In this document: piece after piece, positions 1 through 64,000 of the stretch
Layout: every line of letters starts with the position of its first letter
Position numbering within the stretch: position 1 is the first letter of the stretch
From: Lewinella sp. IMCC34183
Lineage (GTDB): Bacteria > Bacteroidota > Bacteroidia > Chitinophagales > Saprospiraceae
Assembly (NCBI RefSeq): GCF_003390915.1
Contig: NZ_QMEM01000005.1
Coordinates: forward strand, 310,001 to 374,000
Direction: 5' to 3'
DNA: 64,000 nt
Made by a program: the position numbers and the translations under genes
The notes under the pieces: generated by a model
Database searches by the model: none
What the model saw: the letters and a program-made list of their open reading frames with translations, nothing else
What the model was told of the DNA's origin: nothing

Positions 1-761
1 GTACCGGCACCGATAATGGGGCTGTCGCCGAGGCGGTTGTATCGCTTGTTGGTCATACCGCCGGTACTGGTGCCCGCGGCGAGGTTGCCGTCCTTGTCCA
101 GGGCCACGCAGCCCACGGTGCCGTGCTTCTTGTCTACGTCGATCTTTTCCTGCTCGACCTTTTCGCCCTCCAGCGCGCGCTGCAGGCTCTGGTAGCGCTC
201 TTCGGTGTAGAAGTAGGAGGGATCGACCACCTCCAATCCCTGGCCGGCGGCGAATTCCTCGGCGCCCTTGCCGGTGAGGAGTACGTGCTCGGACTTTTCC
301 ATCACGGCCCGGGCCGCGCTGATGGGGTGCTTGAGGTTGGTCACCCCGCCTACGGCCCCGGCGTTCTGGTCAGCCCCGTTCATGAAGCTGGCGTCGAGCT
401 CGTTGATGCCGGCGTTGGTAAATACGGCCCCCTTACCGGAGTTGAAGTAAGGACTGTCCTCCATCACCCAGATCGTAGCTTCGACGGCGTCGGCCGCGCT
501 GCCCCCTTGTTGCAGCACCTGCTCGCCCGCGTCCATCGCCGCGTTCATGGCGGCGGTAATGGCGGCGGCCCGCTCGTCGGTCATATTTTCCTTCAGGATG
601 GTACCCGCGCCGCCGTGAATGACCAGGGCGTACTCCGGACGCTCCGTGGAGGAGGCGCCGGACGCGGGTGCGGTGGCTTCCGGGGAAGCCGCGGAGGCCT
701 CCTGGCAGGCATACAGGAAGAGGACGAGGCAGAGATTCAGCAGGACGGGCAGCAAGCGCAT
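1..761 (-). CDS. Isoaspartyl peptidase / L-asparaginase lipoprotein (3' end cut by window edge)
   Basis: Ntn-hydrolase that removes isoaspartyl residues or hydrolyses asparagine. About 253 codons are visible and the C-terminal part lies beyond base 1. A hydrophobic N-terminus ends in a lipobox-like LYAC with Cys19, suggesting a lipoprotein. The family motif IHGGAG follows. The Gly-Thr autocleavage site is HGTVGCVA, with the nucleophile Thr at about residue 215, then a substrate-loop motif GTSTGGMTNK. The ATG at 761 begins the signal sequence directly, which fixes the start. A -7-like TACCTTTA lies about 22 nt upstream. The family assignment is firm; choice between peptidase and asparaginase activity is inference. 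Confidence 0.93.
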   Translation of the reverse strand, partial: MRLLPVLLNLCLVLFLYACQEASAASPEATAPASGASSTERPEYALVIHGGAGTILKENMTDERAAAITAAMNAAMDAGEQVLQQGGSAADAVEATIWVMEDSPYFNSGKGAVFTNAGINELDASFMNGADQNAGAVGGVTNLKHPISAARAVMEKSEHVLLTGKGAEEFAAGQGLEVVDPSYFYTEERYQSLQRALEGEKVEQEKIDVDKKHGTVGCVALDKDGNLAAGTSTGGMTNKRYNRLGDSPIIGAG

Positions 762-819
762 AGCGGTCGGTTAGGTTACGCACTAAAGGTAGAACCAATC
801 GCCGGAGAATAACAATCTG

Positions 820-1559
820 CTATGCGACGGCGGCCCGTACCTCCTCGCTGGTGCGCGGGTTGGCCGCCCCCTGGTGCAGGTAGTCCGGCAGCGCCCGCAG
901 CTTCGCCAAATTGCAAAAGGAAAATCCGGCCTTGGAAACGATCGGAAGAAGGATGAACAGAACCGAGGTCACTTCAGCCCCGAGGATGCCCGCCCCCGTA
1001 ACCCCAATGCCCAGACCAGGGGATACAGCAACCACTGGATACTCAGGTAATTTGCTGACGCCCGGTGGGCGGCGGTCAGTTTCGGCCCCTGGATCTTGGC
1101 CTGCTGGTAAAGTTCCCGCCACATCAGGCGGTAGACCGCGAGCAACGCCACGCAGCCCGCGATGTACCAGAACTACCTGGTATCGCCGGCGGACAGATCC
1201 GCCACCAGCCCCGTCAGGATCATAATCACCTGACTGCCGAGCAGGCCGGCGGTGATGGAGCCCTCCAGCTTCAGGGTATACTTTCCGGTTAGCACCAGGG
1301 AAAGCAGGAGCAATAGCGTACTGACCACCCAATCCACGTAGCGGGCGAAGTAAACGGTCTTGCCCCCCACTTCTACCGATCCCTGACCGAGGGTAATGGC
1401 TGAGTATACCAGTCCCGACCAAATGACCATGAATGCGTGGATCAGGTAGTTATACTGCGGCGCGCCCTTCGGCTTGCGCGACATGATCAGAATTGCCATC
1501 GCACTTCCAGCCATGACGGCTACGTAGGCCCAGCGAATCATAACGTCGAAATCACTCAC
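820..1559 (-). pseudogene. Anabaena-sensory-rhodopsin-like / xenorhodopsin, interrupted by an in-frame TAG and a 1-nt deletion
   Basis: Seven-helix retinal protein most like Anabaena sensory rhodopsin. Helix A carries RWAYVAV and helix B PQYNYL and IWSGLVY. Helix C carries ARYVDWVVST, with the counter-ion Asp kept, Ser at the bacteriorhodopsin D96 position and Leu replacing the usual Pro. Helix G carries LLPIVSKAGFSF, with the retinal Lys and Pro at the D212 position, a xenorhodopsin hallmark. The reading frame is broken twice. A TAG at 1175-1173 stands where ASR has a Tyr codon (R-stop-FWYIAG against RYLWYICG), and reading then continues in the same frame. About 170 nt later a C4 run (1002-1005) is one base short, so helices F-G resume in another frame and end at TAG 822-820. 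The start is uncertain: GTG 1559, ATG 1541 or ATG 1640. Either a pseudogene or two sequencing errors. Confidence 0.85.
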
Positions 1560-1754
1560 AGGGTGCTTTATGTTCCCAACCCGGGTTGCAGGAGAAAGCA
1601 AACCAAGCAGATAGATGGTCGGGTTTGTCCGTGACGTCACTGGAGGGGGCGGGGAACGCGGGTGCTGGGGTGTGCGGTACCGGGAGGCCGGTACACGGTG
1701 GGAAGCGTCGGGTGGATTCCCGCGTTGCTACGTAGCGCTACCCACCGATCCGGT

Positions 1755-2147
1755 TTACTCCTGCACGACGGTAAAGCTAATGCAGTAGTCCGCCTGGGGG
1801 ATTTGCGCCGGATCACACGCTCCGGGAAAAACCCCGACGGTATCGATGGAGATCGTGAACCCCCGGTACGCGACATGGGTCATCAAGTCGGGGCTACCGC
1901 CGGACAAGCGATCCGCAACGAAGCGTTTACCCTCCGCGTCATCCAGTTCGGCAACCAGGTTGCCCTCCCAGACACAGTTTGCGTTGCAGGGGCAGTAGCC
2001 GTTGTCAACGCGGCTCAGCGTCAACTGGTGGCCGTCGGGCAGCGTCAGAGGCTCTCCGACGGCGATGCAATCCGAAAGCTCAGGAGCATACACGTCCCGC
2101 TGACAGCCGGCGAGCAACAAAATGGAAAGGAGGATGGCGTACCGCAC
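1755..2147 (-). CDS. Small lipoprotein with Cys-rich CPCNANCVWEG motif
   Basis: 130-residue protein with a clear lipoprotein signal: a hydrophobic stretch ending in LLAGC, Cys15 being the lipidation residue. The body is a compact beta-rich domain. Its centre, DNGYCPCNANCVWEGN, resembles the DSRCP...CVWxG signature common in small Bacteroidota periplasmic lipoproteins of unknown role. It stands alone, on the same strand as the rhodopsin remnant and mlaF, with 155-195 nt gaps on each side that hold nothing I recognise. Real gene likely; function unknown. Confidence 0.8.
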   Translation of the reverse strand: MRYAILLSILLLAGCQRDVYAPELSDCIAVGEPLTLPDGHQLTLSRVDNGYCPCNANCVWEGNLVAELDDAEGKRFVADRLSGGSPDLMTHVAYRGFTISIDTVGVFPGACDPAQIPQADYCISFTVVQE

Positions 2148-2302
2148 GGTTGATCTTTACCCGCAAGACGTCGGAGTCAGCGGACTACGTTGGCTGAACA
2201 GCTAAATAAACGAAAGCACCTCCAGAAGCATAAGTCCCGTGCAGGCATCAGAGATAAGTGGACGACCCGACGATCGTACTACACTACTACCCGACTACCG
2301 TA

Positions 2303-3076
2303 CTACTCAGCGTGCCGAGTCTTAAGCGCATCCTCCCGCAGCCGCCGCAGGAACGGACTGGCGAAGATGAAGTCCTGGAGCACCTCGCTGTCGCTTTCCA
2401 GCACTTCGTTCTTGTTGCCCTGCCAGGCGAGGTTGCCGTCCTTGAGCAGGACGATGTTGTCGCCGATGCCCATGACGGAGTTCATGTCGTGGGTATTGAT
2501 GACGGTGGTGATGTTGTTGCGGTTGGTGAGGTCGCAGATAAGCTCGTCGATGAGGATCGAGGTCTTGGGGTCGAGACCGGAGTTCGGCTCGTCGCAGAAC
2601 AGGTACTTCGGCTCCAGCACCATGGCGCGGGCGATGCCGACGCGCTTCTGCATGCCGCCGGACACCTCGGAGGGGAAGCGGTCGTTGATGCCTTCCATGT
2701 TGACCATCTCGAGGCACTCGTTGACCCGCTTTTCCTTTTCGCCCATGGTCTTGTTCGTAAACATGTCCATGGGGAAGCGGATATTTTCGCCTACCGACAT
2801 AGAATCGAAGAGGGCGTTGCCCTGGAACAGCATCCCCACCTTCATGCGCACTTCCCGAAGGGCCTCGTCGTCGAGGGCGAAGAGGTCGGTGTCGTCGTAG
2901 TATACCTTGCCCGAGGTGGGCTCGAAGAGGCCGATCAACAGCTTCAGCAGGACCGTCTTACCCGCTCCCGAACTGCCGATGATCAGGTTGGGCTTACCGG
3001 CGTAGAATTCCGTGGTGACCCCCTTGAGCACGTCGTTGTCCCCGAAGGACTTGATGATATTATCCGTACGGATCAT
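2303..3076 (-). CDS. mlaF: MlaF-like ABC transporter ATP-binding protein
   Basis: 257-residue ATPase of the MlaF/Mkl family, which powers phospholipid or lipid transport between inner and outer membrane. Walker A is GSSGAGKT (residues 34-41). The signature motif is SGGMQKRV, and Walker B leads into FCDEPNSGLDPKT. A switch His lies in NTHDMNSV. The FQGNALFDSM Q-loop is typical of Mkl proteins. It lies 11 nt downstream of the MlaE permease on the same strand, forming a two-gene operon. No MlaD/MCE gene is adjacent, so the substrate-binding partner must be elsewhere. Confidence 0.95.
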   Translation of the reverse strand: MIRTDNIIKSFGDNDVLKGVTTEFYAGKPNLIIGSSGAGKTVLLKLLIGLFEPTSGKVYYDDTDLFALDDEALREVRMKVGMLFQGNALFDSMSVGENIRFPMDMFTNKTMGEKEKRVNECLEMVNMEGINDRFPSEVSGGMQKRVGIARAMVLEPKYLFCDEPNSGLDPKTSILIDELICDLTNRNNITTVINTHDMNSVMGIGDNIVLLKDGNLAWQGNKNEVLESDSEVLQDFIFASPFLRRLREDALKTRHAE

Positions 3077-3087
3077 GGTAGCGGGAT

Positions 3088-3834
3088 TTAGGTAAGGACG
3101 AGGGCGATAAGGAAGTCGAACACCAGGATCATCACGTCGCTCACCACCACCGCGCTCGTGCTGGCCTCACCGAGCTCGATACTGCCGCCCTTGACGTAGT
3201 AGCCGAAGTAACAGCTCACGCTGGTCAGCAGAAAAGCGAATACGGCCGCCTTGACGAACATCATGAAAACGTAGCGCGGCACGAAGAAGGACCGCAGTCC
3301 CAGGACATACTCGGTGTGGGAGATCGTCCCCGGCACCACCGTACTCAGGTACCCGCCGATGATACTCACGAAAGCGGAGATCGCCACCAGCATGGGGATG
3401 ACGACTACCGCCGCGATGATCTTTGGCATGATGAGGTAGGCAGCGGTGTTCACGCCCATGATCTCCATGGCGTCGATGTGCTCCTTCTGCCGCATCCCGC
3501 CGATCTCGGCCGCGAGGTTGGAGCCGACCTTGCCGGCCAACACCAGGCAGGTGATGGTGGGCGCCATCTCGATGATGGTGATGTCGCGCACGATGTAGCC
3601 GATGTAGTACGACGGTACGAAACTGTCGCCGAGCTGGTCGGCAAACTGCACGGCGGTCACCATGCCGATGAAGACGGAGATCAGGAGCACGATGAACACG
3701 GAACCCACGCCGATGGCATCCATCTGGCGCATGGTCTCCTTGTAGTACATCGAGAATTTCTCCGGGCGCGAGACGGAATCACGTAAGAGATTTACGTACC
3801 GGCCCAGGTTGTAAAGCATGTTGTCAACGACCAT
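3088..3834 (-). CDS. mlaE: MlaE-like ABC transporter permease
   Basis: 248-residue inner-membrane permease of the MlaE/YrbE family, the partner of the MlaF ATPase encoded immediately downstream. Several hydrophobic helices are visible. The family core MAPTITCLVLAGKVG...AAEIG, followed by EHIDAMEIMGVN, is conserved. The start at 3834 gives MVVDNML; a second ATG five codons in is also possible. Together with mlaF it should form the membrane part of a lipid transporter that maintains outer-membrane asymmetry. That role is known for the family, not shown here. Confidence 0.95.
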   Translation of the reverse strand: MVVDNMLYNLGRYVNLLRDSVSRPEKFSMYYKETMRQMDAIGVGSVFIVLLISVFIGMVTAVQFADQLGDSFVPSYYIGYIVRDITIIEMAPTITCLVLAGKVGSNLAAEIGGMRQKEHIDAMEIMGVNTAAYLIMPKIIAAVVVIPMLVAISAFVSIIGGYLSTVVPGTISHTEYVLGLRSFFVPRYVFMMFVKAAVFAFLLTSVSCYFGYYVKGGSIELGEASTSAVVVSDVMILVFDFLIALVLT

Positions 3835-3893
3835 CTATGCTGCGGGGGGATTGGGGTTCGAGGTGTAACGCTGACTGCCGGGGATTGGTTGGG

Positions 3894-5384
3894 TCATCCT
3901 TCCGGCTGCCATTCCAGGGCTCCGGCGTCGGGAGATTCGGTATCGCGGGCGTTGCCCGCCAGGTCGTCCGGCAGTTCGGGCAGGAATACCCCCAGGTCGC
4001 GGGCTACGCTCAGGCTGTCGGGGCGGTAGTCGTCTTCGCTAACCGAAACGAACAGGGGATCGCTGAACTGAAGGTTATAGCAGTTCCCGCAGTTTTCGGT
4101 GTAAAAATCCGTCCAGGCACCCCCGTTGCTCGCCAGGAACTCGTCGTCGGTCCGCACCACGGAGTTTTCGATGCGCAACTGGAAGAAGGCCGGATCGCTC
4201 CCCTCGAAGGCGTCGGCCAGCGAGAGCTCGCTGCTCCGGGAACCGGCGATGATACTGTTGCGCACCGTGCCGGCGAAGGGGGCGGCGAAGCATTCGTCAT
4301 TTTCGTCGCAGGCGAAGTTCTGTACCAAAAGGGCCGAGGCATCCACGCCGTAGTTGGCCAAAGTCACCTGGTCCAGGAGGAGATTGCCGCCCTTCACGAC
4401 CTGGATGGTGTTGCTGAAGTTGGAGTGAAACAGGCTGTTGCGGATGGTGATATCCGACTGGTAGCCCGTCACCGCGGGTCCGCTGCTGTTCGTGATCCGG
4501 CTGTCGGTGATGGTCACCTCCGCAAGGCTGTCTACGGTGACGCCCACGATGCTGTTGCGGATCTCGGTAAACTCGATCCGGTTGCCGCGACTGCCCGGCC
4601 CGAGGATGAGTCCGCGGTAGCCCCCGGTGGAGTTGGAGAACGATTCCTCCAGGCGGTCGGTGGCCAGCAGGATGGGGTCCTCGAGCGTACCCAGCAGTTC
4701 CAGGCGCCCGTCGGGGAGCGTGTAGATAAAGCCGTCGTTGAAGATGCCGTTGCCCCCGATGGCCGGATTCCGCTGGATGCCACCGTGGAAATAGACCCGC
4801 GTACCCGCCAGCATGCGCAGGGTGCAGCTGTCGACGAACATGGAGCCGTAAATGACGGTCGGCAGATCAGTGGATAGGGTAAAGGTGCCGTCCTGGCAGA
4901 TGGGCTGAAAGAGTCCGCCCCGCCGGAAGCCGTTGAGGTAGTTGGCGTTCTGCCCGAAGGCCTCGAGCACGACGGAGGCCGAAGCACTTCCCGTCTCGAA
5001 CACCAGGCGGTCCTCGGCGATGAAGGGGCTCACCTCCTCGGGCTGGGTGGGGTCGACCTCCACCTCCACGAAGATGTAGATGCTGTCGCGGCCGAAGATC
5101 ACCACGTCCTCGGCGACGGGGCCGAGCTGCCCATCGGCGTTGAAGGTAAAGTTGACCCCCGAGCCGCCGGCCACGGAGATGCGGTCGATCTTCACCGGAT
5201 CGGCCGCGTCGTTGTACACCGTAAAGAGGCGGGTGGCACTGCCGCGGGCCGTGAAGACGGTATCGAAGCGGAGCGTATCCGTACCGAACCGCAGTTCAAC
5301 GGCATCCCCGGTCAGGAAATCCCGGTCCACCTCACAGGCGGTCAGGAGCAGGACCAGAAAACTCAGCAGGTAGAGTAAACGCAT
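3894..5384 (-). CDS. Right-handed beta-helix surface lipoprotein
   Basis: 496-residue lipoprotein: the signal ends in LLTAC with Cys17. Residues from about 150 onward show short repeated strands typical of right-handed parallel beta-helix proteins, such as NRIEFTEIRNS, AEVTITDSRITNSS and SDITIRNSLFHSN. The C-terminus ends in a SPDAGALEW motif seen in many Bacteroidota beta-helix lipoproteins (choice-of-anchor Q type). It probably sits on the cell surface or in the periplasm and may bind or cleave polysaccharide, but no catalytic residues can be assigned. It lies 30 nt after proB on the same strand. Confidence 0.88.
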   Translation of the reverse strand: MRLLYLLSFLVLLLTACEVDRDFLTGDAVELRFGTDTLRFDTVFTARGSATRLFTVYNDAADPVKIDRISVAGGSGVNFTFNADGQLGPVAEDVVIFGRDSIYIFVEVEVDPTQPEEVSPFIAEDRLVFETGSASASVVLEAFGQNANYLNGFRRGGLFQPICQDGTFTLSTDLPTVIYGSMFVDSCTLRMLAGTRVYFHGGIQRNPAIGGNGIFNDGFIYTLPDGRLELLGTLEDPILLATDRLEESFSNSTGGYRGLILGPGSRGNRIEFTEIRNSIVGVTVDSLAEVTITDSRITNSSGPAVTGYQSDITIRNSLFHSNFSNTIQVVKGGNLLLDQVTLANYGVDASALLVQNFACDENDECFAAPFAGTVRNSIIAGSRSSELSLADAFEGSDPAFFQLRIENSVVRTDDEFLASNGGAWTDFYTENCGNCYNLQFSDPLFVSVSEDDYRPDSLSVARDLGVFLPELPDDLAGNARDTESPDAGALEWQPEG

Positions 5385-5414
5385 GGAGCGGAGAGTAGAG
5401 GTGGTAAGAACTGC

Positions 5415-6200
5415 CTAGGCCTGCGGACTATTGCGCCGCCCGTCCACAAGGGTGCCGGGCCAGGCGCCGCCGGAGAGGGTCTCCAGGATGCCGGGGCGGC
5501 GGCCGTTGCCGATCAGTACGGGAATGCCGGCAGCGGCGGTTTCGCGGGCGATGCGCAATTTCGTGGCCATGCCGCCGCGCCCGCCGCTGCTGCGCCGCGC
5601 CTGCACCACCCGGTCGCTGCCGGCATCGTCGGGATGCACCCAGGGAATTAGGCGGCTGTCCGGCGCGTCGGGGGGGCCGTCGTAGAGGCCGTCGACGCTG
5701 CTCAGGATCACCAGCGCGTCGGCTTGCAGCATACGGGCCACCAGCCCCGCCAGCTCGTCGTTGTCCGTGAACATCAGTTCGGTGACGGCCACCACGTCGT
5801 TTTCGTTGACTACGGGTACGATCTCGTCGAGCAGCAGCGCCCGGAAGCAGTTGAGCATGTTGTCGGCGTGGAGGTCGTCGCGGAAGTCACCCTTGGTGGC
5901 CAGCACCTGGGCGCAGAGCAGGTCGTGCCCGGCGAAGAAATTGCGGTACAGCTCCATCAGCCGCACCTGCCCGATGGCCGAGTACACCTGCCGGCGGGCG
6001 ACGGCTTCGTCGTTGTCGCGCCCGGGCAGCAGTTCCTTACCCGCGCCCACCGCTCCGGACGACACCAGGATCAGCTCCACGCCGGAGCGTTTGAGGGCCG
6101 CGATCTGGTCGACGAGCGCGCTGATGTTCGTGATGTCGAGCCGCCCGTCGGGGCGCGTGAGGACGTTGGTGCCCACCTTGATTACAAGCCGCTGGTACAT
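5415..6200 (-). CDS. proB: Glutamate 5-kinase
   Basis: Catalyses the first step of proline synthesis, glutamate to glutamyl-5-phosphate. 261 residues of amino-acid-kinase fold: N-terminal VIKVGTNVL, the SSGAVGAG loop, NENDVV, FTDNDELAGLVA, and the kinase signature SSGGRGGMATKL. The protein stops after the kinase domain, so the PUA domain found in E. coli ProB is absent, as in several other bacteria. A TACCTTCG box lies only 5 nt upstream of the ATG, suggesting a leaderless mRNA. proA is not adjacent. Confidence 0.95.
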   Translation of the reverse strand: MYQRLVIKVGTNVLTRPDGRLDITNISALVDQIAALKRSGVELILVSSGAVGAGKELLPGRDNDEAVARRQVYSAIGQVRLMELYRNFFAGHDLLCAQVLATKGDFRDDLHADNMLNCFRALLLDEIVPVVNENDVVAVTELMFTDNDELAGLVARMLQADALVILSSVDGLYDGPPDAPDSRLIPWVHPDDAGSDRVVQARRSSGGRGGMATKLRIARETAAAGIPVLIGNGRRPGILETLSGGAWPGTLVDGRRNSPQA

Positions 6201-6205
6201 GGCGG

Positions 6206-6213
6206 CGAAGGTA
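6206..6213 (-). promoter_or_regulatory. -7 promoter box before proB
   Basis: TACCTTCG on the minus strand, a near match to the Bacteroidota TAnnTTTG -7 element, ending 5 nt before the proB ATG. Transcription would begin about at the start codon. No clear -33 TTG is visible. Confidence 0.5.
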
Positions 6214-6305
6214 AGGGGCGTGGCGCTGACCTTCCCACCGGCACCGCACCCGCGCTCCGCCGCCCCAAACGCGTACCTTGCGGGGCCAGACCCCTTCGTA
6301 CGCGC

Positions 6306-7610
6306 ATGCCCTTCCGCCTATTTTCCGTTCTGCTCCTGTTGCTGTGTCCGTGGGGGCCTCTATTCGCTCAGCTGCCGGCGGATACTACCGTCATCGAGCG
6401 CTTTAGGGACGGCAAGACCGGCGCAGTGTCCCTCACCTTCGACGACGGCATCATCACCCAGTTTACCGTGGCCCGGCCCATCCTCGACAGCTTGGACCTG
6501 CGGGCGACCTTCTACGTCATCACCGGCAAGATCCGCGGGGCCCGCTTGGGCCGCTTCATCGGCCGTAACCGGGAGGACATCGTGCGTGAGGCGATCGACG
6601 TACCCACCGATTCCACCAACCTGTTCGAGCGGGCCAGCCTCATCGCCTTCACCGGCACCAGCGAGGCCGTAGACTACCACAGCCGCATCGGGGCCGCCTA
6701 CGAGGCGGGCCGGCGGCGGGAAGCTTACCGCCTCACCGACGAGGCCTACCGCAAGCTCCTCAACGGCAAGCTCCGCGATACCGACGCGGTGGTCTTCCAC
6801 GACAACCCGGTCGACACCACCACCTGGGCCGACCTGCGAGCCTACCAGGCCGCCGGCCACGAGATCGCCAGCCACACCGTCACCCACCCGCGACTGGCGG
6901 TCCTCGACAGCGCCAACCTGCGCTACGAGCTGGAGCAGAGCCGCGCCGATATCGCCCGTCACCTCGGTCCCGCCGCCACCTTCTCCGCCGAGGGACCCTA
7001 CGGTACGGAGGACGAGCGCGTTATGCGGTACGCCCACGCCGTCTACCCCGCCCTGCGCAACCGCATGCCCGCCCCCTACTTGGCCGAGCTGAACCGCGGG
7101 AGCCGCGCCGCGCCAGGCGCCCAGGAACGCGAGTACGTTCAGTGGCAGCGGGGACCGGTCGACGGGACCTCCCTGCGCCAAATGAAGAACTGGGTCGATA
7201 CCACGCTGGCCCACGATAACGTGTGGCTGGTGGAGGTCTTCCACGGCGTCGACGACTACGGCTGGGCCGCCCGCCCCGGGGCCGAGCTGCGCACCTACTT
7301 CACCTACCTGAAGGAGCAGGAGGACCGCCTCTGGATTGCCCCCTTCGCCACCGTCACGAAGTACATCCGCGCGCGGGAGACGGCCACCCTCACTACCGAA
7401 CGCAAGGCCGATACCCTCACGGTCACCCTCGCCACCCCGCTGGACACGGTGATGTACGACGAGCCTCTCACCCTCACCACCTACCTCCCCGCGGAGTGGA
7501 CCGGCGCCCGCCTCGGCGACGCGCGCCTTCCCGGCGGTACCGACGAGCGGGGACGGTACGTCCGCTATGCCCTGCGCCCTGGCGCATCCGGCGACCTGAT
7601 CCGCGACTAA
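6306..7610 (+). CDS. Secreted polysaccharide deacetylase-family protein
   Basis: 434 residues: a signal peptide ending near LFAQ, then a NodB-like carbohydrate esterase 4 domain. Visible motifs are SLTFDDG (catalytic/metal Asp pair) near residue 40, ATFYVITG, and the metal-binding ASHTVTHP. A long insertion separates the first and second motifs. The C-terminal 100 residues look like a beta-sandwich. It probably deacetylates an N-acetylated polysaccharide outside the cytoplasm. The start is the ATG at 6306, whose product begins directly with the signal peptide. A TACCTTGC box lies 24 nt upstream. The next gene follows after 32 nt. Confidence 0.9.
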   Translation: MPFRLFSVLLLLLCPWGPLFAQLPADTTVIERFRDGKTGAVSLTFDDGIITQFTVARPILDSLDLRATFYVITGKIRGARLGRFIGRNREDIVREAIDVPTDSTNLFERASLIAFTGTSEAVDYHSRIGAAYEAGRRREAYRLTDEAYRKLLNGKLRDTDAVVFHDNPVDTTTWADLRAYQAAGHEIASHTVTHPRLAVLDSANLRYELEQSRADIARHLGPAATFSAEGPYGTEDERVMRYAHAVYPALRNRMPAPYLAELNRGSRAAPGAQEREYVQWQRGPVDGTSLRQMKNWVDTTLAHDNVWLVEVFHGVDDYGWAARPGAELRTYFTYLKEQEDRLWIAPFATVTKYIRARETATLTTERKADTLTVTLATPLDTVMYDEPLTLTTYLPAEWTGARLGDARLPGGTDERGRYVRYALRPGASGDLIRD

Positions 7611-7642
7611 CCGGCCTCGCGATTACCCGATTACCGTAACCG

Positions 7643-9097
7643 ATGCCCAAACGCGCCCTACTGACCCTGATTGCCTTTCTGGCCCTGGCGACGGCAATGC
7701 GGTGGGGATCCTTCTTCGTTTCCGTCATCGACCACGACGAGAGCACCTACATCGTTATCGCAGACGAGCTGCTGCGCGGGGAGACGTACTTGCGCGACGT
7801 CATCGATACCAAGCCCATCGGGATCTTCTGGATCTACGCCCTGCTCATCCAGCTCACCGGCGGCAGCATCTTCGCCCTGCGGCTGGCGGCCGCCCTCGTG
7901 GTGGGCCTGGGGGGCTGGGTGGCCTGCGTCGTCAACCGCCGCGCCACCGGCAGCGACATGGCGGGCTACGTGGCCGGCGTGGTGTACGTGCTCATGACGA
8001 GCGTATTTACCTACTACGGCATATCGCCCAATACCGAGATCTTCTTCAATCTCTTCACCCTCGGTGCCCTGGCCATATCGGTGGCCGCGCCCCGCAAGCA
8101 CTGGGGGTGGGCCGGTATACTCCTGGGTCTGGGATTCCTCATCAAGCCTTTTGTAGCGGCCGAGGCACTGGCCATAGGACTGTACCTGCTGTGGTACTAC
8201 CGGCAGGCCCCGGTGCGTATGGTTGCCAACGGGCTGCTGCTCACGCTGGCCTTCCTGCTGCCGCTGGCCGGGCTGGTGGCGTACTACCGGCACCTGGGCC
8301 TGCCCGATGCCCTCTACTTCTACGGCGTGGAGGTGGCGCTGGCCTACCCCGTGGAGCTGTCCTGGCCACTCCGCCTCAAGTACATGGGCGATTACCTGTT
8401 GCGCTACGCGCCCCTCATTCTGCTGGGCGGCTGGGCGCAGGTGCGGGGCCGGTCGGACAGTAAAGAGCGGACCTGGGTTCGCTACCTGCTGCTTCAGGCG
8501 GTGCTGGTCAGCATCATGATCCTCCTCACGGGCAAGCGGTTCGGCCACTACCAGATCCAGCTGCACCCGGTGGTGGCCCTGTGGGTCGGGAGCGCGGTAG
8601 CCACGGTCTGGACGGACGCCCTGCGCCGGCGGTGGGTGGCGTATGCGGTGGCCGCCGTGGCGGTGGCGATCGGGCTGGCGCACGCGGCCTACTACGCTAA
8701 GAAGGACGATGCCCCGCGCCGGACCGCCGCCTGGCTTACCCAGCGGCTGGACCCCGGGGAGACCTTTGTCGGCGTGAACGGCTTCCAGATCGTCTACCAC
8801 CTTACGGACCGCCCCGTACCCACACCCTACGTGCATTCCTCCCTGCTCTTCGAGCCCACCCACCACCGGGCTTTCCGGATCGACCAGGCGCGGGAGGCCG
8901 CCTACATCCTGGCCGACCCCACCGTGCGCTACCTCGTGGCGCGGGCGGGCGACCCCGCGCTGGACTCGCGGGTGGCCAGAACGTTGCTGGAAGCGTTTGA
9001 GCCGGTCGGACAGATCGACGCGGAGACGACCGCCTACCGTAGGCTCAGTCCAGGATCACGCCCTCCTGCGCGAACCATACTTCCTTCCGGTCGCTGA
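7643..9097 (+). CDS. PMT/ArnT-like membrane glycosyltransferase
   Basis: 484-residue multi-spanning membrane protein with at least ten hydrophobic helices. The first periplasmic loop carries DHDESTY, the acidic DxDE-type motif of GT-C (PMT/ArnT/GT39-GT83) enzymes, followed by DTKPIGIFW. Such enzymes transfer sugars from polyprenyl-phosphate carriers on the periplasmic side. It is probably co-transcribed with the deacetylase upstream. Its last 53 nt overlap the 3' end of the opposing glycosyltransferase gene. Confidence 0.88.
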   Translation: MPKRALLTLIAFLALATAMRWGSFFVSVIDHDESTYIVIADELLRGETYLRDVIDTKPIGIFWIYALLIQLTGGSIFALRLAAALVVGLGGWVACVVNRRATGSDMAGYVAGVVYVLMTSVFTYYGISPNTEIFFNLFTLGALAISVAAPRKHWGWAGILLGLGFLIKPFVAAEALAIGLYLLWYYRQAPVRMVANGLLLTLAFLLPLAGLVAYYRHLGLPDALYFYGVEVALAYPVELSWPLRLKYMGDYLLRYAPLILLGGWAQVRGRSDSKERTWVRYLLLQAVLVSIMILLTGKRFGHYQIQLHPVVALWVGSAVATVWTDALRRRWVAYAVAAVAVAIGLAHAAYYAKKDDAPRRTAAWLTQRLDPGETFVGVNGFQIVYHLTDRPVPTPYVHSSLLFEPTHHRAFRIDQAREAAYILADPTVRYLVARAGDPALDSRVARTLLEAFEPVGQIDAETTAYRRLSPGSRPPARTILPSGR

Positions 9098-10478
9098 AGC
9101 GCTCCCGCAGCGGGCTGTCGCAGCGGATGATGAGGTAATCCACCGGCTCATTCAGGGCGGTGGTGTCGAAGAGCAGGGCCGGCTGATTGGCGAGGTAGAC
9201 ATAGTACAGCTCATCGTTGGCCAGCGCGTCCAGCTCCACAAAAATGCGATCCGCCTTTTCCAGGGCGGGCAGGTGACGGGCGATGGCGGGTGCGTCGCGG
9301 GGGTTGTCCAACTGGTAGACCCGCCGCACGAGCGTGAAGGCCAGCAGGCCGAGAAATACGTACCGCCCGGCCCGGTACCGCTCGCTGAGGTACTGGAAGC
9401 CCCACACCGTGGCGACCCCCACGAAGGGCAGCACCGGTACGATATATTGCTGCAGGGCGTGGGTGGTCACCGAAAGGATCATGGCGTAAGGAAACCACAG
9501 ACAGAGCGAGAGTAGCAGCAGCGGACGGGCCCGCAGCCAACCCAGCGCGGCGGTGACGCCGATGCGCGACGTGCGGTACAGACCGAAGAGCAGGGCCGCG
9601 AAGAAGGTCCAGTTCCAGAGGTTGAACATGATGTCCAGGCTGTACAGGAAGTAGTGGTAGCCCGAAGTCTTGGTCCGCCCCTCGAAGCCGGGCTGGGTAA
9701 AGCGCTCGTAGATATCGTGTACGATGAGCCGCTCAAAGACATTGCGGCCCGTATACATGGGATCCTCCCAGGTGGCTCCGTAGAGCTGCACCACCGTGTA
9801 CCAGAACACCGGAAATACCAGGAACGCCGCGGCCCCGGCCCAGGCCCAGCGGTCGCGTACCACCGTCTGCCACCGCCGCGTGAGCAGCAGAAACAGGAGT
9901 AGCCCCGGCACGTAGGCGCCCATCGCAAGTCCCTTGGTCAAAAAGGCGAAGCCCCAGAAAATACCGGTAAACACTACGTCCCGCCGGTAGCCGAAGTGCA
10001 GGTACCGCAGCAGGAACAACATACCCGAAAGCAGGAACAGCAGCAGCAGGGCGTCAAAGTCGCCGGTGCGCCCGACGTGCCAGCCGGCCATGCCGCTCAC
10101 GGAGAGCAGCACCAGGCCGGTGAGCAGCGCAAAACGCGGCGAGCGGTAGAGGGTGATCAGCTGAAACAGTACGTAGAAGGCCAGCGTGATGGCCACCGCC
10201 GAGGGGAAACGGAGCGCGAAAGACGTCGGCCCGAAGAGCGCCATGCTGCCGGAGATGCACCAGATCAAGAGGGGGGGCTTGCCGCGGACCTGGTCGGGCT
10301 CCCCCATGTAGTGCAGGTTGACCCAGTCGCCGTTGGCCAGCATCTCCAGCGCGTTGATGCCGCCCCGCGACTCGTCGCCCACGTAGTAGGGCTCGGCTCC
10401 CAACCGGAAGAACGCGTAGAAAAGCGTGAAGGCAAGCAACAGCGCCAGGGCGGTGCGGCGGGACAGGTCGGGGTTCAC
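9045..10478 (-). CDS. PMT/ArnT-like membrane glycosyltransferase
   Basis: 477-residue GT-C enzyme of the ArnT/PMT class. The N-terminal helix is followed by YYVGDESRGG, the catalytic acidic loop, and RGKPPLLIW, a typical second motif. Many hydrophobic helices follow. The start is a GTG at 10478, supported by a perfect TACCTTTG box 4 nt upstream. It is divergent from the next glycosyltransferase, with a 74-nt gap, and convergent with the previous one, with a 53-nt coding overlap. Confidence 0.9.
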   Translation of the reverse strand: MNPDLSRRTALALLLAFTLFYAFFRLGAEPYYVGDESRGGINALEMLANGDWVNLHYMGEPDQVRGKPPLLIWCISGSMALFGPTSFALRFPSAVAITLAFYVLFQLITLYRSPRFALLTGLVLLSVSGMAGWHVGRTGDFDALLLLFLLSGMLFLLRYLHFGYRRDVVFTGIFWGFAFLTKGLAMGAYVPGLLLFLLLTRRWQTVVRDRWAWAGAAAFLVFPVFWYTVVQLYGATWEDPMYTGRNVFERLIVHDIYERFTQPGFEGRTKTSGYHYFLYSLDIMFNLWNWTFFAALLFGLYRTSRIGVTAALGWLRARPLLLLSLCLWFPYAMILSVTTHALQQYIVPVLPFVGVATVWGFQYLSERYRAGRYVFLGLLAFTLVRRVYQLDNPRDAPAIARHLPALEKADRIFVELDALANDELYYVYLANQPALLFDTTALNEPVDYLIIRCDSPLRERFSDRKEVWFAQEGVILD

Positions 10479-10482
10479 GCGG

Positions 10483-10490
10483 CAAAGGTA
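10483..10490 (-). promoter_or_regulatory. -7 promoter box, apparently leaderless gene
   Basis: Perfect TACCTTTG on the minus strand ending 4 nt before the GTG start at 10478. This spacing places the expected transcription start at or beside the start codon. Confidence 0.6.
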
Positions 10491-10533
10491 GCTTGCCCGA
10501 CAGGATGATTGGGCAGGCAGGCCCGGCCGGTCG

Positions 10534-10541
10534 TACCTTGG
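10534..10541 (+). promoter_or_regulatory. -7-like box of the divergent glycosyltransferase gene
   Basis: TACCTTGG, one mismatch from TAnnTTTG, 11 nt before the ATG at 10553. It shares the short divergent region with the minus-strand box at 10483-10490. Confidence 0.4.
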
Positions 10542-10552
10542 CGGGCGATTCC

Positions 10553-12019
10553 ATGACCCCTACCCCATCACGCTGGACCCTTCGTGCCCTCTGGGCGCTT
10601 CCGGTGGCCCTGATCGCGGCGCTGCTCATCGGCCCGATCCTGCGCGACGGTATGTTCATCGACGGGCTGGTCTACACCAATATCGCCAAGAACCTCTACC
10701 AGGGCATGGGCTCCCTGTGGGCACCTACGGTAGACGGGGGCGGGAGCATCTTTTACGGCCATCCCGTACTGCTGCCCTTTCTGGAGTCCGGGTTCTTCCA
10801 CCTGCTGGGCAATCACCTCTACACCGAGGACGCGTATAACTTCACGGTACTGGCGCTGACGATCCTGCTGCTTTACTTCCTCTGGCGGGAGACGGCGGGA
10901 GCCAGTCGCTCCTACCTGTTCTTCTTTCCGTTGCTGTTGTTCGTCCTCAACCAGGAAGTGCAGCTCCGGTACCCGAACACCATGCTGGAGTGTGGCATGA
11001 CGCTGTTCCTGCTGCTGTTCACCTACCTCTTTCTGCGGTTGCGGCCCGCCCGCCCCCGACTGGCATCGGCCGCCGCGGGGCTGGGCGCCTTCGTCGCGTT
11101 TCTGTGTAAGGGTCCGGTGGGCCTGTTTCTACTCGTGCTGCCGGTCGCCCACCGGTGGGCGACCGCGCGGCGCATCAATCCGGCGGACGTATTGCTGCCC
11201 GCCCTGACCTTGGGAATCTCCTTCGCCTTCCTGTTCCTTGCTGTACCGGAGGCGCAGGATTTCGTACTCACCTACCTCGACCACCAGGTGGGTCCCGCGC
11301 TCGCGGGGCGGGCCACGGAAAACGTGGCGGAATCGCGCTTCGCCATCCTCCTCCACGTGCTCAACGCCAACCTGCCGGGCCTGCTGGTCTGCCTGTTGCT
11401 GCTCTTCGTTCCCCGCGAAGCGGCGGACCACCGACGGCGTGCCCTGGCCGCCGTCTTCCTGCTGGTAGGCGCCGCCGCACTGCTGCCGATCATGGTCTCC
11501 ACCAAGCAGGCTACCTATTACCAGCTTCCTTCCGTGCCCTTCTTTGTGCTCGGCGCATCCCTGCTGCTTACCGACCGGGTGGCGGTACTCGTGCGCCGGA
11601 TCGGCGAGCGCCCCCGACTGGTCGCCGGACTGGGGGCGGTAACGTTTGCGGGGCTCATCGCGGCGGTGGGGGTAGCCATTTCCATGTACGGGACCACGGA
11701 CCGGCGCGACCAGCGGGCCTGGACCCAGGCGGCGGCGATCTCGGCGGCGATGGACAGCCTGGGAACCCAGCGCTATGCGTTACGGGTGTACGGCGCCCCG
11801 GCGGGTGGCAGCTCGCCGCTGTCGTATACCCTGACCGGCACGCTCAACCGGCGATACGACATCTATGCGGACCGCGGATCGGAGCCGGCCGTCCGCCTGG
11901 AATTTGCCTACGACTGGGCCGGGGTGCCGGAGCCCCCCGCGGGTCGGGTGGTGTATACCGACGGCCAGGTGCGACTGGTAGCCCTGCCGCCGCACGGCGG
12001 CATCGCCCCTAGCGAATAA
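10553..12019 (+). CDS. PMT/ArnT-like membrane glycosyltransferase
   Basis: 488-residue polytopic membrane protein of the GT-C class. The first loop shows MFIDGLVYTNIAKNL, with a single Asp in place of the usual D-E pair, then SIFYGHPVLLPFLES. Eight or more further helices and a hydrophilic C-terminal domain follow. The ATG at 10553 is preferred over the in-frame ATG at 10493, because the latter would put the start upstream of the -7-like box and add 20 unconserved-looking residues. Its 3' end overlaps the next, opposing gene by 11 nt. The weaker acidic motif lowers certainty about activity. Confidence 0.85.
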   Translation: MTPTPSRWTLRALWALPVALIAALLIGPILRDGMFIDGLVYTNIAKNLYQGMGSLWAPTVDGGGSIFYGHPVLLPFLESGFFHLLGNHLYTEDAYNFTVLALTILLLYFLWRETAGASRSYLFFFPLLLFVLNQEVQLRYPNTMLECGMTLFLLLFTYLFLRLRPARPRLASAAAGLGAFVAFLCKGPVGLFLLVLPVAHRWATARRINPADVLLPALTLGISFAFLFLAVPEAQDFVLTYLDHQVGPALAGRATENVAESRFAILLHVLNANLPGLLVCLLLLFVPREAADHRRRALAAVFLLVGAAALLPIMVSTKQATYYQLPSVPFFVLGASLLLTDRVAVLVRRIGERPRLVAGLGAVTFAGLIAAVGVAISMYGTTDRRDQRAWTQAAAISAAMDSLGTQRYALRVYGAPAGGSSPLSYTLTGTLNRRYDIYADRGSEPAVRLEFAYDWAGVPEPPAGRVVYTDGQVRLVALPPHGGIAPSE

Positions 12020-12713
12020 CGACCTGCCGGCTCAGGCGGCGGCCGTCCTCCCGCACTATCCCGATGACGTAGGTGGCCGCGGGCAACTCGGAGGGTACCC
12101 GCACCTCCTGGACGTACGGGGCTCCGAAGACGGCTGCGCTGTGTACTTTCCGCCCCTCCAGGGAAGTCATTTCCAGTACCGCCTGTTCTCCCGTAGCTAG
12201 TCCCGTGATCTGCACGACGAGGTCTTTTCCGGCGGTTGGATTGGCGCGTGGCTCCATGCTCCACTCCGGTGTATCGAAGGTCACCTGGTCGAGCTCCGAG
12301 TGCCAGGTACTGCCGTCGGCTTCCTCGACACGAAGACGGTAAGTGGCCGTGGCGGCGGCGGGGTGGGAAAGGTGGACGGAATAGGAAACCGCAGGTTTAC
12401 CGGCGTGGGCCGCGCGCCGCGCGCGGTCCTGGAAGTGCTTACCGTCCAGCGCTTCCTCCACGAAGTAGGCGGCTATGTCTACGGCGTCCCGACTTTCCCA
12501 GGCCACGATGATGCCGGTCGGCGTTTCGCAGGCCCGGAAATCAACGATCTCCACGGGCAGGGTGGTAAAGAATGAGATGCCGCTGTCGCTGCCGTCCCCG
12601 TCGCCCCCACCGAAGTGGATCGACGGCAGCGTCTGACCGTGCAGGGCCGAGGCGAGAATAAGCCACCCACAACAGCTAAAGAAACGGGGGTGCGTGAGCG
12701 TAAGAAAAGTCAT
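12009..12713 (-). CDS. Secreted protein with T9SS C-terminal sorting domain
   Basis: 234 residues: a signal peptide ending near LHGQ, an unusual Gly/Asp stretch GGGDGDGSDSG, then a fibronectin-like domain of the type starting TLPVEIVDFRA...VAWES. The last 70 residues are a type A sorting domain: NPTAGKDLVVQITG, then VLEMTSLEGRKV and final RLSRQVVIR. The product should cross the outer membrane through the type IX system and stay on the surface. It lies 10 nt downstream of the SUMF1-fold gene on the same strand, so the two probably form an operon. Function unknown. Confidence 0.85.
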   Translation of the reverse strand: MTFLTLTHPRFFSCCGWLILASALHGQTLPSIHFGGGDGDGSDSGISFFTTLPVEIVDFRACETPTGIIVAWESRDAVDIAAYFVEEALDGKHFQDRARRAAHAGKPAVSYSVHLSHPAAATATYRLRVEEADGSTWHSELDQVTFDTPEWSMEPRANPTAGKDLVVQITGLATGEQAVLEMTSLEGRKVHSAAVFGAPYVQEVRVPSELPAATYVIGIVREDGRRLSRQVVIR

Positions 12714-12723
12714 AGCAGATAGA

Positions 12724-14184
12724 TTATTGAGCGGTCCGTACGCCGCGGAAACCGACGTAGGGAGATGCGGAGTAAGAAGTAGTGGCCGCGCGGCGGTCGG
12801 AGACCCGCAGCGCGGCGGCGGTATCGTCGAAGGACCCGCCCCGTACGCCGAAGGCCGTATTGCCGGTCACCCAGTTCAGCAGCCCCCCCAGACCCAGTGC
12901 CGAGAGCAACCCGTCGCCGTGGTTGCCGGTGTATTCGCGGCCCGCCGGGTTATTGACCGTTACCACGAACTCACCGAGGTTACCGGACAGCTCCATAATT
13001 CCGTAGTAGCTCGCGCCGCTGGCGGCGCGCGACAGGGACGAAGCGCTTCCGGCAAAGATGCCGTTGCGTAGCGGTCCGGTCATCGGGCGATTGGTATTGC
13101 AGAGGGCATTTCCGATCTCGGAAGCCCCGGTGCCCGGGTTGGTAACGTATTCGTTATCGTAACCGGCGGCATCGGCCAGGTAGGCGGTCGAATAGAGGGA
13201 AGTACTGCCCCAGGCGTATTCACTCTTTTTTGCCGCCAGTGTTCCGCGGCAGGCTTTCTCGTATTCGAACTCCGTCATCGGCCGCAGCCCGCTCCAGTCG
13301 AGGTACGCGGTTACCTGCTCCGCTGACAGCCACGATATGGGTATGGCGGGATACACCGTAGCGGCCACCGCGCCCGCCTGCCAGTACATACCGTTGCGGT
13401 ACGTAAGCAAGTCACCGACCTGCGCTCCGCTAGCCGACAAACCGACACTGACGCGGACCGACTCCGACAGGGAGTTCAGGTATTCGACGTATTGTGCCTG
13501 CGACGTTTCGTACTTCATACAGTAAAAAGCGGCAAAGCCCTTCGGAAAACTGGCCTCGATACTTACCGCCAGGTTACCGTCGAGGGCTGCCCCCCGGTAG
13601 GTGAAGTCCGGACTCAGCGAGCCCATGGACACCTCATCCTCCGAAGTGACCCGGTAGGGGCGATCGCTGCCGACTAATCCCCCGTCCACGTAAAAGGAAG
13701 ACGTCTCCGTGCCCCCCGTACCCAGATCGAATGCCCCCTCCGGCACGTAAACCATCTCGATGGCGAAAACCTGGACGCGTACCACCTCACTGGTAGTAAC
13801 GCCATCGGCGAGGTAGTCCCAGTCGACCAGCAGGTCATCGTAGAATACGTCTCCGACGCCGGGCGCGGAACGGTGTATGAAAGCGCCGACCGCATCCGGC
13901 GTGACAAAGACGGATGCCCCGGACTGCGGCTGAATATCCGCCAGCGTAGCATGGGACCATTCGCCCCCGGACACCTGGTACTTGACGAAAATGTAGGCCG
14001 CATCCCAGTTGGCGGGACCGTCGTCGAATCGCCAGGAGTTTTCCCAGCCCACGTCGAATTGAATGGTTCGCGTCGGGACGCTTGCCGGCGCAGGTCGGAG
14101 CGCGACGTCGGTTACGGAGATGTTATTGGTAAAGCCAATGGTCAGGGTACCCAGAACCAGCAGGCCAGCTAGCACAATTCTCAT
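12724..14184 (-). CDS. SUMF1/FGE-fold secreted protein lacking the FGE cysteines
   Basis: 486 residues: a signal peptide, a beta-rich N-terminal domain of about 140 residues, then a formylglycine-generating-enzyme-like (SUMF1) domain. Fold motifs seen are MVYVPEGAFDLG, FYCMKYETSQAQY, RPMTEFEYEKACRG, ELSGNLGEFV, FGVRGGSF and a final YVGFRGVR. The Cys pair that FGE uses between GGSx and the final GFR is missing, so oxidation of sulfatase Cys is unlikely. Bacteroidota use similar catalytically silent domains in gliding/T9SS proteins (GldJ/GldK) and in carbohydrate binding. It is the first gene of the pair with the T9SS-tagged protein. Confidence 0.85.
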   Translation of the reverse strand: MRIVLAGLLVLGTLTIGFTNNISVTDVALRPAPASVPTRTIQFDVGWENSWRFDDGPANWDAAYIFVKYQVSGGEWSHATLADIQPQSGASVFVTPDAVGAFIHRSAPGVGDVFYDDLLVDWDYLADGVTTSEVVRVQVFAIEMVYVPEGAFDLGTGGTETSSFYVDGGLVGSDRPYRVTSEDEVSMGSLSPDFTYRGAALDGNLAVSIEASFPKGFAAFYCMKYETSQAQYVEYLNSLSESVRVSVGLSASGAQVGDLLTYRNGMYWQAGAVAATVYPAIPISWLSAEQVTAYLDWSGLRPMTEFEYEKACRGTLAAKKSEYAWGSTSLYSTAYLADAAGYDNEYVTNPGTGASEIGNALCNTNRPMTGPLRNGIFAGSASSLSRAASGASYYGIMELSGNLGEFVVTVNNPAGREYTGNHGDGLLSALGLGGLLNWVTGNTAFGVRGGSFDDTAAALRVSDRRAATTSYSASPYVGFRGVRTAQ

Positions 14185-14930
14185 GCATTTGTAGTTTGTG
14201 TCTCATAGCCGGAAAACTCCGCGCTATCGAAGGCAAATAGATCGCCGGATAAAACCGTAGCGATTCAGTACTTATAAAACCTACTTCCCAGATGGCGGAG
14301 TACGTGTACAAACAAATAAAAATTTATTGAATTCCAATTGGCGGATTATTATCGGTTGCACACATGCGTTATGGTATTATATATTTAAAATGGCATCTTC
14401 CTTTTGATTACGGTTTGTATTTACATGAATACTTTTTTCAGGCATATTTTAACTACTTCCAATTGGTTTCGAATGCCATTTCCCGGCATATCAAACCGTA
14501 GCGCCGGATACGTCCACCTGCGGCGCGTTGTCCGCTACCGGGACGAAAAACCTGCGTTGCCTTCCCAAATTGGCCTTTGAGCACCCGGCGGGCGCCGGTT
14601 TCGCAGCTCGGAAGTGTTAATGCCTGTGGTAATTCGTTCCGGGTCGACCCCGGCGTCAGTAGCCGACGATCGGTTTTTGGCTTTGCCGCTCGCCCTCGGG
14701 TCGCGAAACAGGTACCACGTAAGCGGCCGGCGGCGGGGCTGCCGGAAGGAGTAATTCTTCCCCCCCCCGGCGGTAGTATCCAGCGTGGACGACCCTTCCC
14801 GCGAGATAGGTCACCGACATGCGGAAGGTAGCCTCCCCGCAATCCCGTTGACGGTCAGCACCTCGCACCCGCGGCCCCGCCCCCTGTGCCCGCCAGCGGT
14901 TACCTTTGCGCGCCACTAAAATTTACGACC
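14185..14930. other. 746-nt gene-free stretch upstream of aspS
   Basis: About 14260-14460 is markedly AT-rich and contains two TTCCAATTGG copies (14332-14341 and 14457-14466), each with an 8-bp CCAATTGG palindrome. From 14470 to 14830 the sequence is GC-rich but has no ORF with a believable start, signal or domain. The aspS -7 box is near the right end. No RNA family is recognised. Confidence 0.6.
14901..14908 (+). promoter_or_regulatory. -7 promoter box of aspS
   Basis: Perfect TACCTTTG, 22 nt before the aspS ATG, giving a predicted 5' leader of about 16 nt. Confidence 0.6.
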
Positions 14931-16721
14931 ATGTTTCGCACCCACACCTGCGGCGAACTCCGCCTTTCCGACGCCGGCACTACCGTCACCCTGAGTGGCT
15001 GGGTACAGGCCGGCCGAGACTTCGGCGGGCTCACCTTCGTCGACCTACGTGACCGCTACGGCATCACCCAGGTAGTATTTGACAGTGACGACGACGCGGC
15101 CCTGACCGAGCGGGCCCGCAAACTGGGCCGCGAGTGGGTCGTGCAGGTGAAGGGCACCGTTCGCGAACGCACCAACAAGAACCCCAATCGCCCCACCGGC
15201 GACATCGAGATTCTGGCCACCGAGTTCCAGGTACTTAATAAGTCCAAAGTTCCCCCCTTTACTATCGAGGATGAGAGCGACGGCGGCGACGACCTGCGCA
15301 TGAAGTACCGCTACCTCGACCTGCGCCGCGGTCCCCTGCAGCGTAACCTGATGTTCCGCAGCCAGCTGGCCCTGGCGGTACGCGCCTACCTGGGCGGGCA
15401 GGGCTTCATCGAGGTCGAAACCCCTAACCTTATAAAGAGTACGCCGGAGGGCGCGCGCGACTTCGTCGTACCCAGCCGCCTCAACGAGGGGCAGTTCTAC
15501 GCCCTGCCGCAGAGCCCGCAGACCTTCAAGCAGCTGCTGATGGTGGCCGGGTACGATCGCTACTTCCAGATCGTGAAGTGCTTCCGCGACGAGGACCTCC
15601 GCGCCGACCGGCAGCCGGAGTTCACCCAGATCGACTGTGAAATGGCCTTCGTGACCCAGGAGGAGGTGCTAAATACCTTCGAAGGACTGACGCGCCACGT
15701 TTTCCAGCAGGTCCTGGAAGTGGACCTCGGCGACTTTCCCCGGATGGCCTACGACGAGGCGATCCGGCGGTTTGGCTCCGACAAGCCCGACCTGCGGTTC
15801 GGTATGGAACTCACGGACCTGAACGCCGTGGCCCGGGGCAAGGGCTTCCAGGTATTCGACGCCGCCGAGCTGGTGGCGGGCATCCGGGTACCCGGGAAGG
15901 CCGACCTTAGCCGTAAACAGCTCGACGCCCTGACCGACTGGGTAAAGCGCCCGCAGATCGGGGCCAAGGGCCTGGTGTACGTGAAGTGCAACCCCGACGG
16001 GACATACAAATCGAGCGTAGATAAATTCTTCGACCAGCAGGCACTCGCCGCCTGGGCGGAGGCCGCTGGTGCGGAGGCCGGCGACCTGCTGCTGGTGCTG
16101 TCCGGCGAAGCGGAAAAGACCCGTACGCAGCTCGGCAACCTGCGCCTGCACGTGGCGCGGGAATATGACATGATTCCCGCGGGGGTATTCGCGCCGCTGT
16201 GGGTGGTCGACTTCCCGCTGCTGGAGTGGGACGAGGAGAGCAACCGCTTCCACGCCATGCACCACCCCTTTACCAGCCCCAAGCGGGAGGAGGTCGACCG
16301 CATGCTCACCGGCGACCACGAAACAATGAAGTCACTGAAGGCCGACGCCTACGACCTCGTCATCAATGGCGCGGAAATCGGTGGCGGCTCGGTCCGGATC
16401 TACGACCGTGGACTGCAGGAGAAAAACTTTCAGCTGCTGGGCTTCACGCCCGCGGAGGCGGAGGAACAGTTTGGCTTTCTCATGGGCGCCTTTGAGTACG
16501 GCGCACCGCCCCACGCGGGTATCGCCTTCGGGTTCGACCGGCTGTGTGCCGTGATGAACGGGCAGAGCTCCATCCGGGACTTCATCGCCTTCCCGAAGAA
16601 TAATCAGGGGCGCGACGTCATGATCGATGCCCCGGCCCGTATCGATGCGCAGCAGCTTGACGAACTGAACCTGGAGCTGAGCATACCGGACGCAAGTGTT
16701 AAACCCGGGCAAAACGGATAA
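14931..16721 (+). CDS. aspS: Aspartyl-tRNA synthetase
   Basis: 596-residue class II synthetase that charges tRNA-Asp. It has an N-terminal OB-fold anticodon-binding domain ([24 protein letters not shown]). Class II motif 2 is [18 protein letters not shown], a bacterial GAD insertion domain is central, and motif 3 is [13 protein letters not shown]. The bacterial-type length matches the family. The ATG at 14931 is chosen because THTCGELR is the conserved N-terminus; an in-frame ATG 15 codons earlier precedes the promoter box. Whether it also charges tRNA-Asn cannot be told here. Confidence 0.97.
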
Positions 16722-17399
16722 TTTAAGGTGATTTACAGCGGCGCGCCGAACATTCCCGACGTACCTTTGTATTACCGATAGATCGCACGCTGTGATAGCG
16801 AATGAATCTGCACTTGCTTTACTATTGTAATTTAGGTTTATAGCCGTACCTCGACCAGAACGTATTACCGATTCACTTCGCGCTCCGCGCTGGCGGGTCA
16901 TCTTTTGGACTGTTTTCCGGGTACCGGCACGTATTGACACACTGAACAACACAACGCATTGGGTCTCTCCTGCTCCGTATGGATTGCTGTTTGGTGATGT
17001 TGCACCCGGGTTTTTACACCCGAAGTGCGGTATCGCCTCGTTGCATTTTGCCCCATTGCCCCGCATTCTTTTTACACGTTATATCATTTAGGCTACATAA
17101 CACTATGAACGAGTTTTACTGAACAACACAGGCCGGCGAATGCCGGAGACACTAGAGTTTACTATTGAACAACACAGGTTTTGTCTATTCTTTTCGAGTT
17201 TTTCAACACAACACTATTCAACGCAAACGAACTCCGCTCCGGGGCGGCCTCTCTGCCGCCCCGCCCTCCCGTCCGACGGTCCCCGACCGTTCAAGGTGAG
17301 TCCCCCCCCCCGCCGATTTTGCTTTGCTGAAACACTATGAACAGGGAGTGCCCCCGGGCAACTTCCACGCTAAATAACTACCGTTTTAACATGTGTTTA
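16722..17399 (+). other. Gene-free stretch with repeated TGAACAACACA motifs; candidate non-coding RNA region
   Basis: About 680 nt with no credible protein gene. It contains TGAACAACACA three times (about 16941, 17119 and 17167) and a related CAACACAACACTATTCAACGC near 17205. A TTAGGCTACAT...CACTATGAAC block at 17088-17110 recurs before the gene at 18913. It ends at a strong rho-independent terminator although no ORF precedes it, hinting at a transcribed RNA. It does not match RNase P, tmRNA, SRP or 6S motifs that I can recognise. Confidence 0.4.
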
Positions 17400-17449
17400 G
17401 TCACCAGCGCCTCGCCCCTCGGGGGTGGGGCGCTTTTTTGTTTGGTGAC
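17400..17449 (+). terminator. Rho-independent terminator
   Basis: Stem CGCCCC (17413-17418) pairs with GGGGCG (17427-17432), followed by CTTTTTTG. An outer GTCACC/GGTGAC pair (17400-17405 and 17444-17449) flanks it. Its orientation would stop transcripts from the left, where only the gene-free stretch lies; it could also serve the leftward gene ending at 17458 through the outer stem. Confidence 0.7.
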
Positions 17450-17457
17450 GGGGGAAG

Positions 17458-17949
17458 TTACCGGGTACGGCCGACGAGGCGGTACACCGCGCGGAAAGAA
17501 TCGTCGCGCACGCCATCCTGGTCCTGATCGACCAGCCCGGTCAGCTCAAGCCGCCCATCCTCCAACCGTGGATAATAGGTGTAGGTGATATTCGGCTCGA
17601 TAATGAAGAGGCTGTCCCCCTGCGCTTTCCAGATCCCGTTGGTGACATTAGCCACTTCGCCCGACCGCATGCGGTGCGTGCGCTTCAGTTTTCCGTCGGC
17701 CGAAAAAACCGTGGTTGGAGGATGTACGCCGTACCGGCGCCCCCAGTCCGCTTCCCGGATGGTCTCGACGAACGCCGTATCGCCGCCCATGTAACTCGGA
17801 TAGCTCACCTCGTAGGTAACGGTTTCCCAGGTACCGACCAGATCTTCGGACAGGGCCGGGGAGGGATCAGCCTGGTCAGGGTCGGTCTCGCCGCAGGCGG
17901 CGAGCAGCAGCGCCAAGAATGGGACAAGAACGGACGGCAACTTCTTCAT
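17458..17949 (-). CDS. Lipocalin-like small lipoprotein
   Basis: 163 residues. The signal ends in LLLAAC with Cys19 as lipidation site. The body begins EDLVGTWETVTYEV and contains FSADGKLKRTHRM and GDSLFIIEPN, a pattern typical of lipocalin-like domains in Bacteroidota lipoproteins. The ATG at 17949 is preferred to the one at 18057 because it starts the signal peptide. A GATATTTG box lies 5 nt upstream, again a near-leaderless arrangement. Ligand unknown. Confidence 0.8.
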   Translation of the reverse strand: MKKLPSVLVPFLALLLAACGETDPDQADPSPALSEDLVGTWETVTYEVSYPSYMGGDTAFVETIREADWGRRYGVHPPTTVFSADGKLKRTHRMRSGEVANVTNGIWKAQGDSLFIIEPNITYTYYPRLEDGRLELTGLVDQDQDGVRDDSFRAVYRLVGRTR

Positions 17950-18791
17950 GCCGGCAAATATCCGAAACCCGACGCGGAACCTGTCACGTCGGGGACGGTA
18001 GAGAGCCGACACATCCTCCGCCAGACAGTTGTCGTTGTAACAATCCCTATCCGGCATGGCGCTTTAAGCGTCAAGATTCCCGAGTCCGAAGGGTAAAAAG
18101 GGGGTGAAATAGAGAAGTTTCAAAAAAATTCCGGGGAGGCTAGAATCCGCGTTATTTACATGTTTAAACACATGAAAAACAAATTATATGGTGCCACATT
18201 TATTACATACTGATTCCGTATATCTTACGAAAATACAAATTACATCATTTCCATATCTAATGTAAGTACAATATATTATAAACAGTACAATGTGCTGAAA
18301 TATCATTTTATCTCGGTATTTTTTACTGAAATCTTGAATCCGGTCGGAATCCCTCACTCGTATATAATAGCGAACAACCGATCACTAACTACTTCACCTT
18401 AGTTTTTGGGTCGGTCCTCTTCCGCTTCTATTCGGGGGAGGGCCACTCGACCCGCCGGCGGAAGGCCAACCTGTATAATAGGTTCCTGACGCTGCCGACG
18501 CTGCCGGTCAACCCGGTGTTTTCCGCTTGCCGGACCGTCGCGCCTGAATCCCCTGAATGACTAGTTGCATAGTATTTGACCTTTTCCCATTGGAGTCCGG
18601 TCCTGTGCCGGCCTACCGGCCAGACCATCCGCGGCCCACGGAAGCATGCTTCCGGAACTGCCGTCACGTGACCGTGACTACGGGATCGAGAGACACATTG
18701 ACCAAACTTCTACCAGATGGCAAAAAGACTTACGGGAGCGCATTGATGCGCCGGGGCCAGGCCCCTTGATTTTTCTGAAATAGGCTGTTGT
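17950..18791. other. Gene-free stretch with AT-rich block and palindromes
   Basis: About 840 nt without a credible gene. From about 18120 to 18410 the base composition falls to roughly one third GC, far below the surroundings. Then follows a GC-rich part with two perfect palindromes (18639-18654 and 18663-18672), leading to the terminator at 18792. A weaker GGGG-loop-CCCC hairpin followed by TTGATTTTT lies at 18753-18774. A transcribed non-coding RNA is possible; I recognise no family. Confidence 0.45.
18639..18654. repeat. Perfect 16-bp palindrome
   Basis: CGGAAGCATGCTTCCG reads the same on both strands. Eight bases later lies a second perfect palindrome, GTCACGTGAC (18663-18672). Such sites may bind dimeric regulators or form a cruciform or hairpin; no family is assigned. 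Confidence 0.6.
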
Positions 18792-18832
18792 GCCGGGGAG
18801 TAATGTGTGTGTGAGAGACTCCCCGGCTTTTT
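18792..18832 (+). terminator. Strong rho-independent terminator
   Basis: A 10-bp perfect stem, GCCGGGGAGT (18792-18801) with ACTCCCCGGC (18818-18827), a 16-nt loop and a TTTTT tail. No ORF lies within several hundred bases upstream on this strand. It therefore ends either a non-coding transcript or an attenuated leader for the gene at 18913. Confidence 0.7.
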
Positions 18833-18912
18833 CCCCTGCCGCCCCTGTCGGGTGCGGACCGGACGCGCCTATCCCTTAGGCTACATCACTATCACTATGA
18901 ACCAATTTGATT

Positions 18913-19944
18913 ATGAACAACATCTACACTGTCTTACGTATTTTTCTTTGTGCACTTCTGCCGTACGCCCTCGCTGCGTCGGCGGATTGTGCCACGTGTA
19001 CCGTCACCAAGAAAAACGGTAAGCTGCACTACTCCGAAGCCTGCAGCAGCCCCAAGTCGGTCTGTACGATCGACCTCGCCCGCGACCTGGGCAGCGTGGA
19101 CCTGCTAACCTTCGTAGACCTGCGCGAGGTGACCGTCATCCTGGGTGAGGGTACTTACCCCAAGTTCCTGTCCTCTACCCTGGTGTCTGCGGGCACCTAC
19201 TTCGAGACCGACCTCACCGACGGGGTACACGTAGGGCTCGACGTAGTTGCCGCGGCCGGCAACCGGGAGCGGATCCGCGGCCTGGAGTCAGTCGGCTTCC
19301 TCAACGGAATCCTGCTCGACCTGAGCGCGCTGATCTGTCTTAACATCGACATCAACCTGTTCGGAGGTTCGGGGTCCTACATAGGGCCCTGCACCCTGGG
19401 TGACCGGGTGGTGTTCCCGGTCGAGCTGCTGAGCTGGACCACCGAGCCTACCGCGGCGGGCCTCGCATCCGACTGGCAAACCGTTTCGGAACGGGAAGCT
19501 GACTATTACCGGCTGCTGCACTCGACCGACGGGGCGACCTTCACCGAACTTACGCGTATCCCGGCCGCCGGTACCACCGACGGGCTCAGCACGTACAACT
19601 ACGTCCACGGCGACCCGAGTCCCGGTGTCAATTACTACCGACTCGAGCAGTACGACTACGACGGTACGGTACATACCCTCGGCGTCCGTACGGCCCGCTG
19701 GTCGGGGACCGGGGCGGACCGGATGACGGCCTACCCCAATCCCGCCAGCCCCGGTGCCCGGATCCGCCTGTCCACCGCGGCCGGTGACCACGCCGAGGTA
19801 CGGCTGGTCGGCCCCACCGGCCGGGTAGTGCGTTCCTACCGCCTGCCGGACAGCGGTGAACTTACCCTGCCTACCGACCTGCCATCCGGTTGTTATTACC
19901 TGCAACGCGGGGAGACGGCTATGCGGCTTCTCGTTTCCCGGTAA
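18913..19944 (+). CDS. Secreted protein with T9SS C-terminal sorting domain
   Basis: 343 residues. A signal peptide (LRIFLCALLPYALAAS) leads into a Cys-containing N-terminal part of about 150 residues with no recognised domain. A fibronectin-like segment follows (VFPVELLSWTTEP, then YYRLLHSTDGATF and NYYRLEQYDYDG). The last 75 residues are a type A sorting domain, with TAYPNPASPGARIRLS and RLVGPTGRVVRS. It should be exported and anchored by the type IX system. The ATG at 18913 is chosen over an in-frame TTG two codons earlier. A short overlapping ORF starts at 18897 in another frame. Function unknown. Confidence 0.85.
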   Translation: MNNIYTVLRIFLCALLPYALAASADCATCTVTKKNGKLHYSEACSSPKSVCTIDLARDLGSVDLLTFVDLREVTVILGEGTYPKFLSSTLVSAGTYFETDLTDGVHVGLDVVAAAGNRERIRGLESVGFLNGILLDLSALICLNIDINLFGGSGSYIGPCTLGDRVVFPVELLSWTTEPTAAGLASDWQTVSEREADYYRLLHSTDGATFTELTRIPAAGTTDGLSTYNYVHGDPSPGVNYYRLEQYDYDGTVHTLGVRTARWSGTGADRMTAYPNPASPGARIRLSTAAGDHAEVRLVGPTGRVVRSYRLPDSGELTLPTDLPSGCYYLQRGETAMRLLVSR

Positions 19945-19981
19945 GCCGACGGGTAGCATGGGGCCGGGCCGGGGGAGATAG

Positions 19982-19989
19982 TACCTTTG
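19982..19989 (+). promoter_or_regulatory. -7 promoter box, apparently leaderless gene
   Basis: Perfect TACCTTTG ending 4 nt before the ATG at 19994; transcription should begin at or next to the start codon. Confidence 0.6.
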
Positions 19990-19993
19990 CAGG

Positions 19994-21691
19994 ATGCAAT
20001 CGTCCTTTCCCCCGCTCCGGCCCCGGTGGCTGCTGCTGGCCTGGCTCGTCCTTAACCTGGTGCAGGCCGCCCTGTCGCCGCTGGATCCGGACGAGACCTA
20101 CTATTGGATGTACGCCGGTGCCCTGGACTGGGGCTACTTCGACCACCCGCCCGCGGTGGCCGTACTCGTCGGCCTCGGCCGCGACTGGCTTCCGGGATCG
20201 CTGGGCCTGCGCCTGGGACACGTACTGGCCGGCACGGCCACCGTTGCCGCTCTCTACCGGCTCCTCGGCCGACCGACCGGCTCCCCGCTCCTGCTGGCTG
20301 CGCTGCTCATCCTGGCCCAGCCCATGCTCCAGGTCTACGGGTTCATTGCCACTCCGGACGGCCCGCTCCTCCTGTTCACTACGCTGTACCTGCTGGCTTA
20401 CCGCCGGTTCCTGCGCGAGCCGACCCTGGCCGCGGGGGCGGTCTGGGGGCTCACCATGGCCGGCCTGATGTACAGCAAGTACCACGGGGCCATCGTCATT
20501 TTTTTCAGCGTGCTGCCCAATTTGTCCTTCCTCCTCCGCCGCCCCGGGGCGTGGGTCGCGGCGCTCGGCGGGATCCTGCTGTTTTTTCCCCACATCTACT
20601 GGCAGTATGCCAACGATAACCCCTCGTTGCGCTACCACTTCAGCGGACGTAATGCGCCCTACCGCCTGTCCTTCACCCTGCAGTATATCGGCAACCAGCT
20701 GCTCGTGTTCAGCCCGCTGCTGCTCTACCACTACTGGCGCACCTTTACCGTCAGTCGGGCCGCCGATTCGTTCGAGCGGGGATGTCGCTGGCTGGTGTTG
20801 GGCGTTCTGCTTTTTTTCCTGCTCTTTACGGCAAAGGGTCGGACGGAGGCCCACTGGACGGCCGCCCTGGCCGTTCCGCTGGTCTACCTGGTATTCCGGG
20901 AAGCCACGCGGCACCCGGCGTGGCAGCCCGCCCTGCGCCGGCTCTGCCTGGCCACCGCTATCCTGCTGCTGGGAGCCCGCCTGCTGCTGATCGCGCCGCG
21001 GGAGTGGCTCCCCTTCGCCAAGCCCTTCGATAACGCGCCATGGGTGGAGGACTTGCGGGACCGGGCCGCGGGATTGCCAGTGATCTTCGAGAACACCTAC
21101 CGCCTGGCGTCCCTGTACCAGTTTTATTCGGGCGGCGAGCCGGGCTTCACCCTGACGGACGTGGACTACCGCCCCAACCAGTACGACCTGTGGCGGGGAG
21201 ACACGACCCTGCGGGGCGATACCGTGTTACTGGCCGGGCAGGCCAACTGGGAAATGCCGGGCACCACCCCCTTCCGGGCCGGGCGGGTGTCCCTGCTTCT
21301 CCGTGAGGTCCCCGACTTCCAGGTGGCCCGGTTAGCCCGGTTGCGGACGCAGTCTCCCCCGCCAGACGTGCTTCGGTACGGGACCGACGCCGAAGTGACC
21401 GTTTATGCGCGCTCGCCGGTGCCGGTGAAGCTACGGGCCGCCCTTCCGGTTTGGCTCTACGCCGTCCTGCACTACTCCGACGGAAGCGTCGTTTTCTGGC
21501 GCCTGCGCCCGCTGGCCACCGAAAGGTTGCCGGCCGGGGAAGAGCGGCGGCTGTACCGCGGCCCGCTGGCGGTACCCCGGGATGCGCCCGCTGGGGAAGT
21601 CAGCCTCAGCTTTGCCCTAGGATACCGGGGCATGCCGCCGCTGGTGGCGCAGAGCGAGCCGAGCAAGGTCACCGTTCGGGCTAGGCGGTAA
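19994..21691 (+). CDS. ArnT-like membrane glycosyltransferase (GT-C)
   Basis: 565-residue polytopic protein. The first periplasmic loop has LDPDETYYWMYAG, the classic DxDE-type catalytic motif, followed by FDHPPAVAVLV and later YSKYHGAI. These match the ArnT/RgtA-type dolichyl or polyprenyl-phosphate sugar transferases. About 11 helices are followed by a C-terminal beta-rich domain of roughly 200 residues facing the periplasm. It has its own promoter box. It is the fourth GT-C enzyme in the first 22 kb. Confidence 0.9.
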   Translation: MQSSFPPLRPRWLLLAWLVLNLVQAALSPLDPDETYYWMYAGALDWGYFDHPPAVAVLVGLGRDWLPGSLGLRLGHVLAGTATVAALYRLLGRPTGSPLLLAALLILAQPMLQVYGFIATPDGPLLLFTTLYLLAYRRFLREPTLAAGAVWGLTMAGLMYSKYHGAIVIFFSVLPNLSFLLRRPGAWVAALGGILLFFPHIYWQYANDNPSLRYHFSGRNAPYRLSFTLQYIGNQLLVFSPLLLYHYWRTFTVSRAADSFERGCRWLVLGVLLFFLLFTAKGRTEAHWTAALAVPLVYLVFREATRHPAWQPALRRLCLATAILLLGARLLLIAPREWLPFAKPFDNAPWVEDLRDRAAGLPVIFENTYRLASLYQFYSGGEPGFTLTDVDYRPNQYDLWRGDTTLRGDTVLLAGQANWEMPGTTPFRAGRVSLLLREVPDFQVARLARLRTQSPPPDVLRYGTDAEVTVYARSPVPVKLRAALPVWLYAVLHYSDGSVVFWRLRPLATERLPAGEERRLYRGPLAVPRDAPAGEVSLSFALGYRGMPPLVAQSEPSKVTVRARR

Positions 21692-21796
21692 GCCGTCCGC
21701 CCCCGGACAATTATCCCGGCCGGGCCGTATAGTCGCGGCCCGGAATGACGTTACCTTTAACGTACCTCCTGCTTTATGCCGGCCGAACCTCCCTTT

Positions 21797-24700
21797 ATGC
21801 AGCGCATTTTTACCTTTCTGTTCCTCTATTTCGCCTTTACCGCCTGCCTGCAGGCCCAGATTCCCACGAGCGGAGATACTCTGTTCGGCAACGAGTGGAT
21901 CACGCCCGGACAAGTACACCTGCGCATTGATGTCGCCGACGATGGCTTCTACCGGATCGACCCGGATGCCGTGGCCGCGGCCGGCCTGCCGGCCACGGAA
22001 AGCGACGCCCAGCGCTACCGCCTGTACCACTGTGGCCAGCCCGTACCGATCGAGGTCAGTGAGGGGCGGATCTCATTTTACGGCAAGCGGACGCGGGGCG
22101 AGATGGACACCCTGCTTTTCCCGGGCGGGCGGGACGAACTGCTGAACCCCCGGTACAGCATGTATACGGACACGGCGGCCTACTACCTCACGACCACCCC
22201 GGCCCTGGAAGCCGGCGAGCGGTACGCAGCCGGTACCGCCGGCAGTACCGGCCCGGCAAGCGCGACGATCCGCCGCACCGCGGAGCAACTGTTCACCGAC
22301 CAGCAGAGTAAGTACTACCGCCGCAGCTCCGGCTCCACGATCATGTTCTCTCACTACGAGCTCGCCGAAGGCTATGGTCTGCTGAACAACAACCAACTGC
22401 TCAGCAGCAACGGCTCCACCATATCCGCCGCCGAGGTCAACCTGCCGAACGGCGTCGCGGGAACCATGGACGTAACGGTTCGTTTCGGCCTGGCCTTCGG
22501 GGACACCCACCAGCAGCGGGTGAGTATCAACGGGGCGACGGTCGATGAACTTACGTCCGAAGACTGGAGCGTGACCGAGCGGACCTATACCGTCAGCGGC
22601 AGCGGTACCCGCGCCACCCTGCGCATGGAGGGCCTGGCCGGTAAACAGGACAAGGCCAACCTGGCCTACGTGCGGGTAGAGTACCCCGCGACGCCCACCC
22701 TGACCGGCGACCAGTTACGCTTTCACCTTCCGGCCGGGGATGCGGTCTCCCTGGATTTCGGAACCGCGGGCGCATCCGCCCGTCTGTACGATCTGACCAA
22801 CGGTACCGTATACACCCCGGCCGGCGGCACCTTCGCGCTTCCCGGCAGCGGGGCGCGACGAGAGTTCGCGCTCGTCCGGGCTTACCTCGCCCCGGTGGCC
22901 GCGGTGCCGGTTTCCTTCGCTGATCTTCTTCCGGATGCGGGCGATACGTACCTGCTCCTGACGAGTCGTCGCCTCGCCGGGACCGGCGTGGAAACCCTGG
23001 CCGCGTACCGCGAAACGCCCGTGGGGGGCGGACACGGCGTTCACGTGGTATACGTGGAGGACCTCTACGAGCAATTCGGGTACGGCATTCGCCGTCACCC
23101 CCAATCCATCCGCAACTACCTGGCCGGCGCCTACCGGCGGGCGCCGGGGCTCGACTTCCTCTTCATCGTAGGAAAAGGGCGGGAGTACCTCAATCTGCGG
23201 AAAACGCAAGGACTGGCCGAGGCCTGGTCCACCTTTTTCGTGCCCAGCTTCGGCGTACCCGCCTCCGACAACCTCCTGTCGGCGGAACTCAACAGTATCG
23301 TGCCCCGCCTGGCTACGGGACGCCTCGCGGCGATCACCCCGGAGGAGGTACTCCTGTACGCCCGCAAACTCATGGCCGTGGAACGGCAGATCACCGAGGC
23401 CGGCCAGAACATCACGGACCTCGACTGGATGAAGCAGGCGCTCTTCCTCGGCGGCGGGGGCTCCGTCGCCGAGCAGGAGTACATCCGCTACAACCTGGGC
23501 ACCATGCAGCGGATCTTTGAAACAAGCAAATTTGGTGGAAACGTCACCAATGTCTTCCGTACCAGCAGCGAACCCATCGAAGACGCGCGGCAGGAGATCA
23601 TCTTTGACCGCATCAACGCGGGCACTTCCCTCATCGTCTTTCACGGCCATTCCAGCAGCCAGGGCTTCGACTTCAACATCGACAACCCCGAAAACTACGA
23701 CAACGTCAACCGCTACCCCTTCATGATCAGCCTCGGCTGTTACAGCGGAGACGCCTTTACGGAAGCCCGAAGCATCAGTGAGCGGTTCATTTTTCTCGAA
23801 GACGGCGGTGCCGTGACCTTTGCCGCCTCGAAGGGGCTCGGGTACATCAGTGCCCTGGGTACCTTCGGCCGCGCGGTCACCAATCACCTGAGCAACGACC
23901 AGTATGGAATGGGTGTCGGCTCGGCCATACGCAGCGCGATCGCCGACTACGCCACCACCACCAACTTTACCCTGGGCATCTTGCTGGAGCAGTTTGCCCT
24001 CAGTGGCGACCCGGCCTTCCGCCTGCACCCCCGCCCCGGCCCCGACCTGGTCGTGGACCCGGCCTCGGTAGCCTTCGAGCCCCGGGTGGTACCCGCACAG
24101 GATACCGGCTTCACGGTCCGGTTGCGCCTCCTCAACCTCGGCACGCGGGCGGAGACCCTCCCCGACAGTACCGTACTCCTGTTCCGGCAGCAACTCCCCT
24201 CCGGAGAGATACGCGAGCTGGGCCGCCGGACCGTGGCCGTACCCCACTACGACGAGGTGCATGACTTCCTGCTACCTACCGTGGGCCTCGAGGCGGTAGG
24301 TGCCAACCGCCTGCTGGTAACGGTCGACGTGGACGGCACCCTCACCGAACTGCCCGGCCCGGCGGCCGAGGCCAACAACGAATTGATCATCGGGAACCAG
24401 CCCGGCGCGCCGCTCACCGTAGTGGCAAACTCCGCCAAGACCGCCTTCCCTCCCGACTTCGCGCTCGTGGGCCCCGGCGTGGAACTCATTGCCGGCTCCA
24501 CCGATCCCCTGGCCCCCGAACGGACCTACCGGATACAACTGGCTGCCGATCCGAATTTTGCCACCCCCCTCCTGGACGAGGAACTCACCTCGCCCGGAGG
24601 CGTACTGCGCTACCGGCCCCAACTTACCTTCGCCGATAGCACCACCTACTACTGGCGCATCAGCCCCGACAGCAGCCGCACCGACGACGAGGGCTACCTC

Positions 24701-26773
24701 TGGGACCAAAGCAGTTTCACCTACGTCGCCGACCGGCCGGCGGACAAGGTGGGTTACGCCATTCAGGACCCCGGACAGTTTATCCGCGGAGAATCCGAGA
24801 ACATCAACCTGTCGGCCACCCAGCCCGACTGGAATTTCGCCCGGACCGCCAACGACGTAGAAATTTATAATGGCGTCTATGAGGACCGAGCCATGCCGCG
24901 GCTGGCCCTCAACGGGCTGAACCTGAACTCGCCCCACCCCTGGAAAATCCTCGTAGGCATTCAGGTGTTGGTCATCGACAGCATTTCAAATGCGCGCTGG
25001 TACCCTAACCCCGGGGACGGCCAGTACAACACCCCGCCGGGTCGCGCTTCGGTCTGGAGCTTCGACACCCGGGAGGAAGCGGGCCGCGAGGGACTCGTCA
25101 ACTTCCTGGACGAATATGTACAGGAGGGGCAGTACGTGCTCCTCTGGAGCGTGCAGCGGGGCAAGGACCTGGAGTACCACGGTCCCGAATGGCAACAGGA
25201 TTCCCTCTCGCTCGGCCGTACGGTCTACCAGGTACTAGAGGAGCAGGGAGCCGAACAGACGCGTCTCCTGGAAAGTCTCGGATCGGTGCCCTATACGTTC
25301 ATCTTCCAGAAAGGACTGGGTCCGATCGCCGAAGCGGTGGCCACTTCCCAGGACGCAAACACCCACGTGCTCTTCCCCATCCGCGAGAACTGGGCCGACG
25401 GCCGCTACGCCGGCCCGCGGGTTGGCCCCTCCCTGGAGTGGCGCTCCCTGCGGACCCGCTTTCAGGACCGCAGCATCGGAGAAGCTGACAGCTGCTATTT
25501 CCGGTTGTACGGCTTCGACCGGGAAGGAAACCGGTCCATCATCCGCGAGCAGGGCCTGCCGATCCGTTCGATCCGCAGCTTCACCTTCGACCTCACCGAC
25601 GTCGACGCGGCAACCTACCCCTACCTCCAGCCCGAGTTTCTCCTCCTGGACGAGACCGACCGCACGGTAGCGAGCCTGGACGATATTTACTTCGATTATC
25701 AGCGCCCGGGTGACGCGGCCATCAGTCCCGCCGTGGCCTATTCCGTACCCGAGCGCCTCGATCAGGGCCAGCTCGCCCGCCTGGAAGTAGGTTACGAAAA
25801 CCTGACGCCTACGCCCATGGACAGCCTGCTGGTGCAGCTCACCGTTTACGATGCCCAGAACAACGTCACGCTACTGCGCCGTCGGGAACCCCCGCTGGCG
25901 GCCGGCGGCAGCGGCGTTGCTGCTTTCGACCTGCCCACCCAGGAACTCAACACCTCCCTGCGGGTCGAGCTGCGCCTCAACCCCGACGACGACCAGCCCG
26001 AAGACATACTGTTCAATAATCGCATGAATACCGACCTGGGCGTCGGGCTCGACTACGTAGCACCCGACCTGAAGGTGTACTACGACGGGCGGACCATCCG
26101 CGACGGCGAGCTGGTCAGCGCCACCCCCGAAATCCGTATTCAGCTGCGCGACGAGAACGAGTTCCGCCGCCTGACCGATTCAAGTGCCTACTACCTGCGC
26201 CTCGCCTACCCCGACGGTGCCAAGGAAACCGTGCGCCTCTCCGACGAGCGCGTGGAGTTCGTACCGGCGGGCCCCGACGGGGACAATATGGCGGAGATCT
26301 TTTTCCGCCCGGAACTCACGAACGATGGCATCTACTCCCTTACGGTCCGGGCCACCGACCGGGCCAATAACCCGGCGGGGCGGCTGGACTACGAGCAGCG
26401 CTTCGAGGTGATCAACCAGCAGCTCATCGCCAACGTACTGACCTACCCCAACCCCTTCACCACCCAGACCCGCTTCGTTTATACCCTGACCGGCAGCGTG
26501 GCTCCGGAAGTCTTCCGCATTCAGATTATGACGGTTTCCGGGCGCGTGGTTCGCGACATCGACCTGCTGGCCTATGAAAACATTTCCGTCGGCACCCACC
26601 AGACCGATTTCGCCTGGGACGGTACCGATGAATACGGAGATCTGCTGGCGAATGGTGTTTATTTGTATCGCGTGATTACTTCCGACTCCAACGGCAGCGC
26701 GCTCGAAAAGCACGATAATGGCACCGACCAATATTTCGATAATGGATTCGGCAAGGTCGTTATTCTGCGCTAG
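21797..26773 (+). CDS. Gingipain-family (C25) cysteine peptidase, PorU2-like, with T9SS/FlgD-like C-terminus
   Basis: 1658-residue exported protein. A signal peptide ending in LQAQ is followed by an N-terminal beta domain and a caspase-like C25 peptidase domain. The catalytic dyad is visible as FHGHSSS (first His about residue 616) and SLGCYSGD (Cys about 648), a spacing like that of gingipains. Several Ig-like domains follow. The C-terminus has LTYPNPFTTQTRFVY and a FlgD-like FAWDGTDEYGD...GVYLYRV, a T9SS cargo signal. The size and long stalk resemble proteins annotated as PorU2-type sortases; true sortase activity is inference. An in-frame ATG at 21776 is an alternative start. Confidence 0.9.
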   Translation: MQRIFTFLFLYFAFTACLQAQIPTSGDTLFGNEWITPGQVHLRIDVADDGFYRIDPDAVAAAGLPATESDAQRYRLYHCGQPVPIEVSEGRISFYGKRTRGEMDTLLFPGGRDELLNPRYSMYTDTAAYYLTTTPALEAGERYAAGTAGSTGPASATIRRTAEQLFTDQQSKYYRRSSGSTIMFSHYELAEGYGLLNNNQLLSSNGSTISAAEVNLPNGVAGTMDVTVRFGLAFGDTHQQRVSINGATVDELTSEDWSVTERTYTVSGSGTRATLRMEGLAGKQDKANLAYVRVEYPATPTLTGDQLRFHLPAGDAVSLDFGTAGASARLYDLTNGTVYTPAGGTFALPGSGARREFALVRAYLAPVAAVPVSFADLLPDAGDTYLLLTSRRLAGTGVETLAAYRETPVGGGHGVHVVYVEDLYEQFGYGIRRHPQSIRNYLAGAYRRAPGLDFLFIVGKGREYLNLRKTQGLAEAWSTFFVPSFGVPASDNLLSAELNSIVPRLATGRLAAITPEEVLLYARKLMAVERQITEAGQNITDLDWMKQALFLGGGGSVAEQEYIRYNLGTMQRIFETSKFGGNVTNVFRTSSEPIEDARQEIIFDRINAGTSLIVFHGHSSSQGFDFNIDNPENYDNVNRYPFMISLGCYSGDAFTEARSISERFIFLEDGGAVTFAASKGLGYISALGTFGRAVTNHLSNDQYGMGVGSAIRSAIADYATTTNFTLGILLEQFALSGDPAFRLHPRPGPDLVVDPASVAFEPRVVPAQDTGFTVRLRLLNLGTRAETLPDSTVLLFRQQLPSGEIRELGRRTVAVPHYDEVHDFLLPTVGLEAVGANRLLVTVDVDGTLTELPGPAAEANNELIIGNQPGAPLTVVANSAKTAFPPDFALVGPGVELIAGSTDPLAPERTYRIQLAADPNFATPLLDEELTSPGGVLRYRPQLTFADSTTYYWRISPDSSRTDDEGYLWDQSSFTYVADRPADKVGYAIQDPGQFIRGESENINLSATQPDWNFARTANDVEIYNGVYEDRAMPRLALNGLNLNSPHPWKILVGIQVLVIDSISNARWYPNPGDGQYNTPPGRASVWSFDTREEAGREGLVNFLDEYVQEGQYVLLWSVQRGKDLEYHGPEWQQDSLSLGRTVYQVLEEQGAEQTRLLESLGSVPYTFIFQKGLGPIAEAVATSQDANTHVLFPIRENWADGRYAGPRVGPSLEWRSLRTRFQDRSIGEADSCYFRLYGFDREGNRSIIREQGLPIRSIRSFTFDLTDVDAATYPYLQPEFLLLDETDRTVASLDDIYFDYQRPGDAAISPAVAYSVPERLDQGQLARLEVGYENLTPTPMDSLLVQLTVYDAQNNVTLLRRREPPLAAGGSGVAAFDLPTQELNTSLRVELRLNPDDDQPEDILFNNRMNTDLGVGLDYVAPDLKVYYDGRTIRDGELVSATPEIRIQLRDENEFRRLTDSSAYYLRLAYPDGAKETVRLSDERVEFVPAGPDGDNMAEIFFRPELTNDGIYSLTVRATDRANNPAGRLDYEQRFEVINQQLIANVLTYPNPFTTQTRFVYTLTGSVAPEVFRIQIMTVSGRVVRDIDLLAYENISVGTHQTDFAWDGTDEYGDLLANGVYLYRVITSDSNGSALEKHDNGTDQYFDNGFGKVVILR

Positions 26774-26778
26774 TCACC

Positions 26779-28026
26779 GTGTCAGGTCCCTCGAGTAGTA
26801 CACAACCGGAAACCGCATCCCCCCCGTCCTTGCCGCGGCAGTGGCTTAAACTATCGCTTTGCGTTTTCTCCATTTTCCTTTTTAACTACGTAGTACCCAG
26901 TGATCTCAACAACTGGACGTTGAGCCTGAATTTCTCGATAGACCCCCTGCTCACCGACGAGGTGATGCGCCAGGAAACCGAATGGCGATACCATAATTCC
27001 GAATTCGGGCGGCGTCCGTTTATGCTGTCAGTAATGCGATACGGGACACGGTGGACGGGAATACCGTCTCCCCTTTTCTTTTCTCTGGTTCAGTTTCTAG
27101 GATACCTCGGCTGCTTAGTTGCGTTGCACCGGCTTACCTGTTTTGTGTGGCCCGGTCAACGAATCCCGCCGCTGACACTGCTCCCCTTTGTTCTGATCTT
27201 CCCAAGTGTCTTTTTATTCACGGCTCATGCACACACCTACAATGACCTTTATCAGTATATAGCCATCACGCTGCTGATGCTATTCGCCATTAGCCATCGA
27301 CCCTTCCCGGCATTATTGATGGGGTTCCTTGCCTGCATCATTCGGGAGAGCAGTCTTTTCTTTTTACCCGTACTGATGTATTTACTGAGCCGGTACGCTT
27401 ATTGGTCCCCGTGGAAAGCGGTAGCAACCGTCGCCGTGACCGCTTGCTTAAGCGTGCTGTTCCTCTACCTGTACCTTCCCGAAGAAGTCGTAGACGCTAC
27501 CGTGGCGTTTAGCCATAAGCAACGATTTGGAGCCTGGCGGGAGAATTTTGGCACCTTGTCAGATGCCAGTGAAACGCTGGTGCTCACGGTTATCATTTTG
27601 GTTCCTTTTGCTGCCGTCGCGTGGCGATTCCGTTCTCAGATAGGGAATAATGCCTTGCACAAGGACCTTGTTTACTGCTCCTTATTCGTCGCACTTGTCA
27701 ATACCCCGATCGTCTACGCTGCAGCCCTGGCCCGGGAAGCCAGGTTACTCGTGCTGCCCCTGCTGCCGTTACTCCCCGTAGTCTGCCCGATATTGCTGCA
27801 GTGCTGGAAACGGGGCGACGTCGCATCCCAGAAAATTTCGCTGCTTCAGGGAGTTGGGGCGCTCTTGCTTGGGTTGGCAGTTGCCCTGATCTACCAGCCG
27901 TCCGTAGGGGGTACCGGTTACTTTTACCGGGCATACGTATTTGTGTGGGTGGCCGGCTGGTCTCCTTTGCTGCTTCGACTAGTTACAAACCGCCTGGAAC
28001 AGGTCGACGTTTCCCCCACCAGATAG
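26779..28026 (+). CDS. Polytopic membrane protein of unknown function
   Basis: 415 residues with about ten hydrophobic helices and a short cytoplasmic N-terminus. The start is GTG at 26779, 5 nt after the peptidase stop, so it may be co-transcribed. Motif-like pieces (FIRES-type ACIIRESSLFF in the middle, VYAAALAREARLLVLPLLPL near the end) recall glycan polymerase or lipid-carrier glycosyltransferase helices, but no family can be named with confidence. Its codon use is clearly more AT-rich than that of the neighbours, which hints at recent acquisition. Confidence 0.8.
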   Translation: MSGPSSSTQPETASPPSLPRQWLKLSLCVFSIFLFNYVVPSDLNNWTLSLNFSIDPLLTDEVMRQETEWRYHNSEFGRRPFMLSVMRYGTRWTGIPSPLFFSLVQFLGYLGCLVALHRLTCFVWPGQRIPPLTLLPFVLIFPSVFLFTAHAHTYNDLYQYIAITLLMLFAISHRPFPALLMGFLACIIRESSLFFLPVLMYLLSRYAYWSPWKAVATVAVTACLSVLFLYLYLPEEVVDATVAFSHKQRFGAWRENFGTLSDASETLVLTVIILVPFAAVAWRFRSQIGNNALHKDLVYCSLFVALVNTPIVYAAALAREARLLVLPLLPLLPVVCPILLQCWKRGDVASQKISLLQGVGALLLGLAVALIYQPSVGGTGYFYRAYVFVWVAGWSPLLLRLVTNRLEQVDVSPTR

Positions 28027-28104
28027 GCTCTGGGCCACGCGATCAGGAGACGGCAGCGTATCGGCACAGCCGTACGGAAACCAACCAGAATTTCGGGCAG
28101 ACCT

Positions 28105-29853
28105 TCATCCTTCACCGGCCTCCACCCGCCGGAGGTCGACCTCTTTGATCCATAGAGCGGACCCTGCCGACCCGCCAGATCCGGAAATCCGCAGCCGGTG
28201 TTCACCTGCCGGCACCGTGATCTCCCCAACCTGCCGCACGGCCCACCCCCTCGGCAGCACTTCCTTGCGCGGTACCCGGTCGTGCACGGGCAGCGTCTCG
28301 GTGACGGCTACTGGCAACGTCGGGGTAAGGGAAGCCGCCTCCGAAACGCTCACGCTAATGGTCAGCGGGTCCGGTGCATCCAGATGATACCGTACCGTAA
28401 CGGCAAAGCGTGCGGCGGAATCCAGGACCACCGGCCAGTAAGCACCCCGGTCGTCGACATTGACAAAGAAATCATTCGCCCATCCGTAAGGATCGCTGAA
28501 GTGGGTATTGCCCAGGGGCTCCCCCTCATGGGCCAGCAGCCGGACCGTCCCCTCCCCCGCATCCAGGTCGATCGGGGGAGCTACCCGGTCCGGCCGGCCG
28601 ATACCGGCGGCAACGTCCCGGTAGCTCTCCCGCATCCGCCGGCCCGGCGTACCGGGCCGGCCGTAGATATCGGTTTGCTGGCCGGGGTCATCCCGCAGGT
28701 CGTACAGCTCGTCCGACAGGCTGTCCCGGGCTACGTAGAGGTAGCGCGCGTCGCGCATGCTTCCCGGATAGCCGGTATAGACCGGCCCCTGCCCGAAGGC
28801 GTACACGTAGCGGTCGGCCAGCGTGTCGCCGCGCAGCAGGGGCAGCAGGCTAATGCCGTCGAGGCCGTCCGGCACCGGCAGGCCCAGGTAATCGAGCACC
28901 GTAGGCAGCAGGTCGACGTGGGCGGCCGGCGTATCCACGACGCGTCCGTTGGCCGGGTCCGCTCCGGGCATGAGCAGGCCGAAGGGTACCCGCACGCCCC
29001 CCTCGTCGACGTGTCCTTTGGTGCCCCGCAGGCCCCGGCGGTAGCGGTCGCCGTTGGGTCCGTTATCGGAGGCGAAGATCACGAGCGTGTTATCCAGGAG
29101 CCCGGCCTCGGACAGCGTATCCAGCAGCCGGCCTACGCGGTCGTCCACCGATTCGACCATCGCGTAGATCCCGGTATTGTAGTCCGTTAGCCCCCGCGCG
29201 GCGACCCCGTCCCAGTAGCGGTCGGCCACCTGCACCGGAGTGTGCGGTGCCTGGTACGCCAGCATACAGAAGAAGGGGGCATCCGAGTTCAGCATGAAGT
29301 GAGCCGCGGAATCGGTGAGGATTCCCGTGAGGTCGCCCTGGAAGGGTACCGCTTCGTCGTGCTCGTTGCGCAGTTCTCCAACGAAGTAGTCGTTGAGGTG
29401 ACCCAGGGTGAAGCCCAAAAACTCGTCAAATCCCTGCCCGGCCGGGTGGTAGGGGAAGGTGGCCCCGTTGTGCCACTTGCCAAACAGCCCGGTCCGGTAG
29501 CCCGCCCGCTTCAGGTACTCGGGCAGGGTGACCACGGCGTCGTCCATCGTTTCCTGGCGGCGGGTGACAAAGATGGCCCCGGTGCGCGGGGCGTACTGCC
29601 CGCTCAGAAAACTGGCCCGGGTGGGGGCGCAAACCGGGCTCACGTAAAAGCGCTCGAAGCGTACGCCCCGCCTCAGCAGCCGGTCGAGGTGGGGGGTGCG
29701 GATGGAATCGTTGCCGGCCAGGGAGAGGTCGCCGATGCCCTGGTCGTCGGTGAGGATGAACAGCACGTTCGGCGGCGGCGGGTCCGCGGAGCGGGGGCCG
29801 GGGCCGCAGGTGCAGAGCAGCAGCCCGAGGAGACAAAGCACGAGGGTTCGCAT
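28105..29853 (-). CDS. Sulfatase (arylsulfatase-like) with C-terminal beta domain
   Basis: 582 residues of alkaline-phosphatase superfamily fold. Metal ligands appear in NVLFILTDDQG. The Cys-type sulfatase signature is VCAPTRASFLSG, whose Cys must be converted to formylglycine. GLFGKWHNG and FASDNGPNGD supply further active-site residues. About 120 C-terminal residues form a beta-sandwich. The N-terminus is a signal sequence ending LLLCTC, possibly a lipobox though Thr before Cys is unusual. The ATG at 29853 is chosen because it begins this signal. It probably removes sulfate from a polysaccharide. The SUMF1-fold protein at 12724 lacks the needed Cys pair, so the maturase is elsewhere. Confidence 0.93.
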   Translation of the reverse strand: MRTLVLCLLGLLLCTCGPGPRSADPPPPNVLFILTDDQGIGDLSLAGNDSIRTPHLDRLLRRGVRFERFYVSPVCAPTRASFLSGQYAPRTGAIFVTRRQETMDDAVVTLPEYLKRAGYRTGLFGKWHNGATFPYHPAGQGFDEFLGFTLGHLNDYFVGELRNEHDEAVPFQGDLTGILTDSAAHFMLNSDAPFFCMLAYQAPHTPVQVADRYWDGVAARGLTDYNTGIYAMVESVDDRVGRLLDTLSEAGLLDNTLVIFASDNGPNGDRYRRGLRGTKGHVDEGGVRVPFGLLMPGADPANGRVVDTPAAHVDLLPTVLDYLGLPVPDGLDGISLLPLLRGDTLADRYVYAFGQGPVYTGYPGSMRDARYLYVARDSLSDELYDLRDDPGQQTDIYGRPGTPGRRMRESYRDVAAGIGRPDRVAPPIDLDAGEGTVRLLAHEGEPLGNTHFSDPYGWANDFFVNVDDRGAYWPVVLDSAARFAVTVRYHLDAPDPLTISVSVSEAASLTPTLPVAVTETLPVHDRVPRKEVLPRGWAVRQVGEITVPAGEHRLRISGSGGSAGSALWIKEVDLRRVEAGEG

Positions 29854-29943
29854 GCCCGATGACGTTGGCCAAGATTGGCGTAAGTAAGGTACGGCGCGGG
29901 GCGGCGGCGGCAGTATATTGTAGTCCGGCCACCCCCCTAGCCT

Positions 29944-30591
29944 ATGATCCCAGTTCGCCGCCCCACGCTGCTGCTCTGCCTGCCCCTGCTCTGCCTGCTC
30001 GGCGCCGCGCGGCTGGGTGGCCAGTCCCTGCTGCGGCAACTGGCCGACGAAGTATGCGAATGCCTGGGTACGGGCGAGATCGTCTATCCCCGCCTGCAGG
30101 CCGGCCGGTGTATGGAGAACGTAGCCCGGGCGCATCCCCGCCGCATCCAGGAGGAACTGCGCCTCACCGTGACCAGTGCCGGCGACCGGGAACGACTGAG
30201 CGAACTACTGATCGAGCCCCTCGCCGAGCACTGCAACGCCCTCCGGCGGCTGGCGGAGCGCGCCGCAGACCCGGAGCCGCGCTACAGCGACATCCCCCTG
30301 CTCCGGCAGCGAGCGACGTCGCCCTACGCCAAGGAGCCGCCGCCGGACGGCCCCGCCGCTACGGTGGCCACTCCGGCCAATCGCCGCCTGGTCAGCGGAA
30401 GGCTAGTGGCCATCGGCCGCGAGGAATTTACGGTGCGGCTCCCCGGGGGCGAACGGCTTACGCTGCGTTATAACCACCGGCAACTCCGCCGGGCCGGGCC
30501 CCGCGTCGGGGAAACGCTCAGCTTCACATACTACCTGGACTGGACCGCCGAAGCCGGTCGCGTCGTCCCCACCCTGGGCGAGCTCCGGTAA
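29944..30591 (+). CDS. Secreted protein of unknown function with Cys-rich helical N-terminal half
   Basis: 215 residues with a signal peptide (LLLCLPLLCLLGAARLGG). The next 80 residues look helical and carry spaced Cys, as in VCECLG, GRCMENVA and AEHCNALRRL. After a Pro-rich linker, the last 65 residues resemble a small beta-barrel (VSGRLVAIGREEFTV...YNHRQL). It is divergent from the sulfatase, 90 nt apart. I do not recognise the family. Confidence 0.75.
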   Translation: MIPVRRPTLLLCLPLLCLLGAARLGGQSLLRQLADEVCECLGTGEIVYPRLQAGRCMENVARAHPRRIQEELRLTVTSAGDRERLSELLIEPLAEHCNALRRLAERAADPEPRYSDIPLLRQRATSPYAKEPPPDGPAATVATPANRRLVSGRLVAIGREEFTVRLPGGERLTLRYNHRQLRRAGPRVGETLSFTYYLDWTAEAGRVVPTLGELR

Positions 30592-30684
30592 GCCCCGGCA
30601 AGACTTTCTCGCAAGAACCCATTTTCAAAAAAAACTGAAAGTTGGGAGAGGTGTTGTATTACGGACGCCCCCAAGTGTAACCGT

Positions 30685-31875
30685 ATGAATACCCCTTGCC
30701 TTTCCACCATCCTTCAGGACCCGAAACTCCCGCCGCACCTGCGCACCGTCGCCCAAAAGGTGAACGACGGCGAGCGGATCACCCCGGCGGAGGGGTTGAT
30801 GCTGTACGAGGAAGGACCTCTCGGCTACCTCGGTGCCCTGGCCAACCATGTGCGCGAGCGGATGCACGGCGACCGGACCTACTTCAACCGCAACTTCCAC
30901 GTGGAGCCGACCAACGTGTGCCTCTACACCTGCACCTTCTGCAGCTACAGCCGCCGCATCAAGAAACGGGAAGACGGCTGGGAGTACTCCCTGGAAGACA
31001 TTATGGACATCGTACGCAAGTACGACGACCAACCCGTCACCGAAGTACACATCGTGGGGGGCGTGCTGCCGCAGTACGACGTGCCCTTCTACGCCGAGCT
31101 GTTCCGGCAGATCAAGGCCCACCGGCCGGACCTGCACGTGAAGGCCCTTACGCCGGTGGAGTACCACTACATCTTTAAGAAGGCCAAGATCAGCTACGAG
31201 GAGGGCATGGCCCTGATGAAGGAAGCCGGACTGGAAAGCATGCCCGGCGGCGGCGCGGAGATTTTCGCGCCCGAGATCCGCGATCAGATCGCCGGTGGCA
31301 AGTGTACCGGCGAACAGTGGCTGCGCATTCACGAGATTTGGCACGAGCTGGGCATGCGCTCCAACGCGACCATGCTCTACGGCCACATCGAGGAATACCG
31401 CCACCGCGTCGACCACCTGGAGCAGCTGCGTCAGCTGCAGGATAAGACCGGCGGCTTTCAGACCTACATCCCCCTCAAGTTCCGCAACGAGAATAACGAG
31501 ATGAGCCACCTGCCCGAGAGCACCACGGTGGAGGACCTGCGCAACTATGCCATCGGCCGCATCTACCTCGACAACTTCGACCACGTGAAGGCCTACTGGC
31601 CGATGATCGGCCGCACCACCGCCCAGCTGAGCCTCGCCTTCGGCGTAGACGACCTGGACGGCACCATCGACGATACGACCCGCATCTATAGCATGGCCGG
31701 CGCCGAGGAAAAGCACCCCGCCATGAGCACCGAGGACCTGGTCAAGATGATCCGCGCCGTCGGCCGCAAGCCCATCGAACGGGACACCCTCTACGGCATC
31801 GTGGAGGATTACACGGACGCGGAGTTTTCGGACGATAAGCTTTACCGGGGATACACGGCGCTACCAGTGGTGTAG
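30685..31875 (+). CDS. mqnE: Aminofutalosine synthase (radical SAM), menaquinone synthesis
   Basis: 396-residue radical SAM enzyme of the futalosine menaquinone pathway. It joins the MqnA product to adenosine, forming aminofutalosine. The cluster motif is CLYTCTFC (CX3CX2C: Cys79, 83 and 86). MqnE-type features include FHVEPTNVC, GGGAEIFAPEIR and SNATMLYGHIE. MqnC is the closest alternative, but MqnA lies nearby and the length fits MqnE. It is followed by a repeat-bounded intergenic element and then by the phosphatase and mqnA genes. Confidence 0.9.
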   Translation: MNTPCLSTILQDPKLPPHLRTVAQKVNDGERITPAEGLMLYEEGPLGYLGALANHVRERMHGDRTYFNRNFHVEPTNVCLYTCTFCSYSRRIKKREDGWEYSLEDIMDIVRKYDDQPVTEVHIVGGVLPQYDVPFYAELFRQIKAHRPDLHVKALTPVEYHYIFKKAKISYEEGMALMKEAGLESMPGGGAEIFAPEIRDQIAGGKCTGEQWLRIHEIWHELGMRSNATMLYGHIEEYRHRVDHLEQLRQLQDKTGGFQTYIPLKFRNENNEMSHLPESTTVEDLRNYAIGRIYLDNFDHVKAYWPMIGRTTAQLSLAFGVDDLDGTIDDTTRIYSMAGAEEKHPAMSTEDLVKMIRAVGRKPIERDTLYGIVEDYTDAEFSDDKLYRGYTALPVV

Positions 31876-31879
31876 GATG

Positions 31880-32047
31880 TACAAATTACCATGTACAAAT
31901 TACCAATTACAATTTGCGCGGCTGCTCGCTTCGCTCGGGGTACATGGAAAATTACTGAATAGATTATTGGCTGTGACGCAGAGACGAGCGTCAGCGAGCA
32001 AAGCCGTCAAATGGTAAATGGTGCATTGTAAATGGTAAACGGTAAAT
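31880..32047. repeat. Intergenic element bounded by inverted 7-nt-period tracts
   Basis: The left end (31880-31921) is a tract of degenerate heptamers: TACAAAT, TACCATG, TACAAAT, TACCAAT, TACAATT, then TGCGCGG. The right end (about 32003-32047) is the same kind of tract in inverted orientation (TACCGTT, TACCATT, TACAATG, CACCATT, TACCATT on the minus strand). Between them is a GC-rich centre with GCTCGCTTCGCTCGG-like sequence. The same heptamers build the array at 61880-62640. The right tract contains the start codon of the next gene. Confidence 0.75.
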
Positions 32048-32673
32048 TGATCTACATCGTAAGGCACGGGGAAACCGACTACAACCTCCAGGGGATCGTA
32101 CAGGGCAGCGGCGTGGACGCCAGCCTTAACGACACCGGGCGGGAGCAGGCGGGCCACTTCCACACGCGTTACGGCGATGAGCCCTTCGACCTGGTGATCA
32201 CCAGCGGACTGAAGCGGACGTGGGAGACCGTTTCCCACTTCATCGACGGGGGACTGCCCTGGGAAAAGCACGAGACGATCAACGAGATGTGCTGGGGCAG
32301 CCACGAGGGCAAGAAGGGCACCCCGGAGAGCATCGCGGAGTACCAGCGCGTGAAGGAAGGCTGGGGCGAGGGCAAGCTGGACGCGCGCATCGGCGGCGGG
32401 GAGAGCGCCCGCGAGATGGGCGACCGCCTGGAGCGCTTCATCGAGCACCTGAACGAACGCCCGGAGCAGAAGATCCTCGTGTGCAGCCACGGCCGCGCCA
32501 TGTGCGGCCTGGTCACCCTCATGATGGGCCGCCCGCTGGAGCGGATGAATGAGCTCCGCCACAGCAACCTGGGCCTCTGGGTCGCCGAACAGCAGCCCGA
32601 CGGCCACTACGAATTCATCGTACAGAACGACCGGGCCCACCTGCCCGCCGCCCCAAACCAGGAAAGATGGTAG
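32032..32673 (+). CDS. Histidine phosphatase (phosphoglycerate mutase-like)
   Basis: 213 residues with the histidine phosphatase motif VRHGETD (His about residue 12), SGLKRTWET, and a second catalytic His in VCSHGRAM. The substrate is not predictable; family members act on phosphoglycerate, cobalamin intermediates and nucleotides. The ATG at 32032 is inside a heptamer repeat tract, so the first six residues (MVNGKL) are repeat-derived. A TTG at 32047 just before IYIVRHG is a possible original start. It sits between mqnE and mqnA and overlaps mqnA by 7 nt. Confidence 0.9.
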   Translation: MVNGKLIYIVRHGETDYNLQGIVQGSGVDASLNDTGREQAGHFHTRYGDEPFDLVITSGLKRTWETVSHFIDGGLPWEKHETINEMCWGSHEGKKGTPESIAEYQRVKEGWGEGKLDARIGGGESAREMGDRLERFIEHLNERPEQKILVCSHGRAMCGLVTLMMGRPLERMNELRHSNLGLWVAEQQPDGHYEFIVQNDRAHLPAAPNQERW

Positions 32674-33464
32674 CCGACAAGCACCGCATGGTAGCCGTAA
32701 GTTACCTGAACACCAAGCCCCTGCTGTACGGCCTGCTGCGCAGTCCCGTCAGCGAGCAGCTGGACATGAACCTGGCCATCCCGAGCGAGTGCGCCCGCCA
32801 GCTGGTGGCCGGCGAGGCCGATATCGCCCTGGTACCCGTGGCGGTACTGCCCGAGCTGCCCCGCTACGAGATCATCAGCGACTACTGCATCGGGGCCGAC
32901 GGAGAGGTGGCCACCGTGTGTATCTACGGCGAGGTGCCGCTGCACGAGATGACCCACATTTACCTCGACCACCACAGCCGTACCTCGGTGATGCTGGCCC
33001 GCCTGCTGCTGGAGGAATACTGGGAGCACGAAGTGACCTTCCTCAACGCCCGCGAGGGCTATATCGACCGGATCGGGGGCACCACCGGCGGACTGGTGAT
33101 CGGCGACCGCACCATCGGGCTCGCCGGCCGCTTCGCCCACGTGTATGACCTGGGTACGGCCTGGAAGGACCATACGGGATTGCCCTTCGTCTTCGCGGCC
33201 TGGGTGACGACCGCCGACCTGACGCCGGAGTTCATCGCCGAGTTCAACGCGGCACTCCGGGAGGGGTTGGAGCATTTGCCGCAGTTGCAGCTGTTGCTGC
33301 CCTCCCCCAGCCCCGACTTCAGCCTGGAGGAATACTTCACCCACCACATCGACTATGCGCTGGACAGCGGGAAGCGGGCGGCACTGAAGCGTTTCCTCAC
33401 CTACCTGCGGACACACGCCGGTGGCTACGAGGTGGCTGGCACCCGAACCGGAACGTTTGGGTAG
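32667..33464 (+). CDS. mqnA: Chorismate dehydratase, menaquinone synthesis
   Basis: 265 residues of the MqnA/MqnD periplasmic-binding-like fold. It converts chorismate to 3-[(1-carboxyvinyl)oxy]benzoate, the first futalosine-pathway step. Motifs include VSYLNTKPLLYGL near the N-terminus, EADIALVPVAVLPEL, and FVFAAWVT near the C-terminal half. Its start overlaps the preceding phosphatase gene, so the two are translationally coupled. Together with mqnE it shows that the organism makes menaquinone through futalosine. Confidence 0.93.
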   Translation: MVADKHRMVAVSYLNTKPLLYGLLRSPVSEQLDMNLAIPSECARQLVAGEADIALVPVAVLPELPRYEIISDYCIGADGEVATVCIYGEVPLHEMTHIYLDHHSRTSVMLARLLLEEYWEHEVTFLNAREGYIDRIGGTTGGLVIGDRTIGLAGRFAHVYDLGTAWKDHTGLPFVFAAWVTTADLTPEFIAEFNAALREGLEHLPQLQLLLPSPSPDFSLEEYFTHHIDYALDSGKRAALKRFLTYLRTHAGGYEVAGTRTGTFG

Positions 33465-33476
33465 TGGCCGCCGCCG

Positions 33477-35438
33477 CTACCGGTCTATGTTGAGTTCCAT
33501 CGTTACTCCCCGGCCCCAGCTCTTGCCCGTTTCGGCTTTCCACAGCTTATTGAATTGGTTGTAGGCCGCCCGTCCGAGCTCCTTTCCGTTGACCTGCAGG
33601 CTGCCCCGCTCGATGCGTATGCGCCGGAGCGGTTCGTCGCCCAGATCGCCCGCCGCCTTCAGTTGGTTGATGACCCGCCCGATACGGGAATCGAGCCTGC
33701 GCATGTCGGGGGTAGGGTCCGTGGCCCAGTCATCTTCGATCTCCCGCTGCTGCTGGCGTATGTTCTCGAGTTGGGCCTCCAGCAGCGCGCGGCGCGCCTC
33801 CAGCATTTCGAGGGTGGAGGTGGTGCGGATGTCGATCAGCTGGGAATCAACGCGCATCGACGAATGGTGAGGGGGCATCGCGCCGAGGGCGTCGAGGGCG
33901 TGTTGCCGCACTTCTGCGGGTTCGAAGTGGCGGTAGTCCAGCCGGGGCACGGATGCCATGATGGAGTCCAGGTTGACGGATTCGAGCGCCTGGAATGCTA
34001 TTCTACGCAGGCTATCGGGGGAAAAGTCGAAGGACCAGTTCTCTCCCGCCCGGAGAGAGTGCTCGCCGTTGCGCAGTGATTCCCCGGCGATGCGCAGCGA
34101 CTCATTGCCAAAGCGCAGCATGCGGAGCGCGGAGGCGAAGCTGTCTTCCGGAAAGTAGAACGCAGTGGGCTCCGCACGGGGTGCGGGGGTGCGTATACCC
34201 AGTAATTCCTCGGCCTGCGCCTCGTACTCCGGAAAATCTTCTTCCGGGATGACCTGACCGTCCAGTTCGAGTTCCCGGATGCTGCCGTCCTCGACGCGCA
34301 GCCGGGTGGTCTTGCCGTTGGAGATCCGGGTGACTTGGTGGGTACCCTGCGGCAGGGTATCGGCGGGCGGGGCCGCGGGTGCGGGGGCCGTGGGGAGCTC
34401 GGCAGATGGCTCGGCTCCCCCTTCGGTGGGCGCATAAGCGGCCGACGCGGCCAGGGTCAGGAGTGCAAAGAGGGGCAGCAGGAGCAGGCGGGCGTTCATG
34501 GTGTATATTTTTTCTTGGTGATGAATGAAGCGACGCACCCGGTCCAGCAGGCGGCTGCCGTCGGTGAGGGCCAGGACAGCGGGTCCCGTTGCCCGGGCGT
34601 GCTCGCTGAAGTAGAGAAGCGCGCGGGCGTACGCCAGCCGGCCGCCCCCGTACCGCAGCACGGTATCGTCGCAGCAGTTTTCCCGTTCCTCGCGGACGCG
34701 GGCGCTGATCCAATGGATGGCCGGGTGGTAATAGAAAAGTACCTCGATGAAGCACTGCAGGGGGTGCAGCAAATGGTCGTAGCGCTGCAGGTGAGCCAGT
34801 TCGTGCAGGATAGCGGCTTCGGCCTCGTCGGGGGGGAGGTGGGTGATCAAGACGGCCGGGAACAGCAAGATCGGTCGGAGGTGGCCCACCAGCATCGGCC
34901 CGCTGATGGCATCGCTAATGCCCAGGCGCAACCTGCCGCGGATACCCAGCCGGGCCGCCAGGCTCCTAACCTGTCCGTAGACGGCCGCGTAGGGCCCGGT
35001 CGGAGTGACCGGTCGGGCGTGGCGCGCCACGCGACGGGCTCCTACGTAAGCACTGAAGAGCCGCAAGCCACCAACCAGCATACTCAGCAACCAGCAGCCT
35101 ACCAGAACAGCCAGCCAGAACTCCGGCAGTGCCCAGAAGGCAGGAGCGGGAGTGGCGGCGGTCACGACCACTGTCGTGGCCGGGACGGGCCATCCCACCA
35201 CCAGGGCAACCTCCGCCGGCGACACCGGCACGTAAACGTAGCGGAAGGTGCACACGGACAGCAATACCTGTAGCAGCAGGAGTGCGAAGCCGAGGCGGTA
35301 GCGAACTTCCGCCGCGCAGCGCCCCACGCGGGAGATGCCCCACAGCAACAGGGCCAGTAGGCTGGCCTGCCAGAAGGAGTGCAGTACGGTTAGGCCGGCG
35401 GCATACCAGCTGGCGTAGGTGATCAGCGCATCAGTCAT
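33477..35438 (-). CDS. BlaR1/MecR1-like M56 membrane metallopeptidase
   Basis: 653 residues. About four membrane helices surround a zinc-peptidase domain of family M56, with HELAHLQRYDH (HExxH) and a downstream ENCCDD for the third ligand. A long periplasmic C-terminal region follows, with a repeated AxxxLRxAxESLR-type helical segment and a coiled-coil-like part. It lacks the penicillin-binding domain of true BlaR1. Its ATG overlaps the end of blaI by 8 nt. By analogy it may sense a signal and cleave the BlaI repressor; the signal is unknown. Confidence 0.9.
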   Translation of the reverse strand: MTDALITYASWYAAGLTVLHSFWQASLLALLLWGISRVGRCAAEVRYRLGFALLLLQVLLSVCTFRYVYVPVSPAEVALVVGWPVPATTVVVTAATPAPAFWALPEFWLAVLVGCWLLSMLVGGLRLFSAYVGARRVARHARPVTPTGPYAAVYGQVRSLAARLGIRGRLRLGISDAISGPMLVGHLRPILLFPAVLITHLPPDEAEAAILHELAHLQRYDHLLHPLQCFIEVLFYYHPAIHWISARVREERENCCDDTVLRYGGGRLAYARALLYFSEHARATGPAVLALTDGSRLLDRVRRFIHHQEKIYTMNARLLLLPLFALLTLAASAAYAPTEGGAEPSAELPTAPAPAAPPADTLPQGTHQVTRISNGKTTRLRVEDGSIRELELDGQVIPEEDFPEYEAQAEELLGIRTPAPRAEPTAFYFPEDSFASALRMLRFGNESLRIAGESLRNGEHSLRAGENWSFDFSPDSLRRIAFQALESVNLDSIMASVPRLDYRHFEPAEVRQHALDALGAMPPHHSSMRVDSQLIDIRTTSTLEMLEARRALLEAQLENIRQQQREIEDDWATDPTPDMRRLDSRIGRVINQLKAAGDLGDEPLRRIRIERGSLQVNGKELGRAAYNQFNKLWKAETGKSWGRGVTMELNIDR

Positions 35439-35817
35439 GGTGGTCTTCCTTTTCGAGGCTTTCGATGAGCCGCTTGATTTCGGCCAATTCTTCCGCCGAG
35501 GCCTCGCCCCCGCCGAGGGCCCGCAACACCAGCTGGGTGCGCGAGCCGCCAAAGGTGGAGTCGACGAAGCGGCGCAGCAGACCGCGCTGCGTGTGCTCCT
35601 GCCCCGCTACCGCCGAATAGACGTGGCTGCGCGCAGAAGTGTCACGGTCGACCAGCCCCTTGTCCGCCATCAGCTGCATGAGCTTGAGGGTGGTGGTATA
35701 GCCGACGGGCTTATCACTCGTTTTATTCAGCCGGTCGTTCACCGCCCGAACGGTCGCCGGCCCGTCGGACCACAATACGCGTAAAATGGCCAGTTCGCCT
35801 TCGGTGGGTGCTAACAT
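35431..35817 (-). CDS. blaI: BlaI/MecI-family transcriptional repressor
   Basis: 128 residues of winged-helix BlaI/MecI fold: LAPTEGELAILRVLW, PATVRAVNDRLN, YTTTLKLMQLMADKGLV, then a C-terminal dimerisation helix. The start is ATG 35817; a longer reading frame upstream has no domain support and would run through the operators. It is the first gene of an operon with the M56 protease. Two 16-bp inverted repeats with the -7 box between them lie immediately upstream, so autoregulation is very likely. Confidence 0.93.
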   Translation of the reverse strand: MLAPTEGELAILRVLWSDGPATVRAVNDRLNKTSDKPVGYTTTLKLMQLMADKGLVDRDTSARSHVYSAVAGQEHTQRGLLRRFVDSTFGGSRTQLVLRALGGGEASAEELAEIKRLIESLEKEDHHD

Positions 35818-35818
35818 A

Positions 35819-35834
35819 TACGAATCGTTTCGTA
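35819..35834. promoter_or_regulatory. BlaI operator 1 (inverted repeat)
   Basis: TACGAATCGTTTCGTA: TACGAA, four bases, TTCGTA. It begins 1 nt upstream of the blaI start codon and directly abuts the -7 box. Confidence 0.75.
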
Positions 35835-35842
35835 CAAATATA
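35835..35842 (-). promoter_or_regulatory. -7 promoter box of blaI
   Basis: TATATTTG on the minus strand, a perfect TAnnTTTG match. It fills exactly the 8 nt between the two operators. Confidence 0.7.
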
Positions 35843-35858
35843 TACGAAGGATTTCGTA
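35843..35858. promoter_or_regulatory. BlaI operator 2 (inverted repeat)
   Basis: TACGAAGGATTTCGTA: same half-sites and spacing as operator 1, 24 bp away centre to centre. Binding of a BlaI dimer at both would cover the promoter. Confidence 0.75.
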
Positions 35859-35924
35859 GTTGCAAGCGATCAAGGAATGAATTTTGAAGGATTGAATAGT
35901 GGATAGGCCCGTGCCTCCCTACAC

Positions 35925-36117
35925 AGCATGGGTTGAGCGCCTCCCTGCGCGACCATTGGTGCGTTGCTGCATTGCTGCATTGGCCCACAGAATTGCGCAC
36001 GCAGCATAAAGGGTTGACCCCCCTCCCTGCGCGACCATTGGTGCGTTGCTGCGTTGCTGCATTGCCCACAGAATTGCGCACGCAGCATAAGCGGTTGACC
36101 CCCCTCCCGGCGCTATA
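35925..36117. repeat. Tandem repeat, period 81-82 bp, about 2.3 copies
   Basis: CTCCCTGCGCGACC begins at 35941 and 36023 and a truncated CTCCCGGCG at 36104. The units also share GCACGCAGCATAA and GGTTGACCCCCCTCC. Inside each unit is a GTTGCTGCATTGCTGCATTG microsatellite. It lies upstream of blaI and downstream of the histidine kinase gene. No coding potential seen. Confidence 0.8.
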
Positions 36118-36180
36118 CTGGTCAGATATAATTATCGTGTAAAACCATCACAATGGCCTGCGGGAATGCCCTACGCGCCC

Positions 36181-36216
36181 ATTCACTAATTCACTCCCTC
36201 ACTAATTCACCCCTTC
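36181..36216. repeat. 8-nt-period repeat abutting the kinase stop codon
   Basis: Reading ATTCACTA, ATTCACTC, CCTCACTA, ATTCACCC, this is a degenerate octamer tract (GTGAATTA on the other strand). It runs up to the stop codon of the kinase gene at 36215. Confidence 0.6.
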
Positions 36217-37264
36217 AAGCCTTAGCCAGCGTAATCCCAAACGTAGACCCCAGTCCGGGCGTACTGCGCACGTTGATCGTCTGCTGGTGGGCTTCCATGA
36301 TGTGCTTCACGATGGACAGGCCGAGTCCGCTGCCGCCCTTCTGCCGGCTGCGGCTCTTGTCGACCCGGTAGAAGCGGTCGAAGACGTGGGGCAGGTGCTT
36401 CTCGGGGATGCCGATGCCGTTGTCGGCTACCTCGCAGAGGATGTAGGTCTCCATATCGTAGAAGCCGAAGCGGGTGGCGCCGCCCTGGTTGCCGTACTTG
36501 AGGGAGTTGCTCACGAGGTTGACCAGCACCTGCCGGATGCTCTCGCGGTCGGCGCTGACCATGAAGCCGGTGTCGGCCCCGGGCTTGAACCCCAGGGTGA
36601 TGTGGTTCTGCCGGCTCTTGAGGTCGAGCTCCTCGACTACCTCCTGGGCGAGGTCCTTTATGTTGAAGGGCTCGAAGTCGAACATGAGGTCGCCGCTCTC
36701 GAGGCGGCTGATGGCGCTGAGGTCCTCCACGATGGTCTGCAGCCGCTCGACGTTCTTGGCGGCCTTCTTGATGAAGGACTTGGTGATCTTCTTGTCGTCG
36801 TAGCCGTGGTCCATGAGGGTATGCAGATAGCCCTGAATGTTAAAGATGGGTGTCTTGAGCTCGTGGCTGATATCGCCCACATACCGGCGGCGGTACTCGG
36901 CGAAGCGCTCGTACTGGTCGAGTTGTTCCTGCTGGTTCTCGGCCCACTCGGCCACCTCCTGCTCGACGTCGTCGATGATCGGCTGGTCGGGGTCGATGCC
37001 CTCGCGCTTCACGTCGGTGCTCACCTTCTGGCTGTGGATGGTCTTGTAGATCAGCTTAATCTTGCGGTAGATGTAGCGATCGAGGGTACCCAGCACGATG
37101 TAGTAGCTACCGACGAAGGTAGCCGGGCCGACCAACAGCACCGGCAACCAGCTGAAGGGGACCGACGGGAGCGCGAAGATCAGCAGCAATACGCCCTCGG
37201 TCGCCAGGGCGATGTAGAGTCCGGCACGGATGGAAATTTCCCGGGGGGTACTGTTCTTCAGCAT
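36215..37264 (-). CDS. PhoR-like sensor histidine kinase
   Basis: 349 residues. Two N-terminal membrane helices (about residues 13-33 and 38-60) with almost no periplasmic loop are followed by a cytoplasmic linker. The HisKA domain carries the phospho-acceptor His134 in GDISHELKTP. The HATPase domain has NLVSNSLKYGN (N box), VADNGIGIP (G1) and GGSGLGLSIVKH (G2). With so short an external loop, the signal is probably membrane or cytoplasmic. It lies 2 nt downstream of its response regulator. Confidence 0.93.
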   Translation of the reverse strand: MLKNSTPREISIRAGLYIALATEGVLLLIFALPSVPFSWLPVLLVGPATFVGSYYIVLGTLDRYIYRKIKLIYKTIHSQKVSTDVKREGIDPDQPIIDDVEQEVAEWAENQQEQLDQYERFAEYRRRYVGDISHELKTPIFNIQGYLHTLMDHGYDDKKITKSFIKKAAKNVERLQTIVEDLSAISRLESGDLMFDFEPFNIKDLAQEVVEELDLKSRQNHITLGFKPGADTGFMVSADRESIRQVLVNLVSNSLKYGNQGGATRFGFYDMETYILCEVADNGIGIPEKHLPHVFDRFYRVDKSRSRQKGGSGLGLSIVKHIMEAHQQTINVRSTPGLGSTFGITLAKA

Positions 37265-37266
37265 GG

Positions 37267-37956
37267 TTAAAACTCGAACTTATAGCCGATGCCCTTGATG
37301 GTCTTAATGTAGTGATCGCCGAGCTTCTCGCGCAGCTTGCGGATGTGGACGTCGATCGTCCGGTTGCCGACGATGACGTCGGTGCCCCACACCTTATTAA
37401 AGATCTCCTCGCGGCTGAAGACCTTGCCGGGCTTGGAGGCCAGCAGGGTCAGCAGGTCGAACTCCTTTTTGGCCAGTTCGATGCGTTCCTTGCCGCGGCG
37501 CACCACGATCTGCTCGAGGTCGATCTCGAGGTCGCCGATGGAGATAAAGTTGCTGTCCTCTTCTTCCTCCTGCCGGGCGTTGCGGCGCAGCAGGGCCTTC
37601 ACCCGGCTGATGAGTACGCGGGGGCGGATGGGCTTGGTGATGTAGTCGTCGCCGCCCGTGTCAAGGGCCGCGATCTGGCTGTAGTCCTCCTCGCGGGCCG
37701 TCAGAAAGGTGATGATGGTGTTGTCGAAGGTGGCATCGGCGCGCAGTTGCCGGCACACTTCCACGCCATCCATGACGGGCATCATGATGTCGAGGACGAT
37801 CAGGTCGGGGCGAAATTCGCGGGCCTGCGCGAGGCCTTCCTCCCCGTTGCCGGCGGTCGCTACCTCAAAGCCCTCCTTGCGCAGGTTGAACTCGAGAATT
37901 TCCAAAATATCCGGTTCATCGTCTACCAGAAGTATCTTCGCCGGGGCATCGCTCAT
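37267..37956 (-). CDS. OmpR/PhoB-family response regulator
   Basis: 229 residues: receiver domain with VDDEPD, the phosphorylation site Asp56 in VLDIMMP and the Lys of ITKPIRP, then a winged-helix DNA-binding domain ending GIGYKFEF. With the PhoR-like kinase it forms a two-component operon. A TACTTTTG box lies 23 nt upstream. A phosphate-related role is suggested only by similarity. Confidence 0.94.
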   Translation of the reverse strand: MSDAPAKILLVDDEPDILEILEFNLRKEGFEVATAGNGEEGLAQAREFRPDLIVLDIMMPVMDGVEVCRQLRADATFDNTIITFLTAREEDYSQIAALDTGGDDYITKPIRPRVLISRVKALLRRNARQEEEEDSNFISIGDLEIDLEQIVVRRGKERIELAKKEFDLLTLLASKPGKVFSREEIFNKVWGTDVIVGNRTIDVHIRKLREKLGDHYIKTIKGIGYKFEF

Positions 37957-37979
37957 GTCGGGTGTAGTTATATAAGGGA

Positions 37980-37987
37980 CAAAAGTA
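37980..37987 (-). promoter_or_regulatory. -7 promoter box of the two-component operon
   Basis: TACTTTTG on the minus strand, a perfect TAnnTTTG match, 23 nt before the response-regulator ATG. Confidence 0.55.
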
Positions 37988-38059
37988 GGCTCCCCGTATG
38001 GCTTACACCTTAACTCCGCGTTAATTGCAGGTAAACCCCTGCCGAATAAACCCCCTACC

Positions 38060-38557
38060 GTGAAAGAAGTCTATCTCATCCGTCACGCTAAAAGTAGCTG
38101 GGCGGACCCCAACCAAAAGGACCACGACCGCCCCCTGAATTCCCGCGGCAAGCGCGATGCCCCCGATATGGCTGCCCGGCTGGCCAAGACCGGCCTCAAG
38201 GTCGACGGTATCCTCACCTCCAGCGCCAAGCGTACCCGGCAGACCGCGAAGGTCTTCGCCGAAGCCTTCGGCCTGGGCAAGTCGCGCATCGTAAAGGAGA
38301 AGAAGCTGTACCACGCGGGGCCCAAGACCATCCAGAAGTGCATTCAGGACCTCCCGGAGGACTGGTCCACCGTCCTGGTCTTCGGCCACAACCCGGGCTA
38401 CACCGAGGCGGCCAACGCGCTCCAAAACGACGACTACATCGGCAACGTGCCCACCTGCGGCATCATCGGCAGCCGCCTGGAAACAAAGAAGTGGTCGAAA
38501 TGGACCCTCGCCGATGCCACCCGCACGGCGTTTTACTACCCCAAGCAGAAAAAGTGA
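38060..38557 (+). CDS. sixA: SixA-like phosphohistidine phosphatase
   Basis: 165-residue histidine phosphatase with the N-terminal LIRHAKSSWAD motif (His9), SSAKRTRQTA, and the second His in VFGHNPGYTEA. SixA-type enzymes dephosphorylate phosphohistidine on signalling proteins. It diverges from the two-component operon and its stop overlaps the GTG of the next gene. Confidence 0.9.
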   Translation: MKEVYLIRHAKSSWADPNQKDHDRPLNSRGKRDAPDMAARLAKTGLKVDGILTSSAKRTRQTAKVFAEAFGLGKSRIVKEKKLYHAGPKTIQKCIQDLPEDWSTVLVFGHNPGYTEAANALQNDDYIGNVPTCGIIGSRLETKKWSKWTLADATRTAFYYPKQKK

Positions 38558-38886
38558 CGCCTATCGTCCGTTGTCTCCCGCCCCTGTTGCTGCTCCTGAC
38601 GTGGGGCTGCGCCAACGTGTCGCCCGGACCGCCGCCCGCCGACCTGGGCGAACTGGGCATCATCGTAGCCGAACTGCAACTGGCCGAGGCGATCGCCGCC
38701 GAAGTGCCGGTTATCGTCCGCGACAGCATGCAGAAGGTCTACTACGATTCCGTCCTGGCCGAGCACGGCTATACCCGCGAGTCCTTTGACAGCATCATGT
38801 GGATCATCCGCGACGAGCCCGTCTGGATCGATTCGGTCTTTACGCGGGCCGGGGAGGTTGTTGCCCGGGATATGGCTGAGATGTAG
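38554..38886 (+). CDS. DUF4296 lipoprotein
   Basis: 110 residues starting with a GTG that overlaps the sixA stop (GTGA). The signal ends in LLLTWGC, with the lipidated Cys at about residue 17. The body, with VAELQLAEAIAAE, YYDSVLAEHGYTRESFDSIMW and a C-terminal helix, matches the DUF4296 family of small Bacteroidota lipoproteins, whose role is unknown. Confidence 0.8.
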   Translation: MTPIVRCLPPLLLLLTWGCANVSPGPPPADLGELGIIVAELQLAEAIAAEVPVIVRDSMQKVYYDSVLAEHGYTRESFDSIMWIIRDEPVWIDSVFTRAGEVVARDMAEM

Positions 38887-38968
38887 GGGGCTCGCTGCGC
38901 TCGTAGTAGATGCTCGCTGCGCTCGCGGTAGAAGAATGCTGATGACTGCGTTTCCTGACCCGCACGTT

Positions 38969-39079
38969 CTACCGCGCAAAGCGCCGTCTACCCCGCAAAG
39001 CGCCGTCTATCCCGTGAAGCGCCTCTACCGCGCAAAGCGCCGTCTACCGCGCAAAGCGCCGTCTACCCCGCGAACGAAG
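38969..39079. repeat. 19-bp tandem repeat, about 6 copies
   Basis: Consensus CTACCGCGCAAAGCGCCGT, with units beginning at 38969, 38988, 39007 (18 nt), 39025, 39044 and a partial unit at 39063. Just before it are two GCTCGCTGCGCTCG copies. The array ends 8 nt before the presumed dnaX -7 box. Confidence 0.85.
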
Positions 39080-39086
39080 TGAGCCG

Positions 39087-39094
39087 TATCTTCG
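39087..39094 (+). promoter_or_regulatory. -7-like promoter box of dnaX
   Basis: TATCTTCG, one mismatch from TAnnTTTG, 6 nt before the dnaX ATG. Confidence 0.4.
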
Positions 39095-39100
39095 CCCCCA

Positions 39101-40840
39101 ATGAGCCACTTCGTAGTCTCCGCCCGCAAGTACCGCCCCGTCCGCTTCGATGAAGTCGTCGGGCAGCGGCATGTGTCGCAGACCCTGAAGAACGCCCTGC
39201 AGACCGACCACCTGGCCCACGCGTTCCTGTTCTGTGGCCCGCGTGGCGTCGGAAAGACCACCTCGGCCCGTATCCTGGCCAAGGTGCTCAACTGCGAGAA
39301 CCGCACCGAAGACTACGAGCCCTGCAACACCTGCCCCAGCTGCGTAGCCTTTAATAACAACGCCAGCCTCAACATCACGGAGCTGGACGCGGCCAGCAAC
39401 AACTCCGTCGACCACATCCGGGCGCTGACCGAGCAGGTCCGCTTCCAGCCGCAGCAGGGCGAATACAAGGTGTTCATCATCGACGAGGTGCACATGCTCT
39501 CGCAGCAGGCCTTCAATGCCTTTCTCAAGACCCTGGAGGAGCCGCCGCCGTACGCCATCTTCATCCTGGCCACGACCGAGAAGCACAAGATCATCCCCAC
39601 CATCCTGTCGCGGTGCCAGATCTTCGACTTCAAGCGGATCCAGCCCAACGACATCATCGAGCACCTTCAGGGCATCTGCCAACAGGAGGGGATCACCGCC
39701 GACGAGGACGCCCTCCACATCATCGCCCAGAAGGCCGACGGGGCCCTGCGGGACGCCCTGTCCATTTTCGACCGCATCGTAAGCTTCAGCGGCGACAGGA
39801 TCGAATACGCGGCGGTGATCGAGAACCTGAACGTCCTCGACTACGACTACTTTTTCCGGGCCGTCGACTACCTCCTGACCGAGGACCGGGCCGGCATGAT
39901 GCTGCTCTTCGACGAGGTGCTCAAGCACGGCTTCGACGAGGACCTCTTCCTGAGCGGACTGGCTGCCCACCTGCGCGACCTCCTCGTGTGCAAGGACTCC
40001 GCCACCCTGCAGCTGCTCGAGGTAGGCGAACGCCTCCGCGAACGCTACCACCAGCAGGCCGGCATCGCTCCGGCCGACCTGTTGCTCACCGCCCTCGACA
40101 TCGCCAACGCCTGCGACCTGGGCTTCCGTACGGCCCGCAACAAGCGGCTGCACGTCGAGATGAGCCTGCTGCGCATGGTCACGATCCGGCGCGCCTTTCG
40201 CAACGAGCCCGTAAGCCTCGCGCCCGCCGGAGAATCCCCCGCACCCGCGGCCGCGCCGGAAAAAAAAAGCCCTGAACCGGCGGCCGCCGAACCCGAGACC
40301 GCACCCGCCGCGCCCGAACCCGAACTGCCCAACGAGCAACCCCCGGTAAGTCCCATGGCACCCCCGCCCGGCATCCCCGGCCCGGCGGCCTTCGCCAGCG
40401 TGGACATGAACAGCCTCATCGCCGAGGCCGAGGAGGAGGTCGGCCGCAGCCTGCCCGACGAAGAACTGCCCCCCCTGGACGACGAGCACCTGCGCGGCGC
40501 CTGGGACGTTTTTCTTGCCGAACAGCACGGCACGACCCTCGCCGTGTACCTCAAACAGGCCCTGCCGTCCGTCAGGGGCGAGGGGGAAATCGTGATCCGG
40601 GTCGGCTCCGCCCGCGCCCACGCCTCCCTGCGCGACGACGACAGCCTCATCGCCCACCTGCGCAAGACCTTCGAGCGGCCGAACCTGGTGATGCTGCTGG
40701 AGCACGACGAAAGCCTGAAACCGGTACAGGTACAGACCAAAAAGCGCCTCACCGCCAAGGACAAGTTCCTGGCGATGCGGGAGAAGAACCCCGCCCTCGA
40801 CGAGTTGCGGCGGCGCTTCGACCTGCGGCCGGAGGAGTAG
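39101..40840 (+). CDS. dnaX: DNA polymerase III subunit tau/gamma
   Basis: 579-residue clamp-loader ATPase. Walker A is GPRGVGKT (residues 46-53); the zinc module uses Cys65, 75, 78 and 81. Walker B is IIDEVHMLS, and sensor 1 lies in ILATTEKHKI. Domain III is followed by a Pro/Ala/Glu-rich linker (about residues 375-430) and a C-terminal tau-specific domain. At the start of the linker, codons GAA AAA AAA AGC form an A9 run; a -1 shift there reads AAG CCC TGA and would give a 391-residue gamma form (see finding). Confidence 0.96.
   Translation: MSHFVVSARKYRPVRFDEVVGQRHVSQTLKNALQTDHLAHAFLFCGPRGVGKTTSARILAKVLNCENRTEDYEPCNTCPSCVAFNNNASLNITELDAASNNSVDHIRALTEQVRFQPQQGEYKVFIIDEVHMLSQQAFNAFLKTLEEPPPYAIFILATTEKHKIIPTILSRCQIFDFKRIQPNDIIEHLQGICQQEGITADEDALHIIAQKADGALRDALSIFDRIVSFSGDRIEYAAVIENLNVLDYDYFFRAVDYLLTEDRAGMMLLFDEVLKHGFDEDLFLSGLAAHLRDLLVCKDSATLQLLEVGERLRERYHQQAGIAPADLLLTALDIANACDLGFRTARNKRLHVEMSLLRMVTIRRAFRNEPVSLAPAGESPAPAAAPEKKSPEPAAAEPETAPAAPEPELPNEQPPVSPMAPPPGIPGPAAFASVDMNSLIAEAEEEVGRSLPDEELPPLDDEHLRGAWDVFLAEQHGTTLAVYLKQALPSVRGEGEIVIRVGSARAHASLRDDDSLIAHLRKTFERPNLVMLLEHDESLKPVQVQTKKRLTAKDKFLAMREKNPALDELRRRFDLRPEE
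40247..40289 (+). promoter_or_regulatory. Candidate dnaX slippage/frameshift site
   Basis: Nine A residues (40260-40268) in zero-frame context A AAA AAA, with TGA reached two codons after a -1 shift. The run is flanked by GCGGCCGC (40247-40254) and by the 12-bp palindrome CGGCGGCCGCCG (40278-40289). These can pair with each other or fold locally. Confidence 0.6.
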
Positions 40841-40843
40841 TTC

Positions 40844-41545
40844 CTAGGCGTCCGCCGGCTTGCGGAAATATTGGATGGCCAGGTAGATGACGTAGGCGAC
40901 CAGCCCGCCGCCGCCCACCCAGATCAGGATGCTCTTCAGCTGCTCGATGTCCTGGCTGAAGAAGGCGATCAGGATCGTGAGCGGTACGATGCCCGCCAGG
41001 GTGGCCGCCAAGAAGCGCAAGTAGCCCATCTTGATCATGCCCGCCACGAAGCTGATGGCGTCGTTGCTCAGGAAGGGGGCCAGCCGAAAGAGCACCACGG
41101 CGCCCATGCCGTAGTCATTGACGGTCTTTTCCAGTTTGTCTTCGGTACTCTCGCCCACCAGTTCGGTCAGGGCGGCCTTGCTGAGCCCGCTGCCGATACC
41201 GTAGCCGACGGTGGAGGCGATCACTACCGCGACCACCGACAACAGCCCGCCCCACACCGGCCCGTAGGCCAGAATGGCGATGATCATGAGTAACCAGGAG
41301 GGCACCACGATCAGGAACATTTGCACCGTCATGATGAGGATCACGACTACCGGTCCCCAGAAACCGAACTGCCGCACGTATTCCGTGATGCGGGGCTTGT
41401 CTCCGCTGCTGATCACCGCGTAGCCCTGCTGTACCTCCTCCTCAAAGGAGGGTACGGCGAAGTAGCAGACGATCAGGCCGAGAAAAAGCAGGCCCGAAAT
41501 GCCGTAGACGTAATACTGGACGCGGGAGGAGGAAGATCGGCTCAT
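40844..41545 (-). CDS. TVP38/TMEM64 (VTT domain) membrane protein
   Basis: 233 residues with about six hydrophobic helices. The VTT/SNARE-associated motif region is visible as YGPVWGGLLSVVAVVIASTVGYGIG, followed by LFRLAPFLSNDAISFVAGM, the hallmark of TVP38/DedA-related proteins. Such proteins are implicated in lipid scrambling or membrane homeostasis. The ATG at 41545 is preferred to the TTG at 41563. It converges with dnaX, leaving 3 nt between stops. Confidence 0.88.
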   Translation of the reverse strand: MSRSSSSRVQYYVYGISGLLFLGLIVCYFAVPSFEEEVQQGYAVISSGDKPRITEYVRQFGFWGPVVVILIMTVQMFLIVVPSWLLMIIAILAYGPVWGGLLSVVAVVIASTVGYGIGSGLSKAALTELVGESTEDKLEKTVNDYGMGAVVLFRLAPFLSNDAISFVAGMIKMGYLRFLAATLAGIVPLTILIAFFSQDIEQLKSILIWVGGGGLVAYVIYLAIQYFRKPADA

Positions 41546-41585
41546 AGGAGATAGTGGGGGCAAAGGGCAAGCAGTTCAAATCCGC

Positions 41586-41593
41586 TAGCTTTG
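41586..41593 (+). promoter_or_regulatory. -7 promoter box, near-leaderless gene
   Basis: Perfect TAGCTTTG, 5 nt before the ATG at 41599. Confidence 0.55.
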
Positions 41594-41598
41594 TCGGA

Positions 41599-42936
41599 AT
41601 GCAAACGAAAGCTGACCTGTTCGGGGAAGACGCCCCGCCGCGCGTAAAGATTGCCGTTGCCGACATCGACGGGGTGCTGCGCGCCAAGTACGTCTCGAAG
41701 GAAAAATTCGCCTCCGCCCGCGAGGACGGCTTCGGCTTCTGCAACGTCATCTTCGGGTGGGACAGCCAGGATATGCTGTACGGCGGGGCCGCCGCCGACC
41801 CGGGCTTCGCCGACGCCCACGCCACCGTGGCCGAAGAAACCGGGCGCCGCCTGCCGTGGGAAGGCGGCACCCCTCTCTTTCTGGCCGACTTCCGCGACGA
41901 TGCGGGGATCGCGGGCACGGCCTGTCCGCGCGCCCTCCTCCGGCGGGTGGTGGAGCGGGCCGCCTCTCTGGGATTCATTGCCCGTTTCGGCCCGGAGTAC
42001 GAGTGGTTCGCCTACCGGGAAACGCCCGGCAGCCTGGCCGAGAAGGACTACCGCCACCCCACCCCGCTCTCGCCCGGCATGTTCGGCTACTCGGCCCTGC
42101 GCACGGGACAGCGGGCGGACCTGATGCGCGACCTCTTCGAGCAGCTGGCCGCCTTCGACGTCGACCTGGAGGGACTCCACACGGAAACCGGCCCCGGGGT
42201 ACTCGAGGCAGCCATCAGCCACCGGGAGGCCCTCGAGGCCGCTGACCAGGCCGTTCTGTTCAAGCAGGCGGTCAAGGAGATCAGCTACGGCCACGGGCTC
42301 GTATCCAGTTTCATGGCCAAGCCTTCCGCCGACCTGCCGGGCTGCGGCGGTCACCTGCACCAGTCCCTCTGGCGCGACGGGGAGAATGCCTTCCACGACG
42401 CCGACGGTCGCCACGGCATGAGCCAGGTATTCGAGAGTTACCTGGCGGGTCAGTTGCGCTTGTTGCCGGTACTGATGCCGCTCTTCGCGCCTACCGTCAA
42501 CAGCTACAAGCGCTACGTGGCCGGTTCCTGGGCGGCGACGCGGGCCAACTGGGGGGTGGACAACCGCACCGTCGCCCTGCGCGTCATCCCCGGATCCGCG
42601 GACGCCACCCGGCTGGAGACCCGCGTGCCGGGGGCCGACGCCAACCCCTACCTCGCCATCGCCGCCGCCCTGGCCGCCGGACTGCATGGGATCGCCGAGG
42701 GTTGGACGCTGGACGCCGCACCGGTAACGGGAAGTTCTTACGCCCAGGAAATCGGCGTATCCCTCCCCCACCACCTGGGCGCGGCCGCGGGTGCCCTGGG
42801 GGGCAGTGCCGTAGCCGCGGAGCTGTTTGGTTCGGGCTTCCGTGACCATTTCGTGGCCACCCGGCAGTGGGAATGGGAGCAGTACCTGGGGGCGGTCACC
42901 GACTGGGAGGCGCGCCGCTACTTCGAACTCGCCTAG
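41599..42936 (+). CDS. Glutamine synthetase-family enzyme
   Basis: 445 residues. N-terminal beta-grasp part with VKIAVADIDGVLRAKYVS; catalytic domain with FGPEYEWFAY (metal Glu), GGHLHQSLW (the ATP/His motif), and NWGVDNRTVALRV with the substrate Arg. It lacks the adenylylation-site region of classical GlnA and resembles gamma-glutamyl-polyamine synthetase (PuuA) or lengsin-type members. The ligated amine is unknown. The ATG at 41599 is chosen by its promoter spacing over an in-frame ATG at 41554. Confidence 0.88.
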   Translation: MQTKADLFGEDAPPRVKIAVADIDGVLRAKYVSKEKFASAREDGFGFCNVIFGWDSQDMLYGGAAADPGFADAHATVAEETGRRLPWEGGTPLFLADFRDDAGIAGTACPRALLRRVVERAASLGFIARFGPEYEWFAYRETPGSLAEKDYRHPTPLSPGMFGYSALRTGQRADLMRDLFEQLAAFDVDLEGLHTETGPGVLEAAISHREALEAADQAVLFKQAVKEISYGHGLVSSFMAKPSADLPGCGGHLHQSLWRDGENAFHDADGRHGMSQVFESYLAGQLRLLPVLMPLFAPTVNSYKRYVAGSWAATRANWGVDNRTVALRVIPGSADATRLETRVPGADANPYLAIAAALAAGLHGIAEGWTLDAAPVTGSSYAQEIGVSLPHHLGAAAGALGGSAVAAELFGSGFRDHFVATRQWEWEQYLGAVTDWEARRYFELA

Positions 42937-43322
42937 CCGCGGCCGGCGCGTCGGCGCAGCGCGCGGTGCTTGTATGCCGGACCGAACGCCCTTCGTCGGG
43001 TAACGTGGCGGTGGAACCGCAGGGACGTAAAGGTGGAACTGCCTTCCTGTCCGCGTTTGCGCGGCAATCGCCGCAAACGGTGGTTACGGGTAACGGCCTG
43101 GCGGATCTCCCGGTTGCGGGTGAGGGTACGGCCGGCCGCCAGCGGATTCTTATAGCGGGGGCCGTAGGCGTGGCGGGCCACCGCCCGGCGGGGGGCGGGC
43201 CGCAAGTCGGGTGCTGTGGCGACGACGGTGTCCACGTCGACGGTGTCGCGGGCCGTGGCCCAGCTGGGCAGGGAGGCAATAGCCAGAAACAGAATAAGTA
43301 AGGGTAATGGGTTTTCTCGCAT
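42933..43322 (-). CDS. Small secreted Arg-rich protein
   Basis: 129 residues with a good signal peptide (LPLLILFLAIASLPSWATA). The mature part is very rich in Arg and His and has an internal repeat, HAYGPRYKN and RAFGPAYKH. It overlaps the 3' end of the glutamine-synthetase-family gene by 4 nt. No family is recognised. The signal peptide and clean start argue for a real gene, but composition alone could mislead. Confidence 0.55.
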   Translation of the reverse strand: MRENPLPLLILFLAIASLPSWATARDTVDVDTVVATAPDLRPAPRRAVARHAYGPRYKNPLAAGRTLTRNREIRQAVTRNHRLRRLPRKRGQEGSSTFTSLRFHRHVTRRRAFGPAYKHRALRRRAGRG

Positions 43323-43409
43323 GATCGATCGGCTTAGTCGGCTATAACCTACTGATTTTCGGCCAGACCGCCGCCCGGCAAGTCGGCGCCGGCACTGTAC
43401 CTTACCACC

Positions 43410-44450
43410 ATGGCGCGCACTCCCACAATGCACAATTACGAGAATATCCTGCGCTACGCCTGGCGGGCCTACGACCACACGCGGTCCATACGCTCGGTCG
43501 AGGACATCAGCGCGCAGGTATCCACCAACCACGTCTTCAAACTGCTGATGACGGACGGCAACGTACTGATTGCCAAGGTGACCTACTTCGGCTCCTTCGA
43601 AGGCTTCGCCGAGGACCACACGATCATCAACGTCCTGGCCAACAACCTGCCGGTTCGCTACGCCAACTTCCTGAGCCGCGGGCTGATGAAGGGCAATCAG
43701 CTGTTTTTCCACCGTCACATCGACGCCGAGCAGGACGCCTGGATCATCTTCTACCGCCCCATCCAGATCCAAGAGAACCCGCCGCGGCGGCTGACGGAGG
43801 AGCAGGTCCGGCAACTGGGCCGCGAAATGGCCTACTTTCACCGCGACTGCACCCTGGTTTCGAACACGCTGCCGCGCAGCGACCGTGACATGACCTCGGA
43901 CGTCAACGCCCTGCTGCAGTCGGCGCGTACCGACTTTCCCGATGATTACGAGCTCATCGCGAAGCACTGCCGGCTGTTCCTGGAGAATACCTTCCGCATC
44001 AACGTCCACGGTTTTCAGAAGATCCCGGTGTTCGTCGACTGGAACATCGGCAACTTCAGCGTCGACCAGAACGGGCGTCTGGCCAGCCGGTGGGACTACG
44101 ACTGGTTCCGCGTATCGACGCGGGTGGCGGACTTCTACTTCCTGAGCCGGGTGGTCAGCGACGCCGGCGACCGGACCGCCTTCACCTACGAGGCGGACCG
44201 CCTGACCGAGCCCCGCTTTCTGCTCTTCCTGCAGGCCTACCACGCTATTTTCCCGCTGACGCGCCCCGAGGTCCTCTTTATCAAGGAGGCATACCGTTTC
44301 TTTCTGCTGAACTACGTGCTTCGGCTCGGTCAGTATTTCTTCCGCCCCTCCTTCGCGCGCAAGCTTTCGGCCGACGTGCTTACCACTCACTTACCTACCC
44401 TGGACGAGAAACTCTCGACCGACAAAATCCTGCGGGCCCTCAACCTATGA
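43410..44450 (+). CDS. APH/kinase-like protein of unknown substrate
   Basis: 346 residues. The order of motifs suggests a protein-kinase-like (aminoglycoside phosphotransferase) fold: an N-lobe with VFKLLMTDGNVLIAKV including a candidate Lys, then AYFHRDCTL, and a C-lobe with FVDWNIGNFSVD and SRWDYDWFR, which would be the catalytic Asp/Asn loop and the metal-binding Asp. A small-molecule or protein substrate is possible. Its stop overlaps the ATG of the HAD phosphatase (ATGA). A TACCTTAC box lies 4 nt upstream of the start. Confidence 0.75.
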   Translation: MARTPTMHNYENILRYAWRAYDHTRSIRSVEDISAQVSTNHVFKLLMTDGNVLIAKVTYFGSFEGFAEDHTIINVLANNLPVRYANFLSRGLMKGNQLFFHRHIDAEQDAWIIFYRPIQIQENPPRRLTEEQVRQLGREMAYFHRDCTLVSNTLPRSDRDMTSDVNALLQSARTDFPDDYELIAKHCRLFLENTFRINVHGFQKIPVFVDWNIGNFSVDQNGRLASRWDYDWFRVSTRVADFYFLSRVVSDAGDRTAFTYEADRLTEPRFLLFLQAYHAIFPLTRPEVLFIKEAYRFFLLNYVLRLGQYFFRPSFARKLSADVLTTHLPTLDEKLSTDKILRALNL

Positions 44451-45307
44451 GTGACTCCCTCCAGCTCACCGCCTTCTCCGAGATCGCCAACCGGTACCCG
44501 GTGGTCTTCTTCGACAGCTACGGCGTCCTCCGCAACCACCACGGGCTCATCCCCGGGGCGGTAGAGACCGTGCACCGCCTGCGTCGGGCCGGCAAGCACA
44601 TTCGCGTACTGACCAACAACGCCGCCCGCAGCCCCGCCATGGCCGCCGACCGACTGGCGCACTACGGCCTGGACGGCATCTTCGCCGAGGAGATCATCAC
44701 CAGCGGGGCCACCACCCGGCACTTCCTCGAACAGAAGGTGAAGCACGGCAAGGTGGCCTACCTCGGCACCGCCACCTCGGCGGAGTACATCATCGGGGCG
44801 GGGCTGGAGGCGATCCCCATCTGCGAGGTGAGCTTCGACCGACTACACGAGATCGGGGCGGTGGCGTTCCTGGACGACGAGGGATACGACCTCAACGTCG
44901 ACATCAACCTGCTCATCAATCTCCTCCGCCGCTGTCAGGTTCCCGTGGTCGTGGCCAATACCGACCTGCTCTACCCCACCACGGCCAACGACGTGGCCCT
45001 CGCAACCGGCAGCATCGCCCGCTTGGCCGAGTACGTGCTGGGCCGGAAGTTCGTGAAGTTCGGCAAGCCGGCTTCGCAGATGTTCCAGATGGGGCTCGAC
45101 AGCGTAGCCCGCGAAATGCCCGACGTCTGCCCCGGCGACATCCTGATGGTGGGCGACACCCTCCACACCGACATTCTCGGGGGCAACACCTACGGGATGG
45201 CTACGGCCCTCGTCCTGAGCGGCAATACCCGGCCGGAAAGCGCCGCAACGGAGATCGCCGCCTCCGGTATCATTCCCGACTACGTATGTGCCTCCATTGG
45301 CCAATAA
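44447..45307 (+). CDS. HAD-superfamily (IIA, NagD-like) phosphatase
   Basis: 286 residues. Motif I is FFDSYGVLRN, where the first nucleophile Asp is kept and the second is Tyr-shifted (DxYG). Motif II is VLTNNAARS, and motif III/IV are FGKPASQMF and MVGDTLHTDILGG. The NagD/IIA cap lies between. It shares 4 nt with the kinase-like gene upstream, so a kinase/phosphatase pair acting on one substrate is a reasonable inference. Confidence 0.9.
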   Translation: MSDSLQLTAFSEIANRYPVVFFDSYGVLRNHHGLIPGAVETVHRLRRAGKHIRVLTNNAARSPAMAADRLAHYGLDGIFAEEIITSGATTRHFLEQKVKHGKVAYLGTATSAEYIIGAGLEAIPICEVSFDRLHEIGAVAFLDDEGYDLNVDINLLINLLRRCQVPVVVANTDLLYPTTANDVALATGSIARLAEYVLGRKFVKFGKPASQMFQMGLDSVAREMPDVCPGDILMVGDTLHTDILGGNTYGMATALVLSGNTRPESAATEIAASGIIPDYVCASIGQ

Positions 45308-45316
45308 CTATCGACC

Positions 45317-45577
45317 ATGCCTAACTACACCGAAGCCGACCAGGTATACATCCGCATCATCCGCAGCCAGCTCGGCGAGGAATGGCCCACCGCAAAGCAG
45401 CGCATCCTGGAGCGCCTGCCCGAAGACGCCGACCCCGAACTGATCGCCAAGTTCGTCGACGAACGCGACGAGCCGGGCATCCACATCAACGCCTGGGGCG
45501 TGGAGCCGCGCTTCTATCCCCACCGTACGTCCAAGCGGTTGCTGGAGTTCTACCGCATCCGGAGCCTGGGCTCCTAG
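45317..45577 (+). CDS. Small conserved-looking protein of unknown function
   Basis: 86 residues, acidic N-terminal half with helices, then [25 protein letters not shown]. No membrane segment or signal peptide. It follows the HAD phosphatase by 9 nt and is probably the third gene of that operon. Its end overlaps the opposing mutase gene by 4 nt. Family not recognised. Confidence 0.7.
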
Positions 45578-47637
45578 GCTTCGGACGCGTACAGCATCAT
45601 TTCCAAAATCTCTTCCGCGGCCGCGGCGATATTGGTGCCGGGCCCGAATACGCCGACCACGCCGTGATCATAAAGGAACTGGTAGTCGGCGGGCGGGATC
45701 ACGCCCCCTACGACCACGCGTATATCTGAAGCGTCCTCCTCGGCCAGGGCGTCGATGACTTCCGGCACCAGCGTTTTGTGGCCGGCGGCGAGTGAGCTGA
45801 TCCCGAGCAGGTGCACGTCGTTTTCGACGGCCTGCCGCACCGCCTCGGCGGGGGTCTGGAAGAGGGGGCCTACGTCCACGTCGAAGCCCAGGTCGGCAAA
45901 GCCGGAGGCGATTACCTTGGCACCCCTGTCGTGGCCGTCCTGCCCCAGCTTGGCAATGAGGATGCGGGGGCGGCGGCCCCGGGCCACCTGGAACTGCTCG
46001 GCCAGTCCACGGACCCGTTCGAGTCGCTCTCCGGCCGAATGGCCCGCGTACACCCCGCTGATGAGTTGGTGGGTGGCCCGGTACCGTCCGAAGACGGTCT
46101 CCAGCGCGCCGCTGATCTCGCCCAGGGTAGCGCCGGCTCGGGCGGCCTCCACGGCGGCGGCCAGCAGGTTGCCGTCGCCGCGGGCGGCGGCGGTCAGGGC
46201 GCGTAGCGCTGCCTGCAGCGCGTCTTCGTCCCGGGCGTCCTTCACCCGCTGCAACTGTTCGAGTTGCTCCCGGCGGACGCGGGCGTTATCTACCTCCAGC
46301 AGATCGAAGTCGGCGTCGCCGCTCGTCCGGAATACGTTGACGCCGACGATCTGTTCCCGCCCCGAGTCGATGGCCGCCTGCTTCACGGCGGAGGCCTCCT
46401 CGATGCGGAGTTTGGGCAGGCCCGACTCAATGGCGCTGACCATCCCGCCGGCGGCTTCCACCTCCTCCATCAGGGCCCGCGCCTCGCGCAGAAGCCGCTC
46501 CGTCTCCGCTTCCACGGCGTAGCTGCCGCCCCAGGGGTCCACGGCCCGGGTGATGTCCAGCTCCCCCTGCAGGTAGAGCTGGGTATCGCGGGCGATCTTC
46601 GCGCTGTAGTCGGTGGGCAGGGCAATAGCCTCGTCGAGGGCGTTGGTGTGCAGGCTCTGGGTACCACCGAAGACGGCCGCCAGGGCCTCGATGGCCGTAC
46701 GGGCCACGTTGTTGTAGGGGTCCTGCTCCGTCAGGCTGTAGCCGCTGGTCTGACAGTGGGTACGCAGCATCGAGCTTTTCGGATTTTCGGGGTTGAACTG
46801 GGCCATCAGTTCCGCCCACAGCTGCCGGCCGGCGCGGAGCTTCGCGATCTCCGTAAGGTGTTTCATGCCGATGCCCCAGAAGAAGCTCAGCCGGGGGGCA
46901 AAGTCGTCCACGTCGAGGCCCGCCGCCACGCCCGCCCGCACGTAGGCGAGGCCGTCGGCCAGCGTGTAGGCCAGCTCGACGGCCGCCGGGGCCCCGGCCT
47001 CGTGCATATGGTAGCCGCTGATGCTGATGCTGTTGAAGCGGGGCATCCGTTCGGCGGTATAGGCGAAGATGTCCGACACGATGCGCATACTGGGCGCCGG
47101 GGGGTAGATGTAGGTATTCCGCACCATGAACTCCTTGAGGATATCGTTCTGGATGGTGCCGGCCAGGCGCTCGGGCGGTACGCCCTGCCGCTCGGCCGCC
47201 ACGATGTAGAAGGCCATGACCGGCAGTACGGCCCCGTTCATGGTCATGCTCACCGACATTTTTTCCAGCGGGATCCGGTCGAAGAGGCGCTCCATATCCT
47301 CCACCGTGTCGATGGCTACGCCGGCCTTGCCCACGTCTCCCCGTACCCGCTCGTGGTCGCTGTCATAGCCCCGGTGGGTGGCCAGGTCGAAGGCGACCGA
47401 AAGTCCGCGCTGCCCGGCCGCGAGGTTGCGCCGGTAGAAGGCGTTGGACTCCGTGGCGGTGCTGAAGCCGGCGTACTGGCGGATCGTCCAGGGGCGCCCC
47501 ACGTACATACTGGCGTACGGACCACGCAGGTACGGCGGATACCCCGCCACCGCCGGGGGCGGAGCGGGGCGGGGGCCGGCGGCGGGTTCGCGCGCCAAAA
47601 GATGATCGGGGTGGGCGGGATAATTCGGTCGGGACAT
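45574..47637 (-). CDS. scpA: Methylmalonyl-CoA mutase, large-subunit type
   Basis: 687-residue B12-dependent enzyme that interconverts methylmalonyl-CoA and succinyl-CoA. The N-terminal TIM barrel has [23 protein letters not shown] and [10 protein letters not shown]. The C-terminal cobalamin domain has the B12-ligand motif [13 protein letters not shown]. It is a catalytic single-chain form. The small-subunit partner and the MeaB chaperone are not adjacent. It is divergent from the YihY-family gene with 87 nt between. Confidence 0.95.
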
Positions 47638-47695
47638 ACGGTAAGGGTGGCGGGTAAAATACGTAATTCGCCGCCGCGAACACTACCCGCGCATT

Positions 47696-47709
47696 CTCCT
47701 TTAAAGGAG
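47696..47709. promoter_or_regulatory. 14-bp palindrome overlapping an AAAGGAGG ribosome-binding-like site
   Basis: CTCCTTTAAAGGAG is a perfect palindrome whose right arm continues into AGGAGG. It lies 15 nt before the GTG start at 47725. A hairpin would hide the Shine-Dalgarno-like sequence, which is itself unusual in this window. Confidence 0.4.
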
Positions 47710-47724
47710 GAAACACCGCGCCTA

Positions 47725-48648
47725 GTGGCCAAACATACCCCAGTACAACGCACCGTCTCCTTCACCCAGGAGCTTTTTGCCAATTACGGGCAGGATAATG
47801 CCTTCACCCTCGGAGCCGCGCTGGCCTACTACACGGTGTTCAGCTTCGCTCCCCTGCTGGTGGTGGCCATCGCCGTCGCCAGCTCCTTCGTGGGCCAGGA
47901 TGCCGTCACCGGCCAGCTGTACGGTGAGCTCAACGGCCTGCTCGGTCCCGAGGCCGCCAAGACGCTCCAGGAGATCGTTGGCAATGCCTACTCCACCGGC
48001 GACAGCCTGTGGGCCACCGTCCTGAGCGTGGCTACCCTGCTCTTCACCGCCTCCACGGTATTCGCAACGCTGAAGATGAGCCTCAACAGCATCTGGGAGA
48101 TCGAGGCCCGCCCGGCCAACAACATCATCGGGTTTCTGGTCACCCGACTGCTCAGCTTCAGCTTCGTGGTGGGGCTCGGCTTTTTGCTGATGATCACGCT
48201 GGTGGTCAACACCCTCATCATCGGCTTCATGGACCAGATCGCCGAACTGCTGCCCGCACTGAGTTCCGTATTCCTGGCCGTCACCAGCTGGGTCATCTCC
48301 ACCGCGGTCACGGCCGTCATTTTCGCCCTGCTCTTCCGCTACCTCCCCGACGCCAAGGCGCGCTGGAAAGACATCTGGGCCGGGGCCATCTTCACCGCTC
48401 TCCTCTTCGGTCTCGGCCGGTGGCTCATCGGGCTCTACATCGGCAATTCCAATTTCGGGAGTACGTACGGCGCCGCGGGGGCCCTGGTCACCCTCCTCGT
48501 CTGGACGTACTACAACAGCCTGATCCTGTTCCTCGGCGCCGAGTTCACCTTCGTCTGGGCCGAACGGCGTGGTTTTCCCATCCGCCCCAATAAGCACGCC
48601 GTACGCGTGATTAAGGAAGTTCGCAAGGTCGACGGCATCAAGGTCTAG
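47725..48648 (+). CDS. YihY/BrkB-family membrane protein
   Basis: 307 residues with six hydrophobic helices. Family motifs are DNAFTLGAALAYYTVFSFAPLL near the N-terminus and YNSLILFLGAEFTFVWAE near the C-terminus, with KARWKDIWAGA between. No ATG is available; GTG 47725 is the first start after the divergent promoter region. The family is linked to envelope or possible transport functions but remains poorly defined. Confidence 0.9.
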   Translation: MAKHTPVQRTVSFTQELFANYGQDNAFTLGAALAYYTVFSFAPLLVVAIAVASSFVGQDAVTGQLYGELNGLLGPEAAKTLQEIVGNAYSTGDSLWATVLSVATLLFTASTVFATLKMSLNSIWEIEARPANNIIGFLVTRLLSFSFVVGLGFLLMITLVVNTLIIGFMDQIAELLPALSSVFLAVTSWVISTAVTAVIFALLFRYLPDAKARWKDIWAGAIFTALLFGLGRWLIGLYIGNSNFGSTYGAAGALVTLLVWTYYNSLILFLGAEFTFVWAERRGFPIRPNKHAVRVIKEVRKVDGIKV

Positions 48649-48804
48649 GCGGGGTCGCAGGTGCGGTGCGTGTTAAAATGGGGGATCGGCCAGGCCGGGT
48701 TTGGGTACGGCTTAGTTTGTGCCTACCTTACTGTCTGATATAACAGACGTTTGGGCCACCAGGCTTTTCGCCCTACTTGAGTTTTAGCCACGCACTACCA
48801 CCCC

Positions 48805-49911
48805 GTGAACCAACCCGCTATTCAGGTCAGTAAGACCTATCTGCCCCCGCGTGAGGACTACCACGCATTGCTCGAAAGCGTCTGGGACTCCCAGTGGGTT
48901 ACCAACAACGGGCCCCTTTTGCGTGAGCTCGAACGTACGCTGGCCACCCGCTTTGATTCCGATACCTACGTGGTAACCAACGGCACCGTGGCCTTGCAGC
49001 TGGCCATCCGTAGCCTTTCCCTGACCGGCTCCGCGATCACTACTCCCTTCAGCTACGTTGCCACCACCAATGCCCTGCTCTGGGAGGGCGTGGACCCGAT
49101 CTTCGTCGACGTCGACCCGGACTGGTACTGCCTCGACCCCACCCTGGTGGAGGCTGCCATCCGGCCCGATACCACCGCCATCTTGGCCACTCATGTATAC
49201 GGATACCCCTGCGACCATACGGCCCTGGCCGCCATTGCCGAGCGCCACGGCCTCGCCCTGATCTACGACGCCGCCCACGCCTTCGACGTGAAGGTGGACG
49301 GCCGCAGCATCGTCACCTGGGGAAGCGCCTCCACGTTGAGCTTTCACGCGACCAAGGTCTTTCATACCATCGAGGGGGGTGCCGTCGTGGCCGGCGATGC
49401 GGAACTGCTCGCCCGGGTCGACCTGATGCGCAGCTTCGGACACACGGGCCGCGAATACCTCGGACTGGGCATCAACGGCAAAACCAGCGAGCTGCACTGC
49501 GGCATCGGGCTGCTCAACCTCCGCCAGCTGGCCGCCAACCGGGTGGCGCGCCGCGACCTGTCCGAACTGTACCGCGATCTGCTACGCGACCTACCGCTGC
49601 GCTGCCTGGACCCCGCGGACTTTCCCGGTCTGGAGTACAACTACGCTTACTTCCCCATCTTCTGCGCGACCAACAGCCTGCGCGAAAGCCTCGTCGAACG
49701 GCTCAACGCTCACAACATCTTTCCCCGCCGGTACTTCGAGCCGTCCCTGAACGAACTGGACTTCCTGCCAACCGAGCTGCGGGTGGCGTGCCCCGTTTCC
49801 GAGCACGCTTCCCGCACGGCCCTGTGCCTGCCGCTCTATCCGGATCTGGATCCCGTCGACGTCCACCGAATCACCTCTATCATACGTGAAACCGTCGTGC
49901 AATGGGCGTAG
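48805..49911 (+). CDS. DegT/DnrJ/EryC1/StrS-family sugar aminotransferase
   Basis: 368-residue PLP-dependent enzyme that aminates keto-sugar nucleotides. VTNGTVALQLAIRSL binds the cofactor phosphate, YDAAHAF provides the Asp, and SFHATKVFHTIEGG carries the Schiff-base Lys184. The start is GTG at 48805. It opens the rightward half of the glycan locus and overlaps the next gene by 10 nt. Confidence 0.92.
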   Translation: MNQPAIQVSKTYLPPREDYHALLESVWDSQWVTNNGPLLRELERTLATRFDSDTYVVTNGTVALQLAIRSLSLTGSAITTPFSYVATTNALLWEGVDPIFVDVDPDWYCLDPTLVEAAIRPDTTAILATHVYGYPCDHTALAAIAERHGLALIYDAAHAFDVKVDGRSIVTWGSASTLSFHATKVFHTIEGGAVVAGDAELLARVDLMRSFGHTGREYLGLGINGKTSELHCGIGLLNLRQLAANRVARRDLSELYRDLLRDLPLRCLDPADFPGLEYNYAYFPIFCATNSLRESLVERLNAHNIFPRRYFEPSLNELDFLPTELRVACPVSEHASRTALCLPLYPDLDPVDVHRITSIIRETVVQWA

Positions 49912-50645
49912 TCGCCGTCATGCAGCCCTACCTGTTTCCCTACATCGGTTACTACCAGCTGGTGGCGGCCACGGATGAGTTCGTCTTCTACGACGACGCC
50001 CAGTACATGAACGACGGCTGGATCAACCGCAATCGAACGCCCGACGGCTGGTTTACCGTGCCGGTGGCGGCCGATGCGCTGGAGACCCCGATCCGGGGCC
50101 GGCGGGTAGCCCCCCTCCCCTACGCGCGCTTCCGGCGCAAGTGGCTCAAGCGCTTTGCCCTGCGCTACCGCGGAGCCCCCCACTACGCCGCCGCGGCGCG
50201 GCTGGTGGAGGAGGTATTTACGACCGAGCCGCACTCCATCAGCCAGATGGCCGAACGGAGCGTCTCCGCCACGGCGGCTTACCTGGGCCTGGACCGGCCG
50301 TTTCGCCGCTCCAGCGAACTGACGTACGACCGGACGCTGCCGCGGGAGGAAAAGCTCCTGAGCCTGCTGGCCACCCGCGATGCTGACGGCTACGTGAACC
50401 CGGTGGGGGGGCGGCACCTTTACGGGGGAGAGTCCTTTTCGGCCCGCGGGATCGACCTACGGTTTTTACGTTCCACCCTTGACTATACCGCCGAAGCGCC
50501 CGGTTTCGGCTATTCGATTCTTCACCTGCTAGCACACCATTCGCCCGAAGACTGCCACGAATGGCTCTCACACTATACACTGACACCCCCACGTCCAGAT
50601 GAATCCCCTAACCACCGACCCGCAGAAGATCGTCATATTCGGTGA
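49902..50645 (+). CDS. WbqC-like family protein
   Basis: 247 residues. The N-terminus MQPYLFPYIGYYQL and following VFYDDAQYMNDGWINRN are diagnostic of the WbqC-like family, found in O-antigen and other surface-glycan loci. The biochemical role is not settled; some members are thought to modify amino sugars. It overlaps its neighbours on both sides (10 and 47 nt), so it is translationally coupled. Confidence 0.92.
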   Translation: MGVVAVMQPYLFPYIGYYQLVAATDEFVFYDDAQYMNDGWINRNRTPDGWFTVPVAADALETPIRGRRVAPLPYARFRRKWLKRFALRYRGAPHYAAAARLVEEVFTTEPHSISQMAERSVSATAAYLGLDRPFRRSSELTYDRTLPREEKLLSLLATRDADGYVNPVGGRHLYGGESFSARGIDLRFLRSTLDYTAEAPGFGYSILHLLAHHSPEDCHEWLSHYTLTPPRPDESPNHRPAEDRHIR

Positions 50646-51300
50646 GTCACAGCTCGCCAGCCTGGCCCACTTCTACCTGACCCACGACAGCCCCCACGAG
50701 GTAGCCGCCTTCACCGTCGACGCTGCCTACCGCAAGGCGGACACCTACGAGGACCTGCCCCTGGTCGACTTCGAGCGTGTCACCGATGCCTACCCGCCGG
50801 AAGACTACTGCATGTTCCTGCCCGTCAGCTTCAAGCGGATGAGCCACCTGAGGCGGGAAAAGTACGAAGCGGCCAAGGCAAAGGGCTACCGCCTCATCAG
50901 CTACGTGAGCAGCAAGGCCACGACCTGGCCGGGACTGGACGTCGGCGAGAACTGCTTCATCTTCGAGGACAATACGATTCAGCCCTTCGTCAAGATCGGC
51001 GACAACTGCGTACTCTGGAGCGGCAACCACATCGGTCACCATACGACCATCGGGAGCCACGTCTTCGTGACTTCGCAGGTGGTAATCAGCGGAGCCTGCA
51101 CCATCCACGATCATGCCTTCTTCGGCGTGAACGCCACGGTGCGCGACGAAACCATCGTGGGCGAGGCTACCCTGGTAGGCATGGGCGCCCTGATCACCCG
51201 GGACACCGAGCCCTACAGCATCCACCTCGGCGCCAAGGGCAAGATCGCCCGCGGCAAGAGCGTGGAACTGGATTCCATTTCCCACAAAAGCGGAGGCTGA
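50599..51300 (+). CDS. NeuD/PglD-like left-handed beta-helix acyltransferase
   Basis: 233 residues. The N-terminal Rossmann-like part (KIVIFGESQLASLAHFYL) is followed by hexapeptide-repeat turns such as VGENCFIFEDN, IGDNCVLWSGNHIGHHT and IHDHAFFGVNA. This matches sialic-acid or bacillosamine O/N-acetyltransferases. The His pair in GNHIGHHT is a candidate catalytic base. It may acetylate the amino sugar made by the preceding aminotransferase. Confidence 0.88.
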   Translation: MNPLTTDPQKIVIFGESQLASLAHFYLTHDSPHEVAAFTVDAAYRKADTYEDLPLVDFERVTDAYPPEDYCMFLPVSFKRMSHLRREKYEAAKAKGYRLISYVSSKATTWPGLDVGENCFIFEDNTIQPFVKIGDNCVLWSGNHIGHHTTIGSHVFVTSQVVISGACTIHDHAFFGVNATVRDETIVGEATLVGMGALITRDTEPYSIHLGAKGKIARGKSVELDSISHKSGG

Positions 51301-52241
51301 TGGGCTGGCAGAAACTGGGACGCTTCTTCGAAACCGCACGGCAGCAGCCGTTCATGGTCAGCCACGCCTGTACCCCAACGGCGCTGTACCTGCCGGCATC
51401 CGACCGGATCCGCGTGTACTTCGCTCCGCGCAACGCGCGCGGGCAGTCGTTGCCGACCTACCTGGAAGTAGCCGCCGCCGACCCGACCCGGGTATTGTAT
51501 CTCCACGACCGGCCGGTCCTGGAGCTGGGTGTCCGCGGCACCTTCGACGACGGCGGCATCATGCCGTGCAGCCTCGCGGAAGCCGCCAACGGCGACCTGT
51601 GCCTGTACTACGTGGGCTGGAACCCCTCGGTGTCCGTGGCCTACCGCAACGCCGTGGGGCTGGCGATCAGCACCGACGGCGGCCGGACGTTTAAGCGCCC
51701 CTTCCCGGGTGCGGTGGTAGACCGTAACCGCACCGAGCCCTTCTTTACCGCCAGCCCCTGCGTCCTGCGCGAGGGTGATACCTGGCACCTGTGGTACGCC
51801 AGCAGTACCGGCTTCCTGGAAGTCGAAGACCGCATCGAGCCCCTCTACGTACTGAAATACGCGCAATCGGCCGACGGGGTAGAATGGCACCGCGACAACC
51901 GGACCCTCCTTGCACCCGCGTCCCCGCACGAATGCACCGCCCGCCCCACCGTCGTACGGGACGGCGACACCTACCGCATGTGGTACTGTTACCGCGGGAG
52001 CGCGGACTACCGCGACGGAAAGGATGCCTACCGGATCGGCTACGCCGAAAGCCGGGATGCCCGCAACTGGGAGCGCCGGGACGCCCAGGCCGGCATCGAC
52101 TACTCCACCACCGGCTGGGACGCCACCATGCAGACCTACCCCAACGTACTTGACACCCCCCACGGCCGCTATCTCTTTTACAATGGCAACGGCTTCGGCA
52201 AGACCGGTATCGGTTGCGCCCGCTGGCAGCAAACCCCCTGA
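51300..52241 (+). CDS. Five-bladed propeller glycosidase/phosphorylase-like protein
   Basis: 313 residues. The start shares one base with the previous stop. Repeated blade-like segments (RIRVYFAPRNARGQS, DLCLYYVGWN, TWHLWYASSTGF, TYRMWYCYRGS) resemble GH43/GH68/GH130 five-bladed propellers. No signal peptide, so it acts in the cytoplasm. In surface-glycan loci such proteins are often annotated as glycosyl hydrolase-like of unknown role. Substrate and catalysis are unknown. Confidence 0.8.
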   Translation: MGWQKLGRFFETARQQPFMVSHACTPTALYLPASDRIRVYFAPRNARGQSLPTYLEVAAADPTRVLYLHDRPVLELGVRGTFDDGGIMPCSLAEAANGDLCLYYVGWNPSVSVAYRNAVGLAISTDGGRTFKRPFPGAVVDRNRTEPFFTASPCVLREGDTWHLWYASSTGFLEVEDRIEPLYVLKYAQSADGVEWHRDNRTLLAPASPHECTARPTVVRDGDTYRMWYCYRGSADYRDGKDAYRIGYAESRDARNWERRDAQAGIDYSTTGWDATMQTYPNVLDTPHGRYLFYNGNGFGKTGIGCARWQQTP

Positions 52242-52246
52242 GAACC

Positions 52247-52918
52247 ATGGAAACCAAATTATTCGACTACGACCCGGCGCGCTACCCCTTCCGCAGCCTC
52301 ATCAGCCGGTACATCGGCACGGATGACCTGGAGGATCTCCGGGCCGCCTACACCAGCGACCCGGAACTGGCCAACTCCCTGTACAAGAATATGGAGCAGT
52401 CGCCGGTCTTCAAGGCGATGTACGCCGGCCTGCGGTCCGCGGAGGGCGAGGAGTTTTACGCCGTCTACGAGTGCTTTATCCGGGAGGTGATCCGTCCCCA
52501 GTTCACGGAACCGATCTACTACCAGACCAAGCCGAGCCACCGCATCCTGTTTGCCGACGTACCGGGGCAAAGCCGGTTCCACCGCGACGCGGACTACGGC
52601 CACGACCCCGCGGAGATCAATTACTGGGTGGCCCTGACCCCCGCCTACGCAACCAACACCTTCTGGATCGAGAGCGAGGAAGGAAAAGAAGATTACCAGC
52701 CGGTAGAAACCCGGCCCGGGCAGTACGCCCGCTTCCGGGGCAGCACGCTTTCCCACGGAGCCAAAAACAATACGACGGGCAAAAGCCGGGTATCCTTCGA
52801 CTTCCGCGTCATTCCCGCCGCCGATGCCCCCGCGCGCTACCGCGAGCAGGCGGCGGCGGACGCCAACGCCGCTAACCCCGTACAGGCCAATGCCCTAAAA
52901 TTCAGCTACTGTGAGTGA
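52247..52918 (+). CDS. StrG-like 2-oxoglutarate/Fe(II)-type oxygenase
   Basis: 223 residues. FHRDADYGHDP (HxD) and a distal LSHGAKNNTTGKSRVSFDFRV with His and Arg fit a phytanoyl-dioxygenase-like jelly roll. The whole resembles the StrG family first described in streptomycin synthesis, including the NYWVALTPAYATNTFWIES region. It probably hydroxylates or oxidises a sugar intermediate. The ATG at 52247 comes 5 nt after the upstream stop. Confidence 0.85.
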   Translation: METKLFDYDPARYPFRSLISRYIGTDDLEDLRAAYTSDPELANSLYKNMEQSPVFKAMYAGLRSAEGEEFYAVYECFIREVIRPQFTEPIYYQTKPSHRILFADVPGQSRFHRDADYGHDPAEINYWVALTPAYATNTFWIESEEGKEDYQPVETRPGQYARFRGSTLSHGAKNNTTGKSRVSFDFRVIPAADAPARYREQAAADANAANPVQANALKFSYCE

Positions 52919-53933
52919 CCACGCCCCGCCCGCGGTCAGCATATCGATCATCACCTACAACCAGCGCGACCTGGTGGGTCGAGCGATCGACAGCGCGCTG
53001 ATGCAGCGGACCGATTTTCCCTTCGAGATCGTGATAGGCGACGATTGTTCCAGCGATGGCACCCAGGAGGTGTTGCGCGAGTACGCCCGCCGCTACCCCG
53101 ACAAGATCCACCTGATATTGCATCCGCGGCGCTACCGGGGGGAGGTACCGGGACGGACCAACAATACCACCAACCTCCTGAACTGCCGCGGACGCTATAC
53201 GGCCATGCTGGACGGTGACGATTACTGGACCGATCCGGACAAGCTGCAACGCCAATACGACCTTATGGAGGCGGAGCCGGACCTGAGCATGTGCCTGCAC
53301 GACGCGCGGATGGACTACGCGAACCCAGCCGACCCCGGGGAGGATCGCATGGAATTTATGTCGGACCAACTCGGGGGGTGCGCCACCGGACGCTACACCC
53401 ACGAGGACCTGGCGATCCGTAATCGCCTGAACCCCTTCATCGGCAGTATCATGTACCGTACCGCACAGCTGCGTGACCTGCCCGACTGGTTCTACAGCAT
53501 CGTAGCGGCGGATTACGCGCTGATGTTACACCTGAGCCGCAATGGGCCGGTGTACTACGACGCGCGTCCGGCGGCCGCCTACTACATCTCTCCGCAGGGT
53601 TTTCAGCGAGTGTTCCGGAAGAACCCGACCATCCTCCTGCAGGAACTGCGCGACTTCGACACCTACGCCGAGCACTTTCCGGCCACGCGCCTGAGCCGCA
53701 AGGCGAAGCGGCGACGCGCGCACCTGCACTGGCACCTGTCGCAGCACTACCGGGAAACGGAGGCCTGGGGGCGGGCCCTGCACCACCTGGTCCACCTGTT
53801 CCGTACGGATGCCCGCTTCGGGTTGAGCATGATCTTCAACCCCGCCCGCCGGGCGCGCGCCTACCTGGGTGGGCGACCCTCGCCCAGCCGGGCGAGTAAA
53901 TCGGAGGAGAATTCGGCCGCTATCCGCTCGTAG
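52911..53933 (+). CDS. Family 2 glycosyltransferase
   Basis: 340 residues, GTG start overlapping the previous gene by 8 nt. The GT-A fold is shown by VSISIITYNQRDLV, IGDDCSSDGTQ and the metal-binding DGDDYWT. It should transfer a sugar from a nucleotide donor in the cytoplasm. Its last 73 nt are antisense to the 3' end of the convergent glycosyltransferase gene. Confidence 0.92.
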   Translation: MSDHAPPAVSISIITYNQRDLVGRAIDSALMQRTDFPFEIVIGDDCSSDGTQEVLREYARRYPDKIHLILHPRRYRGEVPGRTNNTTNLLNCRGRYTAMLDGDDYWTDPDKLQRQYDLMEAEPDLSMCLHDARMDYANPADPGEDRMEFMSDQLGGCATGRYTHEDLAIRNRLNPFIGSIMYRTAQLRDLPDWFYSIVAADYALMLHLSRNGPVYYDARPAAAYYISPQGFQRVFRKNPTILLQELRDFDTYAEHFPATRLSRKAKRRRAHLHWHLSQHYRETEAWGRALHHLVHLFRTDARFGLSMIFNPARRARAYLGGRPSPSRASKSEENSAAIRS

Positions 53934-55012
53934 TTATACTGCTCCAGAATAAACTGCTGGCCGCGGGCGGCAATCTCTGCCCGCTCCCCGGGATGGGCCA
54001 GGTAGTAATCGATCTGTCGCAGGCAGTCTTCCTCGTCTTCGTAGGTCGCAAATATGCCTTCCGGGAAAACGTCGCTGAAGTTAGGGGCGGCACGGGTAAG
54101 CAGGAAGCCCCCGACCCCCATGACCTCGAACATCCGCTGATTGAAGCCGACCCCGTTCGCGGTATCGACGTAGTCGTTCAGGCAGATGGTGGCGTCGTGG
54201 TAGGTTTGGTACATTTCCATGCCGCTGGTCACGCCGCGGAAACCCCGCTCAAGCCCGGGAAAATCGGCGAGCGTACGACCGTCGCCGCCGCCGTCCCACC
54301 AGTAGCCCCACCAGGTAAATTTGGTGCGCCCGGCGATCCGTTCGAAGAACAGGGTACGCGCCAGGAAATTCTGGGTGCCCAGCCCTCCGACGAACACCAC
54401 CCCGGGAGATGGCAGTCCCTGCTCGAGGCGCTCCACGATACGGGCATCGAATCCCTGGTCGTTGATGATGGTCTCTGTACCGTGCAGCTCGAAGAAGTGT
54501 TTGAAATCGGGCTGGTCGGTATAGACGAGGTCGAAATCGTTGGGGTGCCAGTTGAAGGGCAAGCGGGCACTGAGGCGTGCTACTAGCAGGGTATCGTGCC
54601 GGTACGGCTGCCAGAAGGCGGAGGGCTGCGGCTGGGAGCGCGCGAAGATCACGTCGGGCCGCCGCTCCGCCAGGTAGGCGCGGGCGATATAGTCCCGGAA
54701 ATCGTTACGCCGTTTGGTTATTCGCCGCACGCCCCGTCCGATGCCTTCCAACAGGCGGGCCCGGACCTTGCCGAACAGGTGCTCGGCCACCTTGCGCGTG
54801 AATACGGCGTCGTTGAAAAAGTACTCCTCGGCCTCCCACGCGCCGCTGCGGTTGAGGTAATACGTGTAGAAATCCGAGTAGTTGGAGGCCAGGTCGAGGA
54901 GCCACTGCCGGTACTCCCCGAGGTCCATGCCGTGGATCTCCGGCGCCTCGGCCTGCTTGCGCAGCAGGTAGGAATTGGGGTGGATGATGTCAAATTTGAT
55001 GAGCCGCTTCAT
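53861..55012 (-). CDS. CgeB-like glycosyltransferase
   Basis: 383 residues. The N-terminal half is variable. The C-terminal half carries GVVFVGGLG and NQRMFEVMGVGGFLLT, with a downstream EEDCLRQIDYYLAHP, typical of GT4/CgeB-like spore-maturation glycosyltransferases. It is the last gene of the leftward set and overlaps the aminotransferase gene by 4 nt. Confidence 0.85.
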   Translation of the reverse strand: MKRLIKFDIIHPNSYLLRKQAEAPEIHGMDLGEYRQWLLDLASNYSDFYTYYLNRSGAWEAEEYFFNDAVFTRKVAEHLFGKVRARLLEGIGRGVRRITKRRNDFRDYIARAYLAERRPDVIFARSQPQPSAFWQPYRHDTLLVARLSARLPFNWHPNDFDLVYTDQPDFKHFFELHGTETIINDQGFDARIVERLEQGLPSPGVVFVGGLGTQNFLARTLFFERIAGRTKFTWWGYWWDGGGDGRTLADFPGLERGFRGVTSGMEMYQTYHDATICLNDYVDTANGVGFNQRMFEVMGVGGFLLTRAAPNFSDVFPEGIFATYEDEEDCLRQIDYYLAHPGERAEIAARGQQFILEQYNYERIAAEFSSDLLARLGEGRPPR

Positions 55013-56115
55013 ACGCCGAAAAAACGGTTGACGTGGTCGGTCACGTAGGCGAGTTGCTCGTCCGTCAGCTCTGCGTACATGGGCAGGCTTAGCGCCGTAC
55101 GGCTCAGCGCTACGGCTTCGGGGAACTCCTCCGGCCGGTGACCGTAGCCCGCGTAGCAGGCGTGCAGGGGAAGCGGAGTGGGATAATGAACGGTGGTCGC
55201 AATACCCGCCCCGCCGAGGTAGTCGGCCAACTCATCCCGCCGCTCGCTGCGAACGACGAACAGGTGGTAGCCATGGTAGGCGTCCTCCTGCACCATAGGT
55301 AACCGGAGATCCGCTTTGGCCAGGTGGTCACGGTACAGCCCGGCCAGGCGATTCTTTGCGGAGATCCAGGCGTCGAGATGGGGCAACTTTTCCAGCAATA
55401 CCGCGGCCTGCAAGCCGTCGAGCCGGCTGTTGCGACCGTGGTAGCGGTGATAGTGGCGGCGTCCGGGCATACCGTGATTGGCCAGCGCCCGCACCCGGTC
55501 GGCGAGTTCCGCGGAATCCGTCCCTACCAGTCCTCCGTCTCCGTAGGCACCCAGGCTCTTGGAAGGAAAAAAACTGTAGGTCGCCGCATCCCCTATGGTC
55601 CCGATGTGCCGGCCCCGGTAGCGGGCGCCGTGGGCCTGGGCGCAATCCTCGATCAGGTACAGTCCCCGCTGGTCGGCGAGGGTCCGCAGCGCACCTAGGG
55701 GGGCGGGGTGCCCGTAGAGGTGTACGGCAATGATGGCCCGGGTCTTGTCCGTTACCGCGGCGGCGGCACGGTCTGGGTCAAGGCAGTGCGTAAGAGGATC
55801 GACATCGACAAAGACCGGCCGGGCACCCCGGGTGGCTACAATTTCGCTCGTGCTGATCCAGCTCATAGCCGGGACGATGACCTCGTCGCCGGGACCGATC
55901 TCCCAGGCGTCCATCAGCAGTTCCAGGGCATCGGTACCGTTGCCACAGGTCACGGCGTGCGCGTGGCCGGCGTAGCTGGCGAACGCCTCGCCGAAAGCGG
56001 CGACCGCGTCGCTACCGATGAAGGCCGCCTCGGACAGGACCGCGGCGATCCGGTCGTCGATGGCCGGACGCAGGCTTTGGTACTGGGCCTGCAGGTCGAT
56101 CAGGGGGATGGTCAT
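55009..56115 (-). CDS. DegT/DnrJ/EryC1/StrS-family sugar aminotransferase
   Basis: 368-residue PLP enzyme: PLIDLQAQYQSLRPAI, GNGTDALELLM, VDVDPLTHCLDP, EDCAQAHGA, and the Schiff-base Lys186 in FFPSKSLGAYGDGG. Close to WlbC/FdtB-type 3-aminotransferases by motif. With the Gfo/Idh dehydrogenase and the formyltransferase in the same operon it probably builds an amino sugar that is then N-acylated. Confidence 0.93.
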   Translation of the reverse strand: MTIPLIDLQAQYQSLRPAIDDRIAAVLSEAAFIGSDAVAAFGEAFASYAGHAHAVTCGNGTDALELLMDAWEIGPGDEVIVPAMSWISTSEIVATRGARPVFVDVDPLTHCLDPDRAAAAVTDKTRAIIAVHLYGHPAPLGALRTLADQRGLYLIEDCAQAHGARYRGRHIGTIGDAATYSFFPSKSLGAYGDGGLVGTDSAELADRVRALANHGMPGRRHYHRYHGRNSRLDGLQAAVLLEKLPHLDAWISAKNRLAGLYRDHLAKADLRLPMVQEDAYHGYHLFVVRSERRDELADYLGGAGIATTVHYPTPLPLHACYAGYGHRPEEFPEAVALSRTALSLPMYAELTDEQLAYVTDHVNRFFGV

Positions 56116-56117
56116 GG

Positions 56118-56915
56118 CTACAATTTTGCGTTTACGGGAAGGGCGTGCAGGGTACTGCCCGACAACAGGATCGATCCGCCGTACCCACAGGCAACGAGTA
56201 CCGCTTCTCCGCGGCGACCGGCGAGGGTACCGGGGATGGCACCGACGAAGCGCCGCGGGTCGCGCCGGGCGTCGGAAAGGACGTGCTGGTTTCCGGCGTG
56301 TACCACGTAGGCGGGATGGTCGTCGTGGCGCAGGGCCCGCACCGTACGGAAAACCCGGTCCCGGTCGGACCAGTCGGTAATCCGACCGTCTTCCGGGAAG
56401 CGGCGGGTAACGTAGGTTGCGGCGGCAGGGTCGTTGGCCAGGCCCGGGTTACCGGGATCGTAGGTATCGAGAAAGGAGGGGAAGGCAAGCTCCACCCGGC
56501 GCAGCAGGGCCTCGCGGAGCTCTGCGGCCGACCAGCCGTCCTCCACGGCAATGTGGTCTTGCCAGCGGATCGTTCCGGCGTCGTACGCGTCGGTGATGTC
56601 GTGTATGGTAGCGCCGAATTCCGTTTCTCCGTTGATGAGGGCCCACTGCAGGGGGTGGCGCCCGCGGTAGGCGGGCAGGGGGGCCAGGTGGACGTTGACG
56701 GCCGGATAGCGCAGGTGAAGGCGGCGGTAGCGGAAGTTGGCGAAGCAGTTGACCAGCAGGTCAAAGGATACATCGGCCAGCAGGCGCTCGGCGGCGGCCT
56801 CGTCGGGTACGTCGATTTTTTGCCGGCCGATGCATACCACCTTGTGGCTACTGCCGGCCAGGGAGGCCGCTAAGCGATCGGGCCCGTCGTTGTTTCCGAT
56901 GATAGCTACCCTCAT
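56118..56915 (-). CDS. Sugar N-formyltransferase-like enzyme
   Basis: 265 residues of the formyltransferase fold. The catalytic triad of the family is complete: Asn74 and His76 in VNVHLAPLPAYRG and Asp112 in ITDAYDAG, with the same spacing as in methionyl-tRNA formyltransferase. The length and the glycan context suggest a 10-formyl-tetrahydrofolate-dependent N-formyltransferase of an amino-sugar nucleotide (as in QdtF/FdtF/VioF-type enzymes). It overlaps the FemAB-like gene by 4 nt. Confidence 0.87.
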   Translation of the reverse strand: MRVAIIGNNDGPDRLAASLAGSSHKVVCIGRQKIDVPDEAAAERLLADVSFDLLVNCFANFRYRRLHLRYPAVNVHLAPLPAYRGRHPLQWALINGETEFGATIHDITDAYDAGTIRWQDHIAVEDGWSAAELREALLRRVELAFPSFLDTYDPGNPGLANDPAAATYVTRRFPEDGRITDWSDRDRVFRTVRALRHDDHPAYVVHAGNQHVLSDARRDPRRFVGAIPGTLAGRRGEAVLVACGYGGSILLSGSTLHALPVNAKL

Positions 56916-57859
56916 GCGAAATAGCGATAAAGGGCTTCGCTCACCGGGATGACGGTATCCGCCGGAGCACCTATCGCGGCAAGTCGGGAAGTGACCGCCC
57001 CCAGCCCCACCAGGAACTCGGCCGACCCGTCGTCCGCGTAATCCGGCGGCTCGCAGGTAAGGTAGGTGAGGGGATGCATTTCGGCCCCGGTGGCCGACTT
57101 AAACCGCCGCAGGCCGGCGTACGCCTCCGAGCTGCCGCTGAGCCCCAGATCAAGAAAGGTGGACTCGCCGTCATCCACCGCCGCCGTGAGGTGGTCGAAC
57201 AGCAGGTTGTTGGGGCGATCCGCGAGTAAGTCCGGGTCGGAGGCCCCGAATTTATAGAACCAGCCATCGCCGCAGCGAAGGACGACCAGCGTGGCGGCGT
57301 GCCGTCCGGCGGATGACCAGGCCTCCAGGTAAAATCCATTACCGTTCCCGATGAAGCGGCGGTGCACGGACTGGAAAAAGGAGGGGGACTGGGGAATGGA
57401 GCCGAACTTCTGCAACCGCTGCCGTAGGTAGAGGTGGTAGAACCGGTCGCACGCCGCCTCGTCGGAGGCGCGGCGCACCTCGATGCCCGCCCGGATCGCC
57501 TGCCGGGTGCCGCGGCGAAAACTGGACGACGCACCGCCGCCGCCCGGACGGTACCGGTGGCAATAGGCCCGTTTGCTTATATGGGCGTCGCTGCCGGGGG
57601 AAGTATCGTGGGGCAGGCGCGACTTGAGCACTACCCGGTAGGTGGGGTACCGCCGGGAAAGGGTAGTCAGGAACTTATTGGCGCGGTCCGCCTGATCCAC
57701 CGGCAGGTAATCCGTGAAGGGCAGGGCAATCACGCGGCGGCCGGCAGCATCGTCGATGCGGCAGAAGGGCAGCTCGTCCTGGTACTCCACGGTAAAGCCG
57801 TAGGTCTCCGTCAAGACGCCGGCCCAGGCCGCGCTGCCGAACAATTCACTTTCGCTCAT
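56912..57859 (-). CDS. FemAB/BioF2-type GNAT acyltransferase
   Basis: 315 residues. The core SSFRRGTRQAIRAGIEVRRA followed by FYHLYLRQRLQKFG and LLFDHLTAAVDDGESTFLDLG matches the double-GNAT FemAB-like family that adds amino-acyl or acyl groups to peptidoglycan or surface sugars. No membrane segment. Within this operon it may attach an amino acid or acyl group to the amino sugar; that is inference. Confidence 0.82.
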   Translation of the reverse strand: MSESELFGSAAWAGVLTETYGFTVEYQDELPFCRIDDAAGRRVIALPFTDYLPVDQADRANKFLTTLSRRYPTYRVVLKSRLPHDTSPGSDAHISKRAYCHRYRPGGGGASSSFRRGTRQAIRAGIEVRRASDEAACDRFYHLYLRQRLQKFGSIPQSPSFFQSVHRRFIGNGNGFYLEAWSSAGRHAATLVVLRCGDGWFYKFGASDPDLLADRPNNLLFDHLTAAVDDGESTFLDLGLSGSSEAYAGLRRFKSATGAEMHPLTYLTCEPPDYADDGSAEFLVGLGAVTSRLAAIGAPADTVIPVSEALYRYFA

Positions 57860-58872
57860 ACGCCGCCGTAGATTCTTTCAATGGCGCGGATCGTCTTCAA
57901 TCCTTCCTCTCCTTCGACTACGCCTTCCCGGCTTTCGACCAACTGATGTACCAGGTCATTGATGAGCTTGTCGTGGTTGCTGCTGCTGCCCTGGTAGGTG
58001 CCATAGTCGTTGGGTGCGTCGTCCATCGCCACGTCCGTTGGCTGGGGATAATCCTCCACGTCCCAGTGTTCGATCTCGTTCAGGTACTTGCCGCCGATCT
58101 TGACCAGGCCCTTTTCGGCGATCACGGTCAGGCTGCCTTCAAAATTCTGCCGGTAGGCACAGGTGGTCCACAGGAGAGAGCCTACTACCCCGCTCTCGAA
58201 GCGCAGGGCGCTTGCCCCGCAGTCCTCGATCTGAATAGTGTGGTTGAGGGTATCCATGACCGTACGCGCCTGGGTGATCTCACCGAACCACCAGACCATG
58301 AGATCGAGGAAGTGACTGACCTGGGTCTGGAGTGCCCCTCCTTCCAGGTGCCGGCGGCCGCGCCAGCGCGACTGTTCGTAGTAGGCGTCGTTTCGGTTCC
58401 AGATGACGTTGCACTGTACCATGAGGGGCCGGCCGAGGAGTCCCTCGTCCAGGGCGCTTTTCGTCAGCAGGATCGGTCGGTTGTACCGGTTTTGCTTGAC
58501 CACGTAGAGTTTGACGCCGGCCTCCCGGGCGGCGGCGATCATCCGCTCGCTTTCGATGCTGGTGAGGGCCATGGGCTTTTCCACCAGGATGTTCTTACCC
58601 GCGTAGGCGGCCTGAATACTCATGATGGAGTGCAGTCCGTGGGGGGTACAGATGGCCACTACGTCAGCGGGACTGTCGCGGAGCATTTTCTCGTAGTCGG
58701 TGTAGGGCGTCGCGGCGGGATAGCGATCCGCGAATTCGCTCAATTTGTCGCGGTCGACGTCACAGAAAGCCACCAGCCGGGAAAGCGGGTCGGCGTCGAT
58801 TACCGCAAGATGACGCTTGCCGATGTGACCGCAACCGACAACGGCAAAATTTATGGGGCTGGGGGAACTCAA
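57856..58872 (-). CDS. Gfo/Idh/MocA-family sugar dehydrogenase
   Basis: 338 residues. The NAD-binding motif is VVGCGHIGKRH (about residues 11-21); the catalytic Lys is in VEKPMAL (about 98-103). VIWNRNDAYYEQSRWRG and GGALQTQVSHFLDL are typical of WlbA/WbpB-like nucleotide-sugar 3-dehydrogenases. It would oxidise a sugar to the keto form used by the aminotransferase. First gene of the leftward operon, divergent from the exporter permease. Confidence 0.92.
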   Translation of the reverse strand: MSSPSPINFAVVGCGHIGKRHLAVIDADPLSRLVAFCDVDRDKLSEFADRYPAATPYTDYEKMLRDSPADVVAICTPHGLHSIMSIQAAYAGKNILVEKPMALTSIESERMIAAAREAGVKLYVVKQNRYNRPILLTKSALDEGLLGRPLMVQCNVIWNRNDAYYEQSRWRGRRHLEGGALQTQVSHFLDLMVWWFGEITQARTVMDTLNHTIQIEDCGASALRFESGVVGSLLWTTCAYRQNFEGSLTVIAEKGLVKIGGKYLNEIEHWDVEDYPQPTDVAMDDAPNDYGTYQGSSSNHDKLINDLVHQLVESREGVVEGEEGLKTIRAIERIYGGV

Positions 58873-58926
58873 GGTGGGTTGTGGTTTAAATGGGTTGGCA
58901 AGTTACCTAGCCCTTACCATCTTGGT

Positions 58927-58934
58927 TACCTTTA
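58927..58934 (+). promoter_or_regulatory. -7-like promoter box of the wzm-wzt operon
   Basis: TACCTTTA, one mismatch from TAnnTTTG, 17 nt before the ATG at 58952. Confidence 0.45.
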
Positions 58935-58951
58935 CGGTGAAATTATCCCAA

Positions 58952-59779
58952 ATGACCGAAAAAAACACCACGGTAATCCAGGCTACCAGTGGGTGGCAGG
59001 TCATCGATACGGCGGCATTGTGGCGTTACCGTGACCTGCTGTATTTCCTGTCCTTACGGGGTATAAAGATCAAATACGCCCAGTCCATTCTCGGCGTCGG
59101 CTGGGCCGTGGCCAACCCCCTGATCCAGACCCTGCTGTTTACCCTGATCTTTGGCAACCTGGCCCAATTGAGCTCGGACGGCAGCCCGTATATCCTGTTT
59201 AGCTATACCGCGATGGTTTCCTGGTCGTACTTCAGCGGCATCCTCACCGACAGTACCAATTCCCTGGTCAACAACCGGGACATGATCGGCAAGGTCTACT
59301 TTCCCCGCCTGATCCTGCCCATGGCTCCCGTCCTCGGAAAGCTGGTGGATTTCGGGGTGGCCTTCGTGGTACTCATCGGGCTACTATTCTATTACCGGAT
59401 GGTGCCGGGGTGGGAGATCGTCATGCTACCGGTTCTGATTCTCATCATGGTCTTCACCAGTTTGGGGGTAGGCGCCTTTTTGTCCGCCCTGGCCGTACAG
59501 TACCGGGACGTGCAGTACGCCATGACCTTCATGGTCCGCCTGCTGATGTACACGGCGCCGGTCGTGTACTCCGTAGCGATCATACCGGAATACTGGCAGT
59601 GGGCCTATGCCCTCAATCCGATGGTGGGTGTGATCGAGGGAATGCGGGCCATCTTTCTCAATACCCGGGAGTTTCCCTGGCAGTGGGTAGGTACCGGAGC
59701 GGTGGTTTCGGTCCTGCTCTTCCTGTACGGTTGCTTCTACTTCCGACGCATGGAACGGCACTTTGCCGACGTGGCGTAA
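58952..59779 (+). CDS. wzm: Polysaccharide ABC transporter permease (Wzm-like)
   Basis: 275 residues with six membrane helices of the ABC-2 type: LRGIKIKYAQSILGVGWAV, NRDMIGKVYFPRLILP, VQYRDVQYAMTF, NPMVGVIEGMR. These are diagnostic of O-antigen/teichoic-acid exporters. It pairs with the ATPase encoded 31 nt downstream. Together they move a finished lipid-linked glycan to the periplasmic side. The ATG at 58952 follows the -7-like box. Confidence 0.94.
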   Translation: MTEKNTTVIQATSGWQVIDTAALWRYRDLLYFLSLRGIKIKYAQSILGVGWAVANPLIQTLLFTLIFGNLAQLSSDGSPYILFSYTAMVSWSYFSGILTDSTNSLVNNRDMIGKVYFPRLILPMAPVLGKLVDFGVAFVVLIGLLFYYRMVPGWEIVMLPVLILIMVFTSLGVGAFLSALAVQYRDVQYAMTFMVRLLMYTAPVVYSVAIIPEYWQWAYALNPMVGVIEGMRAIFLNTREFPWQWVGTGAVVSVLLFLYGCFYFRRMERHFADVA

Positions 59780-59810
59780 GCCCCGTGGCCGCCACCCAAA
59801 CCCCAAGTTT

Positions 59811-61091
59811 ATGATCGAAGTATCCGGACTCAGCAAACGTTACCGCCTCGGCTCCAGCAAGCGGGACGACACCCTGGTCGGCGCCGCGAAGGGCTTGCTG
59901 ACCTATCCCCTGCGCAACTACCGGGAACTGCGCCAACGCAAGAAATTCGCGGACAAGGGAGAGGAAGACGATACGGTACTCTGGGCCCTCCGGGAGGTGG
60001 ATTTCACCGTGGAGACGGGCGAGGTGCTGGGCATCATCGGCCACAATGGGGCCGGCAAGAGCACGCTGCTCAAGATCCTCAGCCGCATCACCGAGCCGAC
60101 CGAGGGCCGGGTCGTCCTCCGGGGCCGGGTATCCAGCCTGCTGGAAGTGGGTACCGGATTCCACAGTGACCTGTCCGGACGCGACAATGTATTCATGAAC
60201 GGCACCATCCTCGGGATGTCACGCCGGGAAGTGCGCCAGAAGTTCGACGAGATCGTCGCCTTCAGCGGCGTGGGGAGCCACATCGATACGCCGGTGAAGT
60301 TCTATTCCAGTGGGATGAAGGTGCGCCTGGCATTTGCCGTGGCGGCCCACCTTGATCCCGAAATCCTCATCATCGATGAGGTGCTGGCCGTGGGTGACCT
60401 GGCCTTCCAGGAAAAATGCCTGGCCAAGATGGACAACGTGAGCCGGAGTGGCCGCACCGTGCTTTTCGTCAGCCACAACATGGGGGCGGTGGAAGGGCTT
60501 TGCCAGCGGTGCCTGCTGATGGAGCGGGGGCGCAAGGTATTCGACGGGGCCGTACCCGAAGCCATCGCCCGCTACCGGGACTCCACCCTGAGCCGGGCCT
60601 CCGCCGTGGACCTGGCGGACCGGACCGACCGCTACGGCGACGGTGCCATCCGGTTTCAGCGCGTTTCCTTCAACGGCGGCCGGCCCGTCGTAGTCGGAGA
60701 ACCGCTCCGCGTCGAAGTCGAATTCCTCTGCACCGAAGCGATCGATTCCTGGCAGTTCACCCTGCGCTTCTGCCGCAACTACCGGGAGGCGGTCATTATG
60801 ATTGACAGCAAGAGCCAGGGCGTCGCCCTCTCCGCCCAGGCGGGGCTCAACAAACTGACCATCGACCTGCCGTCCTGCACCCTGATGCCCAACCGCTACC
60901 TGGTCGAAATGTGGGCCAACAGTTCCAACGCCACGGTAGACGGCCTCTTCGACGCGGCGAGCGTCACAGTGCAGGAGGGCGACCCCTACGGCACGGGGAC
61001 GATGGTATACGCGCCCCACAACGGCCTGGCCATTGCCCCGCGGGGACAATGGCGGATCGCGAAGGACGCGGCCCCGGTATCCGGAACCTGA
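59811..61091 (+). CDS. wzt: Polysaccharide ABC transporter ATPase with C-terminal binding domain (Wzt-like)
   Basis: 426 residues. The ATPase part has Walker A GHNGAGKST, a FYSSGMKVRLAFAVA signature and IIDEVLAVGD Walker B. After about residue 255 comes a beta-sandwich like the Wzt carbohydrate-binding domain (SSxxVDLADRTDRYGDGAIRFQ through VQEGDPYG), which in characterised systems recognises the non-reducing end of the polysaccharide. This implies capping or a defined terminal sugar on the exported glycan. Confidence 0.94.
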   Translation: MIEVSGLSKRYRLGSSKRDDTLVGAAKGLLTYPLRNYRELRQRKKFADKGEEDDTVLWALREVDFTVETGEVLGIIGHNGAGKSTLLKILSRITEPTEGRVVLRGRVSSLLEVGTGFHSDLSGRDNVFMNGTILGMSRREVRQKFDEIVAFSGVGSHIDTPVKFYSSGMKVRLAFAVAAHLDPEILIIDEVLAVGDLAFQEKCLAKMDNVSRSGRTVLFVSHNMGAVEGLCQRCLLMERGRKVFDGAVPEAIARYRDSTLSRASAVDLADRTDRYGDGAIRFQRVSFNGGRPVVVGEPLRVEVEFLCTEAIDSWQFTLRFCRNYREAVIMIDSKSQGVALSAQAGLNKLTIDLPSCTLMPNRYLVEMWANSSNATVDGLFDAASVTVQEGDPYGTGTMVYAPHNGLAIAPRGQWRIAKDAAPVSGT

Positions 61092-61112
61092 CTCGTACAC
61101 CTCCGTTCCGGA

Positions 61113-61859
61113 TCAGGCGCCCAGCCAGGTGTGGGCGATAGCGAAGACTTCCTCCCTTTCCACGCCCCGCTCCCGGACGCCCCGGGCCCCCTGTCGCTTG
61201 CTGATCTTTTCCCCCTCCTCCGTTAGAAGCGGGTGATGCACGAACCGGATTCGTTCGTGCAGCTGCGGATAGCCCAGCAGATCGGAGAGTAAGGCTTGTG
61301 CTTCGGTGCTGTCCCGCAGGTCCGCGCCGCGGGCGCAGGCGGTGATGCCGAAGTGCATATCGTCTACGGTGCAGGCCAGCTGATAGCTGGGCCGGCCATC
61401 CTTCTTCCGAACGGCAAACCAGGGCATGGAATCGTGGAGGGGGTGCTGCCGGGTATCTATTCTCCAGGCTACGTCCCGGCGGTCGGGATCGACCGCGCCG
61501 GCCAGGCAGCCGTGGCGGTGGCCGCCCCCGGCCAGTTCCTTTCGCGAACAGGGACAGGCGAAAACGCCGGGCTGCTGACGCAACTGCGCCAGTGCTTTCC
61601 GGTAGGCCGGCATCCGGTACTCCTGTGACCATTGCGCTTCGAAGTCTGCCGGGTCGCGGGGGCCGTGCGTCCATTCTATCTCCAGCCACCGGAGCACATC
61701 GAATACATCCTGCAGGTACTCCTCCCGGAAGCGTGCCCGGTCGAGGTCGTCGATGCGGAGCAGCAGCGGGCCGCCTTCGGCAAGCAAGGCGTTTGCCGCG
61801 AAGTTGGCGGCGTTGCCCAGGTGGAGGTAACCAGAAGGCGTGGGAGCTATGCGGTGCAC
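61113..61859 (-). CDS. gluQ: Glutamyl-Q tRNA(Asp) synthetase
   Basis: About 248 residues. It is the catalytic half of a GluRS without anticodon-binding domain; it attaches Glu to queuosine in tRNA-Asp. HIGH-like IAPTPSGYLHLGNA, a CPC Cys pair with a downstream HGC for zinc, and the KMSKS-like KISKRQG are present. The GTG at 61859 (VHRIAPTP) is my preferred start. The frame remains open to a TTG at 61892, but those extra residues come from the adjoining heptamer repeat. Confidence 0.9.
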   Translation of the reverse strand: MHRIAPTPSGYLHLGNAANFAANALLAEGGPLLLRIDDLDRARFREEYLQDVFDVLRWLEIEWTHGPRDPADFEAQWSQEYRMPAYRKALAQLRQQPGVFACPCSRKELAGGGHRHGCLAGAVDPDRRDVAWRIDTRQHPLHDSMPWFAVRKKDGRPSYQLACTVDDMHFGITACARGADLRDSTEAQALLSDLLGYPQLHERIRFVHHPLLTEEGEKISKRQGARGVRERGVEREEVFAIAHTWLGA

Positions 61860-61879
61860 GGAGAGGCGGTGTTGTAAAT

Positions 61880-62640
61880 TTAAAACGTACAATTTACCAT
61901 TTGCGCGTAGGACTTCGCTTGCTATCAGGTTATTCTCATCAACAACCGGAGGATGTACGATTTAAAATTTACCAGTTAAAATTGGCCCGCACTACTTCGC
62001 TCCCGGCCGGGGCGATTCGCTCCTACTAGTAGTCCCCGGGATATACGATTTACCAGTTACCAAGTACTATTTACCATTTGCGCGCAAGACTTCGCTTGCC
62101 CCCGGGTTGTTCTCATTGATACCCAGAGGAGTTACGATTTAAAATTTATCATTTGAAATTGGCCCGCACTACTCCGCTCCCGACCGGGGGGCTTTGCGCC
62201 TACTAGTAGTCCTTGGGATGTACGATTTACCATCTACCAGGTACTATCTACCATTTGCGCGCAGGGCTCCGGCTCCGCTCGCTATTCTTCACAGTACTGC
62301 GGGAATCCGCGAAACCGCCGCAGGCAGCAGCGAAGCTAATCTGTGGATCAATTTGCGACGCCGCAGGCGATCTGTGTGAAACGGAGCTATGCGGGGAGAG
62401 CAAGTAGCCATGATGGATATACGATTTACCAGTTACCAAGTACTGTTTACCATTTGCGCGCAGGACTTCGCTTGCTATCAGGTTATTCTCATCAACAACC
62501 GGAGGATGTACGATTTAAAATTTACCATTTAAAATTGGCCCGCACTACTCCGCTCCCGGCCGGGGGGCTTTGCGCCTACTAGTAGTCCTTGGGATATACG
62601 ATTTACCATCTACCAGGTACTATCTACGATTTGCGCGCAG
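61880..62640. repeat. Tandem array, period 177 bp, built of 7-nt units
   Basis: Each 177-bp unit has two modules. One is a heptamer tract such as TACGATT, TACCAGT, TACCAAG, TACTATT, TACCATT, followed by TGCGCGC and a TTCGCTTGC segment. The other is a tract TACGATT, TAAAATT, TACCATT, TAAAATT, followed by GGCCCGC and CTACTAGTAG. Module starts lie at 62044, 62221, 62420 and 62597; the 62221 copy diverges after 62275 into about 140 nt of other sequence. No ORF is supported. Confidence 0.85.
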
Positions 62641-62718
62641 AACTCCGGCCAGCGGCACACACGCAACCCCCACCCCGGATCGTTCCTCCCGCGTAGCCAC
62701 TTTCAGATACCACACCGC

Positions 62719-63528
62719 ATGAAACGAAAAAACCAGCTCACGCTTCTGTTCTTCCTGTTGCTCGGCACCGGCGTCCGCGCCCAGCAGCCCTACGGCACCG
62801 CCAAGAGCCCCGAAAAACTCGAGGGCATCAGCGACGTGGCGGCGCTCGACCAGCTGATGTACTACATCCCCGGCATCGGCAGTTCGGCACGTGAAGACCT
62901 GCTGCGGCAGAACATCAAGCCCTACATGATGCCCATCCGGCAGGTACCGCAGATGGGAATGGAGTGGGCCTATGCCCTGGCCGACGCGCTGGAGTACTAC
63001 GTGAATCTCAACAGCAACTTCAAGGACAACCTGAGCCCCGACTACATCGCCATGAGCCTGGCCAACGCCGGTACGCGCCCCAACCTCGTCGACGGCCTCG
63101 GACTCCTCATGAACTCCGGCACGGTTTCGGCGGCCATCGTGCCCTACAATAGCAGTACCATCCCCAACTCGGTGTACTCGGTGGCGCGCTTCGGCATCAC
63201 CAACTTCGGCTACCTTTTCCGGCCCGAGACCAAGGCCCGCAACCGCGTGTTCGAGACCCGCAAGGCCCTGAGCCGCGGCAACCCCGTCATCGTGGAACTG
63301 GCCACCGACGCCTCCTTCAGCAACCTCAAGGGCAGCGCTTACGCCCCCACCGGCCCGGTGGCCGAGTCCCACTATCTCACCGTCATCGGCTACGACGGTG
63401 AGGCCGAAACCTTCGAACTGCGCAGCTCCCTGGGCCGCAACTGGGGTAACGGCGGGTACGTCACCATCGGCTACGCGGATTTCGGCGAGCTGGCCCAGAC
63501 CGGCTACGTGCTCATTCCCCGGGAGTGA
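62719..63528 (+). CDS. Secreted papain-fold (C1-like) protein with the catalytic Cys replaced
   Basis: 269 residues: a signal peptide ending VRAQ, then a C1-like domain. Around residue 80, QMGMEWAYALADALE aligns with the papain QGxCGSCWAFSxxxxLE block, but Glu stands in place of the nucleophilic Cys. The His block is ESHYLTVIGYDG. In RSSLGRNWGNGGYVTIGY the usual Asn of NSWG is Ser. The protein therefore looks like a non-peptidase relative. It lies just upstream of the TonB-dependent receptor gene, 33 nt apart. Confidence 0.78.
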   Translation: MKRKNQLTLLFFLLLGTGVRAQQPYGTAKSPEKLEGISDVAALDQLMYYIPGIGSSAREDLLRQNIKPYMMPIRQVPQMGMEWAYALADALEYYVNLNSNFKDNLSPDYIAMSLANAGTRPNLVDGLGLLMNSGTVSAAIVPYNSSTIPNSVYSVARFGITNFGYLFRPETKARNRVFETRKALSRGNPVIVELATDASFSNLKGSAYAPTGPVAESHYLTVIGYDGEAETFELRSSLGRNWGNGGYVTIGYADFGELAQTGYVLIPRE

Positions 63529-63549
63529 GTGTAAAATTCACGCGTCGGT

Positions 63550-63557
63550 TACCTTTG
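63550..63557 (+). promoter_or_regulatory. -7 promoter box of the TonB-dependent receptor gene
   Basis: Perfect TACCTTTG, ending 4 nt before the ATG at 63562; apparently leaderless. Confidence 0.6.
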
Positions 63558-63561
63558 CCCG

Positions 63562-64000
63562 ATGCATGGACTTCGCCTCCTACTCTGCCTGCTGTTGACC
63601 CTGCCCCTGACAGCCCAAACCACCCTGCGCGTTATCGACAACGAGGGTGCCCCGCTGGTCGGGGCCTCGGTGCTCCGCCTGCCCGACCAGGCCATCGGCA
63701 CGACCGACGCAGCGGGTGAACTGACGCTGGACCCGGCCGCGGCCACCGATACCTTGCGCGTCAGTTACCTCGGTTTCCGCCCGGCCCTGCTGGCGGGGAC
63801 GCAGGTGCGGGGAACGTACACGGAGGTGCGCCTGCAGGAGCAGTACGGCGGCCTCCTGCTCGACGCAGCTACCGTAGTCGGTCGCCGCAACGAGCTGGCC
63901 GTGGACCTCCCCTACCAGATCGAAACCGTGGAAGCGGAAAACATCACGCAGGTACAGAGCCTGACCACCGCCGATGCGCTGGCGGGTCTCACGGGCGTAT
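63562..64000 (+). CDS. TonB-dependent outer-membrane receptor (5' part; runs off the window)
   Basis: 146 codons visible. The signal peptide (LRLLLCLLLTLPLTAQ) is followed by a carboxypeptidase-regulatory-like domain (LRVIDNEGAPLVGASVLRLP, LRVSYLGFRPALL) and the beginning of the plug domain (TAADALAGLTGV-type end). Such receptors import glycans, siderophores or B12 across the outer membrane. The substrate cannot be told. The start is fixed by the promoter box and the signal peptide. Confidence 0.9.
   Translation, partial: MHGLRLLLCLLLTLPLTAQTTLRVIDNEGAPLVGASVLRLPDQAIGTTDAAGELTLDPAAATDTLRVSYLGFRPALLAGTQVRGTYTEVRLQEQYGGLLLDAATVVGRRNELAVDLPYQIETVEAENITQVQSLTTADALAGLTGV

Follow-up and report, generated by a model that had tools for sequence, protein, structure and literature searches.

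A probable recent pseudogene of the ASR/xenorhodopsin family in a Lewinella genome

Introduction

The window analysed here, a stretch of 64,000 nucleotides from Lewinella sp. IMCC34183 (G000:C53:310001-374000 in whole-genome coordinates), holds on its minus strand a gene in which all seven helices of a microbial rhodopsin can be read, from a GTG start at 1559 to a stop codon at 820-822, across an in-frame TAG and a change of frame. Has this gene truly been lost, or is it intact in the organism and damaged only in its sequence, and what would the unbroken members of its lineage be expected to do? An earlier note, made from the letters of the DNA alone, had described it as a broken rhodopsin gene of the type of Anabaena sensory rhodopsin (ASR) and the xenorhodopsins (XeRs).

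We put the probability at about three in four that an ASR/xenorhodopsin-family gene of horizontal spread has recently been inactivated here, leaving a pseudogene. A broken copy is ordinary gene loss, yet this one is well resolved, with open sister genes, empty sites in relatives and a bound on the time spent under relaxed constraint. The sister proteins, moreover, bear on an open question in XeR research, namely the identity of the first acceptor of the Schiff-base proton in the inward pumps. Asp216 has been proposed for this role in PoXeR (PMC5118547), while in NsXeR His48 or another group is proposed to act before Asp220 (PMC13093656). The relevance of the sisters lies in the fact that nature here combines a His at the one place with an Asn at the other.

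The gene and its two lesions

The pseudogene (820..1559, minus strand, from GTG start to final stop) was delimited by translation, Pfam and phylogenetic placement. PF01036 (Bac_rhodopsin) matches upstream of the TAG at 2.4e-21 and downstream of the frameshift at 1.9e-4, the latter under the gathering score (21.4 vs 24.6 bits), and the middle part alone gives no Pfam match; together with the translation, these matches bear out the earlier reading of seven helices. A rhodopsin family search of the whole genome returns two pieces at this locus, flagged '1 TAG', and three open rhodopsins elsewhere.

The first lesion is the in-frame TAG itself, at 1173..1175 (minus strand). The earlier note had it replacing a conserved Tyr codon (TAC to TAG); the stop codon stands, but comparison with orthologue codons gives TGG (Trp) in all four Neolewinella-type orthologues, including the one from a frame-damaged MAG. 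At this position ASR, BcXeR and the XeR L060 carry Tyr, and the XeR L086 carries Leu. The second lesion, recognised by frame comparison, is a net loss of one base in the F-G loop, between the codons for WALG and GAGILG (zone 989..1010, minus strand). The loss had been assigned to a G4 run; the net loss is upheld and the placement is not, as a C5 run at 993-997 fits equally with the C4 run at 1002-1005 (plus strand), and the exact run cannot be assigned.

Both lesions lie upstream of the codon for the retinal-binding Lys (ASR K210; 931..933, minus strand), and the window copy is therefore not an intact, retinal-binding protein: its normal product should be unable to carry retinal. The downstream frame is nonetheless conserved through to the natural C-terminus. 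Alignment confirms the further diagnostic residues that had been read from the sequence: the counter-ion Asp (ASR D75; 1332..1334, minus strand), Ser at the D96 position and, downstream of both lesions like the Lys, Pro at the bacteriorhodopsin D212 position (ASR P206; 943..945, minus strand). It also confirms the reported Leu codon (1314..1316, minus strand) at the helix-C Pro (ASR P81), where 24 of 24 other aligned rhodopsins have Pro.

Orthologues and family placement

When the N-terminal piece was searched against 398 genomes of the family, six matched: the genome itself, four more of the genus, and one weakly (G382; 27% over 75 residues, E 9e-4, in a 1061-residue frame), which we took as chance. 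The comparison with related genomes that the earlier note had proposed thus yields open orthologues in three sister genomes, Neolewinella xylanilytica (L013), N. maritima (L014) and Lewinella sp. IMCC34191 (L015). These are 72-76% identical to the window copy over 243 residues and share its active-site residues, but they differ from it in having an open frame, Trp at the TAG site and Pro in helix C, and they occupy two other genomic sites. The fourth orthologue, in a Saprospiraceae MAG (L016; CATQHI010000011.1), is damaged. Its adjacent gene, which we take to be of TonB type, is likewise split over several frames, so the damage there looks like sequence error. For this reason neither the codon test nor the tree includes L016, and we do not regard its break as a second natural loss. 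With frame breaks in adjacent genes, apparent pseudogenes on that MAG contig are unreliable in general.

The tree comprised 25 rows, with the window row read through and unknowns placed at the lesions; NsXeR, PoXeR and a canonical marine proteorhodopsin were not among the rows. Eight rows form an XeR group with support 98/97, namely the four Neolewinella-type proteins, ASR, BcXeR, L060 and L086, the last two being XeRs of another family of the phylum. Outside this group fall GR, ESR and the genus's own DTE, DTK, NDQ and NTQ rhodopsins. The Neolewinella subclade has support of 100/100, and the window's place within it is weakly supported (76/58). The ASR/xenorhodopsin assignment made from the sequence is borne out by this grouping, and the window copy has the Pro at the D212 position, the counter-ion Asp and the retinal Lys of the family. 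That same Pro, and a position outside the DTE/DTK/NDQ/NTQ/GR/ESR side of a tree that holds no canonical proteorhodopsin, speak against a proteorhodopsin.

Five rhodopsins found in records of Methylobacterium, Aureimonas, Terriglobus, 'Arthrobacter' and Acetobacteraceae (L017-L021) lie next to the XeR clade (94/93); they retain an Asp at the D212 position, carry His where NsXeR has His48, and are without the D217 acid.

Among solved structures, the N. maritima protein scores best with ASR (200 bits), followed by the xenorhodopsin 7zng/7zmy at 165. With 6eyu, which we take to be NsXeR, it scores 82, under several chloride-pump and other rhodopsins. The A38 and S211 of 7zmy agree with the BcXeR numbering in PMC13093656, and on that ground we take this structure to be BcXeR. 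NCBIfam offers no family for seven proteins searched.

Distribution was gauged with the N. maritima protein in genome sets that sample larger groups, each set including the window's own genome. At an E-value cut-off of 1e-22, 4 of 396 order-level and 1 of 395 class-level genomes match; at a cut-off of 1e-15, 2 of 395 phylum-level genomes do. The second of these phylum genomes (G623, bearing L060) is probably Rubricoccus marinus, to judge from the helix C of L060, DWVVTTPLLLTA, and from its T-S-A rhodopsin L062, which match the residues tabulated for RmXeR and RmHR (PMC5877348). One further genome with an XeR (G791) occurs among nine genomes of the same family. The earlier view that such a gene is uncommon in Bacteroidota therefore holds as to rarity, although XeRs in the phylum were already known (Hymenobacter, Rubricoccus, Rubrivirga). 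XeRs have been described as patchy and horizontally spread, with one Hymenobacter member (PMC3198991). In the literature searched, outside which most subscription journals lie, no report of these Neolewinella/Lewinella rhodopsin genes was found.

Genuine loss or sequence error

The chief alternative to a pseudogene, which we regard as unlikely though not negligible, is that the organism has an intact gene and that both lesions are errors of sequencing or assembly. The indel falls among G/C runs, and the orthologue of the MAG carries breaks that look like sequence error and extend to the neighboring gene. The quality of the window sequence as a whole was assessed by a tblastn frame check, in which open frames of the G367 and G371 stretches and of L013-L015 were compared with the window; counting only matches of at least 40% identity, the check covers 42 loci and 47,038 of the 64,000 bases. 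Only at the rhodopsin locus (1/42) is the homologue's own match broken between frames with stops inside, the remaining 41 loci being matched in a single frame. Stops at three other loci precede the start codons (773 and 785 before 761; 3837 before 3834; 7637 before 7643), and second frames at six others stem from short, overlapping reading frames in the relative that fall within genes otherwise matched by a single open frame. The flanking genes with homologues are open, as had been noted from the sequence. Assuming uniform errors, the second of two random errors would fall in the same gene with a chance of ~740/47,038, or 1.6%.

Because only one locus in 42 changes frame, random assembly error is unlikely, and it was set aside as first choice after this check. 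Two further observations weigh against errors: one of the lesions is a substitution, with the helix-C Pro changed besides, and the genome's three other rhodopsins are open. The description of the gene as broken is thus supported, for the assembled sequence, by the TAG, the frame change, the open orthologues and the 42-locus check.

In favor of the error explanation stand the selective record of the window branch, on which purifying selection is undiminished, and the preserved downstream frame. Codon likelihoods, calculated with a custom script on an assumed four-taxon topology, give an omega of 0.048 for the window branch vs 0.037 for the background, values that are indistinguishable (LRT 0.13), with omega of 1 rejected on the window branch (LRT 16.9) and a 95% upper bound between 0.10 and 0.15. 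An alternative topology gives 0.064 (LRT 1.09). Selection has therefore persisted into the recent past or, should the lesions be errors, to the present day. For real lesions, the purifying selection still recorded on the branch makes the break a recent one. The lack of excess protein change is to be expected of a very young pseudogene and equally of an intact gene with sequence errors.

A hint of decay, though not a test of it, comes from the sites that are invariant in the six other XeR rows. The window copy departs from them five times (L7I, V32A, A55T, P81L and Y165H), where the three sisters depart 0, 1 and 3 times and the three distant rows 6 to 13 times.

A functional gene maintained by stop readthrough with programmed frameshifting, or as a split protein, could draw on the coding conservation still seen in both parts, but it would have to accommodate two unrelated lesions that are absent from three intact orthologues, and we consider it extremely improbable.

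Genomic sites and the history of the gene

A recently inactivated gene, the reading we prefer, also has to be placed in the history of its locus. To the left lies an Asparaginase_2 family protein (Pfam; 1..761, minus strand), which runs out of the window, and to the right a small gene, lipoprotein-like by its N-terminus (1755..2147, minus strand), and an ABC transporter ATPase (2303..3076, minus strand; Pfam), presumably MlaF-like, which genus comparison identifies as a syntenic anchor. Eight relatives were chosen as the best 8, by ABC ATPase, of the 19 other genus genomes having one, and in all eight the asparaginase and ABC genes are near neighbors with no rhodopsin between them. Four of these relatives have a homologue of the lipoprotein gene, and in them 191-224 bases separate it from the conserved edge of the asparaginase gene, compared with about 1,120 in the window. 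A sensitive search (E up to 1) of the eight empty sites and of two sites in the window's own genome gave a single match, L069 (24% over 45 residues, E 0.42), which was rejected as chance-like.

The orthologues lie elsewhere. In N. xylanilytica and IMCC34191, the rhodopsin gene is near a gene we take to be of esterase type and adjoins one presumed to be of FAD-oxidase type; in N. maritima and the MAG it adjoins a YjbR gene (PF04237) and the putative TonB-type gene already mentioned. The gene pairs of both of these sites are present in the window's genome without a rhodopsin. Counting the window's own, the rhodopsin gene occupies three sites across five genomes. The window branch is long as well, at 1.91 for the XeR vs 0.21 for the ABC ATPase and 0.89 for the NTQ rhodopsin on the same assumed topology; MlaE was dropped as a control gene when the search pattern failed in relatives.

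Separate gains, rather than descent in place, best explain the differing loci, the empty sites and the long window branch, and the window locus has probably seen a horizontal gain followed by loss. An intact copy would have been gained, in a Neolewinella-like strain, between the asparaginase gene and the lipoprotein and ABC-transporter genes, and, if the lesions are real, it was under purifying selection for most of its history. Loss would then have come with the nonsense codon after helix D and the one-base frameshift in the F-G loop, leaving a product of about 128 residues that would lack the retinal Lys and form no pigment.

Searches for the source of the gene found no donor. Only short imperfect repeats were seen at the site when it was inspected for a mobile element. 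A search of viral sequences, of a kind that finds close relatives only, gave four pattern matches, none of them a relative, and plasmids gave six matches at 30-38% identity, five annotated as bacteriorhodopsin and one without annotation, with no close copy among them.

What the intact lineage may do

Having a single counter-ion Asp and a Pro at the D212 position, the intact sisters are most likely retinal-binding proteins and, judging by these residues, would show photochemistry of the ASR/XeR type. Where they part from known members is on the cytoplasmic side. At the positions of ASR E36, A40, S214 and D217, the three intact Neolewinella proteins have Lys, His, Ala and Asn, as do the pieces of L016, and the window copy has Asn (1449..1451), His (1437..1439), Ser and Asn (910..912; all minus strand, by alignment), while ASR, BcXeR, L060 and L086 have E, A, S and D. 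The second of these positions corresponds to BcXeR A38 and NsXeR His48, and the last to the cytoplasmic acceptor Asp (PoXeR D216, NsXeR D220, BcXeR D214). At the D96 position the Neolewinella clade has Ser, BcXeR, L060 and L086 have Ala, and PoXeR has Leu.

Our tentative proposal, which we hold as possible rather than established, is that the Neolewinella XeRs form a subclade, marked by helix-G Asp to Asn, E36 to Lys and His at the His48 position, that would serve as a natural test of His-run inward transfer without the Asp, or of a turn to non-pumping photochromism. The intact sisters may thus carry out His-relayed inward transport or act as photochromic, non-pumping receptors, and the gene seems to move as a single unit between loci and to be lost again, as if its benefit were conditional.

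That the intact lineage consists instead of ordinary inward proton pumps like PoXeR, RmXeR, BcXeR and NsXeR, the earlier suggestion for an intact gene, now appears doubtful. The proteins do share with these pumps the single counter-ion Asp and the Pro at the D212 position; by the tree they belong to one clade with ASR, BcXeR, L086 and the probable RmXeR, L060; and their His stands at the position of NsXeR His48, the candidate first acceptor there, where the mutation A38H raises pumping by BcXeR about 1.7-fold (PMC13093656). The source of PoXeR, Parvularcula oceani, even has the same NDQ and NTQ companions beside its XeR (PMC5118547). But the Neolewinella clade lacks both the helix-G acceptor Asp and its Glu partner (PoXeR D216 and E35), with Asn and Lys in the three intact orthologues and Asn at both positions in the window copy, and the acceptor is Asn in the MAG piece as well. 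In PoXeR, D216N and E35D/Q significantly reduce pumping, D216N gives no M, and D216E pumps about threefold more (PMC5118547). In NsXeR, Asp220 is held not to be the first acceptor, and D220N inhibits M formation at 230 K (PMC13093656). Given their Lys, His, Ala and Asn at the positions of E36, His48, S214 and D217, the intact sisters are unlikely to use the PoXeR route for inward proton pumping, as far as residue comparison can indicate.

Less probable still is the other function that had been put forward, that of an ASR-type sensor, here taken to signal through a soluble ASRT-like transducer. ASR is the closest solved sequence to the N. maritima orthologue, the positions of D75, S86, W176, P206 and K210 agree, and Ser occupies the D96 position as in ASR. 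Unlike ASR, however, the clade has K/N for E36, H for A40 and N for D217, quite apart from the broken state of the window copy, and the ASR transducer family (PF07100) was found in none of 21 genus genomes, the window's own included, in a search that did detect the family in its positive control, Thermotoga maritima. None of the flanking genes tested, furthermore, is common to the window site and the other two sites.

Other rhodopsins of the genome and the supply of retinal

The three open rhodopsins of the genome (an NDQ, an NTQ and a DTK type) lie intact on one contig (G000:C34; L001, L002, L004). The NDQ rhodopsin is closest to 8jh0 and next to sodium-pumping rhodopsins, and the NTQ rhodopsin is closest to the chloride-pumping 6ab9; the D-T-K rhodopsin bears only a distant likeness to solved structures (best 4hyj, 88 bits). 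Just downstream of the NDQ rhodopsin gene is a beta-carotene 15,15'-dioxygenase gene (PF15461, blh-type), the kind of carotenoid oxygenase for which a search elsewhere in the genome had been recommended. With this gene in place, retinal can probably be made, and the loss of the window copy would leave the organism with three other rhodopsins.

The same genome also holds three adjoining outer-membrane genes (G000:C54:291135-300595; L085), presumably of TonB type, whose products are 55-62% identical to one N. maritima protein.
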